From: Tahibacter aquaticus
GTDB taxonomy: Bacteria > Pseudomonadota > Gammaproteobacteria > Xanthomonadales > Rhodanobacteraceae
Assembly (NCBI RefSeq): GCF_004363655.1
Contig: NZ_SNZH01000005.1
Coordinates: 310,750 to 374,749, forward strand
Direction: 5' to 3'
DNA length: 64,000 bases
The notes beneath the pieces were generated by a model, which was not told the origin of the DNA, searched no databases, and saw only the letters and a program-made list of their open reading frames with translations. Made by a program: the position numbers and the translations under genes. Below are positions 1-64,000 of the stretch, piece after piece; positions within the stretch are counted from its first letter, which is position 1, and every line of letters starts with the position of its first letter.

Positions 1-1
1 G

Positions 2-508
2 CCAGCCCTGCGCCGGCGCCAGGGGCGCGTCATCGTGCTGTCGTCGCTGTCGGGCGAAACCGGCCTGCCACTCAATTCGCTGTACTGCGCCAGCAAGTTT
101 GCGCTGGAAGGCTGGGCCGAGTCGCTGGCCCACGAACTGCCGGCACAAGGCCTGCAGATAGCCCTGGTCGAACCCGGCGGCCGGCGCACGCGCTTTGCCG
201 CCAACCTGCGCTGGGGCGAACAGACGCAGCAGCTTGCTGCGACGGAACAAGCGCAGCTGCGCGGCTATCGCGCCCTGCTGGCGCGCCTGCTGGCGCGGCC
301 GGGCAAGGACGAGGGCGCCGTGATCGCGGCCATCGCCAGCCTGCTGCAGCGTGCACAGATGCCGCTGCGTACCCGCGTCGGCAGCGACGCGCAGAGCCTG
401 CACTGGCTCAAGCGCCTGCTGCCGGAACGGCTGGCCCAGCGCCTGCTGGCAAGGCAATTCCGCACATTGCTGGCGGCCCCGGCCGACCGCAGCGAACCGC
501 CCGCATGA
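2..508 (+). CDS. Short-chain dehydrogenase/reductase, 3' part (truncated by window edge)
   Basis: The frame is open from base 2 to the TGA at 506-508 (168 codons), so the N-terminal half with the NAD(P)-binding glycine motif lies outside the window. The visible part carries the SDR active site: a VIVLSSLSG strand with the catalytic Ser, then YCASK with the catalytic Tyr and Lys, followed by a FALEGWAESLAHEL helix. SDRs reduce carbonyls or oxidise alcohols; the substrate cannot be read here. The stop overlaps the next start (ATGA), so the two genes are translationally coupled. It belongs to a cluster with a diiron protein, a Rieske oxygenase, a GH3 ligase and an acyltransferase, so a role in tailoring a small molecule is plausible but inferred. 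Confidence 0.85.
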   Translation, partial: PALRRRQGRVIVLSSLSGETGLPLNSLYCASKFALEGWAESLAHELPAQGLQIALVEPGGRRTRFAANLRWGEQTQQLAATEQAQLRGYRALLARLLARPGKDEGAVIAAIASLLQRAQMPLRTRVGSDAQSLHWLKRLLPERLAQRLLARQFRTLLAAPADRSEPPA

Positions 509-1389
509 GCAGCTACGGCGACGGTCTGAACAAGGCCAGCGCGCGCCTGCTGCGCCGCCGCGCCGCCGCAGCCACGCCGCAGGGCGATGGCGCACTGTGG
601 CCAGCGCAGCGCTTCGGCCTGGAACACGTCGACGCCTACGTCGCCGCACCGGAAGCTCTGCAGCGCCGCGTGCTCGACCACTGCAGCCTCGGCCTGCTGC
701 GCGAATCCTGGCTGGTCGAACGCGGCGGCATGGAATTCTGCGCGCGCATGGTGCTGCTCAGCGACGATGCGCAGCAGCGCACGCTGTACAGCCTGATCGG
801 CGCCGACGAGGCCAGCCACTACGCCTGGCTGCAGCCCTGGCTGCAGCAGACCGGCGATACGCTGGACCCGTTCAACGCTTTTATCGCCGACTGCCTGCGC
901 GAAGCCACGCCGCAGCCACTGGCCTATCTGATGCAGGTGGTGCTGGAAGGATTCGGCATTGTCCACTATGCCGGCCTGGCCGCCGACTGCAGCGATGCTG
1001 CCCTGGCGGCGACGCTGCAGCGCATGGCCGAGGACGAGGCCTTGCACCACGCCGCCGGCCTGGCCGTGTTCGACCGCCGGCGCCTGAACGAACGCGAGCG
1101 CGGTTTCCTGCTTGATGCATCGTATACATTCCTCCAGATGATACGCAGCGGGCCGCAGGCTGTCGTCGCGGCGCTGGACGCGGCACTGGACGGCATCGAC
1201 GCGACAGCCATCGCCGGCGTGTTCGAAGCACTGGATGCCGCGGCGCAGACTGCGTCCAAGCTGGCACGCCTGCGCCAGCTGATGGCGCAGCCGGGCATGC
1301 ACTGGCTGGTCGATGCACTCGACGCACGCAATGCCTTCACGCCTGCCGCAACCGCCGAGGCGGCGCAGATCTACCGCTCGCTGCGCTGA
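505..1389 (+). CDS. Ferritin-like diiron protein, putative oxygenase
   Basis: A 294-residue, mostly helical protein. It has two EXXH motifs (E102-A-S-H105 and E178-A-L-H181) plus carboxylates near residues 67-72 (RESWLVE) and 149 (VLEGFG). This spacing is that of a four-helix ferritin-like diiron site, as in ferritin-like oxidases and AurF-type N-oxygenases. The metal site is seen; oxidase activity is inferred. The ATG overlaps the SDR stop by four bases. Its 3' end overlaps the 3' end of the opposing GH3 gene by 19 bp, leaving no terminator space between the convergent transcripts. Together with the Rieske oxygenase it gives this small cluster two different iron oxidation chemistries. Confidence 0.75.
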   Translation: MSSYGDGLNKASARLLRRRAAAATPQGDGALWPAQRFGLEHVDAYVAAPEALQRRVLDHCSLGLLRESWLVERGGMEFCARMVLLSDDAQQRTLYSLIGADEASHYAWLQPWLQQTGDTLDPFNAFIADCLREATPQPLAYLMQVVLEGFGIVHYAGLAADCSDAALAATLQRMAEDEALHHAAGLAVFDRRRLNERERGFLLDASYTFLQMIRSGPQAVVAALDAALDGIDATAIAGVFEALDAAAQTASKLARLRQLMAQPGMHWLVDALDARNAFTPAATAEAAQIYRSLR

Positions 1390-2894
1390 TCGCGCTGCAA
1401 GGCCGCGTGCAGGCGTTGCGCCTGCGACAGATCGGTCAGCAGGCTGCGGTCCTTGATGTCGCCCCAGGACATGCCCAGGCCCAGCCAGTGCGCCTGCACG
1501 CGTTCGCGCAGGTTGCGCGCCGCAAATACCTGCACCGGCGCCAGCTGTCCCAGTGCGCGTGCTTCCGCATAGCGCAGGGATTGCCGCAAGGCCTGGTCGA
1601 GGCGATCGGCCAGCATGCCGCTGTCGGCCACATCGGTCAGGCAGAGATAGAACGGCCGTCCCTGTTCCGGCTGCAGCGGCAGCAAGCTCGCAAAACCGGC
1701 CGCGGCGCAGACCTCGGCGAGTACTGTCGCGACAAATGCCTCGTCCAGCTTTTCGCCCACCAGGTCGGCTACGGCGTCGGCGCGCCCGATGAATTCCAGC
1801 AGTGGCACGTCGAGATAACGCCCGCCGACACGCACGCGGTCGCCCAGGCGGTAGCGCAGCAGGCCACCGGCCTGGGTCAGCAGCAGGGCGTACTCGCCGC
1901 CGTCATCGAGTTCGTGCAGCAGGCGGCAGTCGCCATCGGCTGTTTCGAATTCCAGGAACACTTCGTCGAGCAAGGGCACGCAGCCGCCGGCCGCGCACAA
2001 GGGCAATGTCACCGGCGCCTCGGTGGCGAGCAGCCCCTTGCCTTGCAGGCGCGCCTGCGGCAGGCGCTGCGCCAGCTGCCGTGCGGGCAAGGCGGCGGCG
2101 GCACCGGTCCAGCAGGACACCAGCTGCAGTTGCGGCCACAGCTGCGGCCAGGGGTTTGCATCATTTTGCAGAATGCGGCGCTGTAGCGCCGGCAGCTGCT
2201 GCAGCAAGTCAGGCTCGCGCCGTTCGACCTCGTCGAGCACGACCAGCAGATAGCCGGGATTCCAGATCGAGACGACTTCCAGATCGCGCGCGCGCAGCAA
2301 GGCCAGGGCAAGGCCGCGGCGAAAGCCGGTCATGTCGCTGCAGCCTTGCGGCGGCGTGAGCAGGAAGCCTGCGGCGAGCAGACGCTGCGCCCTGCCGAGA
2401 TAGTCGCGATCGTCGGCCAGGCCGCGCGCCGCGCCGAAGCTCGGCGACACACTGATAAAGCAGCGGCCAGAACGCAGCCGCAATTGATGGCTCAGCAGAT
2501 CGTGCGCCCAGATCGCGAACAGGCTGCGGAAACTCGCCAGCAGCGCGGCGTTGTAGGCGATCGGCTTGACCGTGCCGCCGCTGCCCGAGGTCGGTTCGTA
2601 ACAGCGCACCCGTCCCGGCGCTATCGCCGCCCTGCCCGGCTGCTGTTGCTGCCGCGCTATCCACCCCGCAATATCGGCATAAGTACAGATAGGTACTTTG
2701 CGGCGGAATTCGGCGACACCGTCGGCCGCGGCCAGTCCGCACTGGCGCGCATAGTCCGTCGCCGCCGCCGCGCGCACGATGCGCGCCAGCGTGGCCGCCT
2801 GGGCGGCGCGGCAATCCTGCAGCGCGCGCGCAAAGCGCCGTGCGCGCGGTGCCGAGGCCAAGCGCAGCAGCGCTGCCGCAAGCGCGCCGCGCAT
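1371..2894 (-). CDS. GH3-family adenylating enzyme (auxin-responsive GH3 homologue)
   Basis: 507 residues, about the size of plant and bacterial GH3 acyl-acid amido synthetases. The ATP-binding block YEPTSGSGG (about residues 99-107) and the later RYRLGDRVRVGGR and LEFIGRADAV segments are typical of GH3 enzymes, an ANL-superfamily branch that adenylates a carboxylic acid and usually joins it to an amine or amino acid. The substrate is unknown. It is the third gene of a minus-strand operon; its ATG at 2894 is 2 nt after the acyltransferase stop (TGAGCATG). With the Rieske oxygenase upstream, oxidation followed by conjugation of an acid is a reasonable pathway guess. The family call is firm; the reaction is inferred. 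Confidence 0.85.
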   Translation of the reverse strand: MRGALAAALLRLASAPRARRFARALQDCRAAQAATLARIVRAAAATDYARQCGLAAADGVAEFRRKVPICTYADIAGWIARQQQQPGRAAIAPGRVRCYEPTSGSGGTVKPIAYNAALLASFRSLFAIWAHDLLSHQLRLRSGRCFISVSPSFGAARGLADDRDYLGRAQRLLAAGFLLTPPQGCSDMTGFRRGLALALLRARDLEVVSIWNPGYLLVVLDEVERREPDLLQQLPALQRRILQNDANPWPQLWPQLQLVSCWTGAAAALPARQLAQRLPQARLQGKGLLATEAPVTLPLCAAGGCVPLLDEVFLEFETADGDCRLLHELDDGGEYALLLTQAGGLLRYRLGDRVRVGGRYLDVPLLEFIGRADAVADLVGEKLDEAFVATVLAEVCAAAGFASLLPLQPEQGRPFYLCLTDVADSGMLADRLDQALRQSLRYAEARALGQLAPVQVFAARNLRERVQAHWLGLGMSWGDIKDRSLLTDLSQAQRLHAALQRDQRSER

Positions 2895-2896
2895 GC

Positions 2897-3511
2897 TCAG
2901 TCCGCGCCCAGGCGCCGGCCCACGCCGACATCGGTAAGGATAGGCAGTACCGTGCCTGCGGCAATGCGTGCGCCGGGCCCCAGGCGCGAGCCCGCGCCGA
3001 TAAACGCGCCGTCGCCAATCTCGATGCGCCGCACATACAGCACCAGTCCGCCGCGATGCGGCTTGATCAGGTGGGCATAGCAGGCAACGAGATGGCCGAA
3101 TACCACGCCGTCACCGACCGCGAGCAGGCTGCGGTCGGCAATCTCCACGCGCGGCGTCCAGTGCACGCCGCGGCCGATGCGGCTGCCCCACAGGCGCAAC
3201 CAGGCGCTATAACCGCCGGGCAACAGGCGCAGTGCACTCTCCAGCGCGGGAAACGCGTTGTACATCACCTGGAACTGATGACTGCCCCACCAGGGCGAAT
3301 AGCCCGGCGCGTCGATGCGCGAACGGCCTTCGCGCAGCGGCCAGGCCGCATCGTGCAGGCGAAAGCACAAGGGCGGCAGCAAATAGGCAATCGCCAGCGC
3401 CGCCGCCAGCGGCCAGGCCGTGCGCGCCTGGACCAGCCACAGCAGGCAGGCCAGCAGGGCCAGCAGCCATAGCGTCGGAAACAGGGCGAACAGGCGCGCG
3501 CGAAACGTCAT
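2897..3511 (-). CDS. Membrane-associated hexapeptide-repeat acyltransferase
   Basis: 204 residues. The first 50 residues form two hydrophobic membrane segments (LWLLALLACLLWLV; WPLAAALAIAYLLPPL). From about residue 115 the sequence shows the short-turn periodicity of a left-handed beta-helix (IGRGVHW, VEIADRSLLAVGDGVVFG, IEIGDGAFIGAGSRLGPGAR), as in LbetaH acyl or acetyltransferases. The acceptor is unknown. The start overlaps the Rieske stop (ATGA at 3508-3511), and GH3 follows after 2 nt, so the three are one translationally coupled operon. It could add or remove the acyl group handled by the GH3 enzyme. Confidence 0.7.
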   Translation of the reverse strand: MTFRARLFALFPTLWLLALLACLLWLVQARTAWPLAAALAIAYLLPPLCFRLHDAAWPLREGRSRIDAPGYSPWWGSHQFQVMYNAFPALESALRLLPGGYSAWLRLWGSRIGRGVHWTPRVEIADRSLLAVGDGVVFGHLVACYAHLIKPHRGGLVLYVRRIEIGDGAFIGAGSRLGPGARIAAGTVLPILTDVGVGRRLGAD

Positions 3512-4521
3512 ACGTAGAACTCGATGTCCAGGCAGGCCTCGGGCAGATCGTGCGGATTTTCGCCGCGGCCGATCGCCTCGCGCAGCGAGTCGACCAGCCG
3601 GTGGATATGATCGGCCGGCGTATCGCGGAACTCGCGGCCGTAGCGCTGGATGCTGTCCATCTGCAGCGCAAGAATCTGCAGATCCTGGTCGATGATGCGC
3701 TGGCCGTAGCGCCGCACGAACGGCGCGGCAAGACGGTTGAACAGGCCGAAGCGGTAGGTCAGGTCGGTATACACCAGGGTTTCCTGCTCGCTGACCGGCA
3801 CTGCCTGCGAAGTGATCAGGAATACCTTGCGGCCGATGCGGTATTCCACCGAGGTCACGTTCGGCGCGTGGAAACTGTCGGTATGGCTGACCGCCAGGCC
3901 ACGGGGATTGAGGAACCAGCGATAGCTGCCCAGGTTGCGCCGCTCGTTGGCGTATTCGATATGTACTTGTGCATTACGCAGCACCACGCGTGCGCTCAGC
4001 TTCTCGCCGGTGGACGAACGGAAGATGCGCCGGTGCACGAAGGCCGTATGCGGAATATCGATGAAATTTTCCACGCAATTGGCCACGTTGTTGCGGAAGC
4101 GGTTCTGCAGGCGCAGGGTGAACCAGCCCGGCTCGCCGTAGTGCGGCATCGCAAACGGCCGGATCTGCGCCGCTGCGGTGCGATCCAGCTGCACATAGAC
4201 GAAGCCGTCCTGTTCGATCACTGCATACGGCGGCAGACAATGTCGCTGCCGCAATTCCGGCCCCAGCGCCGGAATCGCCACGACGCGGCCTTCGCCGTCG
4301 TAAGTCCAGCCGTGATAGGGGCAGACCAGCAAACCTTGCCGCACCTGGCCGGCACTCAGCGGCGCATTGCGATGCAGGCAGCGATCCCGCAGCACCGTAG
4401 CACGGCCGTCCGCGGCGCGAAAACACACCAGCCGCTCATCCAGTACCTGCCGCGCCAGTACCTGGTCGCGGCCCAGTTCGCGGGATTCGGCCACGATGTA
4501 CCAGTAGTGCTGGAAACTCAT
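3508..4521 (-). CDS. Rieske [2Fe-2S] aromatic-ring-hydroxylating oxygenase, large subunit
   Basis: 337 residues. The N-terminal Rieske domain has C48-L-H50 and C67-P-Y-H70, the two pairs that bind the [2Fe-2S] cluster. The catalytic domain has D155-x-x-H158-x4-H163 within ENFIDIPHTAFVH, the mononuclear-iron facial triad region. The length suits the PobA/VanA-like or choline monooxygenase-like group. No reductase or ferredoxin gene is adjacent, so electrons must come from elsewhere. First gene of the Rieske-acyltransferase-GH3 operon. The short CATGGGCCGAGTG region before it lacks a strong ribosome site. Substrate unknown. Confidence 0.88.
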   Translation of the reverse strand: MSFQHYWYIVAESRELGRDQVLARQVLDERLVCFRAADGRATVLRDRCLHRNAPLSAGQVRQGLLVCPYHGWTYDGEGRVVAIPALGPELRQRHCLPPYAVIEQDGFVYVQLDRTAAAQIRPFAMPHYGEPGWFTLRLQNRFRNNVANCVENFIDIPHTAFVHRRIFRSSTGEKLSARVVLRNAQVHIEYANERRNLGSYRWFLNPRGLAVSHTDSFHAPNVTSVEYRIGRKVFLITSQAVPVSEQETLVYTDLTYRFGLFNRLAAPFVRRYGQRIIDQDLQILALQMDSIQRYGREFRDTPADHIHRLVDSLREAIGRGENPHDLPEACLDIEFYV

Positions 4522-4675
4522 GGGCCGAGTGTAGCTTGCACAGGATGGGGCTGGAATCGGGCGAACGCCGCAACGGGTCTCGCACAGCGGCGAGGCATGG
4601 ATGCATCAGTGGCCGGCGCGATGACGAGTGGTTCTTGCGGGCCAGAACGAACCGATGCCGGGTTATTGGCGAGGT

Positions 4676-4698
4676 CGACCCGGCTTGCTGCCGGGTCG
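4676..4698. other. Perfect inverted repeat in a gene-free gap
   Basis: In the 296-bp gap between the Rieske start and the PNPOx stop, arms CGACCCGGC (4676-4684) and GCCGGGTCG (4690-4698) pair perfectly around a TTGCT loop; an extra T-A pair extends the stem to 10 bp. There is no T-run on either strand, so it is not a classic intrinsic terminator, although it lies downstream of the minus-strand PNPOx gene. I see no gene in the rest of the gap. Confidence 0.4.
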
Positions 4699-4817
4699 AA
4701 CGCACCAGCCTTATCCCGATAGCGGAAGGCGCAGCCGAGCCGCGGAAACCGATACCACGGCGAGGGCAAGGCCGCCGGCCACGCGGGTGTCAGCCTTCGC
4801 CACCGCTGCGCAGACGC

Positions 4818-5324
4818 TTACGGCGAATACAGCTTTGCATGCTCGCCCACCTTCGGCTTCGCCCCCGTCACCACGGCAGACAGCATGATCACCGTCGCCA
4901 GCAGCTTGCCCGGGCTGTCCCACAATTCGGCCTCGGTCGGATGCAAGGTAATCAGGCGGATGATCGGGTCATCCGGCGAATCCCACCAGGCCTTCGCGAA
5001 CGGCGTCCAGATTTCGCGGATCTTTTCCCGGTCGTTGCTCACCACCGCAGTGCCGGTGAAGGTGACGAACTTGTTGCCGCTATCGTCGGCGAAGGCTGCC
5101 GTGGCAATCGGATGACGTTCCAGCTGGGTGATCTTCGGCGAAGTGCTCTCGGTCATGAAATAGATCGCATGTTCTTCGCGCCGCACCGCGCCGGCCATGG
5201 GACGTATGCGCGGCTGGGTGCCGTCGTATGTCGTCAGCAGGCTGGTGCGCAGCGATCCGGCGATTTCCCAGGCCCGCTCGGTCAGTTCGGCGGCGATCTT
5301 GCCGGTGTTTTCTTCGTTCGCCAT
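4818..5324 (-). CDS. Pyridoxamine 5'-phosphate oxidase-fold protein, general stress protein 26 type
   Basis: 168 residues from the ATG at 5324, chosen because AAGGAG lies 6 nt upstream on the minus strand; a start 18 nt upstream lacks such a site. The split-barrel flavin-binding fold is recognisable in LLTTYDGTQPRIRPM, AIYFMTESTSPK and VTFTGTAVVSNDREKI. This is the family of small flavin/F420-type binding proteins annotated as general stress protein 26. It probably binds a flavin and acts as a small reductase or redox buffer, but the substrate is unknown. It stands alone. Confidence 0.8.
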   Translation of the reverse strand: MANEENTGKIAAELTERAWEIAGSLRTSLLTTYDGTQPRIRPMAGAVRREEHAIYFMTESTSPKITQLERHPIATAAFADDSGNKFVTFTGTAVVSNDREKIREIWTPFAKAWWDSPDDPIIRLITLHPTEAELWDSPGKLLATVIMLSAVVTGAKPKVGEHAKLYSP

Positions 5325-5690
5325 GTCTTGCTCCTTCGGCATTGTGGATCTTGCGTTGCGAACTCACTGCAACCCCCATGCCGTCATTGCGTCTACGCGC
5401 GGCCTCGTCGCCGCGCGGCATGCCTTGCCGCCCGCGAGTGCTTGCGCGCCGTGCAGGCCAACGGTTCGAGTTCAGCCCGACCTGTGCTGCACACGCGCCG
5501 ATGGACAAGGCCAATTGCCCGATACATCGACCGTGCGAGGAAAATTGCACGATACGGTGATGCCCGCCGCCGGACAAAATCGAATCCAATCCATGCCATG
5601 AAGTGAAACTGCCGGCTCCGTGCCAGCGGTATCGTTCTTGCCTGTACATAGCCTGGCGGCGTCCTCGTCCGCGCGCCTACGGAGATCTGC
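5325..5690. other. Intergenic, no gene seen
   Basis: A 366-bp gap between the divergent PNPOx-like and sorbosone dehydrogenase genes. I find no convincing coding frame, repeat or palindrome. It should hold both promoters. A GGAG lies 6 nt before the ATG at 5691. Confidence 0.5.
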
Positions 5691-6998
5691 ATGTACAAGC
5701 CCTTGCTGTTCGGCGCTGTAGTGCTGGCACTCGCCGGCTGCAGCGAAAAAGCCAGTATTCCGATTCGCCAAGGCATGGGCCCGCGACCCGAATTGCCGCC
5801 GCCGGAACAGCGCTGGATACCGACGGTGAACGTCGCCAAGGCCGTCGGCTGGCCGGCCGGCGCGCAGCCGCGCGCGGCTGCCGGCCTTGCCGTTACGGCG
5901 CTGGCCAGTGGACTGGACCATCCGCGCTGGCTGTACGTACTGCCCAACGGCGATGTGCTGGTGGCGGAAACCAATGCGCCGCCCAAGCCGGAAGACGGCA
6001 AAGGCATCAAAGGCTGGTTCATGCAGAGAGCGATGAAAAAGGCCGGTGCCGGCGTACCCAGCGCGAATCGCATCACGTTGTTGCGCGATGCAGACGGCGA
6101 CGGCAAGGCAGAAACACGCAACGTATTTCTGTCGGGTATCAATTCGCCCTTCGGCATGGTGCTGGTCGGCAATGACCTGTATGTAGCTGCCTCGGATGCA
6201 CTGCTGCGCTTTCCCTATCGCGACGGCGACACCACCATCACGGCGCCGGCGCAGAAAGTGATAGCCCTGCCGGCCGGTGCGCGGAATCACCACTGGACCA
6301 AGAACGTCATCGCCGCCGCCGACGGCAAGCATCTGTACGTCAGTGTCGGTTCCAACAGCAATGTCGGCGAAAACGGCATGGACGCTGAGCACGAACGCGC
6401 CGCGATCCTCGAAGTCGATCCGGCGGCGCAGCGCTATCGCGTCTACGCCAGCGGCCTGCGCAATCCGGTCGGCATGGCGCTGGAACCGGCCAGCGGCCTG
6501 CTCTGGACCGTGGTCAACGAGCGCGACGAAATCGGCTCGGACCTGGTCCCCGACTACCTCACCTCGGTGCGCGACGGCGCTTTCTACGGCTGGCCGTACA
6601 GCTACTACGGCGCGCATGTGGACGAGCGTGTAGAGCCGCCGCGACCGGACCTCGTTGCCACTGCCGTCGTGCCCGACTACGCGCTGGGCGCGCACACCGC
6701 CTCGCTGGGCCTGGCCTGGTCGGGAACGAATACGCTGCCGCCGCGCTTTGCCCAGGGCATGTTCATCGGCCAGCACGGCTCCTGGAACCGGCGCCCGCCC
6801 AGCGGCTACAAACTTATCTTTGTTCCATTTGTCGATGGCCACCCCGCGGGCGAGGCGCTGGACGTGCTCGACGGGTTCCTCGACGAGCGAGGCCAGGCAC
6901 GCGGCCGGCCGGTCGGCGTAGCCGTGGACCACCGCGGTAATCTGCTGCTGGCCGACGATGTCGGCAACGTGGTCTGGCGGGTAAGCGCAGCACAGTAG
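5691..6998 (+). CDS. PQQ-type L-sorbosone/glucose dehydrogenase-like lipoprotein
   Basis: 435 residues. The signal peptide ends in a lipobox (LALAGC, Cys17), so the protein is probably anchored in a membrane facing the periplasm. The body is a six-bladed beta-propeller of the GSDH/sorbosone dehydrogenase family: GLDHPRWLYVLPNGDVLVAE, LYVSVGSNSNVGENG, GLRNPVGMALEP, FIGQHGSWNRRP and a final GNLLLADDVGNVVWRV. The family typically oxidises aldoses or sorbosone with PQQ, but many members are only putative enzymes; substrate and cofactor are inferred. It faces the next gene, with only 17 bp between the stops. Confidence 0.82.
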   Translation: MYKPLLFGAVVLALAGCSEKASIPIRQGMGPRPELPPPEQRWIPTVNVAKAVGWPAGAQPRAAAGLAVTALASGLDHPRWLYVLPNGDVLVAETNAPPKPEDGKGIKGWFMQRAMKKAGAGVPSANRITLLRDADGDGKAETRNVFLSGINSPFGMVLVGNDLYVAASDALLRFPYRDGDTTITAPAQKVIALPAGARNHHWTKNVIAAADGKHLYVSVGSNSNVGENGMDAEHERAAILEVDPAAQRYRVYASGLRNPVGMALEPASGLLWTVVNERDEIGSDLVPDYLTSVRDGAFYGWPYSYYGAHVDERVEPPRPDLVATAVVPDYALGAHTASLGLAWSGTNTLPPRFAQGMFIGQHGSWNRRPPSGYKLIFVPFVDGHPAGEALDVLDGFLDERGQARGRPVGVAVDHRGNLLLADDVGNVVWRVSAAQ

Positions 6999-7015
6999 CA
7001 GCGCCGCAGGTGGGC

Positions 7016-7567
7016 TCAGCGAGCAGCCGGGCGCGGCGCGACAGCGTCTGCAGCCACCGCATCCGTATAACCGCGGCAGAGGGCAGCCAGACTGGCCTGC
7101 AGGGTGAGGAAGGTCGTTTCCACCTGCGGCCGGTGCAGGCTTTCGGCCACGAGCAGGCGGCGCCCGTCGGCAAAAACGAGCACGCACTGGAATTGCGCAT
7201 CACCATCGCCGTCGACGACCGACTCCAGCTGTGGCAGGCGCAGTTCGCGCACGCGGTAGCGTTTTTCCTGTACCCGCCAGAGAAAGCGCTCGCGCACCAG
7301 CACGCCATCGGCTGACAGTTCCAGCCGCAGCAGCGGCAGGCCAGCCGCCCAGGCCAGCGCACCGGCACCGAACAACCAGAACAGGCCGAGTATTGGCCAT
7401 GCCCATACGCCGACCTGGGGAATGCCGCCGTCGCGGATCGCGATATAGGTGAAGCAGGCGAGCATGGAAAGCCAGATCGCGACGAAAATCCAGACCACGC
7501 GTGCGCCGTTGTTGCGAAACACGCGCTGCACGTTGCGACTGGCGGGAGCGGTAGGCATCGGCGGCAT
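7016..7567 (-). CDS. Two-helix inner-membrane protein with a PH-like cytoplasmic domain
   Basis: 183 residues that I do not recognise beyond the architecture. Two hydrophobic helices near residues 24-45 (VVWIFVAIWLSMLACFTYIA) and 53-77 (WAWPILGLFWLFGAGALAWAAG) are followed by a beta-rich region (LRLELSADGVLVRERFLWR, YRVRELRLPQLESV) that looks like the bacterial PH/DUF2244-type fold. Two ATGs 9 nt apart could be the start. Function unknown. Confidence 0.6.
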   Translation of the reverse strand: MPPMPTAPASRNVQRVFRNNGARVVWIFVAIWLSMLACFTYIAIRDGGIPQVGVWAWPILGLFWLFGAGALAWAAGLPLLRLELSADGVLVRERFLWRVQEKRYRVRELRLPQLESVVDGDGDAQFQCVLVFADGRRLLVAESLHRPQVETTFLTLQASLAALCRGYTDAVAADAVAPRPAAR

Positions 7568-7651
7568 CAGGCTAGGACTGGCGCATGACAGGACGATGAA
7601 TCTGCCGCTGCCGGGCCGCTCCGCGCCAGCCTTGAATAAAACACTCGCATT

Positions 7652-8299
7652 TCAATCGCCCGCTGGCCTGGCATAACGCCCGCGCGACGCCGGCGCAGCC
7701 GAACGGGCGCGAAAGGCCAGACTGATGCGCGGTCCAACCGCGCTGCCCTGTTTGGGAATGCCATGGTCGTAGTGCAGCTGCGTCGCATAGCTCATCAGCA
7801 GCAGGCTGCCAGCCTGCAGCGGCAGATGCCAGGCGCGCCGCGGCGGCAGCTTCTGCCGTATCACCATCTCGCGCGTCGCCCCCAGCGAGACCAGGGCGAT
7901 GGGCTGGCCTGGCTGCAGTTCGGACAGATGGTCGTTATGCGGCGCCACGCTGTCGCGTTCGTCGCGATAGAGATTCAGGCCGACATGACTGAAGCGCGCC
8001 TGCACCGCCGCCTCGACACGCGCGTGCAGCGCGGCCAGCAGCGGCGGCAATGTCGCATCGAGCAAATAGCTGGCGAGCAGCCGCGGCGTGTCGACCTCGC
8101 GCTCGTACATCTGCCGCCGCTCGCCGTGCCAGGCCGCGTTGGCGTGCAGAAAATCGAAACAGGCAGCAGCCTCGCCAGGGGCGAGAAAGCCCGGCGTATA
8201 GCGAATTAGGCCGTGCTCGTCGTCGGCCAGCAGCAAGGGTGCCGGGGCGAACAGATCGGCCTGGGATAGACGCTCATGCGGACCGCTCATGGAGGGCAT
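7652..8299 (-). CDS. alkB: AlkB-family 2-oxoglutarate/Fe(II) dioxygenase
   Basis: 215 residues. The iron ligands are H121-N-D123 and H179 (in YDHGIPK), and the 2-oxoglutarate salt bridge is R191 in RISLAFR. NLYRDERDSVAPHNDH is the usual AlkB signature. AlkB proteins reverse N-alkyl damage in DNA or RNA by oxidative demethylation. The sequence resembles the ALKBH2/3-like bacterial subgroup more than E. coli AlkB, so the gene symbol is only a family label. A second ATG lies 9 nt inside. Confidence 0.87.
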   Translation of the reverse strand: MPSMSGPHERLSQADLFAPAPLLLADDEHGLIRYTPGFLAPGEAAACFDFLHANAAWHGERRQMYEREVDTPRLLASYLLDATLPPLLAALHARVEAAVQARFSHVGLNLYRDERDSVAPHNDHLSELQPGQPIALVSLGATREMVIRQKLPPRRAWHLPLQAGSLLLMSYATQLHYDHGIPKQGSAVGPRISLAFRARSAAPASRGRYARPAGD

Positions 8300-8363
8300 A
8301 GAAGGGCAGGCGCTTGCGGCTCAATCCGCGCGCAATGCCGCGGCGGCGCAGCCGGCTCGGAGA

Positions 8364-9269
8364 TCAACGCTTGCGCTCCAGCAACTCGACCATCTTGCGC
8401 GCCGCCGGCACCAGCGGCCGCGCTTTCAGGCCCAGGCGATACAGCGGCCGCGACAGCGCCGCCCCGGACAGCCTGAGTTCGCGCAGGCTGCCCAGCGCCA
8501 GCATGTCGGCCACGACTACGCGCGGCAGCAGCGAGATGCCGACGCCCGCAGCGACGGTGCGTGCGATCGCTTCGTTGCTGGCCATTTCCATCCAGGGCCT
8601 GGCATCGATGCCATTCGCTGCGCAGAGCGCTTCGGTGGCCTGGCGCGTGCCTGAGCCGGGCTCGCGCAGAATCCAGTTCTGCCGCGCCAGCATGGCTGCG
8701 CTCACGCTGCGGCGCGGCAAGGCCGAGTCCATCGCAGCAACGATGGCGAGCGGATCGCTTTTCCAGTTGCTGACCTCGATCTGTTCGTCTTCGACCTGGC
8801 CTTCCACCAGGGCCAGATCGACATTGCAGTCGAGCAGTTGCTCGCATACCCATTGCGTATTGCCGACCATCACCCGCGGCAACACCGCCGGATAGGCCTG
8901 GCAGAACGCGGCGATATACGGCGGCAGCCAGTAGCTCGCGACCGTAGTGCTGGCACCGACAGTCAAGGTGCCGCGCTGCACGCCGACGCGGGCGCGCACG
9001 TCGTCGAGTGCGGCGCGCTCCAGCGCGAAGATGCCGCGCGCATGCGCCAGCAAAGCGGTGCCCGCCTCGCTCAGGCGCAAGCCCCTGGCACCGCCAGCGC
9101 CGCGCGTAGCGCCGCTGCTGCGTTCGATGAGTACCAGGTCGAGCTGGTGTTCCAGTTCGCGCAGGCCCTTGGAAACGGCAGGCTGGCTGAGGTGCAGCTT
9201 CTCCGCCGCGCGGGAAAAGCTGCCCGCCTCGGCCACGGCAACGAACAGACGCAGCAGGTGCAGATTCAT
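8364..9269 (-). CDS. LysR-type regulator divergent from yeiH
   Basis: 301 residues from ATG 9269 (MNLHLLRLFVAVAEAGSF). The winged helix-turn-helix FSRAAEKLHLSQPAVSKGL is typical LysR; the rest is the periplasmic-binding-like effector domain. LysR regulators next to YeiH genes (YeiE/CysB-like) are a common pairing. The 76-bp intergenic region holds two perfect palindromes that fit LysR boxes, so it probably controls itself and the transporter. The effector is unknown; sulfite, cysteine or a related sulfur compound is a guess from YeiH context. Confidence 0.88.
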   Translation of the reverse strand: MNLHLLRLFVAVAEAGSFSRAAEKLHLSQPAVSKGLRELEHQLDLVLIERSSGATRGAGGARGLRLSEAGTALLAHARGIFALERAALDDVRARVGVQRGTLTVGASTTVASYWLPPYIAAFCQAYPAVLPRVMVGNTQWVCEQLLDCNVDLALVEGQVEDEQIEVSNWKSDPLAIVAAMDSALPRRSVSAAMLARQNWILREPGSGTRQATEALCAANGIDARPWMEMASNEAIARTVAAGVGISLLPRVVVADMLALGSLRELRLSGAALSRPLYRLGLKARPLVPAARKMVELLERKR

Positions 9270-9280
9270 CGTCATAACCA

Positions 9281-9302
9281 AAATTCATGCATCAGTGAAT
9301 TT
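9281..9302. promoter_or_regulatory. LysR-type operator 1
   Basis: AAATTCA (9281-9287) and TGAATTT (9296-9302) form a perfect 7-bp inverted repeat with an 8-nt spacer. It contains a T-N11-A-type LysR core and lies 11 bp from the LysR start. Confidence 0.65.
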
Positions 9303-9320
9303 TATGCTTTTGACGCATAA
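9302..9320. promoter_or_regulatory. LysR-type operator 2
   Basis: TTATGC (9302-9307) and GCATAA (9315-9320) form a perfect inverted repeat with a 7-nt spacer, directly abutting operator 1 on the yeiH side. Tandem boxes of this kind are expected for a recognition plus an activation site. Confidence 0.6.
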
Positions 9321-9345
9321 GACGTCCATTCCTACCCTGTACCGT

Positions 9346-10398
9346 ATGAGTTCGATCGTTGCGTCCCTGCCCGACTTTCCCCGTGTTCGTCGCTATGCCC
9401 CCGGGCTGCTGCTGTCCGCCCTGCTTGCCGCCCTTGCGGCCCTGTTGTCCCAATGGCAGCCGTTGAGCCAGCTGGGTCTCAGCGCACTGACCCTGGCGAT
9501 CGCGCTGGGCATGCTCGCCGGCAACAGCATTTTCCCGGCACTGCCGGCGCAGACAGTTGCCGGCGTCGACCTGGCCCGCAGCACCCTGCTGCGTGCAGGC
9601 ATCGTGCTGTACGGCCTGCGCATATCGCTGCAGGACATCGCCGCCGTAGGCTGGCCCGGCCTGCTGATCGGCATGCTCATGCTGGCACTGACCTTCGTCA
9701 TCGCCGTACACGTCGGCACGCGCTGGCTGGGGCTGGACCGGCAGACCGCGATACTGATCGGTGCCGGCAGCGCCATCTGCGGCGCCGCCGCGGTGATGGC
9801 GACACAGCCGCTGGTACGCGGCGAAGAACACAAGGTGTCGATCGCCGTCGCGACCGTCGTCGTGTTCGGCACGCTGGCCATGCTGCTGTATCCGCTCGCT
9901 TATCCCTACCTGGGCCTGTCGCAACACGCCTTCGGCCTGTACGCCGGATCGACCATCCACGAAGTGGCCCAGGTCGTCGCTGTAGGCCAGAGCATAGGCC
10001 CGGAGGCCGCGAATGCCGCCGTCGTGGAAAAGATGCTGCGCGTGATGCTGCTGGCGCCGTTCCTGCTCGGCCTGTCGCTGCAATCGGCCGCGGCCAACCG
10101 TGCGACTGCGAGTTTCAGGACTTGTTGCGCGCAGGTGCATATACCCTGGTTCGCGCTGTTGTTCATCGCCGTCAGTGCAGTGCATTCGCTCAAACTGCTG
10201 CCAACCGCCCTCGTTGCCGTGCTGGTACAACTGGACACGCTGCTGCTGGCCACCGCCATGGCCGCAATGGGCCTGCGTACACGAATTGCCAGCCTGCGCC
10301 AGGCTGGATTGCAGCCATTGAAGCTGGGCCTGGTGCTGTTCGTATTCCTCGCGGTGGGCGGGTATTGCATCAACAGGGCGATAGCCGCGCTGGTCTGA
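9346..10398 (+). CDS. yeiH: YeiH-family inner-membrane transporter
   Basis: 350 residues, about ten transmembrane helices. Typical family segments are LAIALGMLAGN, ARSTLLRAGIVLYGLRIS, AILIGAGSAICGAAAVMAT and STIHEVAQVVAVGQ. The family (UPF0324) is annotated as putative sulfate exporters; the substrate is not established. ATG 9346 is preferred because ATG 9304 lies inside operator 2. Regulated by the divergent LysR gene. It ends facing the GTPase operon. Confidence 0.85.
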   Translation: MSSIVASLPDFPRVRRYAPGLLLSALLAALAALLSQWQPLSQLGLSALTLAIALGMLAGNSIFPALPAQTVAGVDLARSTLLRAGIVLYGLRISLQDIAAVGWPGLLIGMLMLALTFVIAVHVGTRWLGLDRQTAILIGAGSAICGAAAVMATQPLVRGEEHKVSIAVATVVVFGTLAMLLYPLAYPYLGLSQHAFGLYAGSTIHEVAQVVAVGQSIGPEAANAAVVEKMLRVMLLAPFLLGLSLQSAAANRATASFRTCCAQVHIPWFALLFIAVSAVHSLKLLPTALVAVLVQLDTLLLATAMAAMGLRTRIASLRQAGLQPLKLGLVLFVFLAVGGYCINRAIAALV

Positions 10399-10651
10399 TC
10401 GCGAAAACTCGCAAGGCCCGGCAAAGCACAGCAAATAACGCCGTTGCCGTTGCCGTTGCCGTTGCCCGTGATCGACCGTCGACCGCCCTTCTTAAGTTGA
10501 AGAACTTCCCGCGCTCCGAGTCGGAGCGTGCGATGGAGGCCACACCGCCTCTCTGCCCTCATGACGCCGGTTGTCTATCAAGCGAAGAGCATGTGGATCG
10601 AGCGCGGCAAGTTGCGCCTCGGTCATCACTTGAATCGGCACCAACGATTGG
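10399..10651. other. Convergent intergenic gap with GCCGTT microsatellite and hairpin
   Basis: Between two converging genes lie a run of four GCCGTT units (10440-10466) and a perfect inverted repeat CGCTCCGA-G-TCGGAGCG (10512-10528). The hairpin may help end either transcript, but it lacks a T-run. No gene seen. Confidence 0.4.
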
Positions 10652-11200
10652 CTAGTCCAGCATCAGCAGGAGCGCGCGGACGAGTTGCGCTGTCTGCTGT
10701 CGATTACGCGCGTCGAACGTGAAAACCGGGGCAGAGATGCCGTGCGCACGCATGGCTCTACGCACCGTGATCAAGTCGAACTGGTGCGCCTCGTCAGTTC
10801 GAGTGATACCGATGACCATGGGCAACGACGCATCGAAGTCGGTGACGATGCGGGCCCAATAAGTGCTTTGACCCACGATATCCGGATCGGCACCGTTCAG
10901 CACGACGATCGCGCCGAAAGCGCCTTGTAGCAAGATCGGTCGCATGAACTCGAAATGGTCCTGCCCTGGACAACCGTAGAGGAACACGCTGTGGTCGTCT
11001 TCGATCCTGACGGTCGCAAAATCCATCGCCACCGTGGTCGAGGTCTTGTCGCCCACCGGCGGTTCGCACATGGGCATCTCGGTGGATACCGGCGGCGAGT
11101 CCGCGATCGAAGCGATGGCGGTGGTCTTGCCGGCTCCCATCGGGCCGACAAACACCAGTTTGGTTGACAACGCATCGACGACAGAGATGTGGTTCGTCAT
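10652..11200 (-). CDS. Conservon-type (CvnD/MglA-like) small GTPase
   Basis: 182 residues. P-loop GPMGAGKT at residues 19-26; TTVAMDFATVRI is the switch region; the G3 motif reads CPGQ instead of DxxG, and G4 reads TRTD instead of NKxD, both as in MglA and Streptomyces CvnD GTPases. The sequence around TTVAMDF...LYGCPGQDHFEFM matches the CvnD pattern closely. These GTPases work with roadblock/LC7 proteins, two of which are encoded upstream in the same operon. They usually act as polarity or signalling switches at the membrane. It is the last gene of the operon. Partner and output are unknown. Confidence 0.85.
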   Translation of the reverse strand: MTNHISVVDALSTKLVFVGPMGAGKTTAIASIADSPPVSTEMPMCEPPVGDKTSTTVAMDFATVRIEDDHSVFLYGCPGQDHFEFMRPILLQGAFGAIVVLNGADPDIVGQSTYWARIVTDFDASLPMVIGITRTDEAHQFDLITVRRAMRAHGISAPVFTFDARNRQQTAQLVRALLLMLD

Positions 11201-11347
11201 GGCCTTCCCGTGGAATCCGCAGCCTCCGATGGCGACAGGCTGCGGTGCATACCGCGTTTAGTTACCGCAAGGCCGTCCATCGAACACGCAGAATCTGCAC
11301 CGTCACCAGAACGCCATCGGGGGGAACGATGCGATCGGCTGCATGCT

Positions 11348-12310
11348 TTACCACGCGAGTCCGAATCGGGCCGCAAGTTTGCTCAGCAAGGGGGTTGCAA
11401 CACGCGCCGGCAGCGCGGCAGGCGGCGCAGGCGCCGCTGGTGGCTCACCGATGACGAGCAAATTGCTGGCGTGGAACGCCCACAAGCACGCGTTCACTTC
11501 ATCCGCACCGATACCGGCCTTTTTTGCGCGCTCCTGCACGCTACCGGATCGCTGCTGCAGCCAGCTGGCGATACGCAACGGGGTGAGGGTTTCGCCTGCG
11601 GAACCGAGATCGGGCCAGTCACGCAGCGAGTAAGCGCTGCCCGCGAACGTGGGCAGCGATTGCCGGCAACGCAAGGCGCCATCGACCAGGAAAGCATCAA
11701 GGCTCCACGAGATCTCACCGATGCCTGGACGGCGTTCGGGGACGGCAGTGAATCCATGGGGTTCTGCGCACTTGCCCAGGGCGTCGCGCGCCGCCAGCAT
11801 GTCACTGAGTGTTCCAGCCATGACACGACCGCGTGAGGCGCGGATGCTGATGCGGCGGCCGGCTATGTCTGCATCGATGTCGCGCCCTCTCCACGCGTCG
11901 TGAGTCAACTCCATCAGTGCGGAAAAATTGCCGTGGCGGGCCGGGGCGGGAGACGCCGCGGCAGTGCCTGGGCTTGCCGCAGAGTCGTGTTTTCTGGCGG
12001 CATCGATGACGCAACGTAGTGCGGATACGAGAAACACAGCAGTGCCTTCAGCCACGTGACATTGCGACGCTTTGTCAAAATGGATGGCCTGTGAGGCGTA
12101 AGCAAGCAGGCCGATACCCCGTTTTTGCGCCAGCTCCATGACCCGTCTTCCGTAAGCGTCGTCGGCGTTGACGATGACCACATCGCATCGCGTGCCGTCC
12201 CACGGCGACAGCTTCGCTTCGATGCGAACCGCGCCTAACAGATTCGCCGCGATCCTCACCCTTTGATCTTCCGAGTCGGTAAGCGCCGCAGTTCGAAGGT
12301 CGATGCGCAT
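11348..12310 (-). CDS. Unknown two-domain protein of the roadblock-GTPase operon
   Basis: 320 residues from ATG 12310 (a GTG 27 nt upstream is possible; neither has a clear ribosome site). The first 110 residues alternate strands and helices (CDVVIVNADDAYGRRVMELA, GIGLLAYASQAIHF) like a degenerate receiver or Rossmann fold. The region from about 190 looks like a winged helix (LTPLRIASWLQQRSGSVQERAKKAGIGADEV). A low-complexity Ala/Pro linker precedes the last 20 residues. I do not recognise the family. It takes the place that DUF742 (CvnC) holds in actinobacterial conservons, but I see no sequence evidence that it is DUF742. Probably an adaptor or output protein. Confidence 0.6.
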   Translation of the reverse strand: MRIDLRTAALTDSEDQRVRIAANLLGAVRIEAKLSPWDGTRCDVVIVNADDAYGRRVMELAQKRGIGLLAYASQAIHFDKASQCHVAEGTAVFLVSALRCVIDAARKHDSAASPGTAAASPAPARHGNFSALMELTHDAWRGRDIDADIAGRRISIRASRGRVMAGTLSDMLAARDALGKCAEPHGFTAVPERRPGIGEISWSLDAFLVDGALRCRQSLPTFAGSAYSLRDWPDLGSAGETLTPLRIASWLQQRSGSVQERAKKAGIGADEVNACLWAFHASNLLVIGEPPAAPAPPAALPARVATPLLSKLAARFGLAW

Positions 12311-12379
12311 AGGGGGTGTCTTGATGATGGGCGACACAGCCGCCGGGGACGAGGATCCGATACCGCAGCGCTGCGGCAG

Positions 12380-12736
12380 TTAGGAGAAATCGATCGTCTT
12401 TTCGAAAGACCGGAGTTCATGCCGGGCCATGGCCAAGTTGGCCTTCGTCCGATCCAGAACCACGTAGAGGAAAAGCTTCTGATTGGACTCCAGCGGTCGC
12501 AGCAGGTGGTATTGTTTCGCGAGGCTGATCAGGACATCTTCGATCGTATCGTTGAGCTTGAGGCTGTTGGCCACTTTGCGCTTGGCGCGGATGACTTCGG
12601 TGTTCCCGGCTGCTGCCAGGTCGAGGTTGATACCGCTGCCGTCGCCTGCCAGGAGCATGCCGCTTTCGCTATCGACCAACGCGGAGGCGACGTAGCCATC
12701 GATGCTACGGAGGGCTTCGAGACTGATTTTTGCCAT
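12380..12736 (-). CDS. Roadblock/LC7-domain protein
   Basis: 118 residues (ATG 12736, weak GGGAA 8 nt upstream). The pattern LRSIDGYVASALVDSESGMLLAGDG, then LDLAAAGNTEVIRAKRKVANSL, then HLLRPLESNQKLFLYVVLD is a roadblock/LC7 (profilin-like) fold of normal length. Roadblock dimers act as GTPase regulators or scaffolds for MglA/CvnD proteins (MglB or CvnB role). Second gene of the operon. Confidence 0.8.
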   Translation of the reverse strand: MAKISLEALRSIDGYVASALVDSESGMLLAGDGSGINLDLAAAGNTEVIRAKRKVANSLKLNDTIEDVLISLAKQYHLLRPLESNQKLFLYVVLDRTKANLAMARHELRSFEKTIDFS

Positions 12737-12810
12737 GACTGATATTCCCATTGAAAAAGGATAAAAAAAGCGGGGTGCATAGCCCCAGAATGCTTCCCAC
12801 ACCGAAAGAG

Positions 12811-13257
12811 TTATGGAAGGACTGTTGCCAGCGAGTCTGCGCAGTCGAGGGTACGTCGCAAGATCATCGCCAGGTTGTCGCTCCGGCTGGCTGCAGCGCA
12901 CAGGACGTACAACTTCCTGGGCGATGGAACACGCACGGCCACGAGCAATCCCTGCGCCGACGTGATCGTCGCGTAGGAACAGCGACCGTGCGATGCCTCT
13001 TTGGCGAACGTTTCGCTGAGGGCCAGGAAGGAACTGGCCATGGCAGCAACCCGCTCCGCATGATTCGGCGGTGCTTCGCCGACGGTCGCCAACGGGCGTC
13101 CGTCGGCGTAGCAGAGGATTACCAACTCCATCGCCGGAGAGGTCGCAAAAAAAGCCTGAAGGTGGCCAGCATATGGGTGCGTGGCATCGGTTTGTACGGC
13201 GGGAGCCGCTGACACTTGCCCGACAGCGCAATCACTGGTCGTATCAATCCCGAGCAT
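12811..13257 (-). CDS. Roadblock/LC7-like protein, first gene of the operon
   Basis: 148 residues from ATG 13257, just behind a purine-rich GGGGGGAA site (GTG 13260 is the alternative). After a 45-residue N-terminal tail, AMELVILCYADGRPLATVGE, HAERVAAMASSFLALSETFAKEA and YATITSAQGLLVAVRVPS fit a roadblock/LC7 fold. Two different roadblock proteins in one operon suggest a heterodimer or separate duties. The promoter region upstream contains repeated GGCGAT sites. Confidence 0.72.
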   Translation of the reverse strand: MLGIDTTSDCAVGQVSAAPAVQTDATHPYAGHLQAFFATSPAMELVILCYADGRPLATVGEAPPNHAERVAAMASSFLALSETFAKEASHGRCSYATITSAQGLLVAVRVPSPRKLYVLCAAASRSDNLAMILRRTLDCADSLATVLP

Positions 13258-13612
13258 CACTTCCCCCCCTGAAGAGGCAGTTGCAGCGGATCTATGTGGG
13301 AATGCCCGACAGCCGGGCAGTCCGTTCTAACGTTTGTGGCGATTCATTCGCGCAATTCAGTCGTGCAGCCTAGAAGCCTGCGTCCTCAATAACGGAAAAA
13401 AAAGCTGCTATCTACCCCCAACGCGGCTTGAGCATAGGCAATAAGTGCTAAAACCCACCATGGGGGATTCCCCGATCCGCATGGCGATAATCGCCAGAGA
13501 TGCGAGGGTTTATGCCAAATGCGAACCGCCTGCCACAGATTTTTTCATCTTTCAGGCACTCCAGCACGGAATATCGCCTTGAAAAAAGTGGCGATTGGTG
13601 GTTGTTGTGCTC
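13258..13612. promoter_or_regulatory. Divergent regulatory region with repeated GGCGAT/ATCGCC sites
   Basis: This 355-bp region separates the roadblock-GTPase operon from the LuxR-type gene. It holds a 15-bp palindrome TGGCGAT-A-ATCGCCA (13482-13496), a spaced pair ATCGCC (13573-13578) and GGCGAT (13590-13595), and a lone GGCGAT (13338-13343). GGGG-GATT-CCCC lies at 13462-13473. The repeated half-site suggests binding by the adjacent LuxR-type protein. Confidence 0.55.
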
Positions 13613-14260
13613 ATGAATATTGAACGCCCCCGAGAAGTCACTGTCCTCATCGTTATTCCTTCTGAGGTTGCGACGGTGGGGCTTACCGTAGCGCTGTCTT
13701 CACGTTCGGAACTGCACGTTCTGGCCACGGCCTATTCACTGGACCATGGCTTGGCCGCTTTGCGAAAACAGGCGCCGGAAGTCGTGGTCATCGCTCCAGA
13801 ATGGATACCGGCGGTCGAGCAGTTCTTGCCTGATGCCCCAATTCGTACGCGCTTGATCGCATTCGGATCGAAACCACACCTTGGCGCGAACGCGGATGCT
13901 ACCGCGCGAGTGGCTTGTGGCTACGTCAGCTATTTGACACCGGGTAGAACCTATTTGCCGCTCATCGACGCGGTTTCTCGCTGTCATCTGCCGTCGATGG
14001 ATACAAAGCAGATGCTTTGCCGGTCCTGCCCCATCCGGCAGTCACTGCAGCCACCAAAACCGAATTTGACCGTCCGCGAAATGCAGGTATTCGTCGCGAT
14101 CGGCAAGGGTTTCGGCGCCTCGGACCTTGCTGTACAGATGGGCATCAGCGTGAAGACCGTGGAGTCGCACCGCGAGAGCATCAAGAGCAAATTGGCTCTG
14201 GGCTCCGCATGGGAAATGAATGCCATCGCTGCGGACTGGTGCCGCGGCGGATCGTCCTGA
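13613..14260 (+). CDS. LuxR-type regulator with pseudo-receiver domain
   Basis: 215 residues from ATG 13613. The C-terminal helix-turn-helix is a clear LuxR/NarL domain (LTVREMQVFVAIGKG, ASDLAVQMGISVKTVESHR). The N-terminal 120 residues have the layout of a receiver domain (VTVLIVIPSEVATVGLTVAL), but the acidic pocket and phospho-acceptor Asp are missing (VVVIAPEW at the expected place). Between them lies a CRSCPIR cysteine pair. Phosphorylation control is therefore unlikely. Divergent from the roadblock-GTPase operon, whose promoter it probably controls. Confidence 0.8.
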   Translation: MNIERPREVTVLIVIPSEVATVGLTVALSSRSELHVLATAYSLDHGLAALRKQAPEVVVIAPEWIPAVEQFLPDAPIRTRLIAFGSKPHLGANADATARVACGYVSYLTPGRTYLPLIDAVSRCHLPSMDTKQMLCRSCPIRQSLQPPKPNLTVREMQVFVAIGKGFGASDLAVQMGISVKTVESHRESIKSKLALGSAWEMNAIAADWCRGGSS

Positions 14261-14466
14261 AATACTGGATCGAAACAATCTGGCTGGCCGCCGCGGACGG
14301 CGCGTGAACCGAGGCGGTTCAGTCCTGGCTCCTGCCCGATCCTGCTCTATCTGTCGGTTGCGTCGCTGCGCCCATGCATCTCGCACAACTACATAGTCGT
14401 CAAAAACGTCCGCCAACGGCGGACACCTTCGCCAAAAACCAGGCAGCGAAGCAAAGTCCAGCACCG

Positions 14467-14506
14467 CCCCTCCCCCTCTCCCCGACAGCTGCCGGGGGAG
14501 AAGGAG
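14467..14506. repeat. Dispersed C-rich/G-rich hairpin repeat, copy 1
   Basis: CCCTCTCCCC, a short loop with GACAGCTGCC, then GGGGGAG forms a hairpin in the gap between the LuxR gene and the convergent SDR gene. The same element occurs at 35781-35812 in cleaner form, so it is a dispersed repeat. It may also act as a terminator for the convergent genes. The rest of the 252-bp gap shows no gene. Confidence 0.6.
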
Positions 14507-14512
14507 AAAAAG

Positions 14513-15421
14513 CTAACTTTTCAACGCATCAACCAGCGACTCGCGCAACCCTTCCCGCTGACTGAACGGATCCGTAGGCTGCCTCAACCCCACAATATCG
14601 TCCGCGCGCAAGCGCACGCCATCCAGCGCCTGCGGATGCGACACGATATAAAACCGTTGCGCCGCGATGGCCTCGAACGTCAATTTCGCCACATCCTGTG
14701 CTGTCACTTTGCCGGAGGTGACGGCTTTGGCCACGAAGGCCTGCGCCACGCGCTGCGATTGCGTCGCCGGCCCGGCATTGGCCTGCTCGGCCGGGCGATT
14801 GCGGTGCGATACATGGATGCCGGTCGGCACGTAGTACGGGCACAGTACCGAGCAATGCACCTGTTCGCTGACCAAAGCCAGGTCATGGTGCAGGGTTTCG
14901 CTCAAGGCCACGACGGCATGCTTGGAGACGTTGTAGACGCCGCTCAGCGGCGGCGTGACCAGGCCAGCCATGGATGCGGTATTGACGACGTGGCCGCGAT
15001 ACGCCGGATCGGCCTTCGCTGCCGCAAGCATGCGCGGCACGAAGCTGCGCACGCCGTTGATCACGCCCCACAGGTTGACGCCCAGAGTCCACTGCCAGTC
15101 CTGCAGCGTGTTTTCCCAGACCAGGCCGGCGCTGCCGACGCCGGCGTTGTTGAACACGTGGTGGACCAGGCCGAAGCGTTCCTCTGCCGCAACGGCGAGG
15201 GCCTCGACCTGGGCTGCGTCGGCCACATCGGCGATGCGGCTCAGCACCTGCGCGCCCCGCTCCTGCACCTGCGCAACGGTCTGTTCCAGCGCGTCGGCCT
15301 GGACATCGGCCAGTACCAGCTGCATGCCCAGGCTGGCACCGAGCAGGGCAAACTCGCGGCCGAAGCCCGATCCGGCACCGGTGATGACGGCAACTTTGCC
15401 GTGGAAGAATTCGGCGTTCAT
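14513..15421 (-). CDS. Short-chain dehydrogenase/reductase (cluster SDR 1)
   Basis: 302 residues. Cofactor motif TGAGSGFG near residue 15, NNAG near 90, catalytic Ser in NTASMAG and YNVSK with the Tyr-Lys pair. The length and the long C-terminal tail resemble the SDRs found in acyl-CoA and alcohol degradation clusters. The start overlaps the stop of SDR 2 by four bases. Last gene of the minus-strand arm controlled from the IclR promoter; likely oxidises a hydroxy or aldehyde intermediate. Confidence 0.85.
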   Translation of the reverse strand: MNAEFFHGKVAVITGAGSGFGREFALLGASLGMQLVLADVQADALEQTVAQVQERGAQVLSRIADVADAAQVEALAVAAEERFGLVHHVFNNAGVGSAGLVWENTLQDWQWTLGVNLWGVINGVRSFVPRMLAAAKADPAYRGHVVNTASMAGLVTPPLSGVYNVSKHAVVALSETLHHDLALVSEQVHCSVLCPYYVPTGIHVSHRNRPAEQANAGPATQSQRVAQAFVAKAVTSGKVTAQDVAKLTFEAIAAQRFYIVSHPQALDGVRLRADDIVGLRQPTDPFSQREGLRESLVDALKS

Positions 15422-16200
15422 ACCGCGGTGAGGCCTCCGTCGACGGCCAGAATCTGGCCGGTAATGTGCTTGCCGGCGGCCGATGCAAACAGCAGCGCCG
15501 CGCCCTTGAGGTCTTCGTCGTCGCCCAGGCGCTGCAGCGGCGAGCTGCCGATGAGTGTGGCTTCGCCGAGTTTTTCGATCAGGCCCTGCGACATGCGCGA
15601 CGGAAAGAAACCTGGCGCCAGGGCATTCACGGTGATGTTGTGCTGGCCCCATTCGCCAGCCAGGGCACGGGTGAAGTTCACCACGGCGCCCTTGGAGCTG
15701 TTGTAGGCGATGGTGCGCATCGCACCAGGCGGGTTGCCGCGCAGGCCGGCGACGGAGGCAATATTTATGATGCGGCCGTAGCGGCGCGGAATCATGCTGC
15801 GCCGGCCGACCTGCTGGCTGAGCAGGAACATACCCCGCACATTCAGGTTGAAGACCTTGTCCCAGGCATCCAGCGGATAGTCTTCCGCCGGCGCGCCCCA
15901 GCTGGCGCCGGCGTTGTTGACCAGGATGTCGATATGACCGAGCTTCTCGATGGCTTCGTCGACGAGTTTTTCCACTTGTTCTGTCTTTGCATTGTCCGCC
16001 GCGATCCAATGCGCCTCGATGCCCTGCGCCTGCAGCTGCTGCTGCGCAGCTTGCAGTTCGTCGCTCTTGCGCGCCGACAGCAGCACGCGGGCGCCATAGG
16101 CGCCCAGGGCCTGGGCGATCTGCAGGCCCAGGCCGCGCGAACCGCCGGTGATCAGCGCCGTCTTGCCGTCGAGGTCGAACAGGTTGCGTGGCTCGCTCAT
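15418..16200 (-). CDS. Short-chain dehydrogenase/reductase (cluster SDR 2, FabG/gluconate 5-dehydrogenase-like)
   Basis: 260 residues, a classical SDR. TGGSRGLG near residue 20, NNAG near 97, INIASVAG, and YNSSKGAV with the catalytic Tyr-Lys; the protein ends in GQILAVDGG. The fold class includes 3-oxoacyl reductases and gluconate 5-dehydrogenases. In this cluster a 3-hydroxyacyl or secondary alcohol oxidation is likelier than fatty acid synthesis. It starts 16 nt after the bifunctional gene and runs into SDR 1 with an ATGA overlap. Confidence 0.87.
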   Translation of the reverse strand: MSEPRNLFDLDGKTALITGGSRGLGLQIAQALGAYGARVLLSARKSDELQAAQQQLQAQGIEAHWIAADNAKTEQVEKLVDEAIEKLGHIDILVNNAGASWGAPAEDYPLDAWDKVFNLNVRGMFLLSQQVGRRSMIPRRYGRIINIASVAGLRGNPPGAMRTIAYNSSKGAVVNFTRALAGEWGQHNITVNALAPGFFPSRMSQGLIEKLGEATLIGSSPLQRLGDDEDLKGAALLFASAAGKHITGQILAVDGGLTAV

Positions 16201-16216
16201 GCGAAATCTCCGCGGA

Positions 16217-18298
16217 TCAGTTGAAGGATTGGCCATTCTGCGCGAGGCGCGCGAGCAGCGGTGCGACAGTCCAGGCTTCGCCGCGATAGCCCCGGGCGTA
16301 ACGCTGCATGGCTGCAACGACATTGCCCAGGCCCAGGCTGTCGGCATAGAACAGCGGGCCACCGCGCCAGGGCGGAAAACCATAGCCGGCCAGATAGACG
16401 ACGTCGATGTCGGAGGCCTTGGCTGCAATGCCTTCGGCCAGGATCAGCGCGGCTTCGTTGACCAGGGCCAGCAGCAGGCGCTCGACGATTTCTGCATCGC
16501 CGATCTCGCGCCGCTCCAGGCCCAGCTCGCGCGAGTGCCTTTCGATCAGCGCATCGACCTCGGCCGACGGCTGGCCGCGGCGGTCGCCGGCGGCGTAGTC
16601 GTACCAGCCCTTGCCGCTTTTCTGGCCGTAGCGGCCGAGTTCGCAGACCAGGTCGGCAGTGCGCGAGTAAGCCATGTCGGGCCGCTCCAGCGCACGGCGC
16701 TGGCGGATGGCCCAACCGATGTCGTTGCCGGCCAGGTCGCCCATGCGGAAGGGCCCCATGGCAAAGCCGAACGCCTCGATGGCGCGATCGACCTGTTGCG
16801 GCAGCGCGCCTTCGTCGAGCAGAAAGCCGGCCTGGCGAATGTACTGTTCCAGCATGCGGTTGCCGATGAAACCGTCGCAGACGCCGGCGACGACGGCGGT
16901 CTTGCCGATCGTTTTCGCCACGGCCAGCGCGGTCAGCAGCACTTCGTCGGCAGTCTGCCGGCCGCGCACGACTTCAAGCAGTTTCATCACATTGGCCGGG
17001 CTGAAGAAATGCAGGCCGAGCACGTCCTGCGGCCGGGCGGTTGCCGCAGCGATGCGGTCCACATCCAGGGTCGAGGTATTGGTGGCGAGTATCGCGCCGG
17101 GCCTGGCCACGGCATCGAGCTGGCGAAAGACAGATTCCTTCACCGCATAGTCTTCGAATACCGCTTCGACGATCAGGTCGGCCTGGGCCAGCGCGGCATA
17201 GTCGAGGCTGGGCCTGAGCAGCTCCAGCCGCTGCTGCACCTGGGCCGCACTGATTTTTCCCTTTTTCGCACTGTTCTCATAATTCGCACGGATCGTGGCG
17301 ATGCCGCGATCCAGCGCGGCCTGCGAGGTTTCCAGCAAGGTCACCGGCAGGCCGGCATTGAGGAAATTCATCGCGATGCCGCCACCCATGGTGCCAGCGC
17401 CGACGATGCCGATTTCGCGCACCGGCCGCGCCCTGGCATCGGCGGACAGGCCGGCCACCTTGGACGCGGCGCGCTCGCCGAAGAAGGCATGGCGTAGCGC
17501 GCGCGATTCGGCCGATTCGACCAGGGCAACAAAGCCGGCCCGTTCGCTCGCCATGCCTTCATCGAATGGCAGGTTGACCGATGCAGCGACCGCATCGAAG
17601 CAGCCCAGCGGCGCGGGATAAGGCCCGGCCGCCGCGGCGATGCGTTCGCGCGCGGCGGCGAGGAACGCGGCGGCATCGGCCTGTTCGACCGCCCAGTCGC
17701 GCACGCGGGGATACGGCCCGGGCGATTCGCTGGCACGCCGCGCCAGGGTCACGGCGGTCTGCAGCAGATCGCCTTCGACGACCTCGTCGAGCAGGCGCGT
17801 ACCAATCAGTTGCCGCGCCGGCCGCGGCGTGCCGCTGACGATCATCTCCAGCGCGGTTTCCAGGCCGACTGCGCGCGGCAGGCGCTGCGTTCCGCCGCCA
17901 CCGGGCAGGATGCCGATCTTCACTTCGGGCAGGCCGATCAGGACATCGGCGACGGCGACGCGGTAGTGCGCGCCGAGGGCGAGCTCCAGGCCTCCGCCCA
18001 GGGCCGTGCCGTTGAAGGCGATCACGACCGGCTTGGTGCTGGTTTCGAGCTGTTCGATCAGCTCGTGCAGGTTGGGCGACTGCAGCGCCTGCGGCGTGTT
18101 GAATTCGCGGATGTCGGCGCCGCCGCTGAACAGTGTGCCGGCGCCGCTGATGACGATGGCGCGGATCACCGCGTCCTGTGCGGCCTGGTCCAGCGCCTCG
18201 CCCAGTGCACGGCGCGTGGCCAGGCCCAGGCCGTTGATGGGCGGATTGTCCAGCAGCAGTACGCGTACATCGGTGTGATCGTGGATTTGTACAGTCAT
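16217..18298 (-). CDS. Bifunctional enoyl-CoA hydratase/3-hydroxyacyl-CoA dehydrogenase
   Basis: 693 residues. The N-terminal crotonase domain has the oxyanion-hole segment FSGGADIREF and both catalytic glutamates (E105 in GGGLELALG, E125 in LPEVKIGILPGGGG). The C-terminal NAD-binding part starts near residue 295 with IGIVGAGTMGGGIA, followed by HFFSPANVMKLLEVV with the catalytic His. This is the order of FadB/FadJ and of the peroxisomal bifunctional enzyme; the length (about 700) fits the FadJ or short FadB-like group. It performs hydration and NAD oxidation in a beta-oxidation cycle. TAATG overlap with the hydrolase upstream. No thiolase gene is nearby. Confidence 0.9.
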   Translation of the reverse strand: MTVQIHDHTDVRVLLLDNPPINGLGLATRRALGEALDQAAQDAVIRAIVISGAGTLFSGGADIREFNTPQALQSPNLHELIEQLETSTKPVVIAFNGTALGGGLELALGAHYRVAVADVLIGLPEVKIGILPGGGGTQRLPRAVGLETALEMIVSGTPRPARQLIGTRLLDEVVEGDLLQTAVTLARRASESPGPYPRVRDWAVEQADAAAFLAAARERIAAAAGPYPAPLGCFDAVAASVNLPFDEGMASERAGFVALVESAESRALRHAFFGERAASKVAGLSADARARPVREIGIVGAGTMGGGIAMNFLNAGLPVTLLETSQAALDRGIATIRANYENSAKKGKISAAQVQQRLELLRPSLDYAALAQADLIVEAVFEDYAVKESVFRQLDAVARPGAILATNTSTLDVDRIAAATARPQDVLGLHFFSPANVMKLLEVVRGRQTADEVLLTALAVAKTIGKTAVVAGVCDGFIGNRMLEQYIRQAGFLLDEGALPQQVDRAIEAFGFAMGPFRMGDLAGNDIGWAIRQRRALERPDMAYSRTADLVCELGRYGQKSGKGWYDYAAGDRRGQPSAEVDALIERHSRELGLERREIGDAEIVERLLLALVNEAALILAEGIAAKASDIDVVYLAGYGFPPWRGGPLFYADSLGLGNVVAAMQRYARGYRGEAWTVAPLLARLAQNGQSFN

Positions 18299-19116
18299 TA
18301 CGGCGAAGGTTCCTGGGCGGCCGCTGGCGCGACGGTTGCGGCAGCGTTGAGAAAAGACAGGGATTCTTCAATGAACCGAGTATTGCGCAGCAGGCTAAGG
18401 TGATCGCCGGCCAGCGTGACCCAGCGCGCCTGCGGCAAGGCATCGGCCAGTTGATGCGGCTGCCGCGCGAGGGGATCGCTCTGGCCGGCGATCACCAGGG
18501 TCGGAGCAGACACGCGCTGCAAGGCCAGCGGTGTGCTGTGCATGCGCGAAGCCTGCAAAGCCAGTGCCGCCAGGTCGTTGCCGGCGTACTCGGCGAATAC
18601 GCGGAACGCCTGCGCCGCGGGCTCGGCAATCTGCGCCACGCTGGGCGCGCGCAGCGCTGCGATCAGCACTTCCATCGGCAGCACGCGGCGGTCGACACCA
18701 CCGCAGGCAATGACGCCCTCGCCTACGCCGCCGACAACCAGCCGGCGCACGCCAGGATGGTCGCTGGCCAGCAGCAGTCCGATCACCGCGCCCATGGAAT
18801 AGCCGAACAGATCGAACTCGCCGATCTGCAGCGCCGCGAGCAGCTCGGCCAGATCCTGTGCCATGCGCGCCTCGCCGTAGCAGTCGGCAGCGCCGGGCTT
18901 GTCCGACTGGCCATGGCCGCGCGCATCGACGGCGATCACGCGCCGTCCGGCATCGAGCAACGCACCGACGACACCGGTCGCGCTCCAGTTCAGCGCGCTG
19001 CTCGCTGCATAGCCGTGCTGCAGCACGACCGGCGGCAACTGCGTCGCCTCGCCCCAGGCGTACCAGGCCAGGCCGACACCGTCGCTGGCGACGAAGCGTC
19101 GCGCCGCCGCACTCAT
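18298..19116 (-). CDS. Alpha/beta-fold hydrolase
   Basis: 272 residues from ATG 19116, chosen because CAGGTGGA lies 4-6 nt upstream; an ATG at 19209 would add 31 residues without homology-like features. Oxyanion strand VVLQHGYAAS, nucleophile S107 in GYSMGA, the acid in IAGQSDPL and His in LAGDHLS complete the triad. The substrate is probably an ester, lactone or C-C bond of a degraded compound. First gene of the minus-strand arm, directly downstream of an IclR-type operator. Confidence 0.85.
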   Translation of the reverse strand: MSAAARRFVASDGVGLAWYAWGEATQLPPVVLQHGYAASSALNWSATGVVGALLDAGRRVIAVDARGHGQSDKPGAADCYGEARMAQDLAELLAALQIGEFDLFGYSMGAVIGLLLASDHPGVRRLVVGGVGEGVIACGGVDRRVLPMEVLIAALRAPSVAQIAEPAAQAFRVFAEYAGNDLAALALQASRMHSTPLALQRVSAPTLVIAGQSDPLARQPHQLADALPQARWVTLAGDHLSLLRNTRFIEESLSFLNAAATVAPAAAQEPSP

Positions 19117-19228
19117 GCGTCCACCTGCTGCGGGAAGCAGCCTCGCCGCATGGCGCTGGTCGAGGTCGTTGACAGCGTCAGCAGGCTGGGGGGCGTAGGC
19201 ATGCATCAACCTGATGGATGAGATTCAA

Positions 19229-19243
19229 TTTCGTATAGCGAAA
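19229..19243. promoter_or_regulatory. IclR-type operator, hydrolase side
   Basis: TTTCG (19229-19233), spacer TATAG, CGAAA (19239-19243): a perfect inverted repeat. The same sequence with one changed base lies at 19405-19421 on the other side of the divergent promoter. IclR proteins typically bind such palindromes, and an IclR gene is 1.3 kb away. Confidence 0.7.
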
Positions 19244-19404
19244 CTAGGTTTCACCTGAATTTTCGACTCTAGCGCTGCCCGTACGGGCAGATCAAGCCGT
19301 CGCTTTCCTCGCCATGAATGCGGCATTGCAGCAATAAGCGGTGTCCTTGCCGATCTTGCCATGCACTGCCCGGCCGCCTAGGATTTTCCTATTCCGAGTC
19401 TCCA

Positions 19405-19421
19405 GTTTCGTATTGCGAAAC
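19405..19421. promoter_or_regulatory. IclR-type operator, acyl-CoA dehydrogenase side
   Basis: GTTTCG (19405-19410), spacer TATTG, CGAAAC (19416-19421): a perfect 6-bp inverted repeat 43 bp before the acyl-CoA dehydrogenase start. It matches the site at 19229-19243, so one regulator likely controls both arms. Confidence 0.72.
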
Positions 19422-19463
19422 TGTGCTCGACCCCGCGACCGTGGCTTCGCCGAGAGAAACCGC

Positions 19464-20702
19464 ATGGATTTCAGTTACTCCCCCCGAGTCGACACGCTGC
19501 GCCGCGAGCTTGGTGAATTTTTTCAACAGTTTATTTATCCCAACGAGCGCGCGCATGCGCAGGAGGCGCAGGCCGCGCGTGCCGCGGGCAATCCTTGGCA
19601 ACCCAGCACACTGGTCGAATCGCTCAAGCGCGAAGCACGCGAGCGCGGCTGGTGGAACCTGTTCCTGCCCCGGTCAGCGCACGCACCGCAAGGGCTTTCC
19701 AATCTGGAATATGCGCCCTTGTGCGAAATCATGGGCCGGGTGCTGTGGGCGTCGGAGGTGTTCAACTGCTCGGCACCGGACACCGGCAACATGGAAGTGC
19801 TGGAACGCTACGGTACGCCGCAGCAGCAGGAGCGCTGGCTGCAGCCGCTGCTGGCCGGCGAGATCCGCTCGGCCTTCCTGATGACCGAGCCCGACGTTGC
19901 CTCGTCGGACGCAACGAATATCCAGTGTTCGATCCGCCGCGACGGCGACCATTACGTCGTCAACGGCCGCAAATGGTTTTCCTCCGGTGCCGGCGATCCG
20001 CGCTGTGCGGTCTACATCGTGATGGGCAAGACCGATCCGGACGCGCCCTCGCACCGGCAGCAGTCGATGCTGATCGTGCCGGCCGCTACGCCGGGCATAC
20101 GCGTGCTGCGCCCGGTCACCGTATTCGGCTACGACGACGCGCCGCACGGGCATATGGACATCGAACTGAAGGACGTGCGCGTACCGGTGCAGAACATGCT
20201 GCTGGGCGAAGGCCGCGGCTTCGAAATTGCCCAGGGCCGCCTCGGCCCGGGCCGCATCCACCATTGCATGCGCAGCATCGGCCTGGCCGAAGTCGCGCTG
20301 GAACTGCTGTGCAGGCGCATCAGCACGCGCGTGGCCTTCGGCCGGCCGATCGCCGAGTTCTCCATCTGGCACGAACGCATTGCCGAGGCACGCTGCCAGA
20401 TCGAGCAGGCGCGCCTGCTCACGCTGAAGGCGGCCGATGCGATGGACAAGTTCGGCAACAAGGCCGCACGCGCGGAAATCGCCATGATCAAGGTCGTTGC
20501 GCCGAACGTCGCCGTGCAGGTGATCGACTGGGCCATACAAGCCCATGGCGGCGCCGGCGTCAGCGGCGATTTTCCGCTCGCCGCGGCCTATGCCGGCGCG
20601 CGTTCGCTGCGCCTGGCGGACGGTCCGGACGAAGTGCATCGCGCCACTATTGCCAAACTGGAACTGGCGAAATATGCGGCGCGGCTAGAGGCTGCGCATT
20701 GA
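19464..20702 (+). CDS. Acyl-CoA dehydrogenase
   Basis: 412 residues from ATG 19464. FAD/acyl-CoA binding segments: [55 protein letters not shown] and the C-terminal [16 protein letters not shown] and [19 protein letters not shown]. The length and the motif HGGAGVS resemble the ACAD10/ACAD11-like group, which prefers long or branched acyl chains. It introduces the 2,3 double bond that the bifunctional enzyme would hydrate. First gene of the plus-strand arm, directly behind an IclR operator; the IclR gene follows after 1 nt. Confidence 0.9.
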
Positions 20703-20703
20703 G

Positions 20704-21522
20704 ATGGGCAATCCCAGGCGCGAAATCGATACCTTCAGCCGCGGCGTCGACGCAGACCACCCGCAGTTCGTCAGCGCCGTGGCGCGCGCATTCTCGGTGC
20801 TGCGCTGCTTCGAACATGGCGAGCAATACCTGGGCAACCAGGACATCGCGCGCCGCAGCGGCCTGCCCAAGCCGACGGTATCGCGCTTCACGTTCACCTT
20901 GTCCGCGCTGGGCTATCTGAACTATTCCGCCGAACGCGAGAAATACTGCCTGGGCACGGCCGTGCTGTCGCTGAGCCATGCGTTCATGAAAAACAACGAC
21001 GTTGTCAGCATTGCGCGACCGCTGATGCGCGAGCTGGCCGACCATACCCAGGCCGCGGTCATGCTCGGCGCCGCCGACGGGCTGCGCATGGTGCTGCTGG
21101 AAATCTGCCAGGGCGATGCGATGTTCCAGCTCAAGCTGGAAGTGGGTTCGCGCGTGCCGCATGGCACTACCGCACTCGGCCGCGCCGACCTGGCAGCGCG
21201 GCCGCAGGCCGTCTTCGATGCGCGCATGCAGGAGCTGGAGCGGGAATGTGCGCCGGGTGACTGGCCGCGCATCCGCAGCGGCATCCAGCGCGCGCGGCAG
21301 GACTACGAGAACTACGGCTTCTGTTTTTCCCTGGGCGACTGGAACCCGGAAATCTTCGCCGTGGGCGTGCCCATGGTGTCGGCCGACCGCGCCCGCGTGC
21401 TGGCCTTCAATTGCAGCGGCCGTGTCTCGACGATGACGCGGGAAAAGCTGATGCAGGATTTCGGGCCGCGCCTGGTCAACTTGCGTAACCGCGTGTTCGA
21501 GCTGACCGAAGGGCGCTTCTGA
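20704..21522 (+). CDS. IclR-family transcriptional regulator
   Basis: 272 residues. N-terminal winged helix (AVARAFSVLRCFEHGE, NQDIARRSGLPKPTVSRF), then the IclR effector domain (CLGTAVLSLSHAF, LELMREL-type helix, GVPMVSADRARVLAFNCSG). It sits inside the plus-strand arm it most likely regulates; the two matching palindromes in the divergent promoter are the probable binding sites. The inducer is likely an acyl-CoA or aromatic/aliphatic acid; not readable from sequence. Confidence 0.88.
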   Translation: MGNPRREIDTFSRGVDADHPQFVSAVARAFSVLRCFEHGEQYLGNQDIARRSGLPKPTVSRFTFTLSALGYLNYSAEREKYCLGTAVLSLSHAFMKNNDVVSIARPLMRELADHTQAAVMLGAADGLRMVLLEICQGDAMFQLKLEVGSRVPHGTTALGRADLAARPQAVFDARMQELERECAPGDWPRIRSGIQRARQDYENYGFCFSLGDWNPEIFAVGVPMVSADRARVLAFNCSGRVSTMTREKLMQDFGPRLVNLRNRVFELTEGRF

Positions 21523-21612
21523 CTCGTTCTGGATAAAACCACTTTGCCCGCCTTTCCCGCTTCGGCGGCGCAAGCGGGTTTGCGCAGCAGCAATCAGCGG
21601 GAGACTCGACGC

Positions 21613-23265
21613 ATGAACCTGCAACACTGGCCGCCCGGCGTACCGCGCCAACTGGAACTGCCGCAGACGTCGCTGTACCACAACCTCGCCGTTGCGGCGC
21701 TGCGCTATCCGGACCGCGCGGCCCTGCTCTACTACGGCGCGAGCATCAGCTACGCGCAACTGCATGCGGAAGTGGAACAGCTGGCCGGCTACCTGCAGCA
21801 CGAATGCGGCATAGGCCGGGGCGACAAGGTGGTCCTGCTGCTGCAGAACAGTCCGCAATTCGTCATCGCGCTGTACGCGGTCTTCCGCGCCGACGCCATG
21901 GCTGTACCGGTCAACAGCATGAACCTGCTGGAGGAAGTGCGGCATATCGTGCGCGACAGCGGCAGCCGCTGCGCCATCTTCGGCCAGGAACTGCAGGCGT
22001 CGATAGCGCCGCTGCTGGGTCATGAACTGAGCCACGGCATCGTTGCGGCCTATTCCGACTATCTGCCCGAACACAGCGACCTGCCCTTGCCCGACGTGGT
22101 CAGCGCGCCCGCAGTGCACATCGCGGGCGCCGTGCCCTGGCGCGCAGCGCTGGCCTCACGGCAGGTACCGGCGGCGCATTGCGCCGGCCCCGACGACCTG
22201 GCCCTGCTGCCGTATACCTCGGGCACTACCGGTGCGCCCAAGGGCTGCGTGCACACGCACCGCAGCGTCATGCACACGGCGCTGGCCGGGCCGGAATGGT
22301 GTTCAACGCCCAAGGACAGCGTCGTGCTGGCGGCCTTGCCCATGTTCCATGTCACCGGCATGCAGAACGGCGTGAATTCGCCGATCTGGCTGGGCAGTAC
22401 CGTCGCCGTGATGACGCGCTGGGACAAGCAGTGCGCAGCGCGCCTGATCGACCGCCACCGTATCACCACCTGGACCGCCATTCCGACCATGCTGTTCGAT
22501 TTCCTCAACCAGGATCTGAGCAGCTACGACCTCGCTTCGCTCAGCTGCCTGACCGGCGGCGGCGCAGCCATGCCCAAGGCGATCGCGCAGAAGATCGAAG
22601 GCTTGTGGGGAATTCCCTATGTGGAAGGTTACGGCCTGTCGGAAACCATGGCACCGACGCATATCAATCCGCGCCACCGGCCCAGGCCGCAATGCCTGGG
22701 CCTGCCGATCTTCGATACCACGGTGCTGATCGTCGATCCGCAGACCCTGCAGCCGCTGCCGGCCGGCGAAGTCGGCGAAGTGATCGCCCATGGCCCGCAG
22801 GTCTGCCTGGGCTATCACAACAACGACGCGGCCAATGCCGCGGCCTTCGTCGAGATCGACGGCCGCCGCTTCTTCCGCACCGGCGACCTGGCCTATGTGG
22901 ACGAGGAAGGCTATTTCTTCATGGTCGACCGGCTCAAACGCATGATCAATGCCTCGGGCTACAAGGTCTGGCCGGCGGAAGTCGAGGCCTACCTGTACGC
23001 GCATCCGGCCCTGCTGGAAGCCTGCGTGATCGCCTGCAATGACCCGCACCGCGGCGAAAGCGTCAAGGTGCTGGTGGTGCGGCGTGCGGGCCAGGCGCTG
23101 GAAGCGGACGAACTCATTGCCTGGGCGCGCGAGCGCATGGCCGCCTACAAGGTGCCGCACGCGGTGGAATTCGTCGACGCCCTGCCCAAGGGCGCCACCG
23201 GCAAGGTGGAATGGCGCCGGCTGCAGGAGCAGGAAAACACGCGCCAGGCCGGGGGGCCCGCATGA
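21613..23265 (+). CDS. Acyl-CoA synthetase (AMP-forming), fatty-acid or related acid CoA ligase
   Basis: 550 residues. AMP-binding signature [18 protein letters not shown], then [35 protein letters not shown] with the hinge Asp and a late catalytic Lys in [11 protein letters not shown]. It activates a carboxylic acid to its CoA thioester for the acyl-CoA dehydrogenase. ATG 21613 follows GGGAGACTCGACGC, a usable ribosome site. The stop overlaps the thioesterase start (ATGA). Confidence 0.9.
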
Positions 23266-23693
23266 GTGCGCGGCAAGGCTACGCGCACTGGCTGGATATT
23301 CCCACGCGCTGGAAAGACAACGACGTCTACGGCCATGTCAACAATGTCGAGTATTACAGTTATTTCGATACGGTCATCAACACCTATCTGATCCAGGCCG
23401 GTGGCCTGGATATCCACCGCGGCGAGGCCATCGGCGTCTGTGCCGAATCGCACTGCAAATTCCTCGGCGAGATCGCCTTTCCGGAAACCATCGCCGCCGG
23501 GCTGCGCGTGGAACACCTGGGCAATTCCAGCGTGCGCTACGGCATCGGCCTGTTCCGCAACCGGCAGGAGGCGCCGGCAGCGGAAGGCTGGTTCGTCCAT
23601 GTCTTCGTCGACCGCCACACGCGCAAGGCGGTGCCGTTGCCGGCGCAGTTGCGCGAAGTACTTGCCCGGCTGCAGCGCGAGCCCGGCGCATGA
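23262..23693 (+). CDS. Acyl-CoA thioesterase, 4-hydroxybenzoyl-CoA thioesterase/YbgC fold
   Basis: 143 residues, the usual size of a single hot-dog domain. [22 protein letters not shown] is the family signature (the catalytic Asp is in [11 protein letters not shown]). It hydrolyses acyl-CoA to free acid and CoA, perhaps to relieve CoA sequestration during growth on the acid. It overlaps the ligase stop by four bases, and its own stop overlaps the start of the decayed alcohol dehydrogenase in the same way. Confidence 0.87.
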
Positions 23694-23995
23694 ACGTGCG
23701 CCGCCGTGCTGCGCCAGAGCGGACTGCCTGGGCCTTACGCGCAATCGCAACCGCTGCAGCTGGAAATGCTGCAACTGGATTCGCCCGGCCGCGGCGAAAG
23801 AACGCACGCTCAAGGGCAGCTACATGGGCTCGGCCGTGCCGGCGCAGCATATTCCGACCTTTGTCGCTTTGTATAAAACAGGCCTGCTGCCGGTAGACCG
23901 GCTGCTGACGCATCGCCTGATGCCTGGACCAGATCAACGCCGGCTTCTATCGCCTTGCCCGCAGCGAGGCGGTCCGCCAGGTCGTCGTGTTCTGA
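23690..23995 (+). pseudogene. Remnant of a zinc-dependent alcohol dehydrogenase with a large internal deletion
   Basis: ATG 23690 overlaps the thioesterase stop as an intact next gene would. After a +1 shift, 23706-23801 encodes an ADH N-terminus (VLRQSGLPGPYAQ ... QLDSPGRGE). At GGCGAA the frame jumps to an ADH C-terminus (ERTLKGSYMGS, IPTFVALYKTGLLPVDRLL), and a second one-base shift near 23925 is needed to reach LDQINAGFYRLARS and VRQVVVF before the TGA at 23993. About 265 of the usual 370 codons are missing between the two parts. The gene is dead. Its former place at the end of the IclR-controlled arm suggests the pathway once began with an alcohol. Confidence 0.8.
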
Positions 23996-24056
23996 ATTCG
24001 CACAGCACAAGGCCACGGCGCTTGCGCAGCCGTGGCCTTGTCCCGATCGCGGTGTT

Positions 24057-24758
24057 TCAGGCGATGGTATCGACCAGCACCACTTCCGCGTCTTCCAGCG
24101 CGACGATCTTCAGGCTTGCCTGGTCGCGGATCGCCAGGCCGTCGCGCTCGTTCACCCGCACGCCATCGACTTCGACCGCACCGCGCGCCGGCACCAGATA
24201 GCCGTAGCGCTTTTCGCCGAAGCGGTACTCGGCGGCATCGCCGGCCTTGAGGTTCAGGCCCAGCACACGCGAATTGCTGCGGATCGGCAGCGCGTCGGCA
24301 TCGCCCTCGATGCCGCTGGCCAGTACGGTGAAGCGTCCGCTGCGGTCGGCCTGGGGGAAAGGCTTGCTGCCCCAGGTCGGTGCGCCGCCGCGGGCATCCG
24401 GAATGATCCAGATCTGGAAAATGCGCGTGGTGTCGTTCTCGCGGTTGTATTCCGAATGGCGGATGCCGCTGCCCGCGCTCATCACCTGCACGTCGCCGGT
24501 CTCGGTGCGGCCGAGGTTGCCCAGGCTGTCCTGATGGGTGATGGCGCCGTCGCGCACATAGGTGATGATTTCCATGTCCGCGTGCGGATGCGTCGGAAAG
24601 CCGGTGCCGGCGGCAATGGCGTCATCGTTCCAGACGCGCAGCGCGCCCCAGCCCATGCGCGCCGGGTCGTGATAGCCGGCAAAGGAAAAGTGATGGTGGG
24701 CGTCAAGCCAGCCGTGGTTGGCGGCGCCGAGGCTGTTGAATGGACGCAGTTCGATCAT
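24057..24758 (-). CDS. Pirin-family protein
   Basis: 233 residues from ATG 24758, preceded by AGGAG 8 nt upstream. Cupin metal-site residues are visible: FPTHPHADMEIITYV, the typical HPHxxxE motif, and GSGIRHSEYN. The two-cupin layout and length fit YhaK/pirin proteins. Bacterial pirins bind iron; some act as quercetin 2,3-dioxygenases or redox sensors. It is divergent from a LysR gene, a common pairing in which the LysR protein controls pirin. Confidence 0.9.
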   Translation of the reverse strand: MIELRPFNSLGAANHGWLDAHHHFSFAGYHDPARMGWGALRVWNDDAIAAGTGFPTHPHADMEIITYVRDGAITHQDSLGNLGRTETGDVQVMSAGSGIRHSEYNRENDTTRIFQIWIIPDARGGAPTWGSKPFPQADRSGRFTVLASGIEGDADALPIRSNSRVLGLNLKAGDAAEYRFGEKRYGYLVPARGAVEVDGVRVNERDGLAIRDQASLKIVALEDAEVVLVDTIA

Positions 24759-24854
24759 GGCCGTACTCCTGGTGGGTTGCGATGGGCGTAGATTACGCGC
24801 CGCCAATTGCGATTAGAATGGAACGAATCGAAACGGATTAATTCCAAAAACGTC
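24759..24854. promoter_or_regulatory. Divergent pirin/LysR promoter region
   Basis: A 96-bp gap, AT-richer than its surroundings from 24813 (ATTGCGATTAG, AACGAATCG, GGATTAATTCC). Several T-N11-A matches exist, but no single strong palindrome. It should contain the LysR site. Confidence 0.4.
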
Positions 24855-25766
24855 ATGCAGACCTTGCCCGACCTGGAAGCCTGGGCGATCTTCGCCAAGG
24901 TCGCCGAAAGCGGTTCCTTTGCCCGCGCCGCCGAAGTACTGGGCCTGTCCCAGGCCACGGTGTCCAAGGCGATCACGCGGCTGGAGCAGCGCCTGAAGAC
25001 CGTGCTGTTCCATCGCACGTCGCGCCGCATGTCGCTGACCGACAGCGGCCGCGGCGCGCTGGAGCGCGCCAGCCGCATCCTGGCCGAGGGCGAGGCAGTG
25101 GAAGCGGAAATCACCAACCAGGCCGCGGCGCCGCGCGGCCTGGTACGCATCGCCGTACCGATGTCCTTCGGCATCGAGCACCTGTCGCCGCTGCTGCCGG
25201 CATTCATGACGCGCTATCCGGAGATCGCGCTGGAGATCGCCTTCGACGACGGCGTTACCGACCTGGTCGGCGAAGGCTACGATTTTGCCCTGCGCATCTC
25301 CGCGCTGGCCGATTCCAGCCTGCTGGCGCGACGGCTCTGCGGCGTGCGCATCCTGCTGGTCGGCTCGCCCGAGTATCTGCAGCGGCTGGGCCGTCCGCTG
25401 CATCCGCGCGACCTGGCCCAGCACAATGCACTTTTCTATACCTATTCGCGTTTTGGCAACGCCTGGCGCTTCAGCCATCGCCGCCACAGCGACTTTTCCA
25501 TCAGCGTGCCGGCCAGCCTGCGCGTGAACAACGCCGAGGCGCTGAACCCGGCCCTGGTCGCCGGCCTGGGCCTGGCCCTGCAGCCGGAATTCCTGATCTG
25601 GCGCGAACTGCGCCAGGGCAAGCTGGAAATCGTCATGCCCGACTGGACGCCACCGCCGATCGCCCTGCATGTCGTCACCCCGCCCGGCCGTCTGCGCCCG
25701 GCTCGCGTACAGGTATTGATCGACTATCTGGTCGGCAAATTCGAGAAAGCGCCCTGGGCAGCCTGA
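24855..25766 (+). CDS. LysR-type regulator divergent from pirin
   Basis: 303 residues. The winged helix [24 protein letters not shown] is followed by a LysR substrate-binding domain ([49 protein letters not shown]), the CrgA/AaeR-like subgroup. It probably controls the divergent pirin gene and itself. A stray CGTAGGGCGCGATGAGC (25767-25783) just after the stop resembles the hairpin module of the tandem repeat near 45.8 kb. Confidence 0.88.
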
Positions 25767-25786
25767 CGTAGGGCGCGATGAGCAGC

Positions 25787-26254
25787 TCAGGTACGCTCGA
25801 CGCGCGCCGCGTAACAGCCGCGCCGTGCGTAATGCGCCTGCAGGTAGCTGACGGCCGGGTCGGACAGGTAGCGCTGTATCAGATCGGCAATCTCGTCGCC
25901 GCTGGCAAGGTCGGCATCGACCATGTAGTGGTCGGCACCGAACGCGCGCAGGGAAATCACACGGCGGCGCAGCACCTCGGGCACTGCGTTTTCGAATTCG
26001 GCTGCCTGCAGCGCACCTTCGCGCACGAAGATCGCATGACTGGCCTGGTAGGGCGTCGCGGCGGGCTGGTGGCGAAAATTCAGCAGCAGCACGGCTTCGC
26101 CGGGTTCGCCATCGCGCAGTTCGATGCGATCGGGAAAGCCCGGCGATTTGTCCACGATGTAGCGGCGCGCACCTTGTGCGGCCAGCGCATTTTCGCTCAG
26201 GCCATAGAGCGGCAGGAAAGGAGCAGGAGAAAGGCCGCGGATACGGAAAGACAT
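25787..26254 (-). CDS. DUF1203 family protein
   Basis: 155 residues. FRIRGLSPAPFLPLYGLSE at the N-terminus, the PGFPDRIELRDGEPGEAVLLLNFRH core and FENAVPEVLRRRVISLRAF are typical of DUF1203. Function unknown. Only 14 nt upstream of its ATG lies a run of 12 C (12 G on the plus strand), and no ribosome site is visible. Confidence 0.8.
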   Translation of the reverse strand: MSFRIRGLSPAPFLPLYGLSENALAAQGARRYIVDKSPGFPDRIELRDGEPGEAVLLLNFRHQPAATPYQASHAIFVREGALQAAEFENAVPEVLRRRVISLRAFGADHYMVDADLASGDEIADLIQRYLSDPAVSYLQAHYARRGCYAARVERT

Positions 26255-26268
26255 GGGGAGGGTTCAAC

Positions 26269-26280
26269 GGGGGGGGGGGG
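26269..26280. repeat. 12-base G homopolymer (C12 on the minus strand) before DUF1203
   Basis: The run sits 15-26 nt upstream of the DUF1203 start, where its length would alter promoter or leader spacing. Runs of this length are slippage-prone. Confidence 0.7.
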
Positions 26281-26391
26281 AGGCCATGTTCCGTCCGCGG
26301 CACCAAGGACCGCTATCCGATTCTTGTTGTTGTCATCGCTCCTGCTGCAGCTGTCCGGCCGCACCGCTGACGCGGCATGGCCGGAAATTCG

Positions 26392-28725
26392 TTATGGGCT
26401 CATGGAAAACGGCCGGCTCGCCCGCGCCCTGCCCCATTCGCGGTTCGGTGTGGCCTGCATGACGAAACGCAGTTCGCCGCCGGCCAGGATCTGCGCATGC
26501 GCGATCACGCTGGTCTGCAGCGGCTTGCCGTCAAGCGTGACGCTGCCGATATAGCCATGGCCATCGTCCAGCCCTTCGGCGATGACGGTGAAGGTCTTGC
26601 CATTGGGCAGGTCCAGCGCGGCACGGCGCAGGAACGGCCGGCCGATCACGTATTCGTTGCTGGCGGGTGCGACCGGGTAGAAACCCAGCGCAGTGAACAC
26701 GTACCAGGCCGACATCTGGCCCAGGTCGTCGTTGCCGACCAGTCCTTGCGGCGTGGGCGCGTACTGGCTGCGCATGATCTGGCCCAGGCGCTCCTGGCTG
26801 CGCCAGGGCTGGCCGGCGTAGACATACAGGTAGGCGACATGGTGGCTGGGCTCGTTGCCGTGGGCATACCAGCCGATGAGACCGGTGATGTCTTCCATAT
26901 GGGCAAACAGTTTCGGATCGACCTTGGCTTCGAAGACCTGGTCGATACGCTGCACGAAGTTGCTGTCGCCGCCGTGCGACCGGATCAGGCCAGCCACGTC
27001 CTGCGGCACATACCAGGAATATTGCCAGGCATTGCCTTCGGTGTAGTCGGTACCGTAACCGCTGGCGCTGGGATCGAACGGTTCGCGGAAGCTGCCGTCG
27101 CTGTTGCGCGCGCGCATGAAGCCGGTCTTCTTGTCGAAGGCATGGCGCCAGTTGCCGGCACGCTGCTCGAAGGTCTTTGCAACGTCCTTGCGCCCCATCG
27201 CTGCGGCGACGCGGGCGATGGTCCAGTCGTCGAAGGCGTATTCCAGCGTCTTGGAGGCGGCTTCACCGACCTGGTCGATGGGCACATAGCCAAGCTGTTT
27301 GTACTGGGCGATACCGCCGTAAGGGCCGTAGTCGGCGCTGGCGACCATGGCCTGCAGGGCTTCGTCGGCGGGATAGCCGCGGATGCCTTTCATGTATGCA
27401 TCGGCGATCACCGGCACGGCGTGATAGCCGATCATGCACCAGGTTTCCAGGCCGTGGAACGCCCATACCGGCAGTATGCCGTGGGCGCTGTGGCGCCGCG
27501 CCGCCAGCAGCGACTGCACGACATCGTTGGTGTATTGCTCGGGCCGGATCAGGGTCAGCAGCGGATGCTGCGCGCGGTAGGTATCCCAGAGTGAAAACGT
27601 GGACAAGTTGCGCCAGCCCTTGGCCTGGTGTACGGCGTTGTCCGGCCCGCGGTAGCGGCCGTCGCTGTCCATGAACAGGCTGGGTGCCTGCAAGGTGTGG
27701 TAGACCGCGGTAAAGAATGCCTTGCGCTGCGCCGCATCGGCCTCGACGCGGAAGACCCCCAGCGCGCGGCTCCAGGCGTCCTTGGCCTTGGCCGCGACGG
27801 TGTCGAAATCCCAGCCGGGCATTTCCGCTTCGAGATTGGCGACGGCGCCTTCCTCGCTGACCGGCGACAAGGCCACCTTGACGATGGCCTGTTCGGTGCC
27901 GGCCGGCAGGTCCAGCACGCCGACCAGGGCGCGGCCTTCGATGTTCACGCGCTGCTCTGGCTTGTCCGCTGCCGGTGGCGCAAAGCCTTTGTAATAAATA
28001 TCTTTTTCCGTGTTGTGCAATTGCTGGCCCACGACAGGCACCGATACGCGCAGTGCGAAGTACAGCTGCCGGCCCGGCGCCCAGCCGCGGGTTTCGCGCA
28101 TGCCGGTCAAGGTGCCGTCGGGGTGCAGGCGCAGGCGCGACCACAGCACCTTGCCCGGGTAGTCGTACATGCTGGTGCGCATATCGATCAGCAGGTGCGC
28201 CGGCTTGTCCTTGGAAAAGCGATAGCGGTGCACGCCGATGCGCTCGCCCGCGGTGAGTTCGGCACGGATGCCGTAGTCGCTCAGGCCTACCGCGTAATAG
28301 CCGGGCCTGGCCTGTTCGTCGGCATGCGAGAAGCGCGAGCGATAGCCGCTGCCGGGCTGGCTGCTGTCGCCAGGTTCGAGCCTGACCGCGCCGGCGATGG
28401 GCATCACCAGCACATCGCCCAGGTCGGAATGGCCGGTACCGGAAAAATGCGTATGCGAAAAACCAACGATGCTGTCGTCGTCGTAGCGATAGCCGGCGGC
28501 CCAGCCATAGGCCTGCTTGCGCTCGCGGATCTGCGTGTCCGGGCTCAGCTGCACCATGCCGAACGGCACCACGGCGCCGGGAAAGGTATGGCCTTCGCCA
28601 CCGGTGCCGATAAACGGATCGACCGCCGCATACGCCAGCTCGCCGGCATCGTCGGCCTGGGCGGTGGGCAGCACGCAGGCCGCCGTACAGAGCAGGCCTA
28701 GGGCGGTGCGGGCAAGCAGCGACAT
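26392..28725 (-). CDS. GH92 exo-alpha-mannosidase, secreted
   Basis: 777 residues with a signal peptide (LLARTALGLLCTAACVLPTAQA). GH92 landmarks are clear: VDPFIGTGGEGHTFPGAV, HTHFSGTGHSDLGD, the LETWCMIGYHAVPV segment, and YVGNDD-like GNDDLGQMSAWYVFTALGFYP with the conserved Asp pair. GH92 enzymes are calcium-dependent inverting alpha-1,2/1,3-mannosidases that trim N-glycans or mannans outside the cytoplasm. Start 28725 follows a LacI-type operator by 16 bp. It faces a divergent operon for permease, kinase and epimerase, so released mannose is probably the substrate of that operon. Confidence 0.93.
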   Translation of the reverse strand: MSLLARTALGLLCTAACVLPTAQADDAGELAYAAVDPFIGTGGEGHTFPGAVVPFGMVQLSPDTQIRERKQAYGWAAGYRYDDDSIVGFSHTHFSGTGHSDLGDVLVMPIAGAVRLEPGDSSQPGSGYRSRFSHADEQARPGYYAVGLSDYGIRAELTAGERIGVHRYRFSKDKPAHLLIDMRTSMYDYPGKVLWSRLRLHPDGTLTGMRETRGWAPGRQLYFALRVSVPVVGQQLHNTEKDIYYKGFAPPAADKPEQRVNIEGRALVGVLDLPAGTEQAIVKVALSPVSEEGAVANLEAEMPGWDFDTVAAKAKDAWSRALGVFRVEADAAQRKAFFTAVYHTLQAPSLFMDSDGRYRGPDNAVHQAKGWRNLSTFSLWDTYRAQHPLLTLIRPEQYTNDVVQSLLAARRHSAHGILPVWAFHGLETWCMIGYHAVPVIADAYMKGIRGYPADEALQAMVASADYGPYGGIAQYKQLGYVPIDQVGEAASKTLEYAFDDWTIARVAAAMGRKDVAKTFEQRAGNWRHAFDKKTGFMRARNSDGSFREPFDPSASGYGTDYTEGNAWQYSWYVPQDVAGLIRSHGGDSNFVQRIDQVFEAKVDPKLFAHMEDITGLIGWYAHGNEPSHHVAYLYVYAGQPWRSQERLGQIMRSQYAPTPQGLVGNDDLGQMSAWYVFTALGFYPVAPASNEYVIGRPFLRRAALDLPNGKTFTVIAEGLDDGHGYIGSVTLDGKPLQTSVIAHAQILAGGELRFVMQATPNREWGRARASRPFSMSP

Positions 28726-28740
28726 GGGTATTCCCGTGAA

Positions 28741-28756
28741 TTTGGATCGGTCTAAA
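28741..28756. promoter_or_regulatory. LacI-type operator, GH92 side
   Basis: TTTGGATCGGTCTAAA has the CG-centred near-palindrome of LacI-family sites and resembles the perfect site at 28842-28855. It lies 16 bp upstream of the GH92 start. Confidence 0.65.
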
Positions 28757-28841
28757 TCGAAACCTAGCATGATCGATACCGACCTGGCTTGCTGCACTGC
28801 AGAATGTGCCGGACGGTGGGCGCAGGCACACTGGCCACAAC

Positions 28842-28855
28842 TTAGATCGATCTAA
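28842..28855. promoter_or_regulatory. LacI-type operator, regulator side
   Basis: TTAGATCGATCTAA is a perfect 14-bp palindrome with a CG centre, only 4 bp before the LacI ATG. It occupies the place where a ribosome site would be, so this transcript may be leaderless or translation weak. Confidence 0.75.
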
Positions 28856-28859
28856 ATTC

Positions 28860-29933
28860 ATGCCAGGTTCCCGCCGCCGCCAGGTCACGCTCAGCGATAT
28901 TGCCGCCAGCTGTGGCGTTTCCCGTGCCACTGTCTCGCTGGTGCTGCGGCAAAGCCCGCTGGTGAACGCGCAGACCCGCTCCCGGGTCGAGGCCGAATTC
29001 AAGCGCGTCGGCTACGTCTACAACCGCGCCGCGGCCAGCCTGCGCACGCGCCGCTCCAGCAGCGTCGCCCTGGTCGTCAACGATCTGTCCAATCCGTTCT
29101 TTGCCGAATTCGCCGCCGGTGTCGACGAAGCGCTGGCCGGCGCCGGCTACGTCACCCTGCTCGGCAGCACCGGCGAATCGGCCGAGCGCCAGCAGGCCGT
29201 GCTGCTGTCGCTGATGGAACACGACCCGGCCGGGGTGATCCTGTCGCCGGCCGAAGGCAGCGATACCTTGCGCGTACGCCAGGCCATAGGCATGCGCGCA
29301 CCAGTACTGGTGTTCAACCGCGAACTGCGCGACAGCGGCTGGGACCAGCTGAGCCTGGACAATGCCGACGGCGCACACCAGGCGACGCAGCATTTGCTGC
29401 AATGGGGACATCGCCGCATCGCCTTCTTCGGCGGCCATGCAGGTTCCAGCTCCTGCCGCCAGCGCCGCGAAGGCTATGCCCAGGCGCTGCAGGGCGCCGG
29501 TATCGAGATCGAGCCGCAATGGCTGGTGGAAACTGCACCGACCCGGCTGGAAGCCGCCGCCCAGGCCGGCGCGCTGTTCGCTCGCGAGCGCGCGCCGACC
29601 GCAGCGGTCTGCTACAACGACGCGGTCGCGCTGGGCCTGATGCTCGGCTTGCAGGCCCGCGGCCGCGTACCCGGCGCGGATTTCGCCGTGACCGGCTTCG
29701 ACGACATTCCCGAAGCCGCACTCAGTGTGCCGCCACTCACCACGCTCGCCGCCGATCCGCGCGCGCGCGGCCGCCAGGCAGCGCAACTGGTATTGGCACG
29801 CATCGGCGGCAATGCCGGCAGCGAAAACGCCGCAACGCAACTGCAGGAAAGCCTGGCCGCGGCGCCGGCGCATACCGTCGTTCCCGTCCGCCTGATCGTG
29901 CGCGCCAGTACCTGCGCGCCGGCCCGGCCTTGA
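28860..29933 (+). CDS. LacI-family regulator of the mannoside locus
   Basis: 357 residues. N-terminal LacI headpiece VTLSDIAASCGVSRATVSLVL, then a sugar-binding-protein-like domain (SSVALVVNDLSNPFFAEF, AVCYNDAVALGLMLGL, VTGFDDIPEAALSVPPLTTL). It likely represses GH92 and its own operon through the two operators and releases on mannose, fructose or a mannoside. The permease starts 31 nt downstream. Confidence 0.9.
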   Translation: MPGSRRRQVTLSDIAASCGVSRATVSLVLRQSPLVNAQTRSRVEAEFKRVGYVYNRAAASLRTRRSSSVALVVNDLSNPFFAEFAAGVDEALAGAGYVTLLGSTGESAERQQAVLLSLMEHDPAGVILSPAEGSDTLRVRQAIGMRAPVLVFNRELRDSGWDQLSLDNADGAHQATQHLLQWGHRRIAFFGGHAGSSSCRQRREGYAQALQGAGIEIEPQWLVETAPTRLEAAAQAGALFARERAPTAAVCYNDAVALGLMLGLQARGRVPGADFAVTGFDDIPEAALSVPPLTTLAADPRARGRQAAQLVLARIGGNAGSENAATQLQESLAAAPAHTVVPVRLIVRASTCAPARP

Positions 29934-29964
29934 AGCCCGTTCGCCTTATGCCGAGGTTGCCTGG

Positions 29965-31239
29965 ATGAACACTGCCGCCAGTGCGTCAAACCGCATTGCC
30001 CTGATCGTCACCACGACGATCTTTTTCCTGTGGGGTTTCCTGACCAGCCTCAATGACGTGCTGATTCCGCATCTGAAGGCCGTGTTCGACCTGAACTACG
30101 CCCGCAGCATGCTGATCCAGTTCACCTTCTTCGGTGCGTATTTCGTCATGTCGCTGCCGGCCGGGCGCGTGGTCGCGCGGCTGGGCTACAAGCACAGCAT
30201 GGTCTGCGGCCTGCTCGTCGCCGGCCTGGGCGCGCTGGCCTTCCTGCCTGCGGCGCAGTGGCAGTCCTACGGCCTGTTTCTTGCCGCACTGTTCGTGCTG
30301 GCCAGCGGCATCACCCTGCTGCAGGTGTCGGCCAACCCTTACGTCAGCCTGCTCGGCGACGAAGCGCAGTCGTCCAGCCGGCTGACCCTGGCCCAGGCGC
30401 TCAATTCGCTGGGCCATACCATAGGCCCGGCCATCGGCGGCCTGCTGATTCTGTCGGTTGCCGTGCTGGGCGCCGAGGCGCTGGCCGCGCTGTCGCCGGA
30501 GCAGCTGCAGCACTACCGCGCGGCCGAGGCGCAGGCGGTGCAGCTACCTTATCTGGGCCTGGCCCTGCTGCTGTTTGCGCTTTCGTTCTTTGTATACCTG
30601 TTCCGTCTGCCGCACCTGGCCGAGGCCACCGACGCGGGTGCGGCTACGCAAGGCAGCTTCGGAGACGCCTTGCAGCATTCCTCGCTGCGCTATGCGGTGA
30701 TCGGCATCTTCGTCTATGTCGGCGCCGAGGTCGCCATCGGCAGCCTGCTGATCAACTACCTGGCCCATCCGGCCATCGTCGGCATCAGCGAGACCAGTGC
30801 GGCGATCTACCTGTCGTACTACTGGGGCGGCGCCATGATCGGTCGCTTCGTCGGCTCGGTGCTGCTGCGCTTCATCGCAGCACCACGTCTGCTCAGCCTG
30901 TTCGCGGCGCTGGCGTTCACGCTGCTGGCGCTGAGCATGGCCAGCCACGGCAACCTGGCGCTGTGGAGCATGGTGGCGATCGGCCTGTTCAACTCGGTCA
31001 TGTTCCCGACCTTGTTCACGCTTGGCATCAAGGGGTTGGGGCCGCTGACGGCGCGCGGCTCCAGCCTGCTGATCATGGCCATCGTCGGCGGCGCGGTGAT
31101 TCCCCTGCTGCAGGGCCTGCTGGCCGATCGCATCGGCCTGCAGCTATCGTTCGTGCTGCCGCTGGCCTGCTATGTCTATATCGTCTGGTACGGCTGGCGC
31201 GATGCACGCGCCGGTGCCGGCACGGTAGCCGCCGCATGA
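29965..31239 (+). CDS. FucP-type MFS sugar permease
   Basis: 424 residues, 12 predicted membrane helices. LIVTTTIFFLWGFLTSLNDVLIP and the helix FGAYFVMSLPAGRVVARLGYKHS are the FucP/GluP/NagP signature of proton-sugar symporters. In this operon mannose is the likely substrate. The stop overlaps the kinase start (ATGA). Confidence 0.9.
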   Translation: MNTAASASNRIALIVTTTIFFLWGFLTSLNDVLIPHLKAVFDLNYARSMLIQFTFFGAYFVMSLPAGRVVARLGYKHSMVCGLLVAGLGALAFLPAAQWQSYGLFLAALFVLASGITLLQVSANPYVSLLGDEAQSSSRLTLAQALNSLGHTIGPAIGGLLILSVAVLGAEALAALSPEQLQHYRAAEAQAVQLPYLGLALLLFALSFFVYLFRLPHLAEATDAGAATQGSFGDALQHSSLRYAVIGIFVYVGAEVAIGSLLINYLAHPAIVGISETSAAIYLSYYWGGAMIGRFVGSVLLRFIAAPRLLSLFAALAFTLLALSMASHGNLALWSMVAIGLFNSVMFPTLFTLGIKGLGPLTARGSSLLIMAIVGGAVIPLLQGLLADRIGLQLSFVLPLACYVYIVWYGWRDARAGAGTVAAA

Positions 31240-32216
31240 AGCGCATTGTCTGTTTCGGCGAAGCGCTGATCGATTTCCTGGCCCAGGCGCCGGCATCGCC
31301 GGCGGCGCCGCGTGCGTTCCTGCAGTTTGCCGGCGGTGCGCCGGCCAATGTCGCGGTGGCAGCGGCACGGCTGGGCGCGACGGTGGATTTCGTCGGCATG
31401 CTCGGCGCCGACATGTTCGGCGATTTCCTGCTCGCCAGCCTGGACCAGGCCGGCGTCGGCACAGGCTACGTCAAGCGCACCGCGGCGGCGAACACCGCCC
31501 TGGCCTTCGTCGCGCTGGACGCCCAGGGCGAACGCAGTTTCAGCTTCTACCGCCCGCCGGCTGCCGACCTGCTGTTCCGTGCACAACATTTCCACGATGC
31601 CTGTTTTACCGATGCAGGCATTCTGCATCTGTGTTCCAACAGCCTTACCGACGGCGCGCTCGCCGCCGTCACGCTGGAAGCGATAGAACGTGCCCAGGCC
31701 GCCGGCGCGCTGGTCAGTTTCGACATGAACCTGCGCCCGTCGCTCTGGCCAGCCGAGGTCGATCCGCTGGCGCGCCTGTGGCGCGTGTTGGAGCAGGCCG
31801 ACCTGGTCAAGCTCGCCCGCAACGAGCTGGACTACCTGGCCAGCGCAGCGGGCAGCGAAGCGGCAGTGATCGAACGCCTGTGGCAAGGCCGTACGCGCTG
31901 GCTGATCGTGACCGATGGCGCAAGGCGCCTGCACTGGCATACGCGCACGCGCCGCGGCGGCATGGACGGTTTTGCGGTACAGGCTGTGGATACCACCGCC
32001 GCCGGCGATGCCTTCGTCGGCGGCCTGCTGGCCTGGCTGGCATTGCGCGATATCGCCACCGCCGAGTTCGATGCCTTCCTGCGCACGGCGACGACCATGG
32101 ACCAGGCCCTGCGCCAGGCCGCCGCCGCCGGTGCCTTTGCAGTGACCCGGCCCGGCGCCTTCGCCGCCATGCCGGCACCGGCCGATATCGCCCCTTTCCT
32201 GGAGATTTCCGCGTGA
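31236..32216 (+). CDS. PfkB-family sugar kinase, probably fructokinase
   Basis: 326 residues. Start motif IVCFGEALIDFLA, the substrate Gly-Gly region FAGGAPANVAVAAARLG, and the C-terminal DTTAAGDAFVGG with the catalytic Asp. PfkB fructokinases phosphorylate fructose at C6. With the epimerase encoded next, the flow mannose to fructose to fructose-6-phosphate is the simplest reading. Start overlaps the permease stop by four bases; its stop overlaps the epimerase GTG start. Confidence 0.88.
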   Translation: MKRIVCFGEALIDFLAQAPASPAAPRAFLQFAGGAPANVAVAAARLGATVDFVGMLGADMFGDFLLASLDQAGVGTGYVKRTAAANTALAFVALDAQGERSFSFYRPPAADLLFRAQHFHDACFTDAGILHLCSNSLTDGALAAVTLEAIERAQAAGALVSFDMNLRPSLWPAEVDPLARLWRVLEQADLVKLARNELDYLASAAGSEAAVIERLWQGRTRWLIVTDGARRLHWHTRTRRGGMDGFAVQAVDTTAAGDAFVGGLLAWLALRDIATAEFDAFLRTATTMDQALRQAAAAGAFAVTRPGAFAAMPAPADIAPFLEISA

Positions 32217-33403
32217 ATGCCCTGCCCGACTTCCGCAGTGTCGAATTCCTGCGCCGGCATATCGCCGACACAATGGCGTTCTACCAGGCGCATGCACTCG
32301 ATCCGCAGGGTGGATTTTTCCATTATTTCCGCGATGACGGCAGCGTCTACGAACGCAGTCATCGCCATCTTGTCAGCAGCACGCGCTTTGTCTTCAACTA
32401 CGCCATGGCCGCGCGGGAATTCGGCAATGCCGACTATCTGGCCGCCGCACGTCATGGCCTGGCCTATCTGCGCGAAGTACACCGCGATGCACACGGCGGC
32501 GGTTATGCCTGGACGATCCGCGACGGCCAGCCCGAAGACCGCAGCAACCATACCTACGGCCTGGCCTTCGTCGTGCTGGCCTATGCGCGGGCGCTGCAGG
32601 CCGGCATCGCCGAAGCGGCGGACTGGCTGCGGGAAACCTGGGACCTGCTCGAAGCGCGCTGCTGGGATGCGCACTACGGCCTGTACCGCGACGAAGCCGA
32701 TGAACAATGGAATTTTTCCGCCTACCGCGGCCAGAACGCCAACATGCATGCCTGCGAAGCGCTGCTGGCGGCCTACGAAGCGACACAGGATGAGCGCTAT
32801 CTGCAACGCGCCCTGCAGCTGGCCGACAACCTGACGCGGCGCCAGGCCGCGCTGGCCGGCGGGCTGGTATGGGAACACTACACGGCAGACTGGCAGGTGG
32901 ACTGGGACTATCACCGCGACAATCCCAAGCACCTGTTCCGCCCCTGGGGCTTCCAGCCCGGCCACCAGACAGAGTGGAGCAAACTGCTGCTGATTCTCGA
33001 CAAGCACTGGCGCGAACGCGGCCAGCCGCAGGAATGGCTGGTACCCGTGGCGCAGCAATTGTTCGACCGCGCCATGCAGCACGCCTGGGACGACGAAAAC
33101 GGCGGCCTGTGCTACGGGTTCGCGCCCGATGGCAGCGTCTGCGACGACGACAAGTATTTCTGGGTACAGGCCGAATCCATCGCCACCGCCGCGCGCCTGG
33201 CGCGAGCCACCGGCGAGGAGAAATACTGGGGCTGGTACCACAAGCTATGGGCCTATGCCTGGACGCATTTCGTCGATCACGAACACGGCGCCTGGTACCG
33301 GATACTCGACCGGCAGAATCGCAAATACGACGATCAGAAAAGCCCTGCCGGCAAGACCGATTACCACACCATGGGCGCGTGCTACGACGTGCTGCACGGG
33401 TAA
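32213..33403 (+). CDS. AGE-family isomerase/epimerase, probable mannose isomerase
   Basis: 396 residues from a GTG at 32213, supported by GGAG 9 nt upstream and GTGA overlap with the kinase stop. The (alpha/alpha)6-barrel motifs of N-acylglucosamine 2-epimerase-like enzymes are present: HLVSSTRFVFNYAMA, QNANMHACEALLAAYE, GFQPGHQTEWSKLLL and the late KTDYHTMGACYDV with the catalytic His residues. The family includes mannose isomerase (YihS-like), cellobiose 2-epimerase and GlcNAc 2-epimerase; the operon context favours mannose to fructose. Last gene of the operon. Confidence 0.87.
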   Translation: MNALPDFRSVEFLRRHIADTMAFYQAHALDPQGGFFHYFRDDGSVYERSHRHLVSSTRFVFNYAMAAREFGNADYLAAARHGLAYLREVHRDAHGGGYAWTIRDGQPEDRSNHTYGLAFVVLAYARALQAGIAEAADWLRETWDLLEARCWDAHYGLYRDEADEQWNFSAYRGQNANMHACEALLAAYEATQDERYLQRALQLADNLTRRQAALAGGLVWEHYTADWQVDWDYHRDNPKHLFRPWGFQPGHQTEWSKLLLILDKHWRERGQPQEWLVPVAQQLFDRAMQHAWDDENGGLCYGFAPDGSVCDDDKYFWVQAESIATAARLARATGEEKYWGWYHKLWAYAWTHFVDHEHGAWYRILDRQNRKYDDQKSPAGKTDYHTMGACYDVLHG

Positions 33404-33417
33404 ATCGAATGGAAAAT

Positions 33418-33597
33418 GTAGGTCGGGGCAAGCCGCAGAGGCACCCCGACATCGAGGCATGGCACTAACTCATAACGCGTGCCGGAGGAATGTTTCGCTT
33501 GGCGACTCGGCGGAAGCGAAGCATTCCTTCGGCACGGGCATTTGGATGGCGATCCACCGCGATGTTGGGGTGCGCCCGCGGGCTTACCCCAACCTAC
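33418..33597. repeat. 180-bp nested palindromic (foldback) element
   Basis: Outer arms 33418-33434 and 33581-33597 pair with two mismatches; middle arms GCACCCCGACATCG (33441-33454) and CGATGTTGGGGTGC (33559-33572) pair with one; inner arms 33479-33500 and 33513-33534 pair over 22 bp with few mismatches. The whole can fold into one long hairpin. A half-element with the same start occurs at 57276-57307. No transposase. It fills the 255-bp gap between the epimerase and EF-hand genes. Confidence 0.75.
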
Positions 33598-33658
33598 GTC
33601 CGTGCATCACGTCCCCGCATTGCGCTCATGCATCGCGGCGATTCCTTGCGTGCGCGCA

Positions 33659-33952
33659 TCAATGCATGCGCGACTTCTCGACGCCATCGCGATAGTCGTC
33701 CCACTCGCCACGGGAGACGTTGCCGTCGTTGTTCGTGTCGAGCTGGGCCAGGGTGATATTGAGCTGCGTCGTCGCAGCTGCAAATTCCTTCTTGTCCAGC
33801 TTGCCGTCGCCATCGCTGTCGATCTGGCTGTACGGCGGAACCGGCGCGTGGCTCTTGTCCAGCGGCGGCGATGCCGGCTGCTGTGCAAACGCCGGCACGG
33901 CGGACCAGAGGGTGACGAGAACGGCACCGAGCAACGGATAGTGCTTGGCCAT
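33659..33952 (-). CDS. Secreted EF-hand calcium-binding protein
   Basis: 97 residues. Signal peptide through about residue 23 (LLGAVLVTLWSAVPAFA). Two complete EF-hand loops: D45-S-D-G-D-G-K-L-D-K-K-E56 and D72-T-N-N-D-G-N-V-S-R-G-E83, each with the D at position 1 and E at position 12. It should bind two calcium ions in the periplasm. Role unknown. Confidence 0.88.
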   Translation of the reverse strand: MAKHYPLLGAVLVTLWSAVPAFAQQPASPPLDKSHAPVPPYSQIDSDGDGKLDKKEFAAATTQLNITLAQLDTNNDGNVSRGEWDDYRDGVEKSRMH

Positions 33953-34153
33953 GGTGTACTCCTTGAATGGCTATGCCAAAAGCGGCGCAGTCATTGCAGC
34001 AGGAGTCGTGCCGAGCGCAGCGCATGACCGTCGCGTCCGGCACAATGGCGCCAGTGCGTGTTTTCAGGCCTGCGCGGCCACTCATGCCGCGCAGCGATTT
34101 GAACGACAGGCGCAATGACTATTGCGGCTTGCACGAAAACCGCAACGCCTGGA

Positions 34154-35335
34154 TCAGCCCCAGACCTCGCCCATCACCCGCGCAAAATTGCCGCCGAGTA
34201 TCTTGCCGATGCGCGCATCCGAGTGACCGCGCGCGGACAGCATGCCGGCCAGCACTTCGAAGCGGTTGGCCAAGTTCAGGTCAGGGATGAAAAGGTACAG
34301 ATTTTCCGGGCGGCCCTTGTTGAAGATGCCGTCGTCCACCATTGCCTTGATGTATTCGATGTTGTCCTTTTCAAACTGCGGCGTGCGCTCGATAGGCGCC
34401 ACGCCCAGGTCGGTGCCGATGCCGACATGGTCTTCGCCGCAGACCTTGACCGCATGTTCGATATGCCGGATCACGTCGACCGCCATGGGCTGGGTATCGA
34501 CGCGCAGATACGGCCAGAAGATCATGCCGGCGACGCCGCCTTTGTCCGCCATGGCCTTGAGTTCCGCGTCGGAGGTATTGCGCGGCAGGTCAGCCAGCGC
34601 GCGGCAGCCGGTATGGCTGATCAGCATCGGCGCCCTGGCCGCCGCAATGCCCTCGGCGATGGTGCGCGGCGCGCCGTGCGCCAGGTCCAGCACGACCTTT
34701 TCCGCGTTGAGGCGCTCGACCACCGTGTGGCCGTAGTTGCTCAGCCCCGCATTGCCCGGCTCCGTGCAGCCGTCGCCGACGATATTGCGCCGGTTGTGGG
34801 TGAGCTGGATCACGCGCACGCCGAGTTCGCGGAACATCGGGATACGGTCGGCGTCCTCGCCCAGCGGCTCGGTGCCCTGGAAGCCCATGATCACGCCGCT
34901 GCGCTGCCTGCGTTCAGCGACCTTCAGATCGGCCGCGCTGCGCACGATGAACAGATGATCCGGGTGCTGCGCCGCGATCGTCTGCCATTTGGCGATTTCC
35001 TTCTTGGCCCGCTCGAATGCATCGTCGTTGAGCCAGAAGCGGCCCTGCGGCGCGACCGTAGTCAGCACGGCGCCCATGCCCGCGGCGCGCACGAGCTCAA
35101 GCTCCTTGGCCGTGGCCGCGGCGTCGTCCATGATGTAAGAAAAACCAAAACTGGAAGCGCCGTCGATGGCGAACGTGTCGCGATACGGCGGCCAAGGGCT
35201 GGTGGCCTTGCCTTGCGACGCCTTGCCCTGCGACGCCTTGCCGGTCGCTGTGCCGGCAACCAGTGCCGGCGATCCTGCTGCCGCATAAGCAGCCCCCAGC
35301 CCAGCCCCGATCAACCATTCGCGCCTGCTCAGCAT
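34154..35335 (-). CDS. Tat-exported M19 (renal dipeptidase-like) protein with degenerate zinc site
   Basis: 393 residues from ATG 35335 (GGAG upstream). The N-terminus LSRREWLIGAGLG is a twin-arginine signal; a short (G)KASQ repeat follows. The M19 fold is recognisable in GVRVIQLTHNRRN, LDLAHGAPRT, ISHTGCRAL and GIGTDLG. But the usual DGHND motif reads D58-G-A-S-S, the bridging Glu is Gln (GFQGT) and DHPRN reads DLPRN, so four of the five classic metal ligands are replaced. Dipeptidase activity is doubtful; it may be a non-zinc member, a binding protein or an enzyme with a changed site. Stands alone. Confidence 0.8.
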   Translation of the reverse strand: MLSRREWLIGAGLGAAYAAAGSPALVAGTATGKASQGKASQGKATSPWPPYRDTFAIDGASSFGFSYIMDDAAATAKELELVRAAGMGAVLTTVAPQGRFWLNDDAFERAKKEIAKWQTIAAQHPDHLFIVRSAADLKVAERRQRSGVIMGFQGTEPLGEDADRIPMFRELGVRVIQLTHNRRNIVGDGCTEPGNAGLSNYGHTVVERLNAEKVVLDLAHGAPRTIAEGIAAARAPMLISHTGCRALADLPRNTSDAELKAMADKGGVAGMIFWPYLRVDTQPMAVDVIRHIEHAVKVCGEDHVGIGTDLGVAPIERTPQFEKDNIEYIKAMVDDGIFNKGRPENLYLFIPDLNLANRFEVLAGMLSARGHSDARIGKILGGNFARVMGEVWG

Positions 35336-35476
35336 CGCCCGTCTCCGCCGTGGTGGTCGGGCGATTCTGCCGCAAGCGGACAAAAATACGAAGACCCCCG
35401 TAGTTTGTCGCGACTGCGACGACGGCCAGCGCACCAGGCCGCTGCATGCCGCGAAAATGCCGCTGGACTCCGGCGC

Positions 35477-35665
35477 TTACAGCAGCCGTTCGCTGCGCCC
35501 CTTGAGGCTGAGCGAGCACTTGCCACGCTCGTCGCGACGCAAGTGATCGATGTCCGCTGCGCGCACCACGCTGCCGCGATGCACCTACCGGAACGCCATC
35601 GGCTCCAGCCCCGCCAGCAATTCCTTCCGGCTGCCGTCCCGGCCAATTCGCCTGTGCAAAGCTAC
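35477..35665 (-). pseudogene. LytTR DNA-binding domain remnant
   Basis: Reading down from 35665 on the minus strand gives IGRDGSRKELLAGLEPMAFR, an in-frame TAG, then VHRGSVVRAADIDHLRRD and ERGKCSLSLKGRSERLL before TAA at 35477. This is the middle of a LytTR domain (RxHRSxxVN...LRRDERGKYSLxLKGRSERLPVS). The upstream receiver or membrane part and the C-terminal end are gone. A remnant of a LytTR response regulator. Confidence 0.6.
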
Positions 35666-35780
35666 GGGTCAGCTTTTTCCTGGCGGCGGCGGTGGCGGGA
35701 TAGGCATGGGATTCTCCCGCATGATGCGCTTTTGCGCTTCGACCCACTCACCGCACCATTCGGCCGCCCCCTCACCCCAG

Positions 35781-35812
35781 CCCTCTCCCCCGACAGCGGT
35801 CGGGGGAGAGGG
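35781..35812. repeat. Dispersed hairpin repeat, copy 2
   Basis: CCCTCTCCCCCGAC (35781-35794), loop AGCG, GTCGGGGGAGAGGG (35799-35812): a perfect 14-bp stem. Related to the copy at 14467-14506. Confidence 0.8.
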
Positions 35813-35818
35813 CGTGTT

Positions 35819-35885
35819 CTCGCAACTCGCGCAACTCGCGCAACTCAGCAACTCAGCAACTCAGCAGCCCAGCAGCCCAGCAGCT
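35819..35885. repeat. Low-complexity CAACTCGCG/CAACTCAG/CAGCC tract
   Basis: Short degenerate tandem units: CGCAACTCG repeated, then CAACTCAG, then CAGCAGCC. Located just beyond the hairpin repeat. Possibly slippage-prone, no function evident. Confidence 0.55.
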
Positions 35886-35972
35886 CTCAGAGCTGACCCC
35901 AAACCAAAGTTCAAACTCGGCCGCGGCCCCGTACCCGGACTCGAATAGTCAAAAACCCAAAACAAAATAAAA

Positions 35973-37424
35973 CTACAACTCCCACTGCCCCGCCGCCACC
36001 GCCAACCCCGAAACCACCCCCAGCGAAGCATCTCCCACCACGATCCGCACCCCAGGAAACTCCCGCGCCACGACCTCGCGGATCAACGGCGCCCGCGACG
36101 ATCCGCCCGTCAGGAAAACCGAATCCGGCACCACACCGATATCCCCGCGCACCCGCCCCAGCAACGCGGCCAGCTTGTCGAGAAAATCCGCATACGCCTG
36201 GTCGCGATGGCGCAGATCCAGCTCCACAGCCAGTCCGTGCTCGATGAAGTCCAGCTCGACCCGGTCCGAGGCGACCTGCCCCAGCGCGATCTTCATGCGC
36301 TCGGCCTCGCGGTTCAGCAGCGAGGTCGAACCTATGCGCTGCAGCTCCTGCAAGCGCGTACCGAACGGCTGCGGCGCGTCGCGATAGTTGTGTCCGCGGA
36401 ACTCTTTCTGCTGCGGCGGGCTTTGCACGCTGGCCGCCTCGCGGAAATGATGCACGGGTATCAGCGGATGGCCGCGGCCGAACAGCGGCATGAAGGCGGC
36501 CAGGCTCAGTTCGATATCGATGTCTGTGCCGCCGCGCGGCAGGCCCCAGCTGCCGAGGATGCGCGCCGCAGCGGCCGTGCCGCCGACTTCGGCAAAGGCC
36601 ACGTCGGTAGTGCCGCCGCCGACGTCGACGATCAGGCTGCGCTCGGGCAGCGTCAGCTGGGTGTGATAGTGCATGGCCGCCGCGGCCGGCTCTTCCAGGA
36701 ACGCAATCTGCTCGAAGCCGGCCGACTGCGCCGCTTCGGTCAGCATTTCCAGCGCCTGTTCCGTGCCCTTGGCGCCCATGGCGCTCTTGAACTCGACCGG
36801 GCGCCCCAAAATCGCCGCACGCACCGGCGTGCCGAGCTGGCGTGTCGCGCTCAGGCGGATATGTTCCAGCACATGGCTGGCGATATGCAGGATGACGCGG
36901 CGCGCATTCGGCAGCAGCTTGTAGCCGAGCATGGATTTGGGCGATTCGACCAGATGCCCCAGGCCGTCATTGATGTAGGCATCGATGGCTTCGTCGCCGA
37001 ACAGCGCGTCGTTGACCTTGACCACGGCGCCCTGCGACTGGCGCACCAGGTTTTCCATCCAGTTGCGCCGCACATGGCGTATGCCGGCTGCGCGCAGATC
37101 GGCGTCGCTGCGCTCGGTGGGTTCGGAGGCCAGCGCCAGCGCCTTGGCCTTGTCCCAGCCGGACAGGCGCTCGGCTTCGCCACGACGCTGCTGCCAGGCC
37201 ACGTAGGCGCTGCGCTGCGCCGCCTTGGCCGAACGCACATAGGCATCCACTTCCAGTTCGCGCTCGGCGCTGAGATAGAAATCGGCCGGGTCCGGCACCG
37301 CAGCCGGAAAGAACACCGCCGTGCGGAACTGGCTTTGCTCGCCGAAGCGGATGCCTTCGAGGCGGCCTTGCACGTAGGCGGCTGCGGCCGAATAGCTGGT
37401 TCCAAAATCGATACCGATCTGCAT
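35973..37424 (-). CDS. yegD: Hsp70-family protein, YegD type
   Basis: 483 residues. Actin-fold ATPase signatures: IGIDFGTSYSAAAAYV at the start, FLEEPAAAAMHYHT and LIVDVGGGTTDVAFAEVGG in the middle, and VFLTGGSSRAPLIREVV near the end. No substrate-binding domain as in DnaK, consistent with YegD (about 450 residues). YegD-type Hsp70 proteins are poorly characterised chaperone-like ATPases. It lies downstream of a DUF2235 gene on the same strand, with 155 bp between; both run away from the protease-NTPase operon. Confidence 0.85.
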   Translation of the reverse strand: MQIGIDFGTSYSAAAAYVQGRLEGIRFGEQSQFRTAVFFPAAVPDPADFYLSAERELEVDAYVRSAKAAQRSAYVAWQQRRGEAERLSGWDKAKALALASEPTERSDADLRAAGIRHVRRNWMENLVRQSQGAVVKVNDALFGDEAIDAYINDGLGHLVESPKSMLGYKLLPNARRVILHIASHVLEHIRLSATRQLGTPVRAAILGRPVEFKSAMGAKGTEQALEMLTEAAQSAGFEQIAFLEEPAAAAMHYHTQLTLPERSLIVDVGGGTTDVAFAEVGGTAAAARILGSWGLPRGGTDIDIELSLAAFMPLFGRGHPLIPVHHFREAASVQSPPQQKEFRGHNYRDAPQPFGTRLQELQRIGSTSLLNREAERMKIALGQVASDRVELDFIEHGLAVELDLRHRDQAYADFLDKLAALLGRVRGDIGVVPDSVFLTGGSSRAPLIREVVAREFPGVRIVVGDASLGVVSGLAVAAGQWEL

Positions 37425-37579
37425 CGCCGGGCTCCGGGTGTTTCGCGGGGCGCGGGAGTGTAGTGAGCATGGACGTCGATGTCGCGTGCAACGCAGCCGG
37501 ACGGCGAAAAAACGACGCCGCCACGCCTGTCCCGCCTGCCGCTACCGGCAAAGCAGACAGACGGGACACGGCGCCTGCT

Positions 37580-38701
37580 TCAGACGACGAAGCGTGGATC
37601 AGCCGGCAACAGCGGCCGTGGCCGGTAGGCACTGCCGTTCATGCGCACGCGCACGCTGTCGTGCAGCAGCGGCAGGTGCGGCAGATGACGCTCCTGGCCG
37701 CGGTTGACACGCCACTGGCGGTACCAGCTGTCGTCGTCGGGATTGCGCCGGTGGCGCGGCACCGGCAGCCATTCCAGCAGTTTCCAGAGCCAGCGCTGCT
37801 GCAGCTCGTCGTGGGCCGGCGCGCTGGCGGCGAATTTCTGCGCCACGCCGGCCACGTCGGGAACCCGTTCGGCGCTGCAGTCCAGCGTGCGTGCGCAAGC
37901 CTGCGCGTCGAAGCGCAGGCCGGCCGCCTGGGCTTCGCGCACCATCCAGGCCAGCGGAATGCGCGACAGGCCGGCCTCGGCTTCGGCGTAGCCGCCGCCG
38001 ACGTCGGAATGCACGCCGGCAAACCAGACCTGCTGCACGTCGGTAGGCGGCTTGCCGGCGGCCGCCACCGGCGTGGCGGTCCAGCTGTTCTGCACGAACA
38101 TGACGCGATGCTCGTCCAGCGCCTGGGCGTGGCGCACGACCTGCACATCGGCATTGTTGAAGGTACGTGGGAAGACCTTGGGCACCCAGGGCAGGCCTAT
38201 CGCACTGACCGTGTCGAACAGGCCGAGAAAGCGGATGGACGGCACCACGCGGCCGTAGTGCTCGCGGAAATTGTTCGCCGCCTCGCGGTTGGCCGGGTCG
38301 ATATAGGTTTCCCAGGCGAAGCGCACCATCTCGTCGAAGCCCGGATGCAGCAGGCCGATCTTGCTCAGCATGCCGGCCAGCACGCGCGCGGAATAGGCGC
38401 CGCGGCTGAAGCCAAACAGGTACAGCGTATCGCCGGGCTGGTAGTGCGCCATCAAGTAGCGATACGCGGCGCAGACATGCCGCTGCAGCAGGATGCCGGA
38501 CATGGCATCCAGCGTCATCGCCACGCGCCGCCCCCAGCGCGTGGCCAGCGAGTTCGGTTCTATGGTGCCGACACCGGGCTGGTAGTAGGTCTGCTGCGTC
38601 TCGTCGCGCTGCAGCAGGCGGCACAGGCGCTGGATGTTGGTATAGCCGCCGTTGGGATAGTTGTTGGTGCCGTCGATGCAGATGACCAGGTTGCGAGACA
38701 T
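37580..38701 (-). CDS. DUF2235 alpha/beta hydrolase, Tle1-like
   Basis: 373 residues. The start NLVICIDGTNNYPNGG is typical of DUF2235. The nucleophile is S99 in LFGFSRGAYSAR, the acid D163 in FLGLFDTVSAIG, the His H231 in GVHSDVGGGY. This is the Tle1 family of type VI phospholipase effectors, but no T6SS gene is near and no signal or VgrG link is seen. A phospholipase role as a toxic effector is possible. It is divergent from the protease-NTPase operon across a 461-bp gap. Confidence 0.85.
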   Translation of the reverse strand: MSRNLVICIDGTNNYPNGGYTNIQRLCRLLQRDETQQTYYQPGVGTIEPNSLATRWGRRVAMTLDAMSGILLQRHVCAAYRYLMAHYQPGDTLYLFGFSRGAYSARVLAGMLSKIGLLHPGFDEMVRFAWETYIDPANREAANNFREHYGRVVPSIRFLGLFDTVSAIGLPWVPKVFPRTFNNADVQVVRHAQALDEHRVMFVQNSWTATPVAAAGKPPTDVQQVWFAGVHSDVGGGYAEAEAGLSRIPLAWMVREAQAAGLRFDAQACARTLDCSAERVPDVAGVAQKFAASAPAHDELQQRWLWKLLEWLPVPRHRRNPDDDSWYRQWRVNRGQERHLPHLPLLHDSVRVRMNGSAYRPRPLLPADPRFVV

Positions 38702-39162
38702 GGCGTTGCACTCCCCGAAGTGGATATCGCCCAGGCCGCGCGGCCGGGCAAAAGTACAGCAGTGATCATGTGGAGCAGTTCCCCGGCGCGATCATGCGGC
38801 CTGCGGCCGGCTGGCGCCAAGTCCACGCCAAGGCGAGGTTGCCTGGGTGACTTTTTTCGCCGAGTGGCGCAACGCGATGAGAGGCCGCGCGCCCTCGCGA
38901 CACCTGCTGCAAGCCGGGCTTTAGCGGCGGAAAAGCGCACGCCGCGGTGACAAATGTGCAGCGTACAGACGTACACTCCGATGCATTCGCCGCGGCGAGG
39001 CACACACGGTTCCGCGATGTCCCCTCGCTGGCGCGGAACGCGGTGCATGCCGCTGTCCGGCTGCTGGCGGCGCGGCAATCGCAAGCATGTCGCCGCAGGC
39101 AGGTGTTCGCCGTTATCGGTGAATAGATCGAGGCAGCACAACCGCGTCGCCGGGGGCGCAGC
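38702..39162. other. Divergent intergenic region upstream of the protease-NTPase-nuclease operon
   Basis: 461 bp with no convincing coding frame. A short palindrome GTAC-AGAC-GTAC (38963-38974) and a GTGACA (38947-38952) may be promoter parts. A GGGGG run at 39148-39152 precedes the 39163 ATG. Confidence 0.45.
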
Positions 39163-40812
39163 ATGGGCAGGGTCAACGGAAGTTCGGGGCCGGTATCGGC
39201 GGCGCGGCTGCGCAACCAGAGCAGTCAGGTTGAAAGCCGCGTCTGCCTGATCTACTACCCCGACCGCGACGGCGGCGTAGTCCAGGGCACCGGCTTCCTG
39301 ATCGGCCCGGACCTGGTCATGACCAACTACCACGTGATTGAAGATGCGCTGGTGCGCCAGCTGGCCGGCGCCGCGGTCAAGGTCCGCTTCGGCTATACCG
39401 CCGAGGCACCGACGCTGGTCGAGGACAGCGGTGCCGATCTGAACCTCGCCGACGAAAAATGGCTGTGCGCCTCGCAGCGCTATGCCGATTCGGACAAGAC
39501 CGGCCAGCCGCCCTTCGCCCAGCCGCACGAACTGGACTATGCGGTGCTGAAACTGGCCGCCCAGCCCGGCCACGATCCGGTCGACATTGCCCCCAGCCAC
39601 GCCAGCCTGCGTGGCTGGTTTCGTCTCGACGCCTGCAATACTGAGGCCCATGCACAGAAACCGATACGCATCTTCCAGCATCCGCTGGGCGATCCGATCA
39701 AGGTTTCCAGCGGCGTGGTACTGAAACTGCCGGACAATGCCGACTGTGCGTTTCGCCTGCGCCACAGCGCCTCTACCGACTACGGCTCGTCCGGCTCGCC
39801 CTGCCTGGACGAACTGAATACCTGCCTGCTCGCGCTGCATCATGCCGGCGATCCGTCCAGCGAGTTCGCACGCTACAACCAGGCTATTCCGATTCCGCTG
39901 ATCGCCGCCGACCTGCGCCGCCAGGCGAGGAGCGAACTGGTCGAGCAGCCGCCGGTGCCGCGGGCGCAAGCCTTGAACGCCGCCGTCGTCAGGCCGGCCG
40001 GCGCTGCGGCGGCCGGGCGGTCTGCGCAGACCATCGCCTACGACTTGCGCCGTATCGGCAACCTGCCCTTCATCGCGCGGCCGCGACTGCGCGCGCTGCT
40101 CAGGCAATTTGTGGAAAACAACGAATTGTCCGGCAATACCGTAGTGATCGGCGGACCGGGCGCCGCCGGCAAAAGCCATTCCTGGTATCTGATCCGCCAT
40201 ATCGCCAACCTCAGCGCCGGCGTCTCGCCGCTGCGCGTGGACCTGGCCGGCCGCGGGGTCGGCGAACGCGGACTGGCCGACGTGTTCGAGCTGATCAAGC
40301 AGCCGCTGGGCCTGGACACAGCGCCGTCGCCGTTTGCCGACAGCAGCCAGGATGCCCGCGCAGCGGGCCGCCTGCTCGAGCTGCTGCGCAAGACGCTCAA
40401 GACCAGCGCGCAGAATCATTGGCTGGTCGTCGACGGCCTGGACGATCCGGCCACGCCCGACGACACCGTGGTGTTCTTCCAGCGCCTGGGCATCGCGGTG
40501 GTGCAGCACGAGATCGAACACATCAGCGCTTTCCTGCTCGGCCAGCTGCGCAGCACCGGCTACGAGAGCGAGCTGCAGATGCTGGCCTATGCGGAAAACC
40601 TGCTGCCGCTGGGCCGTGCCGAATTCCTCGCCTACCTGCAGGCGGAAGTCGCCGCGCGCAACGCAGCCATGGCCGCCGCGGATGCACAGGCCATCGTCGA
40701 TGCGGCGCTGGCAGACGTCGGCAATCCGCCGACACGCCAGCAGATGCAGCGCGCCGTGGTGTTTCTGCGCGATGCGATCGACGGCAGCGTGCCGGCAGCG
40801 GTGACGCCATGA
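39163..40812 (+). CDS. Trypsin-like serine protease fused to a P-loop NTPase (effector-associated)
   Basis: 549 residues. The first about 260 residues are an S1-type protease with the complete triad: H57 in TNYHVIED, D125 in ELDYAVLKL and S210 in DYGSSGSP. There is no signal peptide, so it is a cytoplasmic protease. A linker leads to an NTPase with Walker A GGPGAAGKSH (K337) and Walker B HWLVVDGLDD (D424). Only the core ATPase is present, without a long repeat tail. First gene of a three-gene operon; the stop overlaps the next ATG (ATGA, 40809). Protease-NTPase pairs of this type belong to the STAND-linked biological conflict systems. Function as an immune or suicide switch is inferred. Confidence 0.82.
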   Translation: MGRVNGSSGPVSAARLRNQSSQVESRVCLIYYPDRDGGVVQGTGFLIGPDLVMTNYHVIEDALVRQLAGAAVKVRFGYTAEAPTLVEDSGADLNLADEKWLCASQRYADSDKTGQPPFAQPHELDYAVLKLAAQPGHDPVDIAPSHASLRGWFRLDACNTEAHAQKPIRIFQHPLGDPIKVSSGVVLKLPDNADCAFRLRHSASTDYGSSGSPCLDELNTCLLALHHAGDPSSEFARYNQAIPIPLIAADLRRQARSELVEQPPVPRAQALNAAVVRPAGAAAAGRSAQTIAYDLRRIGNLPFIARPRLRALLRQFVENNELSGNTVVIGGPGAAGKSHSWYLIRHIANLSAGVSPLRVDLAGRGVGERGLADVFELIKQPLGLDTAPSPFADSSQDARAAGRLLELLRKTLKTSAQNHWLVVDGLDDPATPDDTVVFFQRLGIAVVQHEIEHISAFLLGQLRSTGYESELQMLAYAENLLPLGRAEFLAYLQAEVAARNAAMAAADAQAIVDAALADVGNPPTRQQMQRAVVFLRDAIDGSVPAAVTP

Positions 40813-43691
40813 TCGAGCTGCCGGCAACGGTCTCCTCGCGCGTCGTGCAGCAATGCCTGCACGACCTGCAGCGCCGCGAACACGGCGAAGCCAGCACAAC
40901 GCAGCAGATCTTTGTACAGGCAGCCTGCCTGGTCGATACCTTCAGCGTGCCACAGCTGCGTGAATTCGCCGGCCTGCCGCGCGACGCGGACTGGGTACAG
41001 CTGTCCATCGATGCGGAACTCGTCGCTGCCGCACAGAATGCCAAGGCCGGCACTGTCGCGATACCAGCGCGCTGGCGGCTGCGGCCTGCGGCGCGGCGCC
41101 GGGCATTGCAGCAGTTGCGCAGCGAAGGCCGCCTCGCGCAGGCGCTCGCCGCATTGCCGGCAGCGGTATCGGAGCGCGACACGCTGTTGCGGCAGCTGCT
41201 GGGTGCAGGCATCGATCTGCAGCAGCTGGATTTTCGCCAGACCGCGCTGCTACGCGAAGTGCTGCACTGGCTGGAAGGCAGCGAGTTCGCCGCACCTGCA
41301 CTGATCCATGCAGCAGCGCGGCGGCTGGACCGGCTGCAGCTGTTCAAGCCGTTCCAGCGATTGCTGGCGGATGGATTTCAGGGACGTCAGAAAGAACTGA
41401 AAACCTTGCGCGACTATGTGGGCGTGGCCGAACCGGGCTCCGAGCTGGGCCGTGTGGTCCGGCGCTTTGCGTTGCGGTCCGCGCCCGGCGCTTCGCCGCT
41501 GGTGCTGTACGGGCCGGGCGGCATCGGCAAATCCACTGTGCTGGCGCAGTTCCTGATGGAGCATTGCGGTCCGGACGTGGCCCAGCCACTGCCCTTCGTT
41601 TATATCGACATCGACCGGCTGGGTTTCCGCACCGCCGATTTCGGTCATTTCACGGTCGAGGCCGTACGCCAGCTAGCCCGGCAGGCAAGCGAATCGACCG
41701 CCATGCTGGAGAGCGAGCTGACGGTACTGCAAGCCGCGGCGAGCGAATCGTCCAGTAGCGATGCCGGCGCGCGCAATGTCAACGCGGACGAATGGCTCAA
41801 TCGCTTCGCCGCCATCATCGAACGCCTCGCCGAGTTCCGTGGCCTGCCCTTGATCCTGGTCATCGATACCTTCGAGGAAATCCAGCGCCGCGGCAACGTC
41901 GAGGAAGATTTTGTCTGGGACGTGCTGGTCAGGTTGCAGCGCGAAATACCCGACCTGCGCACCGTCGTCTCCGGCCGCGCTCCACCACGCCAAAGCGCGC
42001 CTCCGGGGCTACGCCTGCAAGGTCTCGAACGCCCCGCCAGCGAAGCCCTGGTCGATACCTACCTCGCCCAGCACGAGCTGGGCCGGCTCGACGCCGTCAC
42101 GCGCAAGCGCGTACTCGACATCGCCCGCGACAATCCGCTGACCCTGCGCCTGGCCCTGCGCCTGCTGCGCCAGCACGGCGCCGCCGCGCTGGCCGATATT
42201 GCGACCACGCGCTGGCTGGTCTTCCGTCTGGCGGAAGAAAAAGTCCAGGCGCTGCTGCATACCCGTGTGCTGTCGCATATCGACGACGAGGAAGTGCGCC
42301 GCCTCGCCCATCCCGGCCTGGCGGTGCGGCGCATCACGCCCGAGGTGATCAGCGAGGTGCTGGCCAGCCCCTGCCGCATTGCCGTGCGCGATGCGGCGCA
42401 TGCACAGTCGCTGTTCGAACGGCTGCAGCGCGAAGTAGGCCTGGTCGAAATCGATGCCGACGGCAGCCTGCTGCATCGCAGCGATGTGCGCAGCGTGATG
42501 CTGGAAAGCCTGCTCGCCGAGGCCGGCAGCGATACGATACGAAAAATAGACAATGCCGCAATTGCCTATTACCAGGACATCGATACGGCCACTGCGCGCG
42601 CCGAGGAAATCTATCACCGCCTGCGCCAGGCCCAGCCGGCTGCGCAGATCGATGCGCGCTGGCGCGACGACGTAGCCGTGCTGCTGGGCAATGCCATCGA
42701 CGAACTGCCCGCTGCTTCGCGCCTGTACCTGGCTTCGCGGCTGGGCCTGTCGGTGGACGAAGACCTGCGCCGCACTGCCGACCAGGGCTCGTGGGAACGG
42801 CTGGCGGCCCGGCGCGCGCGCGCGGCGCTGAATCGCGGCGCCCTGGACACGGCCAGGGCGGTGCTGGTCGAACGCACGGAGCGGCTGGACGGCAGTCCGC
42901 TCTGGGAAATCCAGGCCGAGCTGCAGCGCAGCACCGGCCAGTTCGAGGCCGCCATCGACCACGTCGACCGCGCTGTCGCCGCCGGCGGCTTTGCCGCCTG
43001 CGAGACGGTCACGCTGCAGTTCGTCGCGGTGCTCGCCGCGGAAGCGCTGGGCGACTACACCCAGGCGCGCCAGCGCCTGGCAATGCTGCAGGCGATGAAC
43101 GCATTCCACACCGACGAGATGCTCAAGCTGCGCCTGGACGTCTGCGCGCAGCGTCTGGCAAGACTGGCGCCGGCAGTGCCGAACAGCGCGGCCAAGGTAG
43201 CTGGAACGGCGAAGCCGCCACTGCCGCCGGCCCTGCGTCGGCGCGATGGCCAGATCAATCTGAACGGACTGCGCCAACTGAAATTGCGGCCGCTGCTGCT
43301 GCGCGAAACCGTGGCCGAATACGGCCTGGCCTATCCGGAAATTCTCTACTACGCGCTGGAACAGCTCGGCCTGCCCGGCCGCGGCACACAGGACTGGGCC
43401 ACGCGCATCGCGCGCGGACTGGACGACGCCAATGCCTGGGGCTCGGAACAGGAGCTGCGCCGCGATCTGGCCGCCAAGCTGCATGCCGTCGCCGAGACCG
43501 ATGCCAGCGGCAAACGCCGCGACAGCTCGCGCCAGTCCGCCGAACTGCTGCAAAGCCTGGCCAACTGGATGCGCCACGACGCGGACGCGGCCGGCCTGCG
43601 CGAACTGATCGTGCAGGGCTTCCGCGGCGACATCGCGGCGAACCTGCAGAACCAATCCACTGCTGCGACGGCCGACCCGCCGTTCCGCTAG
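40809..43691 (+). CDS. Large STAND-type NTPase with helical C-terminal region
   Basis: 960 residues. A helical N-terminal part (1-200) precedes DGFQGRQKELKTLRDYV, the GRxxE-type STAND entry, then Walker A YGPGGIGKSTVL (K241), Walker B LILVIDTFEEI (D353) and a sensor-like VVSGRAPPR. A winged-helix-like region follows (about 430-570), then TPR-like alpha-helical repeats to about 800 and a distinct helical tail (900-960). STAND proteins sense a trigger and oligomerise on nucleotide binding. This is the likely sensor or switch of the operon. It overlaps the protease-NTPase gene and ends 24 nt before the protease-nuclease gene. Confidence 0.8.
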   Translation: MIELPATVSSRVVQQCLHDLQRREHGEASTTQQIFVQAACLVDTFSVPQLREFAGLPRDADWVQLSIDAELVAAAQNAKAGTVAIPARWRLRPAARRRALQQLRSEGRLAQALAALPAAVSERDTLLRQLLGAGIDLQQLDFRQTALLREVLHWLEGSEFAAPALIHAAARRLDRLQLFKPFQRLLADGFQGRQKELKTLRDYVGVAEPGSELGRVVRRFALRSAPGASPLVLYGPGGIGKSTVLAQFLMEHCGPDVAQPLPFVYIDIDRLGFRTADFGHFTVEAVRQLARQASESTAMLESELTVLQAAASESSSSDAGARNVNADEWLNRFAAIIERLAEFRGLPLILVIDTFEEIQRRGNVEEDFVWDVLVRLQREIPDLRTVVSGRAPPRQSAPPGLRLQGLERPASEALVDTYLAQHELGRLDAVTRKRVLDIARDNPLTLRLALRLLRQHGAAALADIATTRWLVFRLAEEKVQALLHTRVLSHIDDEEVRRLAHPGLAVRRITPEVISEVLASPCRIAVRDAAHAQSLFERLQREVGLVEIDADGSLLHRSDVRSVMLESLLAEAGSDTIRKIDNAAIAYYQDIDTATARAEEIYHRLRQAQPAAQIDARWRDDVAVLLGNAIDELPAASRLYLASRLGLSVDEDLRRTADQGSWERLAARRARAALNRGALDTARAVLVERTERLDGSPLWEIQAELQRSTGQFEAAIDHVDRAVAAGGFAACETVTLQFVAVLAAEALGDYTQARQRLAMLQAMNAFHTDEMLKLRLDVCAQRLARLAPAVPNSAAKVAGTAKPPLPPALRRRDGQINLNGLRQLKLRPLLLRETVAEYGLAYPEILYYALEQLGLPGRGTQDWATRIARGLDDANAWGSEQELRRDLAAKLHAVAETDASGKRRDSSRQSAELLQSLANWMRHDADAAGLRELIVQGFRGDIAANLQNQSTAATADPPFR

Positions 43692-43715
43692 CCCACCCGC
43701 CACCGGAGCAATGCC

Positions 43716-45731
43716 ATGAGTTCCCATCCGAACAATTCGCAACTTGCCGCACTGAGCGAAGACGAAGAACTGCGCGCCAGCATTGCCGAGGTCGTCGAGC
43801 GCCGATTGGCGCGGACCGCGCAGCCTGCCGGCGGACAGCGCGGCAGCAGCGGACTGGAGAGCGCTGGCGGCAGCGTCGAAGGGGGCCTGGAAGGCGTACG
43901 GCCGCCTCGGTTGCAGCGAGCGGCCGCCAGCGCGCTGGAAGTCGCCACCGCGTCGGCACCGAGCGCCGAGCGTGCCGCGGTCGACCGCGGCGACTTCGGC
44001 CAGGTGGCGCACGGCGGCCTGGAAGCCATCGTGCTGCTGGCCGGGCGGCCGGTATTCTTCGTGCGCGAAAACCGCATCGTCATACCCGAAAACGCGGACA
44101 TTTCCGGGCTCATGCTCGACCGCGTCAACAAGGCCTTGCCCAAGGTCGAACCGCTGCTGCCGTCCATCGGCCGGCTCGACGTGCTCAATGCGCTGAACTT
44201 CGCCCACCTGGGTACGGCCTGGATGCTGCGCGGCAATGTCGCCGTGACCAACCGCCATGTCGTCGAGGCCTTCGTCAGCCACGGCAGCCGCGGAATACAG
44301 CTGCTGCAGAACGAAGACGGTGCCGACTACAGCGCCGGTGTCGATTTCGTGCGCGAAGATGGCTTCCGCGGCAAACCCGCGCCGCTGCGTATCGCCAAGG
44401 TGCTGCATGTGGAACCCAGCGGCGGGCCCGACATCGCCTTCGTCGAACTGGTATCGGACCACCCCTTGCCCAAGCCCATCGAGCTGGATCCCGATCCGGT
44501 CAAGGACAAGCAGAACGTGATGACAGTGGGCTACCCCGCCTTCGACGACCGCAACGACGAAGTCGAGATGCAGCGCATCTTCGGCGGCGTCTACGGTGTC
44601 AAGCGCTGCGCGCCGGGACAGACGCGCAATGTCACCGGCCAGCGTTTCACGTTCGAGCACGACTGCACCAGTCTCGGCGGCAATTCCGGCTCGGTCATCC
44701 TCAACAGCGACAACGGCCGCGCCGTCGGTCTGCATTTCAGTGGCGCCTACCGCCGCACCAATGTCGCCGTGCGTGCCAGTGCCGTACTCGATGCGCTGGC
44801 CCGGTTGAAACCCAGCGTACCGGTCAGCCGCAGCAGCAAGCTGGCCGCGGACAGCAATGCGGACGCACCTGCGGAGGATGACGAGGCCAGCCGCGCCCGC
44901 GGCCCCAGCGCCGACGAGTTGCAAAAACGCAAAGGATACAATGAAAAATTTCTGCGACAGCCGCTGCCGCTGCCGGCACTGTCGGAAAAACTGGAACGCG
45001 ACCTGCTGCGCAACAACGATGTTCTCGACGGCGAGCTGCGCTATCACCGCTATTCGGTGAAGATGAGCCGCGCCCGCAAGATGGCCTTGTTCACCGCCTG
45101 CAACATCGACGGCAACGCGCTGCACGCGGTCAAGCGCACGCCGGACAAATGGTTCCTCGATCCGCGCCTGTCGCCCGACGACCAGGCCGGCGAGGCGCTG
45201 TACGCGCGCAACAAGCTGCAGCGCGGCCACCTGGTGCGGCGCCTGGACCCGGCCTGGGGTACGCGCGAGCAGGCCGTCGCCGGTATTGCCGACACCTTCT
45301 ACTTCACCAACTGCACGCCACAGCACGAGCAGTTCAATCCCAAGAGCTGGCTGGGCCTGGAAGACTACGTACTCGATACGGCCGACGCGGAAGACATCAA
45401 GATCAGCGTCTTCACCGGCCCGGTCCTGCGCGCGCGCGATCCGGACTATCGCGAGTTCAAGATTCCGCAGGAATTCTGGAAAGTGATCGCGTTCTGCGAC
45501 AACAACCGTGGCGAGTTGCGCGCGGCAGCCTACCTGCTGAGCCAGAGCGCGCACCTGGACGACCTGGAATTCGCCTTCGGCCCGTACAAGACCTACCAGA
45601 CCAGCGTGGCCGAGATCCAGAAGCGCACCGGGCTGGATTTCGGTGTGCTGCGCGAAGCCGACGTGTTCGGCCAGGAGTCGGTCGCGGCCTACCGGCTGCT
45701 GGAGAGTCCGGCGGAAATGGTGCTCGGCTAG
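43716..45731 (+). CDS. Trypsin-like protease fused to an EndoG/NUC1-type DNA/RNA endonuclease
   Basis: 671 residues. A short coiled N-terminus (EDEELRASIAEVVERRL) and Gly/Ala-rich linker are followed by a protease with H181 (TNRHVVEA), D239 (GPDIAFVEL) and S324 (LGGNSGS). An Ala/Asp-rich linker (about 370-395) leads to a non-specific endonuclease domain: H505 in QRGHLVRRLDP (the family DRGH motif with Q for D), the metal Asn N541 in TPQHEQFNP, and LGLEDYV. No signal peptide. The protease may cut itself or a partner to free the nuclease, which would then degrade nucleic acid. Third gene of the operon; ribosome site GGAG 8 nt before ATG 43716. Confidence 0.85.
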   Translation: MSSHPNNSQLAALSEDEELRASIAEVVERRLARTAQPAGGQRGSSGLESAGGSVEGGLEGVRPPRLQRAAASALEVATASAPSAERAAVDRGDFGQVAHGGLEAIVLLAGRPVFFVRENRIVIPENADISGLMLDRVNKALPKVEPLLPSIGRLDVLNALNFAHLGTAWMLRGNVAVTNRHVVEAFVSHGSRGIQLLQNEDGADYSAGVDFVREDGFRGKPAPLRIAKVLHVEPSGGPDIAFVELVSDHPLPKPIELDPDPVKDKQNVMTVGYPAFDDRNDEVEMQRIFGGVYGVKRCAPGQTRNVTGQRFTFEHDCTSLGGNSGSVILNSDNGRAVGLHFSGAYRRTNVAVRASAVLDALARLKPSVPVSRSSKLAADSNADAPAEDDEASRARGPSADELQKRKGYNEKFLRQPLPLPALSEKLERDLLRNNDVLDGELRYHRYSVKMSRARKMALFTACNIDGNALHAVKRTPDKWFLDPRLSPDDQAGEALYARNKLQRGHLVRRLDPAWGTREQAVAGIADTFYFTNCTPQHEQFNPKSWLGLEDYVLDTADAEDIKISVFTGPVLRARDPDYREFKIPQEFWKVIAFCDNNRGELRAAAYLLSQSAHLDDLEFAFGPYKTYQTSVAEIQKRTGLDFGVLREADVFGQESVAAYRLLESPAEMVLG

Positions 45732-45744
45732 GCACGCTTCGGCG

Positions 45745-46137
45745 CCCTACGGGATCTCGCTTTCGTAGGGTGCGATGAGCCACGCGAACTGCACCGCCAG
45801 CGCCGACATACCGCCACTGCCGGCACGGCTGCGGCGCAATTCGCCGCGCTTATCCGCGCCCTACGGGATCTCGCTTTCGCAGGGTGCGATGAGCAACGCG
45901 AATTGCACCGCCAGCGACTACATGCTGCCACTGCCGGCACGGCCGCGGCGCAGTTCGCTGCGCTCATCAGCGTCCTACGGGATCTCGCTTTCGCAGGGTT
46001 CGATGAGCAACGCGAATTGCACCGCCAGCGACTACATGCTGCCACTACCGGCACGGCCGCGGCGCAGTTCGCTGCGCTCATCAGCGTCCTACGGGATCTC
46101 GCTTTCGCAGGGTTCGATGAGCAACGCGAATTGCACG
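45745..46137. repeat. 114-bp tandem repeat, 3.4 copies
   Basis: CCCTACGGGATCTCGCTTTCG recurs with its T at 45748, 45862, 45976 and 46090, an exact 114-bp period. Each unit begins with a hairpin (CCCTACG ... CGTAGGG or CGCAGGG) and continues through GATGAGCAACGCGAATTGCACC and a CTGCCGGCACGG segment. The period is a multiple of three, so frames stay open on both strands, but no start or codon bias suggests a gene. It fills the gap between the nuclease gene and the M36 peptidase gene. Confidence 0.85.
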
Positions 46138-46294
46138 GCGGCCCGGCAAATGCCGTCCGGGGCGCCTATGCTGCGGTGCCGGTTTCCGCGGTCGCCGGCC
46201 ACTGCCCCGATACGCCCAGCCACTTCGTACGAAGTCTTGCGTAGTTCAATCCATACTTGCTAGTCTGCGCCGCTGCCAACTAGGGAGCGACGCC

Positions 46295-49200
46295 GTGAAC
46301 TACGCATCATTGTGGTTAGTGCTGGCAACTGGTTTTGTAGCACCCGCGGCCATCGCCGCCCCGCCCGATCAAAGCGAACCGCTCGCACTGCAGCAAAGCC
46401 TGCAATGGCTTTCGCCCGAGGCGGTGGCCAAGCAATCCGTCCGCTTCGATGCGAATTCGCCGAGCCAGCTGCTGACAACCTATCGCAGCAAGCTCGCGCT
46501 GGACGACAGCCAATTGGTGCACAGCAGCAGCGACGCCAGCCGTGTCGTGCAATACCGCCAGGAAATCGCCGGCATCGAGGTGTTCGGTGCGCGTCTGGGC
46601 ATACTGCGCGACAGCACGCTGCAACCGCGCGCCGTTGCCGCCAGCCTCGCTGCCAAGCATGCCGCTGCGACGCTGCCATCCTTCGCTCTGGACTCCAGCC
46701 AGGCCTTGCGCCATGCCTTTGCCACGCTGCAGCTGGATGCTGCGGTCGGTGTCGCCGCCAAGACTTCCAGCAACGACCGCTACCTGCGCCTGCCGCTGAG
46801 CGCCGGCGCCACCTTCAACCCGGCCAGGCCGGCGCGCATCAAGCCGGTCTGGTATCCGGCCGGCGAACGCCTTGTCGCCGCCTATTACGCCGAGTTCATC
46901 GGCAAGCAAGCCGGCCAGCAGCGGCCGCGTGCCGAGGCGCTGGTGATCTCCGCCGAAGACGGCCGCATCCTGCGCCGGCAAAGCCAGATCCACGACCTGG
47001 AGCCGTTCCGCTATCGCGTCTACGGCGCGGCCGACGCGCATCCGTATTTCGATCCTTACGGCTTTACCAGTCCGCACCCGACCGGTGTCGCCGACGGCTA
47101 CAAGCCTACGGCGTGGGCGCCGATGAACCTGCTCAGCCTGGTCAAGGGCCCGATCAGCCGCAACGATCCCTGGCTGGCCGACAGCGCAACGACGACGCAG
47201 GGCAACAACGTCGACGCCTTCTTCAACGCCGAGATCCTCGTCGACGGCGAATGCTACGGCGAAGGCTGGGGACCGGGCTTCGGCGCGGCCGAAGGCGATT
47301 TCCGCGCCACGCTGACCGGCCCGCGCACCTTCGACTATCCCTACGACGCGGCCAATTCGCAGAACGACTTCAGCCAGTGCCTGGTCGATGTACCCACCTC
47401 GACCATTCCCACCAACGACGTCGCGCTGAGCGCCAAGATCGTGCAGGCGTTCTACGTGACCAACTGGCTGCACGACCGCTTCTACGACGCCGGCTACGAC
47501 GAAGCCGCCGGCAATGCGCAGGCCGACAACTACGGCCGCGGCGGCATCGCCGGCGATCCGCTGTTCGTGCATGCCGGGTACTATTCCACTTTTGCGTACG
47601 CGCCGGCCGACGGCGAATCCGGTTCGCTGACCCTGGGCACGAACCCCAGCACCACCAGCCGGCGCGATACCGGCGCGTTCGATCTGGGCGTGATCGCCCA
47701 CGAATGGGGCCACACCATGTTCGGCCGCCTGACCCTGTCGGCCTACTACGGCCAGCAAGGTGCGCTGAACGAAGGAACGGCCGATTTCATCGGCCTTATC
47801 CTCACCGTGCGCGAACAGGACCGCTACCACCAGGCGGGCAAGCCCGCGTTCTACGGCGCCTATGCCGTCGGCGCCTACATGAACCTCGACTACGATTTCC
47901 GCGGCGACGACCTGCCTGCCGCAGGCACGCCGGGCAATCCCGACAACAGCTACTACCACGGCATACGGCGCTATCCGTACGCGGTCGACAAGCAGCACAA
48001 CCCGCTCACCTTCAAGCACATCGCTCAGGACAATCTGGTACCGGCCAACAGCAATCCGTTCGACTGGAAAGGCCGTGCCATGGTCAATGCCGAAGTGCAT
48101 ACGGCCGGCGAAATCTGGACCACGGCGTTGTGGGCCTGTGCACGCAATGTGCTGGCTGCCGCACCGTCCAGCCAGTTCGACGCAACCCACCAGCGCTTTC
48201 TCGGCTGGCTGGTCGACGGCCTCAAGCTGTTCCCGGTCGATGCCACCTATACCGAGGCACGCACAGCGCTGCTCACGGCCATCCGCGCCGACAGCGAAGC
48301 CGACTATCGACGCTGCCGCAGCGGCTTCGCCGACCGCGGCATGGGTGCGGGCGCGGTATCGCCCGAGCGCTATTCCTTCAGCCTGCGCGGCGTGAAGGAA
48401 AGCTTCCGCGATATGGAACGCGCGCTGGACATCGTCGGCATGCGCCTGGTGGAAACCCAGGGTGACGGCGATGGCGTGCTCGATCGCAACGAAAGCGGCC
48501 AGCTCAAGGTAAGCCTGCGCAATACCGGCTTCGACACACTGGATGCGATTACCCTGGTCGTACCGCCCATTCCCGGCTTCTACGACCTGCCGCAGCAGAT
48601 CTTCATCGAGAACATTGCGCTGGCACCGGAGGAAACGCGCGAACTCAGCTTCGATTTCCGCGTGCGCAGCAATCGCGCCCTGCTGTCCCTGCCGGTACAG
48701 GCACTGGCCTGGGACACGCGGCATCCGGAAGCGTTTGCCGCCGACAGCAAGACCTTCGACGTCAATGTCGATCTGCGCCGCGACAGTTTCGTCGACAGCG
48801 CAGCACATGCGGCCACGTTCGCCGCAGACTGGAGCCATGACTTCGCCGACTATTACGCCTGTTCGGTTGGCGTCTGCCTCGGCGCCGAAGGCGCGCAGCA
48901 GGCGGAAATCTTCGACTGGAAGCGCCAGCGCCACAACGGCGTGTGGAGCTATGTGATCAGCGAGCCGCAACTGAACTTCAACGTTGCCATCGCCACCCAG
49001 CCGTTCACCGTATCGGCCGGCACGCCGCTGGAACTGCTGCTGCGCCACGACTACGACCTGGAGCGCGCGCCGCGTCCGACCTCGGGTACGGTGGAAATCC
49101 GCGTCGACGACGGCGAATGGGAAAACGCAGCCGCTTATCTGAGCAGCGGCAGCAGCGTCTTCAGCGGCCTTTCCAATGGCTGGCGCAACGACAGCCTGGT

Positions 49201-49360
49201 GTTCAACGCCAGCCTGGCCAACCGTCGCGTGCAGCTGCGTCTGCGCGCCAGTGCACCGACGACGTATCGGGCGAACAACGTGCATTGGGCCGTCGCACGA
49301 ATCGAACTGCGCGGTGCGGCGCAAGCGCCGTTCTCGCGGGCGGTGGGCGATACGCAGTAG
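46295..49360 (+). CDS. Secreted M36 fungalysin metallopeptidase
   Basis: 1021 residues from a GTG at 46295 with GGGAG 7 nt upstream. Signal peptide to about residue 21. A fungalysin/thermolysin propeptide (FTP-like region near 50-110) precedes the catalytic domain with H469-E-W-G-H473 and third ligand E493 in LNEGTADF. After about residue 690 come beta-sandwich domains (GDGDGVLDRNESGQLKVSL and later strands) probably for substrate binding. It is expected to degrade extracellular protein. It lacks the FAxxF C-terminal tail seen in the chitinases. Confidence 0.9.
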   Translation: MNYASLWLVLATGFVAPAAIAAPPDQSEPLALQQSLQWLSPEAVAKQSVRFDANSPSQLLTTYRSKLALDDSQLVHSSSDASRVVQYRQEIAGIEVFGARLGILRDSTLQPRAVAASLAAKHAAATLPSFALDSSQALRHAFATLQLDAAVGVAAKTSSNDRYLRLPLSAGATFNPARPARIKPVWYPAGERLVAAYYAEFIGKQAGQQRPRAEALVISAEDGRILRRQSQIHDLEPFRYRVYGAADAHPYFDPYGFTSPHPTGVADGYKPTAWAPMNLLSLVKGPISRNDPWLADSATTTQGNNVDAFFNAEILVDGECYGEGWGPGFGAAEGDFRATLTGPRTFDYPYDAANSQNDFSQCLVDVPTSTIPTNDVALSAKIVQAFYVTNWLHDRFYDAGYDEAAGNAQADNYGRGGIAGDPLFVHAGYYSTFAYAPADGESGSLTLGTNPSTTSRRDTGAFDLGVIAHEWGHTMFGRLTLSAYYGQQGALNEGTADFIGLILTVREQDRYHQAGKPAFYGAYAVGAYMNLDYDFRGDDLPAAGTPGNPDNSYYHGIRRYPYAVDKQHNPLTFKHIAQDNLVPANSNPFDWKGRAMVNAEVHTAGEIWTTALWACARNVLAAAPSSQFDATHQRFLGWLVDGLKLFPVDATYTEARTALLTAIRADSEADYRRCRSGFADRGMGAGAVSPERYSFSLRGVKESFRDMERALDIVGMRLVETQGDGDGVLDRNESGQLKVSLRNTGFDTLDAITLVVPPIPGFYDLPQQIFIENIALAPEETRELSFDFRVRSNRALLSLPVQALAWDTRHPEAFAADSKTFDVNVDLRRDSFVDSAAHAATFAADWSHDFADYYACSVGVCLGAEGAQQAEIFDWKRQRHNGVWSYVISEPQLNFNVAIATQPFTVSAGTPLELLLRHDYDLERAPRPTSGTVEIRVDDGEWENAAAYLSSGSSVFSGLSNGWRNDSLVFNASLANRRVQLRLRASAPTTYRANNVHWAVARIELRGAAQAPFSRAVGDTQ

Positions 49361-49734
49361 CAGTTCGCTGACCGTGCAGCTTTCTCGCCCCGGCCATGCC
49401 GGGGCGAGGAGGCGACGTACCGCGCCGCCGGCTGCAGCGCCGCGCCGGCCCGGGCACGACTTGCGCATTGCCGGCGCAGGCGCTGATAGCACAGGCCGGA
49501 CCGATTGCGGACACTGCCCATGTTGCGATTCAGCGTCGCCCTGCTTGTGCTGACCCTGGCGACCGACTGCGGCCTGGCGCCAGCTACGACCGCGCATCAG
49601 AAACTAGTCGAAAAAAACGCTTTTGATACTTTGCTTTGCGCGCCGCCACCGCCCACGCCAGACCACAGCAGCCGGCGCGATCCGTCAGCAGGATCGCGCC
49701 GCAGTACCTCGACCCGGTCGAGATGCCTGCCGCC
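49361..49734. other. Convergent intergenic gap with strong hairpin
   Basis: 374 bp between converging M36 and serine hydrolase genes. No supported gene. Contains the hairpin at 49673-49701. Confidence 0.5.
49673..49701. terminator. Candidate bidirectional terminator hairpin
   Basis: CGGCGCGATCC (49673-49683), loop GTCAGCA, GGATCGCGCCG (49691-49701): a perfect 11-bp stem between two convergent genes. No T-run, so Rho-independent action is uncertain. Confidence 0.5.
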
Positions 49735-51351
49735 TCAGCCCGCGGGCGCCGCCGCCTCGCGCCGGTAGTAGGCCCGTCCCTGCCCCCAGGAAACACTGAG
49801 TCCGCGCAGCCGGCCGCGCGCATCGCGGTGGAATTCGAACAGCGGATAGCCACGCTCGGCAGCGACGAAACGCGCGGTCGCCAGCGGCGCCAGGGTCTGT
49901 TCGCGCCTGGCCCCGGGCGTGAGAAAGGCAAAACGGCCGGCATCGGCACGCACCGTGATCGTGGCTGCATCGAACAGTTCGGTCAGCACGCCGCGGTATT
50001 CCATCGGCACCGAGTCGTCGAGGCGATACTCGCCGGCATAGTCGGCGTAGGCGGCACCGCTCAGGTCCAGCGCAACGATCTGCAGCGGCGGTTCCACCGC
50101 CAGTCCTATCGCATCGACCAGGGCATTGCGGATCTCCACGCGCAGTTCGGCCCCACCGTCGCTGGTATTGGTCAGGATGACGAAGCCGTCGCCGCTTTCC
50201 AGATAGCCTTCGATGCGGGCGTGATAGCTGTCGTTGTCGCCACCATGATGGAACACGCGGGCCCGCCCGGCGCCTTCCAGGCGCGGCCCCAGGCCGTGCA
50301 CGCTGGGCGCAACCTCGGTCATCATCTGGCGGGCCAGCGGCTGCGGCAGCAGGCCGTCCTGTGTACGGTAGCTCTGCAGCAAGGCTGCGACGAAGCGGCC
50401 CAGGTCGTTCGCGCTGGTCCACAGGCCCGAGGCGGCAATTTCCGGGAACGACTCCCAGCCGCGCGGCAAGGCGCGCACCTTGCCCTGTTTGTCGTGGGCT
50501 TTTGCCACATTGTCGGTCGTCGCGGGCAATGGGCTGGCGAAGCTGCTGCGCTGCATGGCCAGGGGCGCGAACAAACGCTGCTGCGCCAGCAACTGCAGCG
50601 GCAGGCCACTGTTTTCCTCGACCAGCAGCTGCACCAGCTGAGTGCCGCCGCCGGAATAGCGATACATCAGGCCCGGCTCTCGCTCGATGCGCACAGGCTT
50701 GTTTTTGGCCGGCGGCAGGCCGTCGAGAATCTGCAGCAGCGCCGGCATGGCTTCGTCGGGCTGGAAATCTTCGAAGCCGCGCGTGCTCAGGCCGGCGGTA
50801 TGCGACAGCAGCATGCGCAAGGTAACGCTGGCGTCGGCGAACTGCGCTGCCGGCGGCAACTGCCAGCTTTTCAGCGACTGGTTCACGTCGCTGTCCAGCG
50901 CGAGCTTGCCTTCGGCCACCCGTTGCAGGGCCAGCGTCGCCGTCACCACCTTGCTGACCGATCCGACCGAAAACAGCGTATCGGCGTCGACCGGCAACGC
51001 CTTGCCCGCTTCGCGCGTGCCATAGCCACGCGCGGCAACCAGCTTGCCGTCGCGGATCAAGGCCACGGCGACGCCCGCTACCTTGTAATGCGCCATGCGT
51101 TCTTGCAGCGACCAGTGCGGCACAGCCTGTCCCGGCTGTAACAGCGAGGGCCGCAGGCCGTGATCGAGCATGGCCAGCGGGTCGGCCACGGGCGCTGCCG
51201 CACCGACGTCCAGCGGCGGCTTGCCCTCTATTGACGATGCGGCGCAACCGGCCAGCAGGGTCGCCAGCATCAGCGAGGCCGCCAGCGCGCCGCGCTGCAA
51301 GCGGGCGCACCAAGCCTCAGGGCTAGTGGAAATTTCAAGGTATGACTGCAT
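49735..51351 (-). CDS. Class C beta-lactamase-like serine hydrolase lipoprotein
   Basis: 538 residues from ATG 51351 with AGGAG 7 nt upstream. Lipobox LLAGC (Cys36). Active-site motifs: S131-V-S-K134, YRYSGGG (the Y-x-N-like motif) and HHGGDN near the C-terminal triad motif. Beyond it a C-terminal domain of about 120 residues. This group covers esterases, DD-peptidases and D-aminopeptidases more often than true beta-lactamases. Periplasmic or outer-membrane attached. Confidence 0.85.
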   Translation of the reverse strand: MQSYLEISTSPEAWCARLQRGALAASLMLATLLAGCAASSIEGKPPLDVGAAAPVADPLAMLDHGLRPSLLQPGQAVPHWSLQERMAHYKVAGVAVALIRDGKLVAARGYGTREAGKALPVDADTLFSVGSVSKVVTATLALQRVAEGKLALDSDVNQSLKSWQLPPAAQFADASVTLRMLLSHTAGLSTRGFEDFQPDEAMPALLQILDGLPPAKNKPVRIEREPGLMYRYSGGGTQLVQLLVEENSGLPLQLLAQQRLFAPLAMQRSSFASPLPATTDNVAKAHDKQGKVRALPRGWESFPEIAASGLWTSANDLGRFVAALLQSYRTQDGLLPQPLARQMMTEVAPSVHGLGPRLEGAGRARVFHHGGDNDSYHARIEGYLESGDGFVILTNTSDGGAELRVEIRNALVDAIGLAVEPPLQIVALDLSGAAYADYAGEYRLDDSVPMEYRGVLTELFDAATITVRADAGRFAFLTPGARREQTLAPLATARFVAAERGYPLFEFHRDARGRLRGLSVSWGQGRAYYRREAAAPAG

Positions 51352-51486
51352 GGCAACTCCTGTCCGTGGTCGGGCTTGGACGGAGCTTGGCACGCTCAGG
51401 TTAGCAACAGCGTCGGCGTGCGCCAGTACGGCAAATGCTGGCGCCCGGCCGGTGCCGGGCCGGCGTTGCTGCAACCTGAGCGATGG

Positions 51487-52239
51487 TCAATCGAAGTAGA
51501 TCGAGACCCCGAAGCCGCCCTGTACATCGGGCGTCGCCGCATTGACACCGAAGTCGGCGGACAGATCCAGCTGCACCCGTTCGCTGGCCATCCAGGTAAA
51601 GCCGCCGCCTGCCACGGCGTTGTCGGGCGAGCCTTTGGCGTGGGTATAGCCGGCTTCGACGAAGGCAGCCCAGCGCTCGCTCAGGGCAAAGCCCAGGCTC
51701 GGTGAAATCGTATAACTGTTGCTTCCGTCCTGATGGCCGGCATCGGCGTAGAGCGTGGCCGAGACGCTGTCGTCGAAGGCCCAGCCCAGGCTGGCGGCGA
51801 CATCGTAGGCCGTGCTGCCCGAACTGAAATCGTCTTCGCCCGTCGCGAAGCTGGCGGTGGCCAGCAGCGCCCAGGAAAACGCTTTCGACGTGGACGGCCC
51901 GGCCCATTTGAAACCGATACCCGTATCGCCATAGCCCTTGTTACTGCTGCGCCCCTGCGGCGTGACCAGGCGCTGGTAGTTCCAGGGCGAGCCGAACAGG
52001 CGCAGTTCGAAGGTATCGCTGAGGCCAAAACGCAGGTTCGTATTCGCCGCGTAGGCACGCAGACTCGTACCGTCGCGAGAGTCGCGTACGAAATCGGGCA
52101 GGCCCTGTTCCCAGGCGATACCGCCGGCCGGCACCGTCGTCGTGGTGACGGCGATGCCGGGCCGGTCGAAAGCCGGTGTGACGGCCTGCGCGAACGGAGC
52201 CAGCGCAGAGCAGGCAGTGAAAAACAGCCAACGGTTCAT
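51487..52239 (-). CDS. Outer-membrane beta-barrel protein, transporter (MetA-phenol-degradation-like) family
   Basis: 250 residues with a signal peptide (LFFTACSALAPFAQA) and a string of amphipathic beta strands (FELRLFGSPWNYQ, DTGIGFKWAG, WALLATASFATGEDD, ATLYADAGH) ending in FGVSIYFD with a terminal hydrophobic-aromatic barrel end. Start supported by GGAGGGG. The MetA/DUF3034-like barrels are thought to move hydrophobic small molecules; substrate unknown. Confidence 0.75.
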   Translation of the reverse strand: MNRWLFFTACSALAPFAQAVTPAFDRPGIAVTTTTVPAGGIAWEQGLPDFVRDSRDGTSLRAYAANTNLRFGLSDTFELRLFGSPWNYQRLVTPQGRSSNKGYGDTGIGFKWAGPSTSKAFSWALLATASFATGEDDFSSGSTAYDVAASLGWAFDDSVSATLYADAGHQDGSNSYTISPSLGFALSERWAAFVEAGYTHAKGSPDNAVAGGGFTWMASERVQLDLSADFGVNAATPDVQGGFGVSIYFD

Positions 52240-52378
52240 TGGTCCCCTCCCCGGTTTGCGCCAGCTTAGCGGACAACTTGCACATACGCTGCGGCAAGGA
52301 AGCAACCCGATACCGGCCGGTCGAACGACAACGCCTGCGCTGCGGTAGCGCGGGCGCAGCCGCCATCGTTGTTTACCT

Positions 52379-54505
52379 TTATTGGAAACCGTTGGCGAAA
52401 ATCACGTCGACCGCGCTGCCGCCCGTAGCCGATGTCGTATCCCTCAGCGCATACGTCGTACCACCGAAGCTCACCGTGAAATTGCCCGGCGCGACCATCG
52501 GCAGGTAGTAGACGAATTCCACTTCCAGCGAACCGCCGGGCGGCAGTGCGTTCCAGCTCGACGACAGCCGTGCCCGATGGAAATCGCCGTCCAGGCCGCC
52601 GATATTGCTGCCGCTATGGCCGGTGGAAACCACGCTGAGCGTGGCGCCGGACCAGTTGGTCCAGTTGGCCGGCGCCGAGGTGGACAGATCGAACTCGAAC
52701 AGTGCACCGGCCGGAATCGTCGTCGTGGAGTTGTTGACGATCTTCAGCTTGGGCGTGATCGGATAGTTGCTGTCGCCCAGGTCGAATTCGCTGACGCTGA
52801 TGCTGGCGTCCAGCGTGCCCCCGGTTGCCGGCGTTGCGAAGCGTCGATTGCCGTAGGGCGCAGCGGACTGGAAGCGCTGATAGTAGATGTCGGTCAGCGT
52901 CGTGCCGATATACCACTCGCCCTGGCCGCCGCGGCGGTCGGGATGCCAGCGGTAGTCGCCGGCCAGCTCCCAGATCATCACGCCGCCCAGGCCCTTGTCG
53001 GCGACATAGTCGGCCTTGGTCGCGGTCGAGGTCTCGTCCTCGGTGGAGATGAATACGTTCTTCTGCGCGTTCCACAGCCACGGCGCCACCAGGGTCGCGT
53101 CGTAGTGGCGCACGTAGGTGCCGCTGAGCCGGTCGTCGGGGTTGTTGACCGGGTCCAGGCCGTAGGCGGCGAGATAGGTCGGCAGAATGGAATCCTGCAG
53201 ATTTTTTGCATGCCACATCGGGTTGGAGCCGGCCGGCACTTCGGCATTCAGTTCCAGGTCGTGCCAGATATTGTCGATGCCGCGGGCACCCTGGCCGCAG
53301 CTGGTCAGGCCGACCGGACAGCCGCTGCTCTGTGGCGCCGTGCCCCACAGACCGTTGCTGCCGCCGCTGACATTGCGCCAGCCGCGCGTGTAGTACGGCA
53401 CGCCGACATTGATGCGCCCGGCCGGCAGGCTGCCGCGGAAGTAGTGATAGGCCCAGTCGGTATTCAGATAGCCGAGATTGCCGTACTGCGACGTCGTATA
53501 CACGTTCCAATGTACCAGCTCGGCATCACGGCCGTCGTCGTACAGTGCGGCGTTCGGACCGACGAACTGGTTCCAGGCGCCGTGCAGGTCGTAGCTCATG
53601 ACGTTGACATAGTCCAGGTACTGCGTGACCTGGTAGGTTTCCATGCCGCGCAGCAGATAGCCCGAGGCCGGTGCGGCCACGGTCAGCAGGTAGTACTTGT
53701 TGTCCTGCGCCGCGGCGGCATCGAGTTTCTCGCGCAGGGTCTTCATCAGTGCGACATAGCCGCGCATCAGCGCGGCGCGGCGCGGATTGGACACGCTCCA
53801 GTCCAGCGGATGCCCGGCGTCGTTCATCGAGGTGGCGTATTCGTAGTCGATGTCCACGCCGTTGAAGCCGAAGCGGCGCACGAAGGCGACGGCGGAATCG
53901 GCGAAGGTGTCGATCGCTGCCTGGTTGACCTGGTTGGCCGCGGTCACGGTCAGCGCATAGAAACCGCCGTCGGCGATGCGATTGCCATTGGCGTCGAAAT
54001 AGCCGCCCGTCTCGGCCCAGCCACCGACCGAGATCAGCGTCTTCGCCTGCGGAAATTGTTTTTTGTACTTGTTCAGAAGATTGAAGTGACCCTTGTAGCT
54101 GAATTCCGGGTCCATCTCCGCGCCGGCGACGCCGGGCCATTGCAGGCCGGTGGCCGGATTCTGCGGATCGGCCTCGTTGCCTACCGACAGGCGATTGCTG
54201 CCGTCGATATGGGCGAAGGCATAGTTGATGTGGGTGATCTTGCTCCAGGGAATGTCGCTGGCAAGAAAACGCGGCTGACCGTTGGTGCCGCTGCGCCAGC
54301 TGGTGAAGTAGCCGATGATGCGGCGCTGGCGGCTGCCCATGCGTTCGCGGCCCGCCGTGTCGTAGGCGAGGCAGTACGGCGTATTCACGCCGGCGGTTTT
54401 CTGCATGCCGTCGGGCCTGCAGCTGTCCTGGGCCTGGGCGCTGCCGCCGCAGAGCGCGGCGACGGCCAGCAGTGCGGCGATGCAAGGCAGGTAATGGCGA
54501 GTCAT
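52379..54505 (-). CDS. Secreted GH18 chitinase A
   Basis: 708 residues, start with GGGGAGG upstream. Signal peptide to about residue 26. GH18 catalytic motif at 214-222 reads FNGVDIDYE: D218, D220 and E222 are present, but the first Asp of DGxDxDxE is Asn215. Other family segments are SVGGWAE and MSYDLHGAWN. A C-terminal beta-sandwich (about 580-700, FxLGDSNYPITPKLKIVNNS-type) looks like a chitin- or cellulose-binding module. The protein ends in DVIFANGFQ, a tail shared with two other secreted proteins here. Breaks chitin to oligomers outside the cell. Confidence 0.9.
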   Translation of the reverse strand: MTRHYLPCIAALLAVAALCGGSAQAQDSCRPDGMQKTAGVNTPYCLAYDTAGRERMGSRQRRIIGYFTSWRSGTNGQPRFLASDIPWSKITHINYAFAHIDGSNRLSVGNEADPQNPATGLQWPGVAGAEMDPEFSYKGHFNLLNKYKKQFPQAKTLISVGGWAETGGYFDANGNRIADGGFYALTVTAANQVNQAAIDTFADSAVAFVRRFGFNGVDIDYEYATSMNDAGHPLDWSVSNPRRAALMRGYVALMKTLREKLDAAAAQDNKYYLLTVAAPASGYLLRGMETYQVTQYLDYVNVMSYDLHGAWNQFVGPNAALYDDGRDAELVHWNVYTTSQYGNLGYLNTDWAYHYFRGSLPAGRINVGVPYYTRGWRNVSGGSNGLWGTAPQSSGCPVGLTSCGQGARGIDNIWHDLELNAEVPAGSNPMWHAKNLQDSILPTYLAAYGLDPVNNPDDRLSGTYVRHYDATLVAPWLWNAQKNVFISTEDETSTATKADYVADKGLGGVMIWELAGDYRWHPDRRGGQGEWYIGTTLTDIYYQRFQSAAPYGNRRFATPATGGTLDASISVSEFDLGDSNYPITPKLKIVNNSTTTIPAGALFEFDLSTSAPANWTNWSGATLSVVSTGHSGSNIGGLDGDFHRARLSSSWNALPPGGSLEVEFVYYLPMVAPGNFTVSFGGTTYALRDTTSATGGSAVDVIFANGFQ

Positions 54506-54648
54506 GGTCTTCCTCCCCGAAGTCCGTGGGATGAGCGGGATCCGGCGCAAGTGCCGGTCACTGCAAGCGTTGTGGAAAATGCGTCATGGCCTGCGCTCTG
54601 GCGCAGAACTGTAGCGGCCGCGGTGCGCCCACGGCCGCGCCGCGGCGT

Positions 54649-56397
54649 TTATGGCGTGTGCACCTGAAAATCGTCGGCAAACAAGCTGTCGGCGTTGGCG
54701 CTGCCATGGCCCAGCCCTTCGTGCATGGCATTGAGGATGCGGCCGTTGTCGGCATCGATCTCCCAGCCGAACACGCCGGCCAGACCGTTGCTGCGCGCAA
54801 ATTGCCCCTTGGCCCTGGCCGAGCGCGAGCTTTCGAAGGAAATCAGCTTGCCCGCTGACGCATTCCACACCCAGGCTGCTTCTGCCGTCGCGTCGTAGCC
54901 GGCGACATAGCCACCGGCCCCGCTGCCGTTTTCACCGCCGAGAAAAGCGCTTTCGATCTGGCGATAGTCGAATACGCCGTTTTCCCAGGTGCCGGGGCTC
55001 GCCGCGCCGGCGGCAGTGCCGCTGAATGGATTGCCGTTCTGCACGCCGCTCAGGCCTTGCCAGCCACGCCCGTACATGGCCACGCCCAACACGAGCTTGG
55101 CCGCGGGCACACCGGCTGCGCGCAGGTTGGCAATGGTCGCGCTGCCGTTCCAGCCCGGAGCGGTGAGACCCGGTGCTTCACGCAGGCCCGCCTGGTGGCC
55201 GAGTACGTTGTTCCAGCCGCCGTAGTAGTCGTAGCTCATGGCGAACACCAGGTCGAGCTTCTGCGCCGCAACGGCATAGTCGACCGCGGCGATCTTGGCC
55301 GGCGCTGCACCGACCGCTGCGGTCAGCAGGTACTGGCGGTTGTTCTGTGCACCCAGCGCATCCAGCGCCGTGCGCAGCTCCGTCAGCAGGGCGTTGTAAC
55401 CGGCACGATCCGTCGCCGCACCGAGCAAGTCGTTGGCACCGCCGCCACCCGGATATTCCCAGTCCAGGTCGATACCATCGAAAAAGGTATACGTTTGCAG
55501 AAACTGGATGGCCGAGTTGATGAAGGTGGTGCGCCGGGCCGGATCGTTGGCCAGGTGGTAGAAGGGATCGGACAAGGTCCAGCCACCGATCGACGGCAGT
55601 ATCTTCAGGCCGGGCTGCGCTGCCTTGGCGCGGATCAGCTGGCCGAAATTGCCGCGGATCGGCGTGGTCGAGGTATCGCCCGGATAGCTGGTGTCCAGCG
55701 CGGCGTTGCGGTCGTGGATGGTGACGGTGTAATCAGGCTGGTCGGCACACTCCTGCATCAGCGCCTGATAACCCTGCGGATTGGCAGCAAGCAGCGAATC
55801 GTTGGGACCGCAGATGGCGATGAAGGCGTAGATGATGTGGCTCAGGTTGGACGTGGGCATCTTGCGCACGGGAAAGGCGCGGCCGTAGATGCCCCATTCG
55901 ACGAAATACGCCGCAACCACCGCATTCGTGCTGTTGGCGTAGGGGCGGTTGTGTTCCAGCAGCGGCGCCGGCCAGGTCAGGCCGTCGCTGCCGCCGCTGC
56001 TGCCGCCGACTGTCACGCTGCGCGGGGCGCTGGCGGTGCACTGCTCGCTGGCACCACTGCCGTTGCACAGGTCGACGACAAAGCTGTAATTGCCGGCGGC
56101 GGCGAGATTCAGCGTATGCGTGGCGTGCTGGGCGTTCTGTCCGTTCGGCGTGAGTGCGGCCGTGTGCACGACGGTGCCGTTCTGCTTCAATTTCCAGCGG
56201 TTGCCGTTGTTGCCCCACCACATATCCCAGCTGACCGTCACACTGGCGCTGCCATTGTTCAGCGGTACGCTTTCCGGCATCCAGGCAATGGTCGGCGCCG
56301 GTGGCGCCTGGGCCAGTGCGTTGGCCGACTGCAGACCCACCACCGCGACCAGCACTGGGGCAAACAGGCGTGCACGCGAAAGCAATAGCGACTTCAT
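54649..56397 (-). CDS. Secreted GH18 chitinase B
   Basis: 582 residues. Signal peptide to about residue 30, then a fibronectin/ChiA-N-like domain (35-130), then the GH18 barrel with the intact motif D307-G-I-D310-L-D312-W-E314. KILPSIGGWTLS and MSYDYYGGWN are also typical. The protein ends in SLFADDFQVHTP, the FAxxF tail followed by a few residues. Upstream lies a NagR-like palindrome. It is followed by chitinase A in the same direction; together they suggest chitin degradation under N-acetylglucosamine control. Confidence 0.92.
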   Translation of the reverse strand: MKSLLLSRARLFAPVLVAVVGLQSANALAQAPPAPTIAWMPESVPLNNGSASVTVSWDMWWGNNGNRWKLKQNGTVVHTAALTPNGQNAQHATHTLNLAAAGNYSFVVDLCNGSGASEQCTASAPRSVTVGGSSGGSDGLTWPAPLLEHNRPYANSTNAVVAAYFVEWGIYGRAFPVRKMPTSNLSHIIYAFIAICGPNDSLLAANPQGYQALMQECADQPDYTVTIHDRNAALDTSYPGDTSTTPIRGNFGQLIRAKAAQPGLKILPSIGGWTLSDPFYHLANDPARRTTFINSAIQFLQTYTFFDGIDLDWEYPGGGGANDLLGAATDRAGYNALLTELRTALDALGAQNNRQYLLTAAVGAAPAKIAAVDYAVAAQKLDLVFAMSYDYYGGWNNVLGHQAGLREAPGLTAPGWNGSATIANLRAAGVPAAKLVLGVAMYGRGWQGLSGVQNGNPFSGTAAGAASPGTWENGVFDYRQIESAFLGGENGSGAGGYVAGYDATAEAAWVWNASAGKLISFESSRSARAKGQFARSNGLAGVFGWEIDADNGRILNAMHEGLGHGSANADSLFADDFQVHTP

Positions 56398-56558
56398 CGG
56401 AAGGGTCTCCTCGGCAATACGGAAATAACCAGAATTAACAACAAAGAAAATTGTTCAATACTTGGCAAGAGCAACCGCAGCGTCGAACGGCCTGGCGTTC
56501 TTGCGCCCTGGCACCAGGGCAAATGCCGGGCCGCGACACGGCGACAAATAGCCCTTGA

Positions 56559-56572
56559 TGACAACGTTGTCA
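56559..56572. promoter_or_regulatory. NagR-like LacI-family operator upstream of chitinase B
   Basis: TGACAACGTTGTCA is a perfect 14-bp palindrome with the CG centre of LacI operators; it resembles the NagR consensus known for N-acetylglucosamine regulons of Xanthomonadales and Alteromonadales. It lies 162 bp upstream of the chitinase B start, in a 356-bp gap that is otherwise gene-free. Confidence 0.6.
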
Positions 56573-56753
56573 AATTCTGATTCAAACATACTTAACCGTC
56601 TGTGGCAGCCGTCACTACCCGGCCTGCCACAGTTGGAAAAAAAGTCGGAAACACGCCAATTACCGCACGATCACGTTCGGTAATTCTCCGGGCGAGGACA
56701 CGATGACAACGATGGACTGGCGACGGCCACAGAGGGCGATCGCTGGCGGCCGC

Positions 56754-57221
56754 TCAGCGGCGCTTGCGGAAGAACACCCGCAGCAGTTCCGCCGCAGTCT
56801 CGGCCTCGACGCCGCCGAGCACCTCGATGCGGTGGTTGTGCCGGTCCGACAGCAGCGTGTCGAATACGCTGCCGGCCGCGCCGGTCTTGGGATCGCTGGC
56901 GCCGTAGACGACACGGGCGACCCGCGCATGCACCAGCGCCATGGAACACATGGCGCAAGGCTCCAGGGTGACGTACAGCGTGGCACCCGGAAAGCGGTAG
57001 TTGCCCAGGCGCTGGCCGGCATCGCGCAGTGCCTGGATTTCCGCATGCGCGCTGGGATCGTTCAGGCCGATATTGCGGTTGCAGCCTTCGCCGACGATGT
57101 GGCCGTCCTGCACCAGCAGCGCACCGACCGGCACCTCGCCGTATTCCGCCTCCGCATGGCGCGCGAGTTCCAGAGCGCGGTGCATGAAGGCGGTATCGAT
57201 GAGGGCGGAATCGTCGGACAT
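56754..57221 (-). CDS. tadA: tRNA-specific adenosine deaminase
   Basis: 155 residues from ATG 57221 (GTG 57248 would add nine Arg/Pro-rich residues). Zinc deaminase motifs: H59-A-E61 in SAHAEIQAL and PCAMC with C89 and C92. MHRALELARHAEAEYGEVPVGALL is typical TadA. It converts A34 to inosine in tRNA-Arg(ACG), an essential function. Short for TadA but complete. Confidence 0.92.
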   Translation of the reverse strand: MSDDSALIDTAFMHRALELARHAEAEYGEVPVGALLVQDGHIVGEGCNRNIGLNDPSAHAEIQALRDAGQRLGNYRFPGATLYVTLEPCAMCSMALVHARVARVVYGASDPKTGAAGSVFDTLLSDRHNHRIEVLGGVEAETAAELLRVFFRKRR

Positions 57222-57275
57222 GCGTAATCGTCTGCGCGGCAAGGGCACGCATCATAGCGAAACAGGCCGGTACAG

Positions 57276-57307
57276 GTAGGTCGGGCACTGCCGCAGGTGC
57301 ACCCCGC
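57276..57307. repeat. Half-element of the 33.4-kb palindrome
   Basis: GTAGGTCGGG, CACTGCCGCAGG and GCACCCCG match the first arm of the element at 33418. It fills much of the short gap between TadA and the spermidine-synthase-like gene. Confidence 0.6.
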
Positions 57308-58090
57308 CTAGCCGTCATCGGCCTCGCTGTCGGATTGCGCCTGCGACCTGCGCAAGCTGCCGTCCGGGTCGTGCGCGGCGCGTATGCGCAGCGCCGCCGG
57401 CACAAGCTGGGCCCAGCCGGCACGGTCGACTGCAGCGGGGCGGCGGATTTCGCCGATGCGCCGCTGCAGGCGGCGGCCGGCGAAGACGACGCAGTTGCCG
57501 CCGTCCTCGTCGAGCACGCACAGCACGCAACCCTCGAAGACGCGGCAGACATTGGCCAGGAAGGCATCGCGGCCCGCGTCGTTGCTGTCGACATTCACCA
57601 CCAGCATGCCGTCGGCGCGCAGGGCCTTGCGGCAGGCGGTAACGAAACTGCGGCTGCGCAGTCGGGCCGGCATGCCGGATTCGTCGTAGCCGTCGAGCAG
57701 GATGGCGTCGAAGGCATCCGTTTCGCTTTTTATAAAATTAACGCCATCGCCCAGGTGGATGCGGCAGCGGCGGTCGTCGCGTGGCAGGGCGAAGGCATCG
57801 CGCAGCGCGATCACGCGGGCATCGCGCTCGACCGCTTCGCAGCGCGAGCCGGCCACATGGCGGTGACAGAACTTCAACAGCGAACCGCCGCCCAGGCCGA
57901 TCAGCCCTATGCGCCGCGGCCGCGGCAGGAACAGCAGGAAACCCATCATCAGGCAGGTGTAGTCGAATACGAGCAGGCCGGGATCGCGCAGCAGCATGCG
58001 GCTTTGCACCCGCGCCGGGCCGAAATGCAGCGAGCGCAGACCCGCGGCGTCGACAACGTAAGGTGCCTGATCCCCTGCCCGCCTGGCCAC
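57308..58090 (-). CDS. Spermidine synthase-like (SpeE-fold) protein
   Basis: 260 residues from a probable GTG at 58090. The Rossmann AdoMet-binding core is visible: RRIGLIGLGGGSLLKFCH, CEAVERDARVIAL and FDAILLDGYDESGMP, the order of SpeE/polyamine aminopropyltransferase-like proteins. The N-terminal domain is short, as in orphan family members. The aminopropyl transfer residues cannot be confirmed; it could be a methyltransferase-like relative. No speD nearby. Confidence 0.75.
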   Translation of the reverse strand: MARRAGDQAPYVVDAAGLRSLHFGPARVQSRMLLRDPGLLVFDYTCLMMGFLLFLPRPRRIGLIGLGGGSLLKFCHRHVAGSRCEAVERDARVIALRDAFALPRDDRRCRIHLGDGVNFIKSETDAFDAILLDGYDESGMPARLRSRSFVTACRKALRADGMLVVNVDSNDAGRDAFLANVCRVFEGCVLCVLDEDGGNCVVFAGRRLQRRIGEIRRPAAVDRAGWAQLVPAALRIRAAHDPDGSLRRSQAQSDSEADDG

Positions 58091-58221
58091 TGAGTTGCCG
58101 CTCCCTGTGCTGGTCGTTGCGCGCTATCCACAGGCCGTCGCGCCGACGACCTGCCTGCCGCCCTCTTCCCCGCCGTGTGGTTAGCGCCGGCGGGGCAGCC
58201 ATCTTAGCCAAGCGGCAGTGG

Positions 58222-59310
58222 CTACGGGTGGCTCGCGACATCGCGCAGCGCCGCGTCGGGCAAGGCATAGGCCGAGGCGAGCAGCTCGCCCTCGTACACC
58301 ACTTCGGGAAACTGCACGCCGCATAGCGCCTGTACCGCGAAAATCTCGCGCACGCCGCCGGTAAAGGTGAGGAATGCCAGCGTCTCGCCGCTGTGCACAT
58401 TCACCGCCCATATGCCCGAGCGGCGCTCGGCATTCTGCTCGGTCAGGGGAATATCGGTGAAGGCATTGCTTTCGCGCAGCTGCGACAGGCCGATCAGCGC
58501 GACCGGACCGATGAAATCCAGGCCGCGGGCAAAACCCGGCACACGCGCAATATCGGTCTTGGCGCCGCTGAGCGGATCGATGCTCACCAGCGCGCCGCGG
58601 CCGGATTCCAGCAGCCAAAGCCGCCCGCCGTGCCAGCGCGGCGAATGCGGCATGCTCAGGCCGGCGGCAACGATGCGGTTCTGCTGAATGTCGATCAGCA
58701 CTCCGCCATCGCGCTTGTTGGCGCGCCAGCCCTGCAGGCTGTTGCTCTGGCCTAGAGCGGTGACGTAGCGCGGCTCGCCGTCGCGCATGCCCAGGCCGTT
58801 GAGATGGCAACGGTCCTCCGCGGCGAGGTGGCTGACGAACCAGGGCCGCCAGCGCGGTACGAAGCTGGACGATTCGTCCTGCGTGCACAGGCAGGAAAAC
58901 AGCGTGTTGACGAACCACAGGCGGCCGCTGCCGTCGAAAGCCATCTCGTGGATGTCGATCGCGCCGGTGACATGGCGCCGGCGCAGCAGATAGGCCGCAT
59001 CGTGTACCGCATCGCCGCCGAGTTTCGCCGCCAACGCCGGCATATTGTGGAATTCCACAATTTCCGAATGCGTGCCCAGCGCGATGCGGCCGCGGTCGGC
59101 GGCCAGGCCCATCGGCCTGGCGAAGCCACGGAAATGCGTGTTCACGCGCGCGCCCTCGGCACGCAGCAGCACCAGCTTGCCGGCCTGGTAGGTGCTGACC
59201 AGCACACTGGCTGAAAGCTCGCGCAGCAGCACCGGAAAACTCGCGGTATGCACGCTTGCCAGCGCCTCGGCGGCCAGCGCGGCATCGTTTGTCGGCGCTG
59301 CAGCGCGCAT
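58222..59310 (-). CDS. TIGR03032 family protein
   Basis: 362 residues from ATG 59310 (TGAGG upstream). A beta-propeller-like protein with SVLVSTYQAGKLVLLRAEG, FARPMGLAADRGRIALGT, DIHEMAFDGSGRLWFVNTLFSCL and SFVPRWRPWFVS, all typical of TIGR03032. Function unknown; members are often near glycan or tetratricopeptide genes. Starts 7 bp after the beta-helix stop, so they are co-transcribed. Confidence 0.85.
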   Translation of the reverse strand: MRAAAPTNDAALAAEALASVHTASFPVLLRELSASVLVSTYQAGKLVLLRAEGARVNTHFRGFARPMGLAADRGRIALGTHSEIVEFHNMPALAAKLGGDAVHDAAYLLRRRHVTGAIDIHEMAFDGSGRLWFVNTLFSCLCTQDESSSFVPRWRPWFVSHLAAEDRCHLNGLGMRDGEPRYVTALGQSNSLQGWRANKRDGGVLIDIQQNRIVAAGLSMPHSPRWHGGRLWLLESGRGALVSIDPLSGAKTDIARVPGFARGLDFIGPVALIGLSQLRESNAFTDIPLTEQNAERRSGIWAVNVHSGETLAFLTFTGGVREIFAVQALCGVQFPEVVYEGELLASAYALPDAALRDVASHP

Positions 59311-59317
59311 CTGCGCC

Positions 59318-61162
59318 TCAGCCCTCGAACGCGTCGGCGAAAACGCGATCGGTATTCGGCTGTTCCTCGTAGGCGCCAATATCCGGCGTGCCGAAGGCGC
59401 GTACGAACGGCCAGCCGCGTGTGTCGTAGAGCACATTCAGCGTATTGCTGCCGGCATTCAGCGCCGGGCTGGCACTGGCGAAGGCATGTACGCGGGTGCG
59501 TACCATGCCTTCGCTGAAGACCAGCGGCAGCAGCAGCGGATCGGCAGCCAGCGTGTCGGCGGGCAATTCGCCGGGCAGGCCCGGCGCATTCGGCACGATG
59601 TTTTTCGCACCGCTGATCACGTCGGGGAAGGTCCAGACGTTGTTGGCCGCGCCGGCGGTGGCATTGTTGGCGATGATGCTGCTCTGCAGGTCGACGCTAT
59701 AGGTATAGCTGTCGGCGCTGATGCCGGCGCCGCGCTCGCCGGCGTTGTTGAAGGCGATGGTGCTGTTGCGCACGTTCAGTTCGGCACCGCTGGAAAACAC
59801 GCCGCCGCCCTGGTTGGTCGCCGTGTTGCCGGAAATGGTGCTGTTGTCGATTCGGCTGGACTCGGGCGCGTATTCGCCGAACAGCAGGTTGACGCCGGCA
59901 CCGTCCGAGCCCGAGATATTGCCGGTCACGCTGCTGTCGAGCAGCTGCACGCTGACGCCGAAACCGAGGATGCCGCCACCGCCTTCGTCCAGGCCAGCAT
60001 CGTTGTGCGCGGTATTGTTCTCGATGCGCGAGCGCTGCACGATCAGCCTGCCCCGCCCCGGCCCGATCAGGCCGCCACCGGCCGAATCGGCCTCGTTGCC
60101 GCTGATCACGCTGTCCAGCACCTGTACGTCGTTGCCGCTGCCAAAGAAGCGGAAACCGCCGCCACCGCCGTAGTGGTTGGTCGAACCGACCGTGTTACCG
60201 CTGATTTCGCTGTGATCGATGGTAGCCATGCCGACGACGATGCCACCGCCGCCCTGGGGCGCGCAGACGTCGCAAAGCGAGCGGTTGCTATTGCCGCTGA
60301 TCACGCTCTGCAGCACTTCCAGCTGCACCGGCGTGGTGCCGCTGGCGTTGACGCCTGCGCTGATGCCGCCGCCAAAGCTTTCGTAGCTGTCCGAAGTGAC
60401 GCTATTGCCGCTGATACGCGCGTTATCGAGCAACAGGTTGCCGTCGCTATGCACTCCGCCGCCCTGGGCAATATTGACGAAGGGGTTGTTGCCGCTGACC
60501 AGATGGCTGTGGGCGGTATTGCCGGCGATCTGCGTGCGGGAAATGCGCAGAGTGCCACCGGCGTAGACGCCGCCGCCGAGCACCAGGCCGCGGCCGTCGG
60601 CGCGGCTGTCGGCCACGCGCGTGCCGTCGAGGCTGACATCACCCAGGGCTGCAATGGCGCCGCCGCGTACGCCTTCCACGTCGTTGCCGCCTGCACTGCA
60701 GCCGGTCACGCTGCCGCCGGTGACGCGCACGCTGCCCTGGGAAAACACGCAGCCACCGCTGTCGGGACTGTGGCCGGCACCAAGGTTGAGGTTGTCGAAA
60801 CTCAGCCAGCCGGTGCCCGTGTGCTGGAACAGCCGCGACTGCGGCGCGCCACTGACAGCGAAGTTCTGCGCCGCTGCGGCGGCAATGGTCAGATCGGCGA
60901 TGGCACCGACGTCGATGGTGCCGCTGGTCAGGGCGATGCTACTGCACGCCAGCGCACTGAGATCGACCGTATCGCCGCTGCCCGCCGTCGCGATAACGGC
61001 GCGCAGGCTGCCGCTGCCGCTGTCGTTGCAGTTGGCCACCGGCAGGTTCGCCGCCAGCGCCGGTACGGCCGGCACAGCCAGCAGGGCAGCAGCCAGGCAC
61101 AGGGCCAGCGGGCGACGCGCAGGACGGCGGCGGGTCGAGGGAAAGGCAGTGGTCGGGGACAT
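59318..61162 (-). CDS. Secreted right-handed beta-helix protein with FAxxF C-terminal tail
   Basis: 614 residues from ATG 61162 (GGAG upstream). Signal peptide to about residue 38. Repeated short turns with SGN and GGG (ISGNSVTSDS, GGGGIVVGMATIDHSEISGN, SSVTGNISGSDGAG, STISGNTATNQGGGVF) are those of a pectate-lyase-like polymorphic beta-helix repeat (choice-of-anchor Q type). Ends in PNTDRVFADAFEG. Probably a cell-surface adhesin or carbohydrate-binding protein. Upstream is a membrane regulator, downstream a TIGR03032 gene. Confidence 0.85.
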   Translation of the reverse strand: MSPTTAFPSTRRRPARRPLALCLAAALLAVPAVPALAANLPVANCNDSGSGSLRAVIATAGSGDTVDLSALACSSIALTSGTIDVGAIADLTIAAAAAQNFAVSGAPQSRLFQHTGTGWLSFDNLNLGAGHSPDSGGCVFSQGSVRVTGGSVTGCSAGGNDVEGVRGGAIAALGDVSLDGTRVADSRADGRGLVLGGGVYAGGTLRISRTQIAGNTAHSHLVSGNNPFVNIAQGGGVHSDGNLLLDNARISGNSVTSDSYESFGGGISAGVNASGTTPVQLEVLQSVISGNSNRSLCDVCAPQGGGGIVVGMATIDHSEISGNTVGSTNHYGGGGGFRFFGSGNDVQVLDSVISGNEADSAGGGLIGPGRGRLIVQRSRIENNTAHNDAGLDEGGGGILGFGVSVQLLDSSVTGNISGSDGAGVNLLFGEYAPESSRIDNSTISGNTATNQGGGVFSSGAELNVRNSTIAFNNAGERGAGISADSYTYSVDLQSSIIANNATAGAANNVWTFPDVISGAKNIVPNAPGLPGELPADTLAADPLLLPLVFSEGMVRTRVHAFASASPALNAGSNTLNVLYDTRGWPFVRAFGTPDIGAYEEQPNTDRVFADAFEG

Positions 61163-61305
61163 CGGCGACTCCAGACGGTGACAATGGCCATCGCCAGCGG
61201 GCGGCGACGGGACAGGCCACAGCATCGCGTCGGCTCGCCGCACCGGCCATGCCCGTACCGTTCCGTTTCTGTTCGGGCCTTGTTCGCGCCCTGTCCCCGG
61301 CGCCG

Positions 61306-63828
61306 TCACGGCCGGCCTGCCCGCGCCGCGGGCGGCGCGGCGGCAATTCCGCCGGGCACCGCCAGCTCGGGCAAGGGCCGCTCGCCCGCCAGCCGGCGCA
61401 GGCGCAGCTGGGCTGCGGCAGCCGCCTCATGCTGGCCCAGGCCGAGATAAAGCCGCCACTGCAGTACGGCGGCATCGAAGTCGGTCTCGGCATGACGCGC
61501 CAGCAAACCTACCGGTTCCGCCGCTGCCCGCAGATCGCCGCGGGCGAGCAAATCTGTCGCATAGACCGCTGCGGCCTGGGCCTGGATATCCGGCCTGCTC
61601 TGACCATCGGCGCGCTTGCGCGCCTCGGCAAAGGCCGCCCCAGCGTTCTCGTCCTGGCCCCGGGCAGTCGCCACCGCTGCTGCCGCCAGTTCGGCCAGAA
61701 CCGCCGCTTCCGGCTTGGCCGTCGCGGCCCAGCGGCGCAGGGCCTGCGCCTGTTCCTCGGCCTCGGCCGTGCGCTGCAACTGCAGCAAGGCCTGCACCTG
61801 GGCAAGCCAAGCCTGGGCACGCTGGCGTGCCAGCTCCAGCGGCAGCAGTGCTGCCTGCGCTTGCTGCGCCAGCAGCAGCGCGCTGTTGGCCTGTCCGGCG
61901 CGCAGTTCCAGCCGCGCCAGTCCGGCCCGGGCCAGCGCCTGTTCCAGCGGCGTGTCTGCTGCATCGGCACCGTGCAGCACCTCGCCAAACAGGCTGCGTG
62001 CCTCAGCCAGGCGCCCGTTCGCGGCGAGCGCCTCGGCGCGCTCGTAGGCCAGCCGCTGGCGCAGAGCCGGATCGGCCAGCTGCTGGCGCTGCGCCCAATT
62101 CTGCTCGCTGGCCTGCAAGGCCTGCAGCGGCTGCAGCAAAGCCAGCTGTGCTTCCACCTGGTTGACCACGGCCACGGCGAATTCACTGCGCATGCCGAAG
62201 CGCTGGAACTGCTGGCCGGCACGCAGCAGGCCGGGCAGTGCTTCGGCCGGGCGGCCCTGCTCCATCGCGAACGCACTTTCGTTGCCGTCGACCATGGCCA
62301 GCAGCAGCGGATCGCCGACCGTGCCCAGCACCACGCGCGCATGGGAAAAATCCACTAATGCCAATTCGCGGCGAAGTTCCCGCGCATGGATGATGCCGCG
62401 GTGGTTGTACGCACGGCCCAGCGCCAGCGGCTGGTTGCGGCTTTGCAGCAGCTCGATGGCGCCGTTGCAGGCAAGCAGCGCCGGCGCCATGTCGCCGGCA
62501 CGGGACAAGGCGACGCAGTCGCTTTCCAGCGCACGGCCATGCATCACCGGATCGGTTTCCGCCGGCACGTCGGCCAGCAGTGACTCGCTGCCGCGGCGCG
62601 CTGCCGCCAGGTCACCGGCGCGCAGGTCGAGCTGGATCTGGCGCAGGCGCAGTTCCGGCTCGCGCTGCTGCGCCGCGCTGGCCGAGGCCATCAGGGCGCG
62701 GGCCTGGTCCATCTGGTCGGACAGGCGTGCCGCATCGACGCGCTGCAGCAGCTCGGCCAGGGAAAGATTCGCCACCTGTGTGGCCTGCTCGACACGGCGT
62801 CCGAGCAGGCCCAGCAACTGGTCGGCAACGGCATTGGCCGCAGCGATGGGATTGTCGGCTTCGGCCTGCACTACGCGACGGCTGCCGTCGGCGGCGCTGA
62901 GTTCGGCCCGGGCGATCCAGTGGCTGCCGCTACGGCGCAGGGCCGGCTGGATCAGGTGCTGTACCTCGGCGGCACGCCGCAGCGACGCCGCCGCCGCTTC
63001 GGCCGTGCTGCCTTCGGGCGCCAGCCGCACCACGCTGTCGCTGGACAGCACCGGCAGGCCGGCCATGCGCAGGCGCGTCGCCATCAGGTCCATCACGCCC
63101 AGGCGTAGCCAGGAATCGCTCGCGTCGGCAGCAATTTCCGCCGGCAGGATGGCGCAACTGTCGCCGGGCAGCGGCGTGGCGGCGACGACCAGCGCTGTGG
63201 CGTTCGGCGTCGCCGCTGGCGGGCCGTACACACCCGGCCATTGGCGCGCGGCAAAGAACACTGCAGCCAGCACGAGCAGGACTGCGCCAAGCCACCCCAG
63301 GTAGCCCGGTCGGCGCGGCCGGATGCCGTCCAGCCCGGAACCGGACGGCGGCGGCCGCGTGGCAGCAGCGCCAGGCAGCGGGTTTTCAGCAACAGGCTCC
63401 GCTGTCCCCGCTGCAGCGCCGCGCAGATCCGCTTTTTGTTGCGCCGACGCCGCCATTGGCACCGCTTCGGCCAAGACCGGCTGCGTCGCTGGCTGGTCCG
63501 CTGTGGCAATCGCCGCTTCGACCGTGCCGACGAAGTGATAGCCAAAGCGCGGCACCGTGCGCAGCAGCGCCTGGCGTTCCGCGTCGTCGCCGAGGGCACG
63601 GCGCGCAGCGAGTATGGCCTTGCCCAGCATGGTGTCGCTGATGCTGGTCCTGGCCCAGACCGCTGCCACCAGTTCGTCGCGGCCGACCGCACGGCCGCGA
63701 TGCTCGATCAGATAGGCGATGCAGTCGAACACCGTCGGTGACAGCTCGATGCGTTCGCCGCCGCGGCGCAATTCACGCGCCGCGATATCCAGTGTGCAAT
63801 CGCCGAAGCGCAGAAGTTGCTGAACCAT
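61306..63828 (-). CDS. CadC-type membrane-anchored transcriptional regulator with TPR-like domain
   Basis: 840 residues. An OmpR/PhoB-type winged helix at 1-100 (VFDCIAYLIEHRGRAVGRDELVAAVW, SDTMLGKAILAARRALGDD, RTVPRFGYHFVG) is followed by an Ala/Pro-rich linker, one transmembrane helix (about 177-194) and a long periplasmic region rich in Ala/Leu/Gln helices (TPR-like) to the end. CadC/ToxR-type proteins sense periplasmic conditions and bind DNA from the membrane. The downstream beta-helix gene is the nearest possible target. Confidence 0.87.
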   Translation of the reverse strand: MVQQLLRFGDCTLDIAARELRRGGERIELSPTVFDCIAYLIEHRGRAVGRDELVAAVWARTSISDTMLGKAILAARRALGDDAERQALLRTVPRFGYHFVGTVEAAIATADQPATQPVLAEAVPMAASAQQKADLRGAAAGTAEPVAENPLPGAAATRPPPSGSGLDGIRPRRPGYLGWLGAVLLVLAAVFFAARQWPGVYGPPAATPNATALVVAATPLPGDSCAILPAEIAADASDSWLRLGVMDLMATRLRMAGLPVLSSDSVVRLAPEGSTAEAAAASLRRAAEVQHLIQPALRRSGSHWIARAELSAADGSRRVVQAEADNPIAAANAVADQLLGLLGRRVEQATQVANLSLAELLQRVDAARLSDQMDQARALMASASAAQQREPELRLRQIQLDLRAGDLAAARRGSESLLADVPAETDPVMHGRALESDCVALSRAGDMAPALLACNGAIELLQSRNQPLALGRAYNHRGIIHARELRRELALVDFSHARVVLGTVGDPLLLAMVDGNESAFAMEQGRPAEALPGLLRAGQQFQRFGMRSEFAVAVVNQVEAQLALLQPLQALQASEQNWAQRQQLADPALRQRLAYERAEALAANGRLAEARSLFGEVLHGADAADTPLEQALARAGLARLELRAGQANSALLLAQQAQAALLPLELARQRAQAWLAQVQALLQLQRTAEAEEQAQALRRWAATAKPEAAVLAELAAAAVATARGQDENAGAAFAEARKRADGQSRPDIQAQAAAVYATDLLARGDLRAAAEPVGLLARHAETDFDAAVLQWRLYLGLGQHEAAAAAQLRLRRLAGERPLPELAVPGGIAAAPPAARAGRP

Positions 63829-64000
63829 ACGCCGAGGTTAGCGGCCACGGTACGGCGGCGAAAGCGCCGCAGCCTGCAGCGCCGCAGATGTTGACGCAGA
63901 GCCCTACCGACTTTGGTCGAAGGCGCCGCAGCCGCGACGGGCATGTGCCTGTCCTGTGCATTGCTGCCCTGTGCGGGCCCGCGCCTGCCTGCTAGCTTTT
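63829..64000. other. Window end, upstream of the CadC-type gene
   Basis: 172 bp, no gene or repeat recognised; should contain the promoter of the regulator. Confidence 0.4.

Follow-up and report, generated by a model that had tools for sequence, protein, structure and literature searches.

The C-terminal domains that direct proteins to the type IX secretion system (T9SS) are folded, about 70 to 80 residues long and found in Bacteroidota. The tag that we describe here from Tahibacter aquaticus resembles them in that a signal peptide is combined with a shared, putative C-terminal sorting element on unrelated exoproteins, but it measures about seven to nine residues and its carriers have only their last few residues in common. 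PEP-CTERM signals have a transmembrane (TM) helix after the motif and go with an exosortase encoded in the genome, whereas the tag has no such helix in the 50 C-terminal cases inspected. GlyGly-CTERM pairs with rhombosortase and in Vibrio is found on type II secretion system (T2SS) substrates (sections of PMC3237569 and PMC6219818). As described there, it is, like the tag, a short C-terminal element on unrelated signal-peptide proteins, with a many-to-one system and a patchy distribution across genomes. However, GlyGly-CTERM consists of a motif, a TM helix and basic residues and has an intramembrane protease as its partner, while the tag is followed by neither TM helix nor basic cluster (0 to 11 trailing residues), and rhombosortase scores above cut-off in untagged relatives only.

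With respect to the T2SS itself, PDZ-bearing GspC proteins (EpsC, OutC) are described as selecting exoproteins, as in our proposal, with unstructured segments proposed as signals (excerpts of PMC12369372 and PMC7949064). Secretion of VesB requires the EpsC PDZ domain, which also captures a VesB Ig-fold chimera; for the OutC PDZ domain, binding of a loop of PelI is reported (excerpts of PMC12369372). The determinants described in these excerpts belong to folded domains or loops and vary from one substrate to the next, whereas the tag is one linear motif on dozens of proteins. Passages of PMC10128026, PMC7949064 and PMC12369372 state that no unified or common linear T2SS signal is known. Among open-licence PMC papers we found no description of the tag, and among NCBIfam models none that represents it; a motif this short could escape NCBIfam.

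Tagged proteins in the window

The window is a stretch of 64,000 nucleotides (contig NZ_SNZH01000005.1, positions 310,750 to 374,749). The first-pass annotation had claimed that two chitinases and a beta-helix protein encoded here share a C-terminal tail, and all three tails are present (Table 1), with three matches of FA[DN]xF[EQ] as a DNA pattern against a mean of 0.01 in 100 shuffles. The gene start of chitinase A was chosen so as to include the signal peptide, and the beta-helix-like protein had no match in the Pfam search. In a six-frame search of window open reading frames (ORFs) of at least 60 aa, no further copy lay 12 residues or fewer from a stop, and two zinc-motif searches of the window, aimed at an M36 peptidase that had been described as tailless, gave no match.

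Table 1. Tagged proteins and their tags in the window (window coordinates)
Feature	Coordinates	Strand	Evidence
Chitinase A (GH18 + ChiC domain, 708 aa, signal peptide), tagged	52379..54505	-	Pfam PF00704 5e-67, PF06483 3e-58
Tag DVIFANGFQ-stop, extreme C-terminus of chitinase A	52382..52408	-	DNA pattern + six-frame ORF check
Chitinase B (GH18 + ChitinaseA_N, 582 aa, signal peptide), tagged	54649..56397	-	Pfam PF00704 3e-79, PF08329 1e-15
Chitinase B tail DSLFADDFQVHTP-stop: tag DSLFADDFQ, then VHTP	54652..54690	-	DNA pattern + six-frame ORF check
Beta-helix-like repeat secreted protein, choice-of-anchor Q domain directly before tag	59318..61162	-	NCBIfam NF041518 6e-9, above cut-off
Tag DRVFADAFE, then G and stop, end of beta-helix-like repeat protein	59321..59350	-	DNA pattern + six-frame ORF check

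Abundance, shape and carriers of the tag in the source genome

Across the 7.27-Mb source genome, F-x-[DN]-x-F-[EQ] has 158 sites against 25 for the reversed pattern. If F must be preceded by a hydrophobic residue and x be encoded by GNN (hydrophobic-F-x-[DN]-(G/A/D/E/V)-F-(E/Q/D/H)), the contrast sharpens to 111 sites against 2 reversed. We inspected the first 63 listed of these 111 and left out the other 48. In 50 of the 63 a stop follows within 15 aa, 7 appear to be genuine internal copies, including one directly behind a signal peptide, and about 6 look like chance (the latter two classes assigned by eye). The C-terminal position proposed at first therefore holds for most sites but not as a strict rule, given the 7 internal copies. 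Inspection by eye showed copies just behind the signal peptide in G000 (L079), G620 (L139) and G044 (L141). Among the 50 C-terminal tags, nothing follows the motif in 21 and one residue in 14 (35 of 50 with 0 or 1; range 0 to 11). Their residue counts run D at position −2 in 36, then I33/L14/V3, F50, A27, D29/N21, G34/D11/A5, F50 and E22/Q19/D9. We propose the consensus [ILV]-F-x-[DN]-x-F-[EQD] for what we consider, on balance, to be probably a sorting tag. A similar picture emerges in family f4, where 34 of 38 sites are C-terminal and a signal peptide is found on 27 of 30 complete ORFs by a crude rule, the sites having been hand-picked from the matches listed for five genomes in four genera (G039, G050, G437, G462, G444).

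The carriers are otherwise diverse. Three of the 50 C-terminal ORFs were left out of the alignment as doubtful gene calls (L032, L039:10305-10709, L071), and in the alignment of the remaining 47, where the program was free to draw the tails together, no column is invariant except those of the tag's two F, which bears out the claim that it sits on unrelated proteins. The carriers include GH18 and GH44 enzymes, subtilases, M14 and M28 peptidases, members of the phospholipase C and ExeM/NucH nuclease families and proteins with RCC1, NHL or delta-60 repeats, and the most frequent Pfam family matches 7 of 47. One carrier matches LapA, a T2SS effector in Legionella (part of PMC6617341), and from their sequences the carriers look like typical T2SS cargo.

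A signal peptide without a further TM segment is predicted for 44 of 55 tailed genes as compared with 104 of 365 untailed neighbours (Fisher, P = 3e-13), so that the tail is more frequent on secreted than on other proteins; gene starts and signal peptides were called by simple home-made rules, which makes the absolute fractions rough. By the same kind of crude predictor, 43 of the 50 C-terminal carriers have a signal peptide, and the genome encodes a putatively cognate gspCDEF, as would be expected for T2SS substrates.

Apparent gain of the tag by chitinase A

Within the order, where tagged and untagged versions of chitinase A might have been compared, none of the other 249 genomes gave a match to it at E 1e-60. 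The best 80 homologues of chitinase A share 61 to 67% identity with it. Most of them are Streptomyces proteins, and Herpetosiphon, a Chloroflexota MAG, Undibacterium and actinobacteria account for others; 76 were alignable, the other four loci having no alignable ORF. In 67 of the 76, the aligned region reaches residue 687 or 688 of 708 and goes no further, and in the others it is over by residue 700. Past this point most homologues continue via a linker into more sequence, and one Undibacterium protein stops ten residues on. None of the 76 has the tag motif in its last 25 residues. Since most alignments stop about 20 residues early and the tag is absent from all 76, the tagged end of chitinase A was most likely added in the source lineage.

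Patchy distribution within one order

Tag counts in 61 relatives fall into two groups, one at background (0 to about 9) and one with tens to more than 100, with a few genomes in between. Most sister genera of similar genome size are near background. The tag is patchy within one gammaproteobacterial order, which we take to be the Xanthomonadales/Lysobacterales. Outside the order, no tag excess was seen by eye in 364 genomes of the class (369 sampled; top count, 13) with a pattern that would miss the D-R-F-E variant. Such a variant matters in genus g35, which is GspC-positive and looks untagged by the GNN-codon pattern but is tagged by a relaxed one, with F-x-D-R-F-E in the inspected examples. 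The co-distribution counts given below rest on this relaxed pattern rather than on the GNN-codon pattern; it fixes the last residue as E, so that Q and D tails are undercounted and the source genome yields 59 sites instead of 84.

Co-distribution with a PDZ-type GspC

The GspC of the tag-linked T2SS has an HR domain and a C-terminal PDZ domain; in the source genome, gspCDEF lies on contig C18, with GspC at 51281-52228. We took 20 gspCDEF loci, some of them cut by contig ends, including 16 from tagged or weakly tagged genomes. GspC is present in all 16 and also in G031, and among the 16, rhlB lies beside gspCDEF in 11 and ftsX in 9. Neither rhlB nor ftsX was found beside the other four loci (G031, G048, G057). 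At least two kinds of GspD occur in these genomes among the matches listed, one of them encoded in the gspCDEF cluster. In the other kind of T2SS operon, a GspC-like protein is encoded between a T2SSM_b protein and GspD (source genome and untagged G023), and no PDZ domain match was found in this protein in the two genomes examined. A single helix is reported at the place of the PDZ domain in XpsC of Xanthomonas (portions of PMC11981180).

Within the order, 250 genomes, among them the 16 that gave the profile, were scanned with a GspC profile of 16 sequences and with the relaxed tag pattern. A genome counted as positive for GspC at E<=1e-30, and for the tag when its matches exceeded those of the reversed pattern by at least 4 per Mb (the tag excess); these thresholds were set after the tables had been seen (3 and 5 per Mb split similarly). 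Both features were found in 96 genomes, GspC only in 16, the tag only in 13 and neither in 125. At 90% completeness or more (n = 200) these numbers are 73, 8, 4 and 115, and at 95% or more (n = 176) they are 58, 7, 1 and 110. Of the 77 tagged genomes that are at least 90% complete, 73 thus have a PDZ-type GspC. Among the 200, the median tag excess is 12.8 per Mb where GspC is present and 0.5 where it is absent. Collapsed by genus (n = 72, from the 200 genomes), both occur in 29, GspC only in 3, the tag only in 2 and neither in 38 (Fisher, P = 1.7e-14); in other words, 29 of 32 genera with a PDZ-type GspC are tagged, as against 2 of 40 without.

The pairing extends to genera that deviate from their family (g332 and g350 of f2, g338 of f8). 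In family f2, the tagged genomes G481 and G620 are the sole two with a PDZ-type GspC at E <1e-80, and five others (G455, G561, G625, G627, G629), all untagged, match the GspC profile distantly. Among genomes of at least 90% completeness, GspC without tag excess occurs in G031, G458, G473, G480, G507, G553, G569 and G627. The T2SS of G031 adjoins a rhombosortase, the profile match of G627 is weak, G507 has a tag excess of 3.8 per Mb, and G458 and G553 (both g327) are weakly tag-positive by the GNN-codon pattern. Tag excess without GspC at this completeness occurs in G444 and G506, which are fragmented assemblies with positive congeners, and in G457 and G557, which are marginal; nine further tag-only genomes are all below 90% completeness.

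Because genera are related, the genus-level Fisher value is too strong a statement of the case. A quick rpoB tree built from checked ORFs of 29 genomes (no rpoB match in G040; half a gene and a very long branch for G054) shows both labels clustered. The tag label needs four changes, three of which are unavoidable given the well supported branches, and the numbers for the GspC label are the same. The matched changes concern the f1 core, the f2 core, to which G481 and G620 do not belong, f8 and, on its very long branch, G054 of f9. As the two labels change at the same forks, the argument is carried by three to four matched events rather than by 72 genera.

Proposed role and alternative explanations

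We consider it fairly probable, judging from sequence data, that the tag is a short portable address that marks Sec/Tat-exported proteins as cargo of the PDZ-GspC T2SS. The original suggestion of a shared export or surface-sorting signal is the reading best supported by the signal-peptide enrichment, the unrelated carriers and the lineage-wise co-occurrence with this T2SS, and the tag may act in export itself or in surface retention afterwards. In the proposed sequence of events, the predicted signal peptide would carry the protein to the periplasm, where it would fold and leave the tag as a free end or linker. At the T2SS entrance the PDZ domain of GspC, or a neighbouring component, would most likely be what binds the tag, and the protein would exit via GspD and be released or held at the surface. 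Proteins would enter the cargo set by gaining a tag, as chitinase A apparently did from comparison with its homologues, and from the co-distribution, lineages without the PDZ-GspC T2SS would also be without the tagged set. The GspC PDZ domain is a plausible reader of the tag, and the pseudopilus tip, GspD or the HR domain is a possible alternative. Classical PDZ ligands have their motif at a free carboxylate and end in a hydrophobic residue. The tags differ from them, and strict binding of the terminal carboxylate is disfavoured because the motif ends in E, Q or D, 29 of 50 tags have trailing residues and some copies are internal. It is conceivable, though we would sooner bet against it, that this is the first common linear T2SS address, a seven-residue motif in C-terminal, linker or mature N-terminal position that would be read by the GspC PDZ domain and would route up to about 100 unrelated proteins per genome in bacteria of one order.

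One alternative is that the tag acts after export, with the T2SS only upstream, and holds the exported proteins on the cell surface through a receptor or attachment step. Carriers do match families that have anchors elsewhere, namely rhombosortase-dependent M36 (7 of 47), choice-of-anchor J (5 of 47), choice-of-anchor B and a MYXO-CTERM family, and choice-of-anchor Q immediately precedes the tag in the beta-helix-like protein of the window. In addition, a Wenzhouxiangella strain without excreted proteolysis is assumed to have its proteases on the outer membrane (section of PMC7691419), which would bear on the tag if this genus carries it. However, neither a TM helix nor a basic cluster follows the motif, an observation which in the 50 cases also rules out a membrane-anchored CTERM signal, and cleavage and ligation at internal copies or at copies near the mature N-terminus would remove most of the protein. 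The co-occurring processing protease that the first-pass annotation suggested looking for did not materialize when sought as rhombosortase, the sortase-like partner searched for in the 61 relatives: it is above cut-off in three, all untagged, and was rejected as the partner. We regard retention as the primary role, the main rival to our proposal, as rather unlikely. A rhomboid subtype that had seemed commoner in tagged genomes was also dropped, as it occurs in untagged G015, G037, G048 and G057 (by eye, among the matches listed).

The tag could also be read by another component lost in the same lineages, such as a periplasmic chaperone, a protease adaptor or a glycosylation enzyme. With just three to four independent co-changes, and with rhombosortase and the kinds of GspD as the candidate partners compared with the tag, another co-lost gene could be the partner; the other kind of GspD was itself discarded, occurring also in untagged f1 genomes among the matches listed. 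Yet the cargo-like appearance of the carriers, and the way in which the T2SS follows the tag in the deviating f2 and f8 genera, speak against such a component, which we judge quite improbable. That the shared tail reflects chance, composition or part of one homologous domain has a negligible probability in our estimate. Several raw pattern matches are in wrong frames and a small minority of inspected sites is chance-like, but the shuffles and the reversed-pattern controls rule out chance and composition, and the carriers are otherwise unrelated, with most sister genera near background.

How the T2SS chooses its cargo is an open question, and it becomes directly testable with a tag that accompanies one T2SS across an order. 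If the proposed role is true, T2SS secretomes in the order would be predictable from sequence alone, and the tag could serve as an export handle for enzymes.

Chitinase A and clustering of tagged genes

Judging from its sequence, chitinase A looks horizontally acquired, because its best homologues (among the best 80 kept) are found in Streptomyces, Herpetosiphon and Undibacterium, and the 249 other genomes of the order contain no match to it at E 1e-60. Tagged genes frequently adjoin one another, as in genome G000, where both members of an adjacent pair, each called at 1678 aa, end in the tag.

Secretion loci and tag variation

The gspCDEF cluster of G040 is placed amid housekeeping genes: rho, trxA and rhlB flank it at one end, while its opposite flank holds ftsE, ftsX and the genes for uracil-DNA glycosylase and a response regulator. 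In the untagged genome G031, a rhombosortase scoring over its cut-off lies about 1 kb or less from a gspCDEF-type T2SS, and from this adjacency it looks as if a putative GlyGly-CTERM system might substitute for the tag there. Separately, rpoB of G054 comes out as two abutting pieces, with a frameshift, an assembly error and a true split as alternatives.

Positions of the genes and loci discussed
Feature	Locus	Coordinates
Chitinase A (window)		52379-54505 (-)
Tagged pair	L036/L037	G000:C1:591571-602098
Adjoining tagged genes		C6:104329-109279
Adjoining tagged genes		C8:66829-73463
gspCDEF, G040	L117	G040:C88:5359-17834
T2SS and rhombosortase	L118	G031:C47:11000-30900
Rhombosortase, over its cut-off		G031:C47:22879-23331
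Two-piece rpoB	L181/L182	G054:C1:576375-580425

In genus g35, the tag takes the form F-x-D-R-F-E, a lineage variant (loci L128 and L137; genome G434) that might permit a test of co-variation with the GspC PDZ groove.
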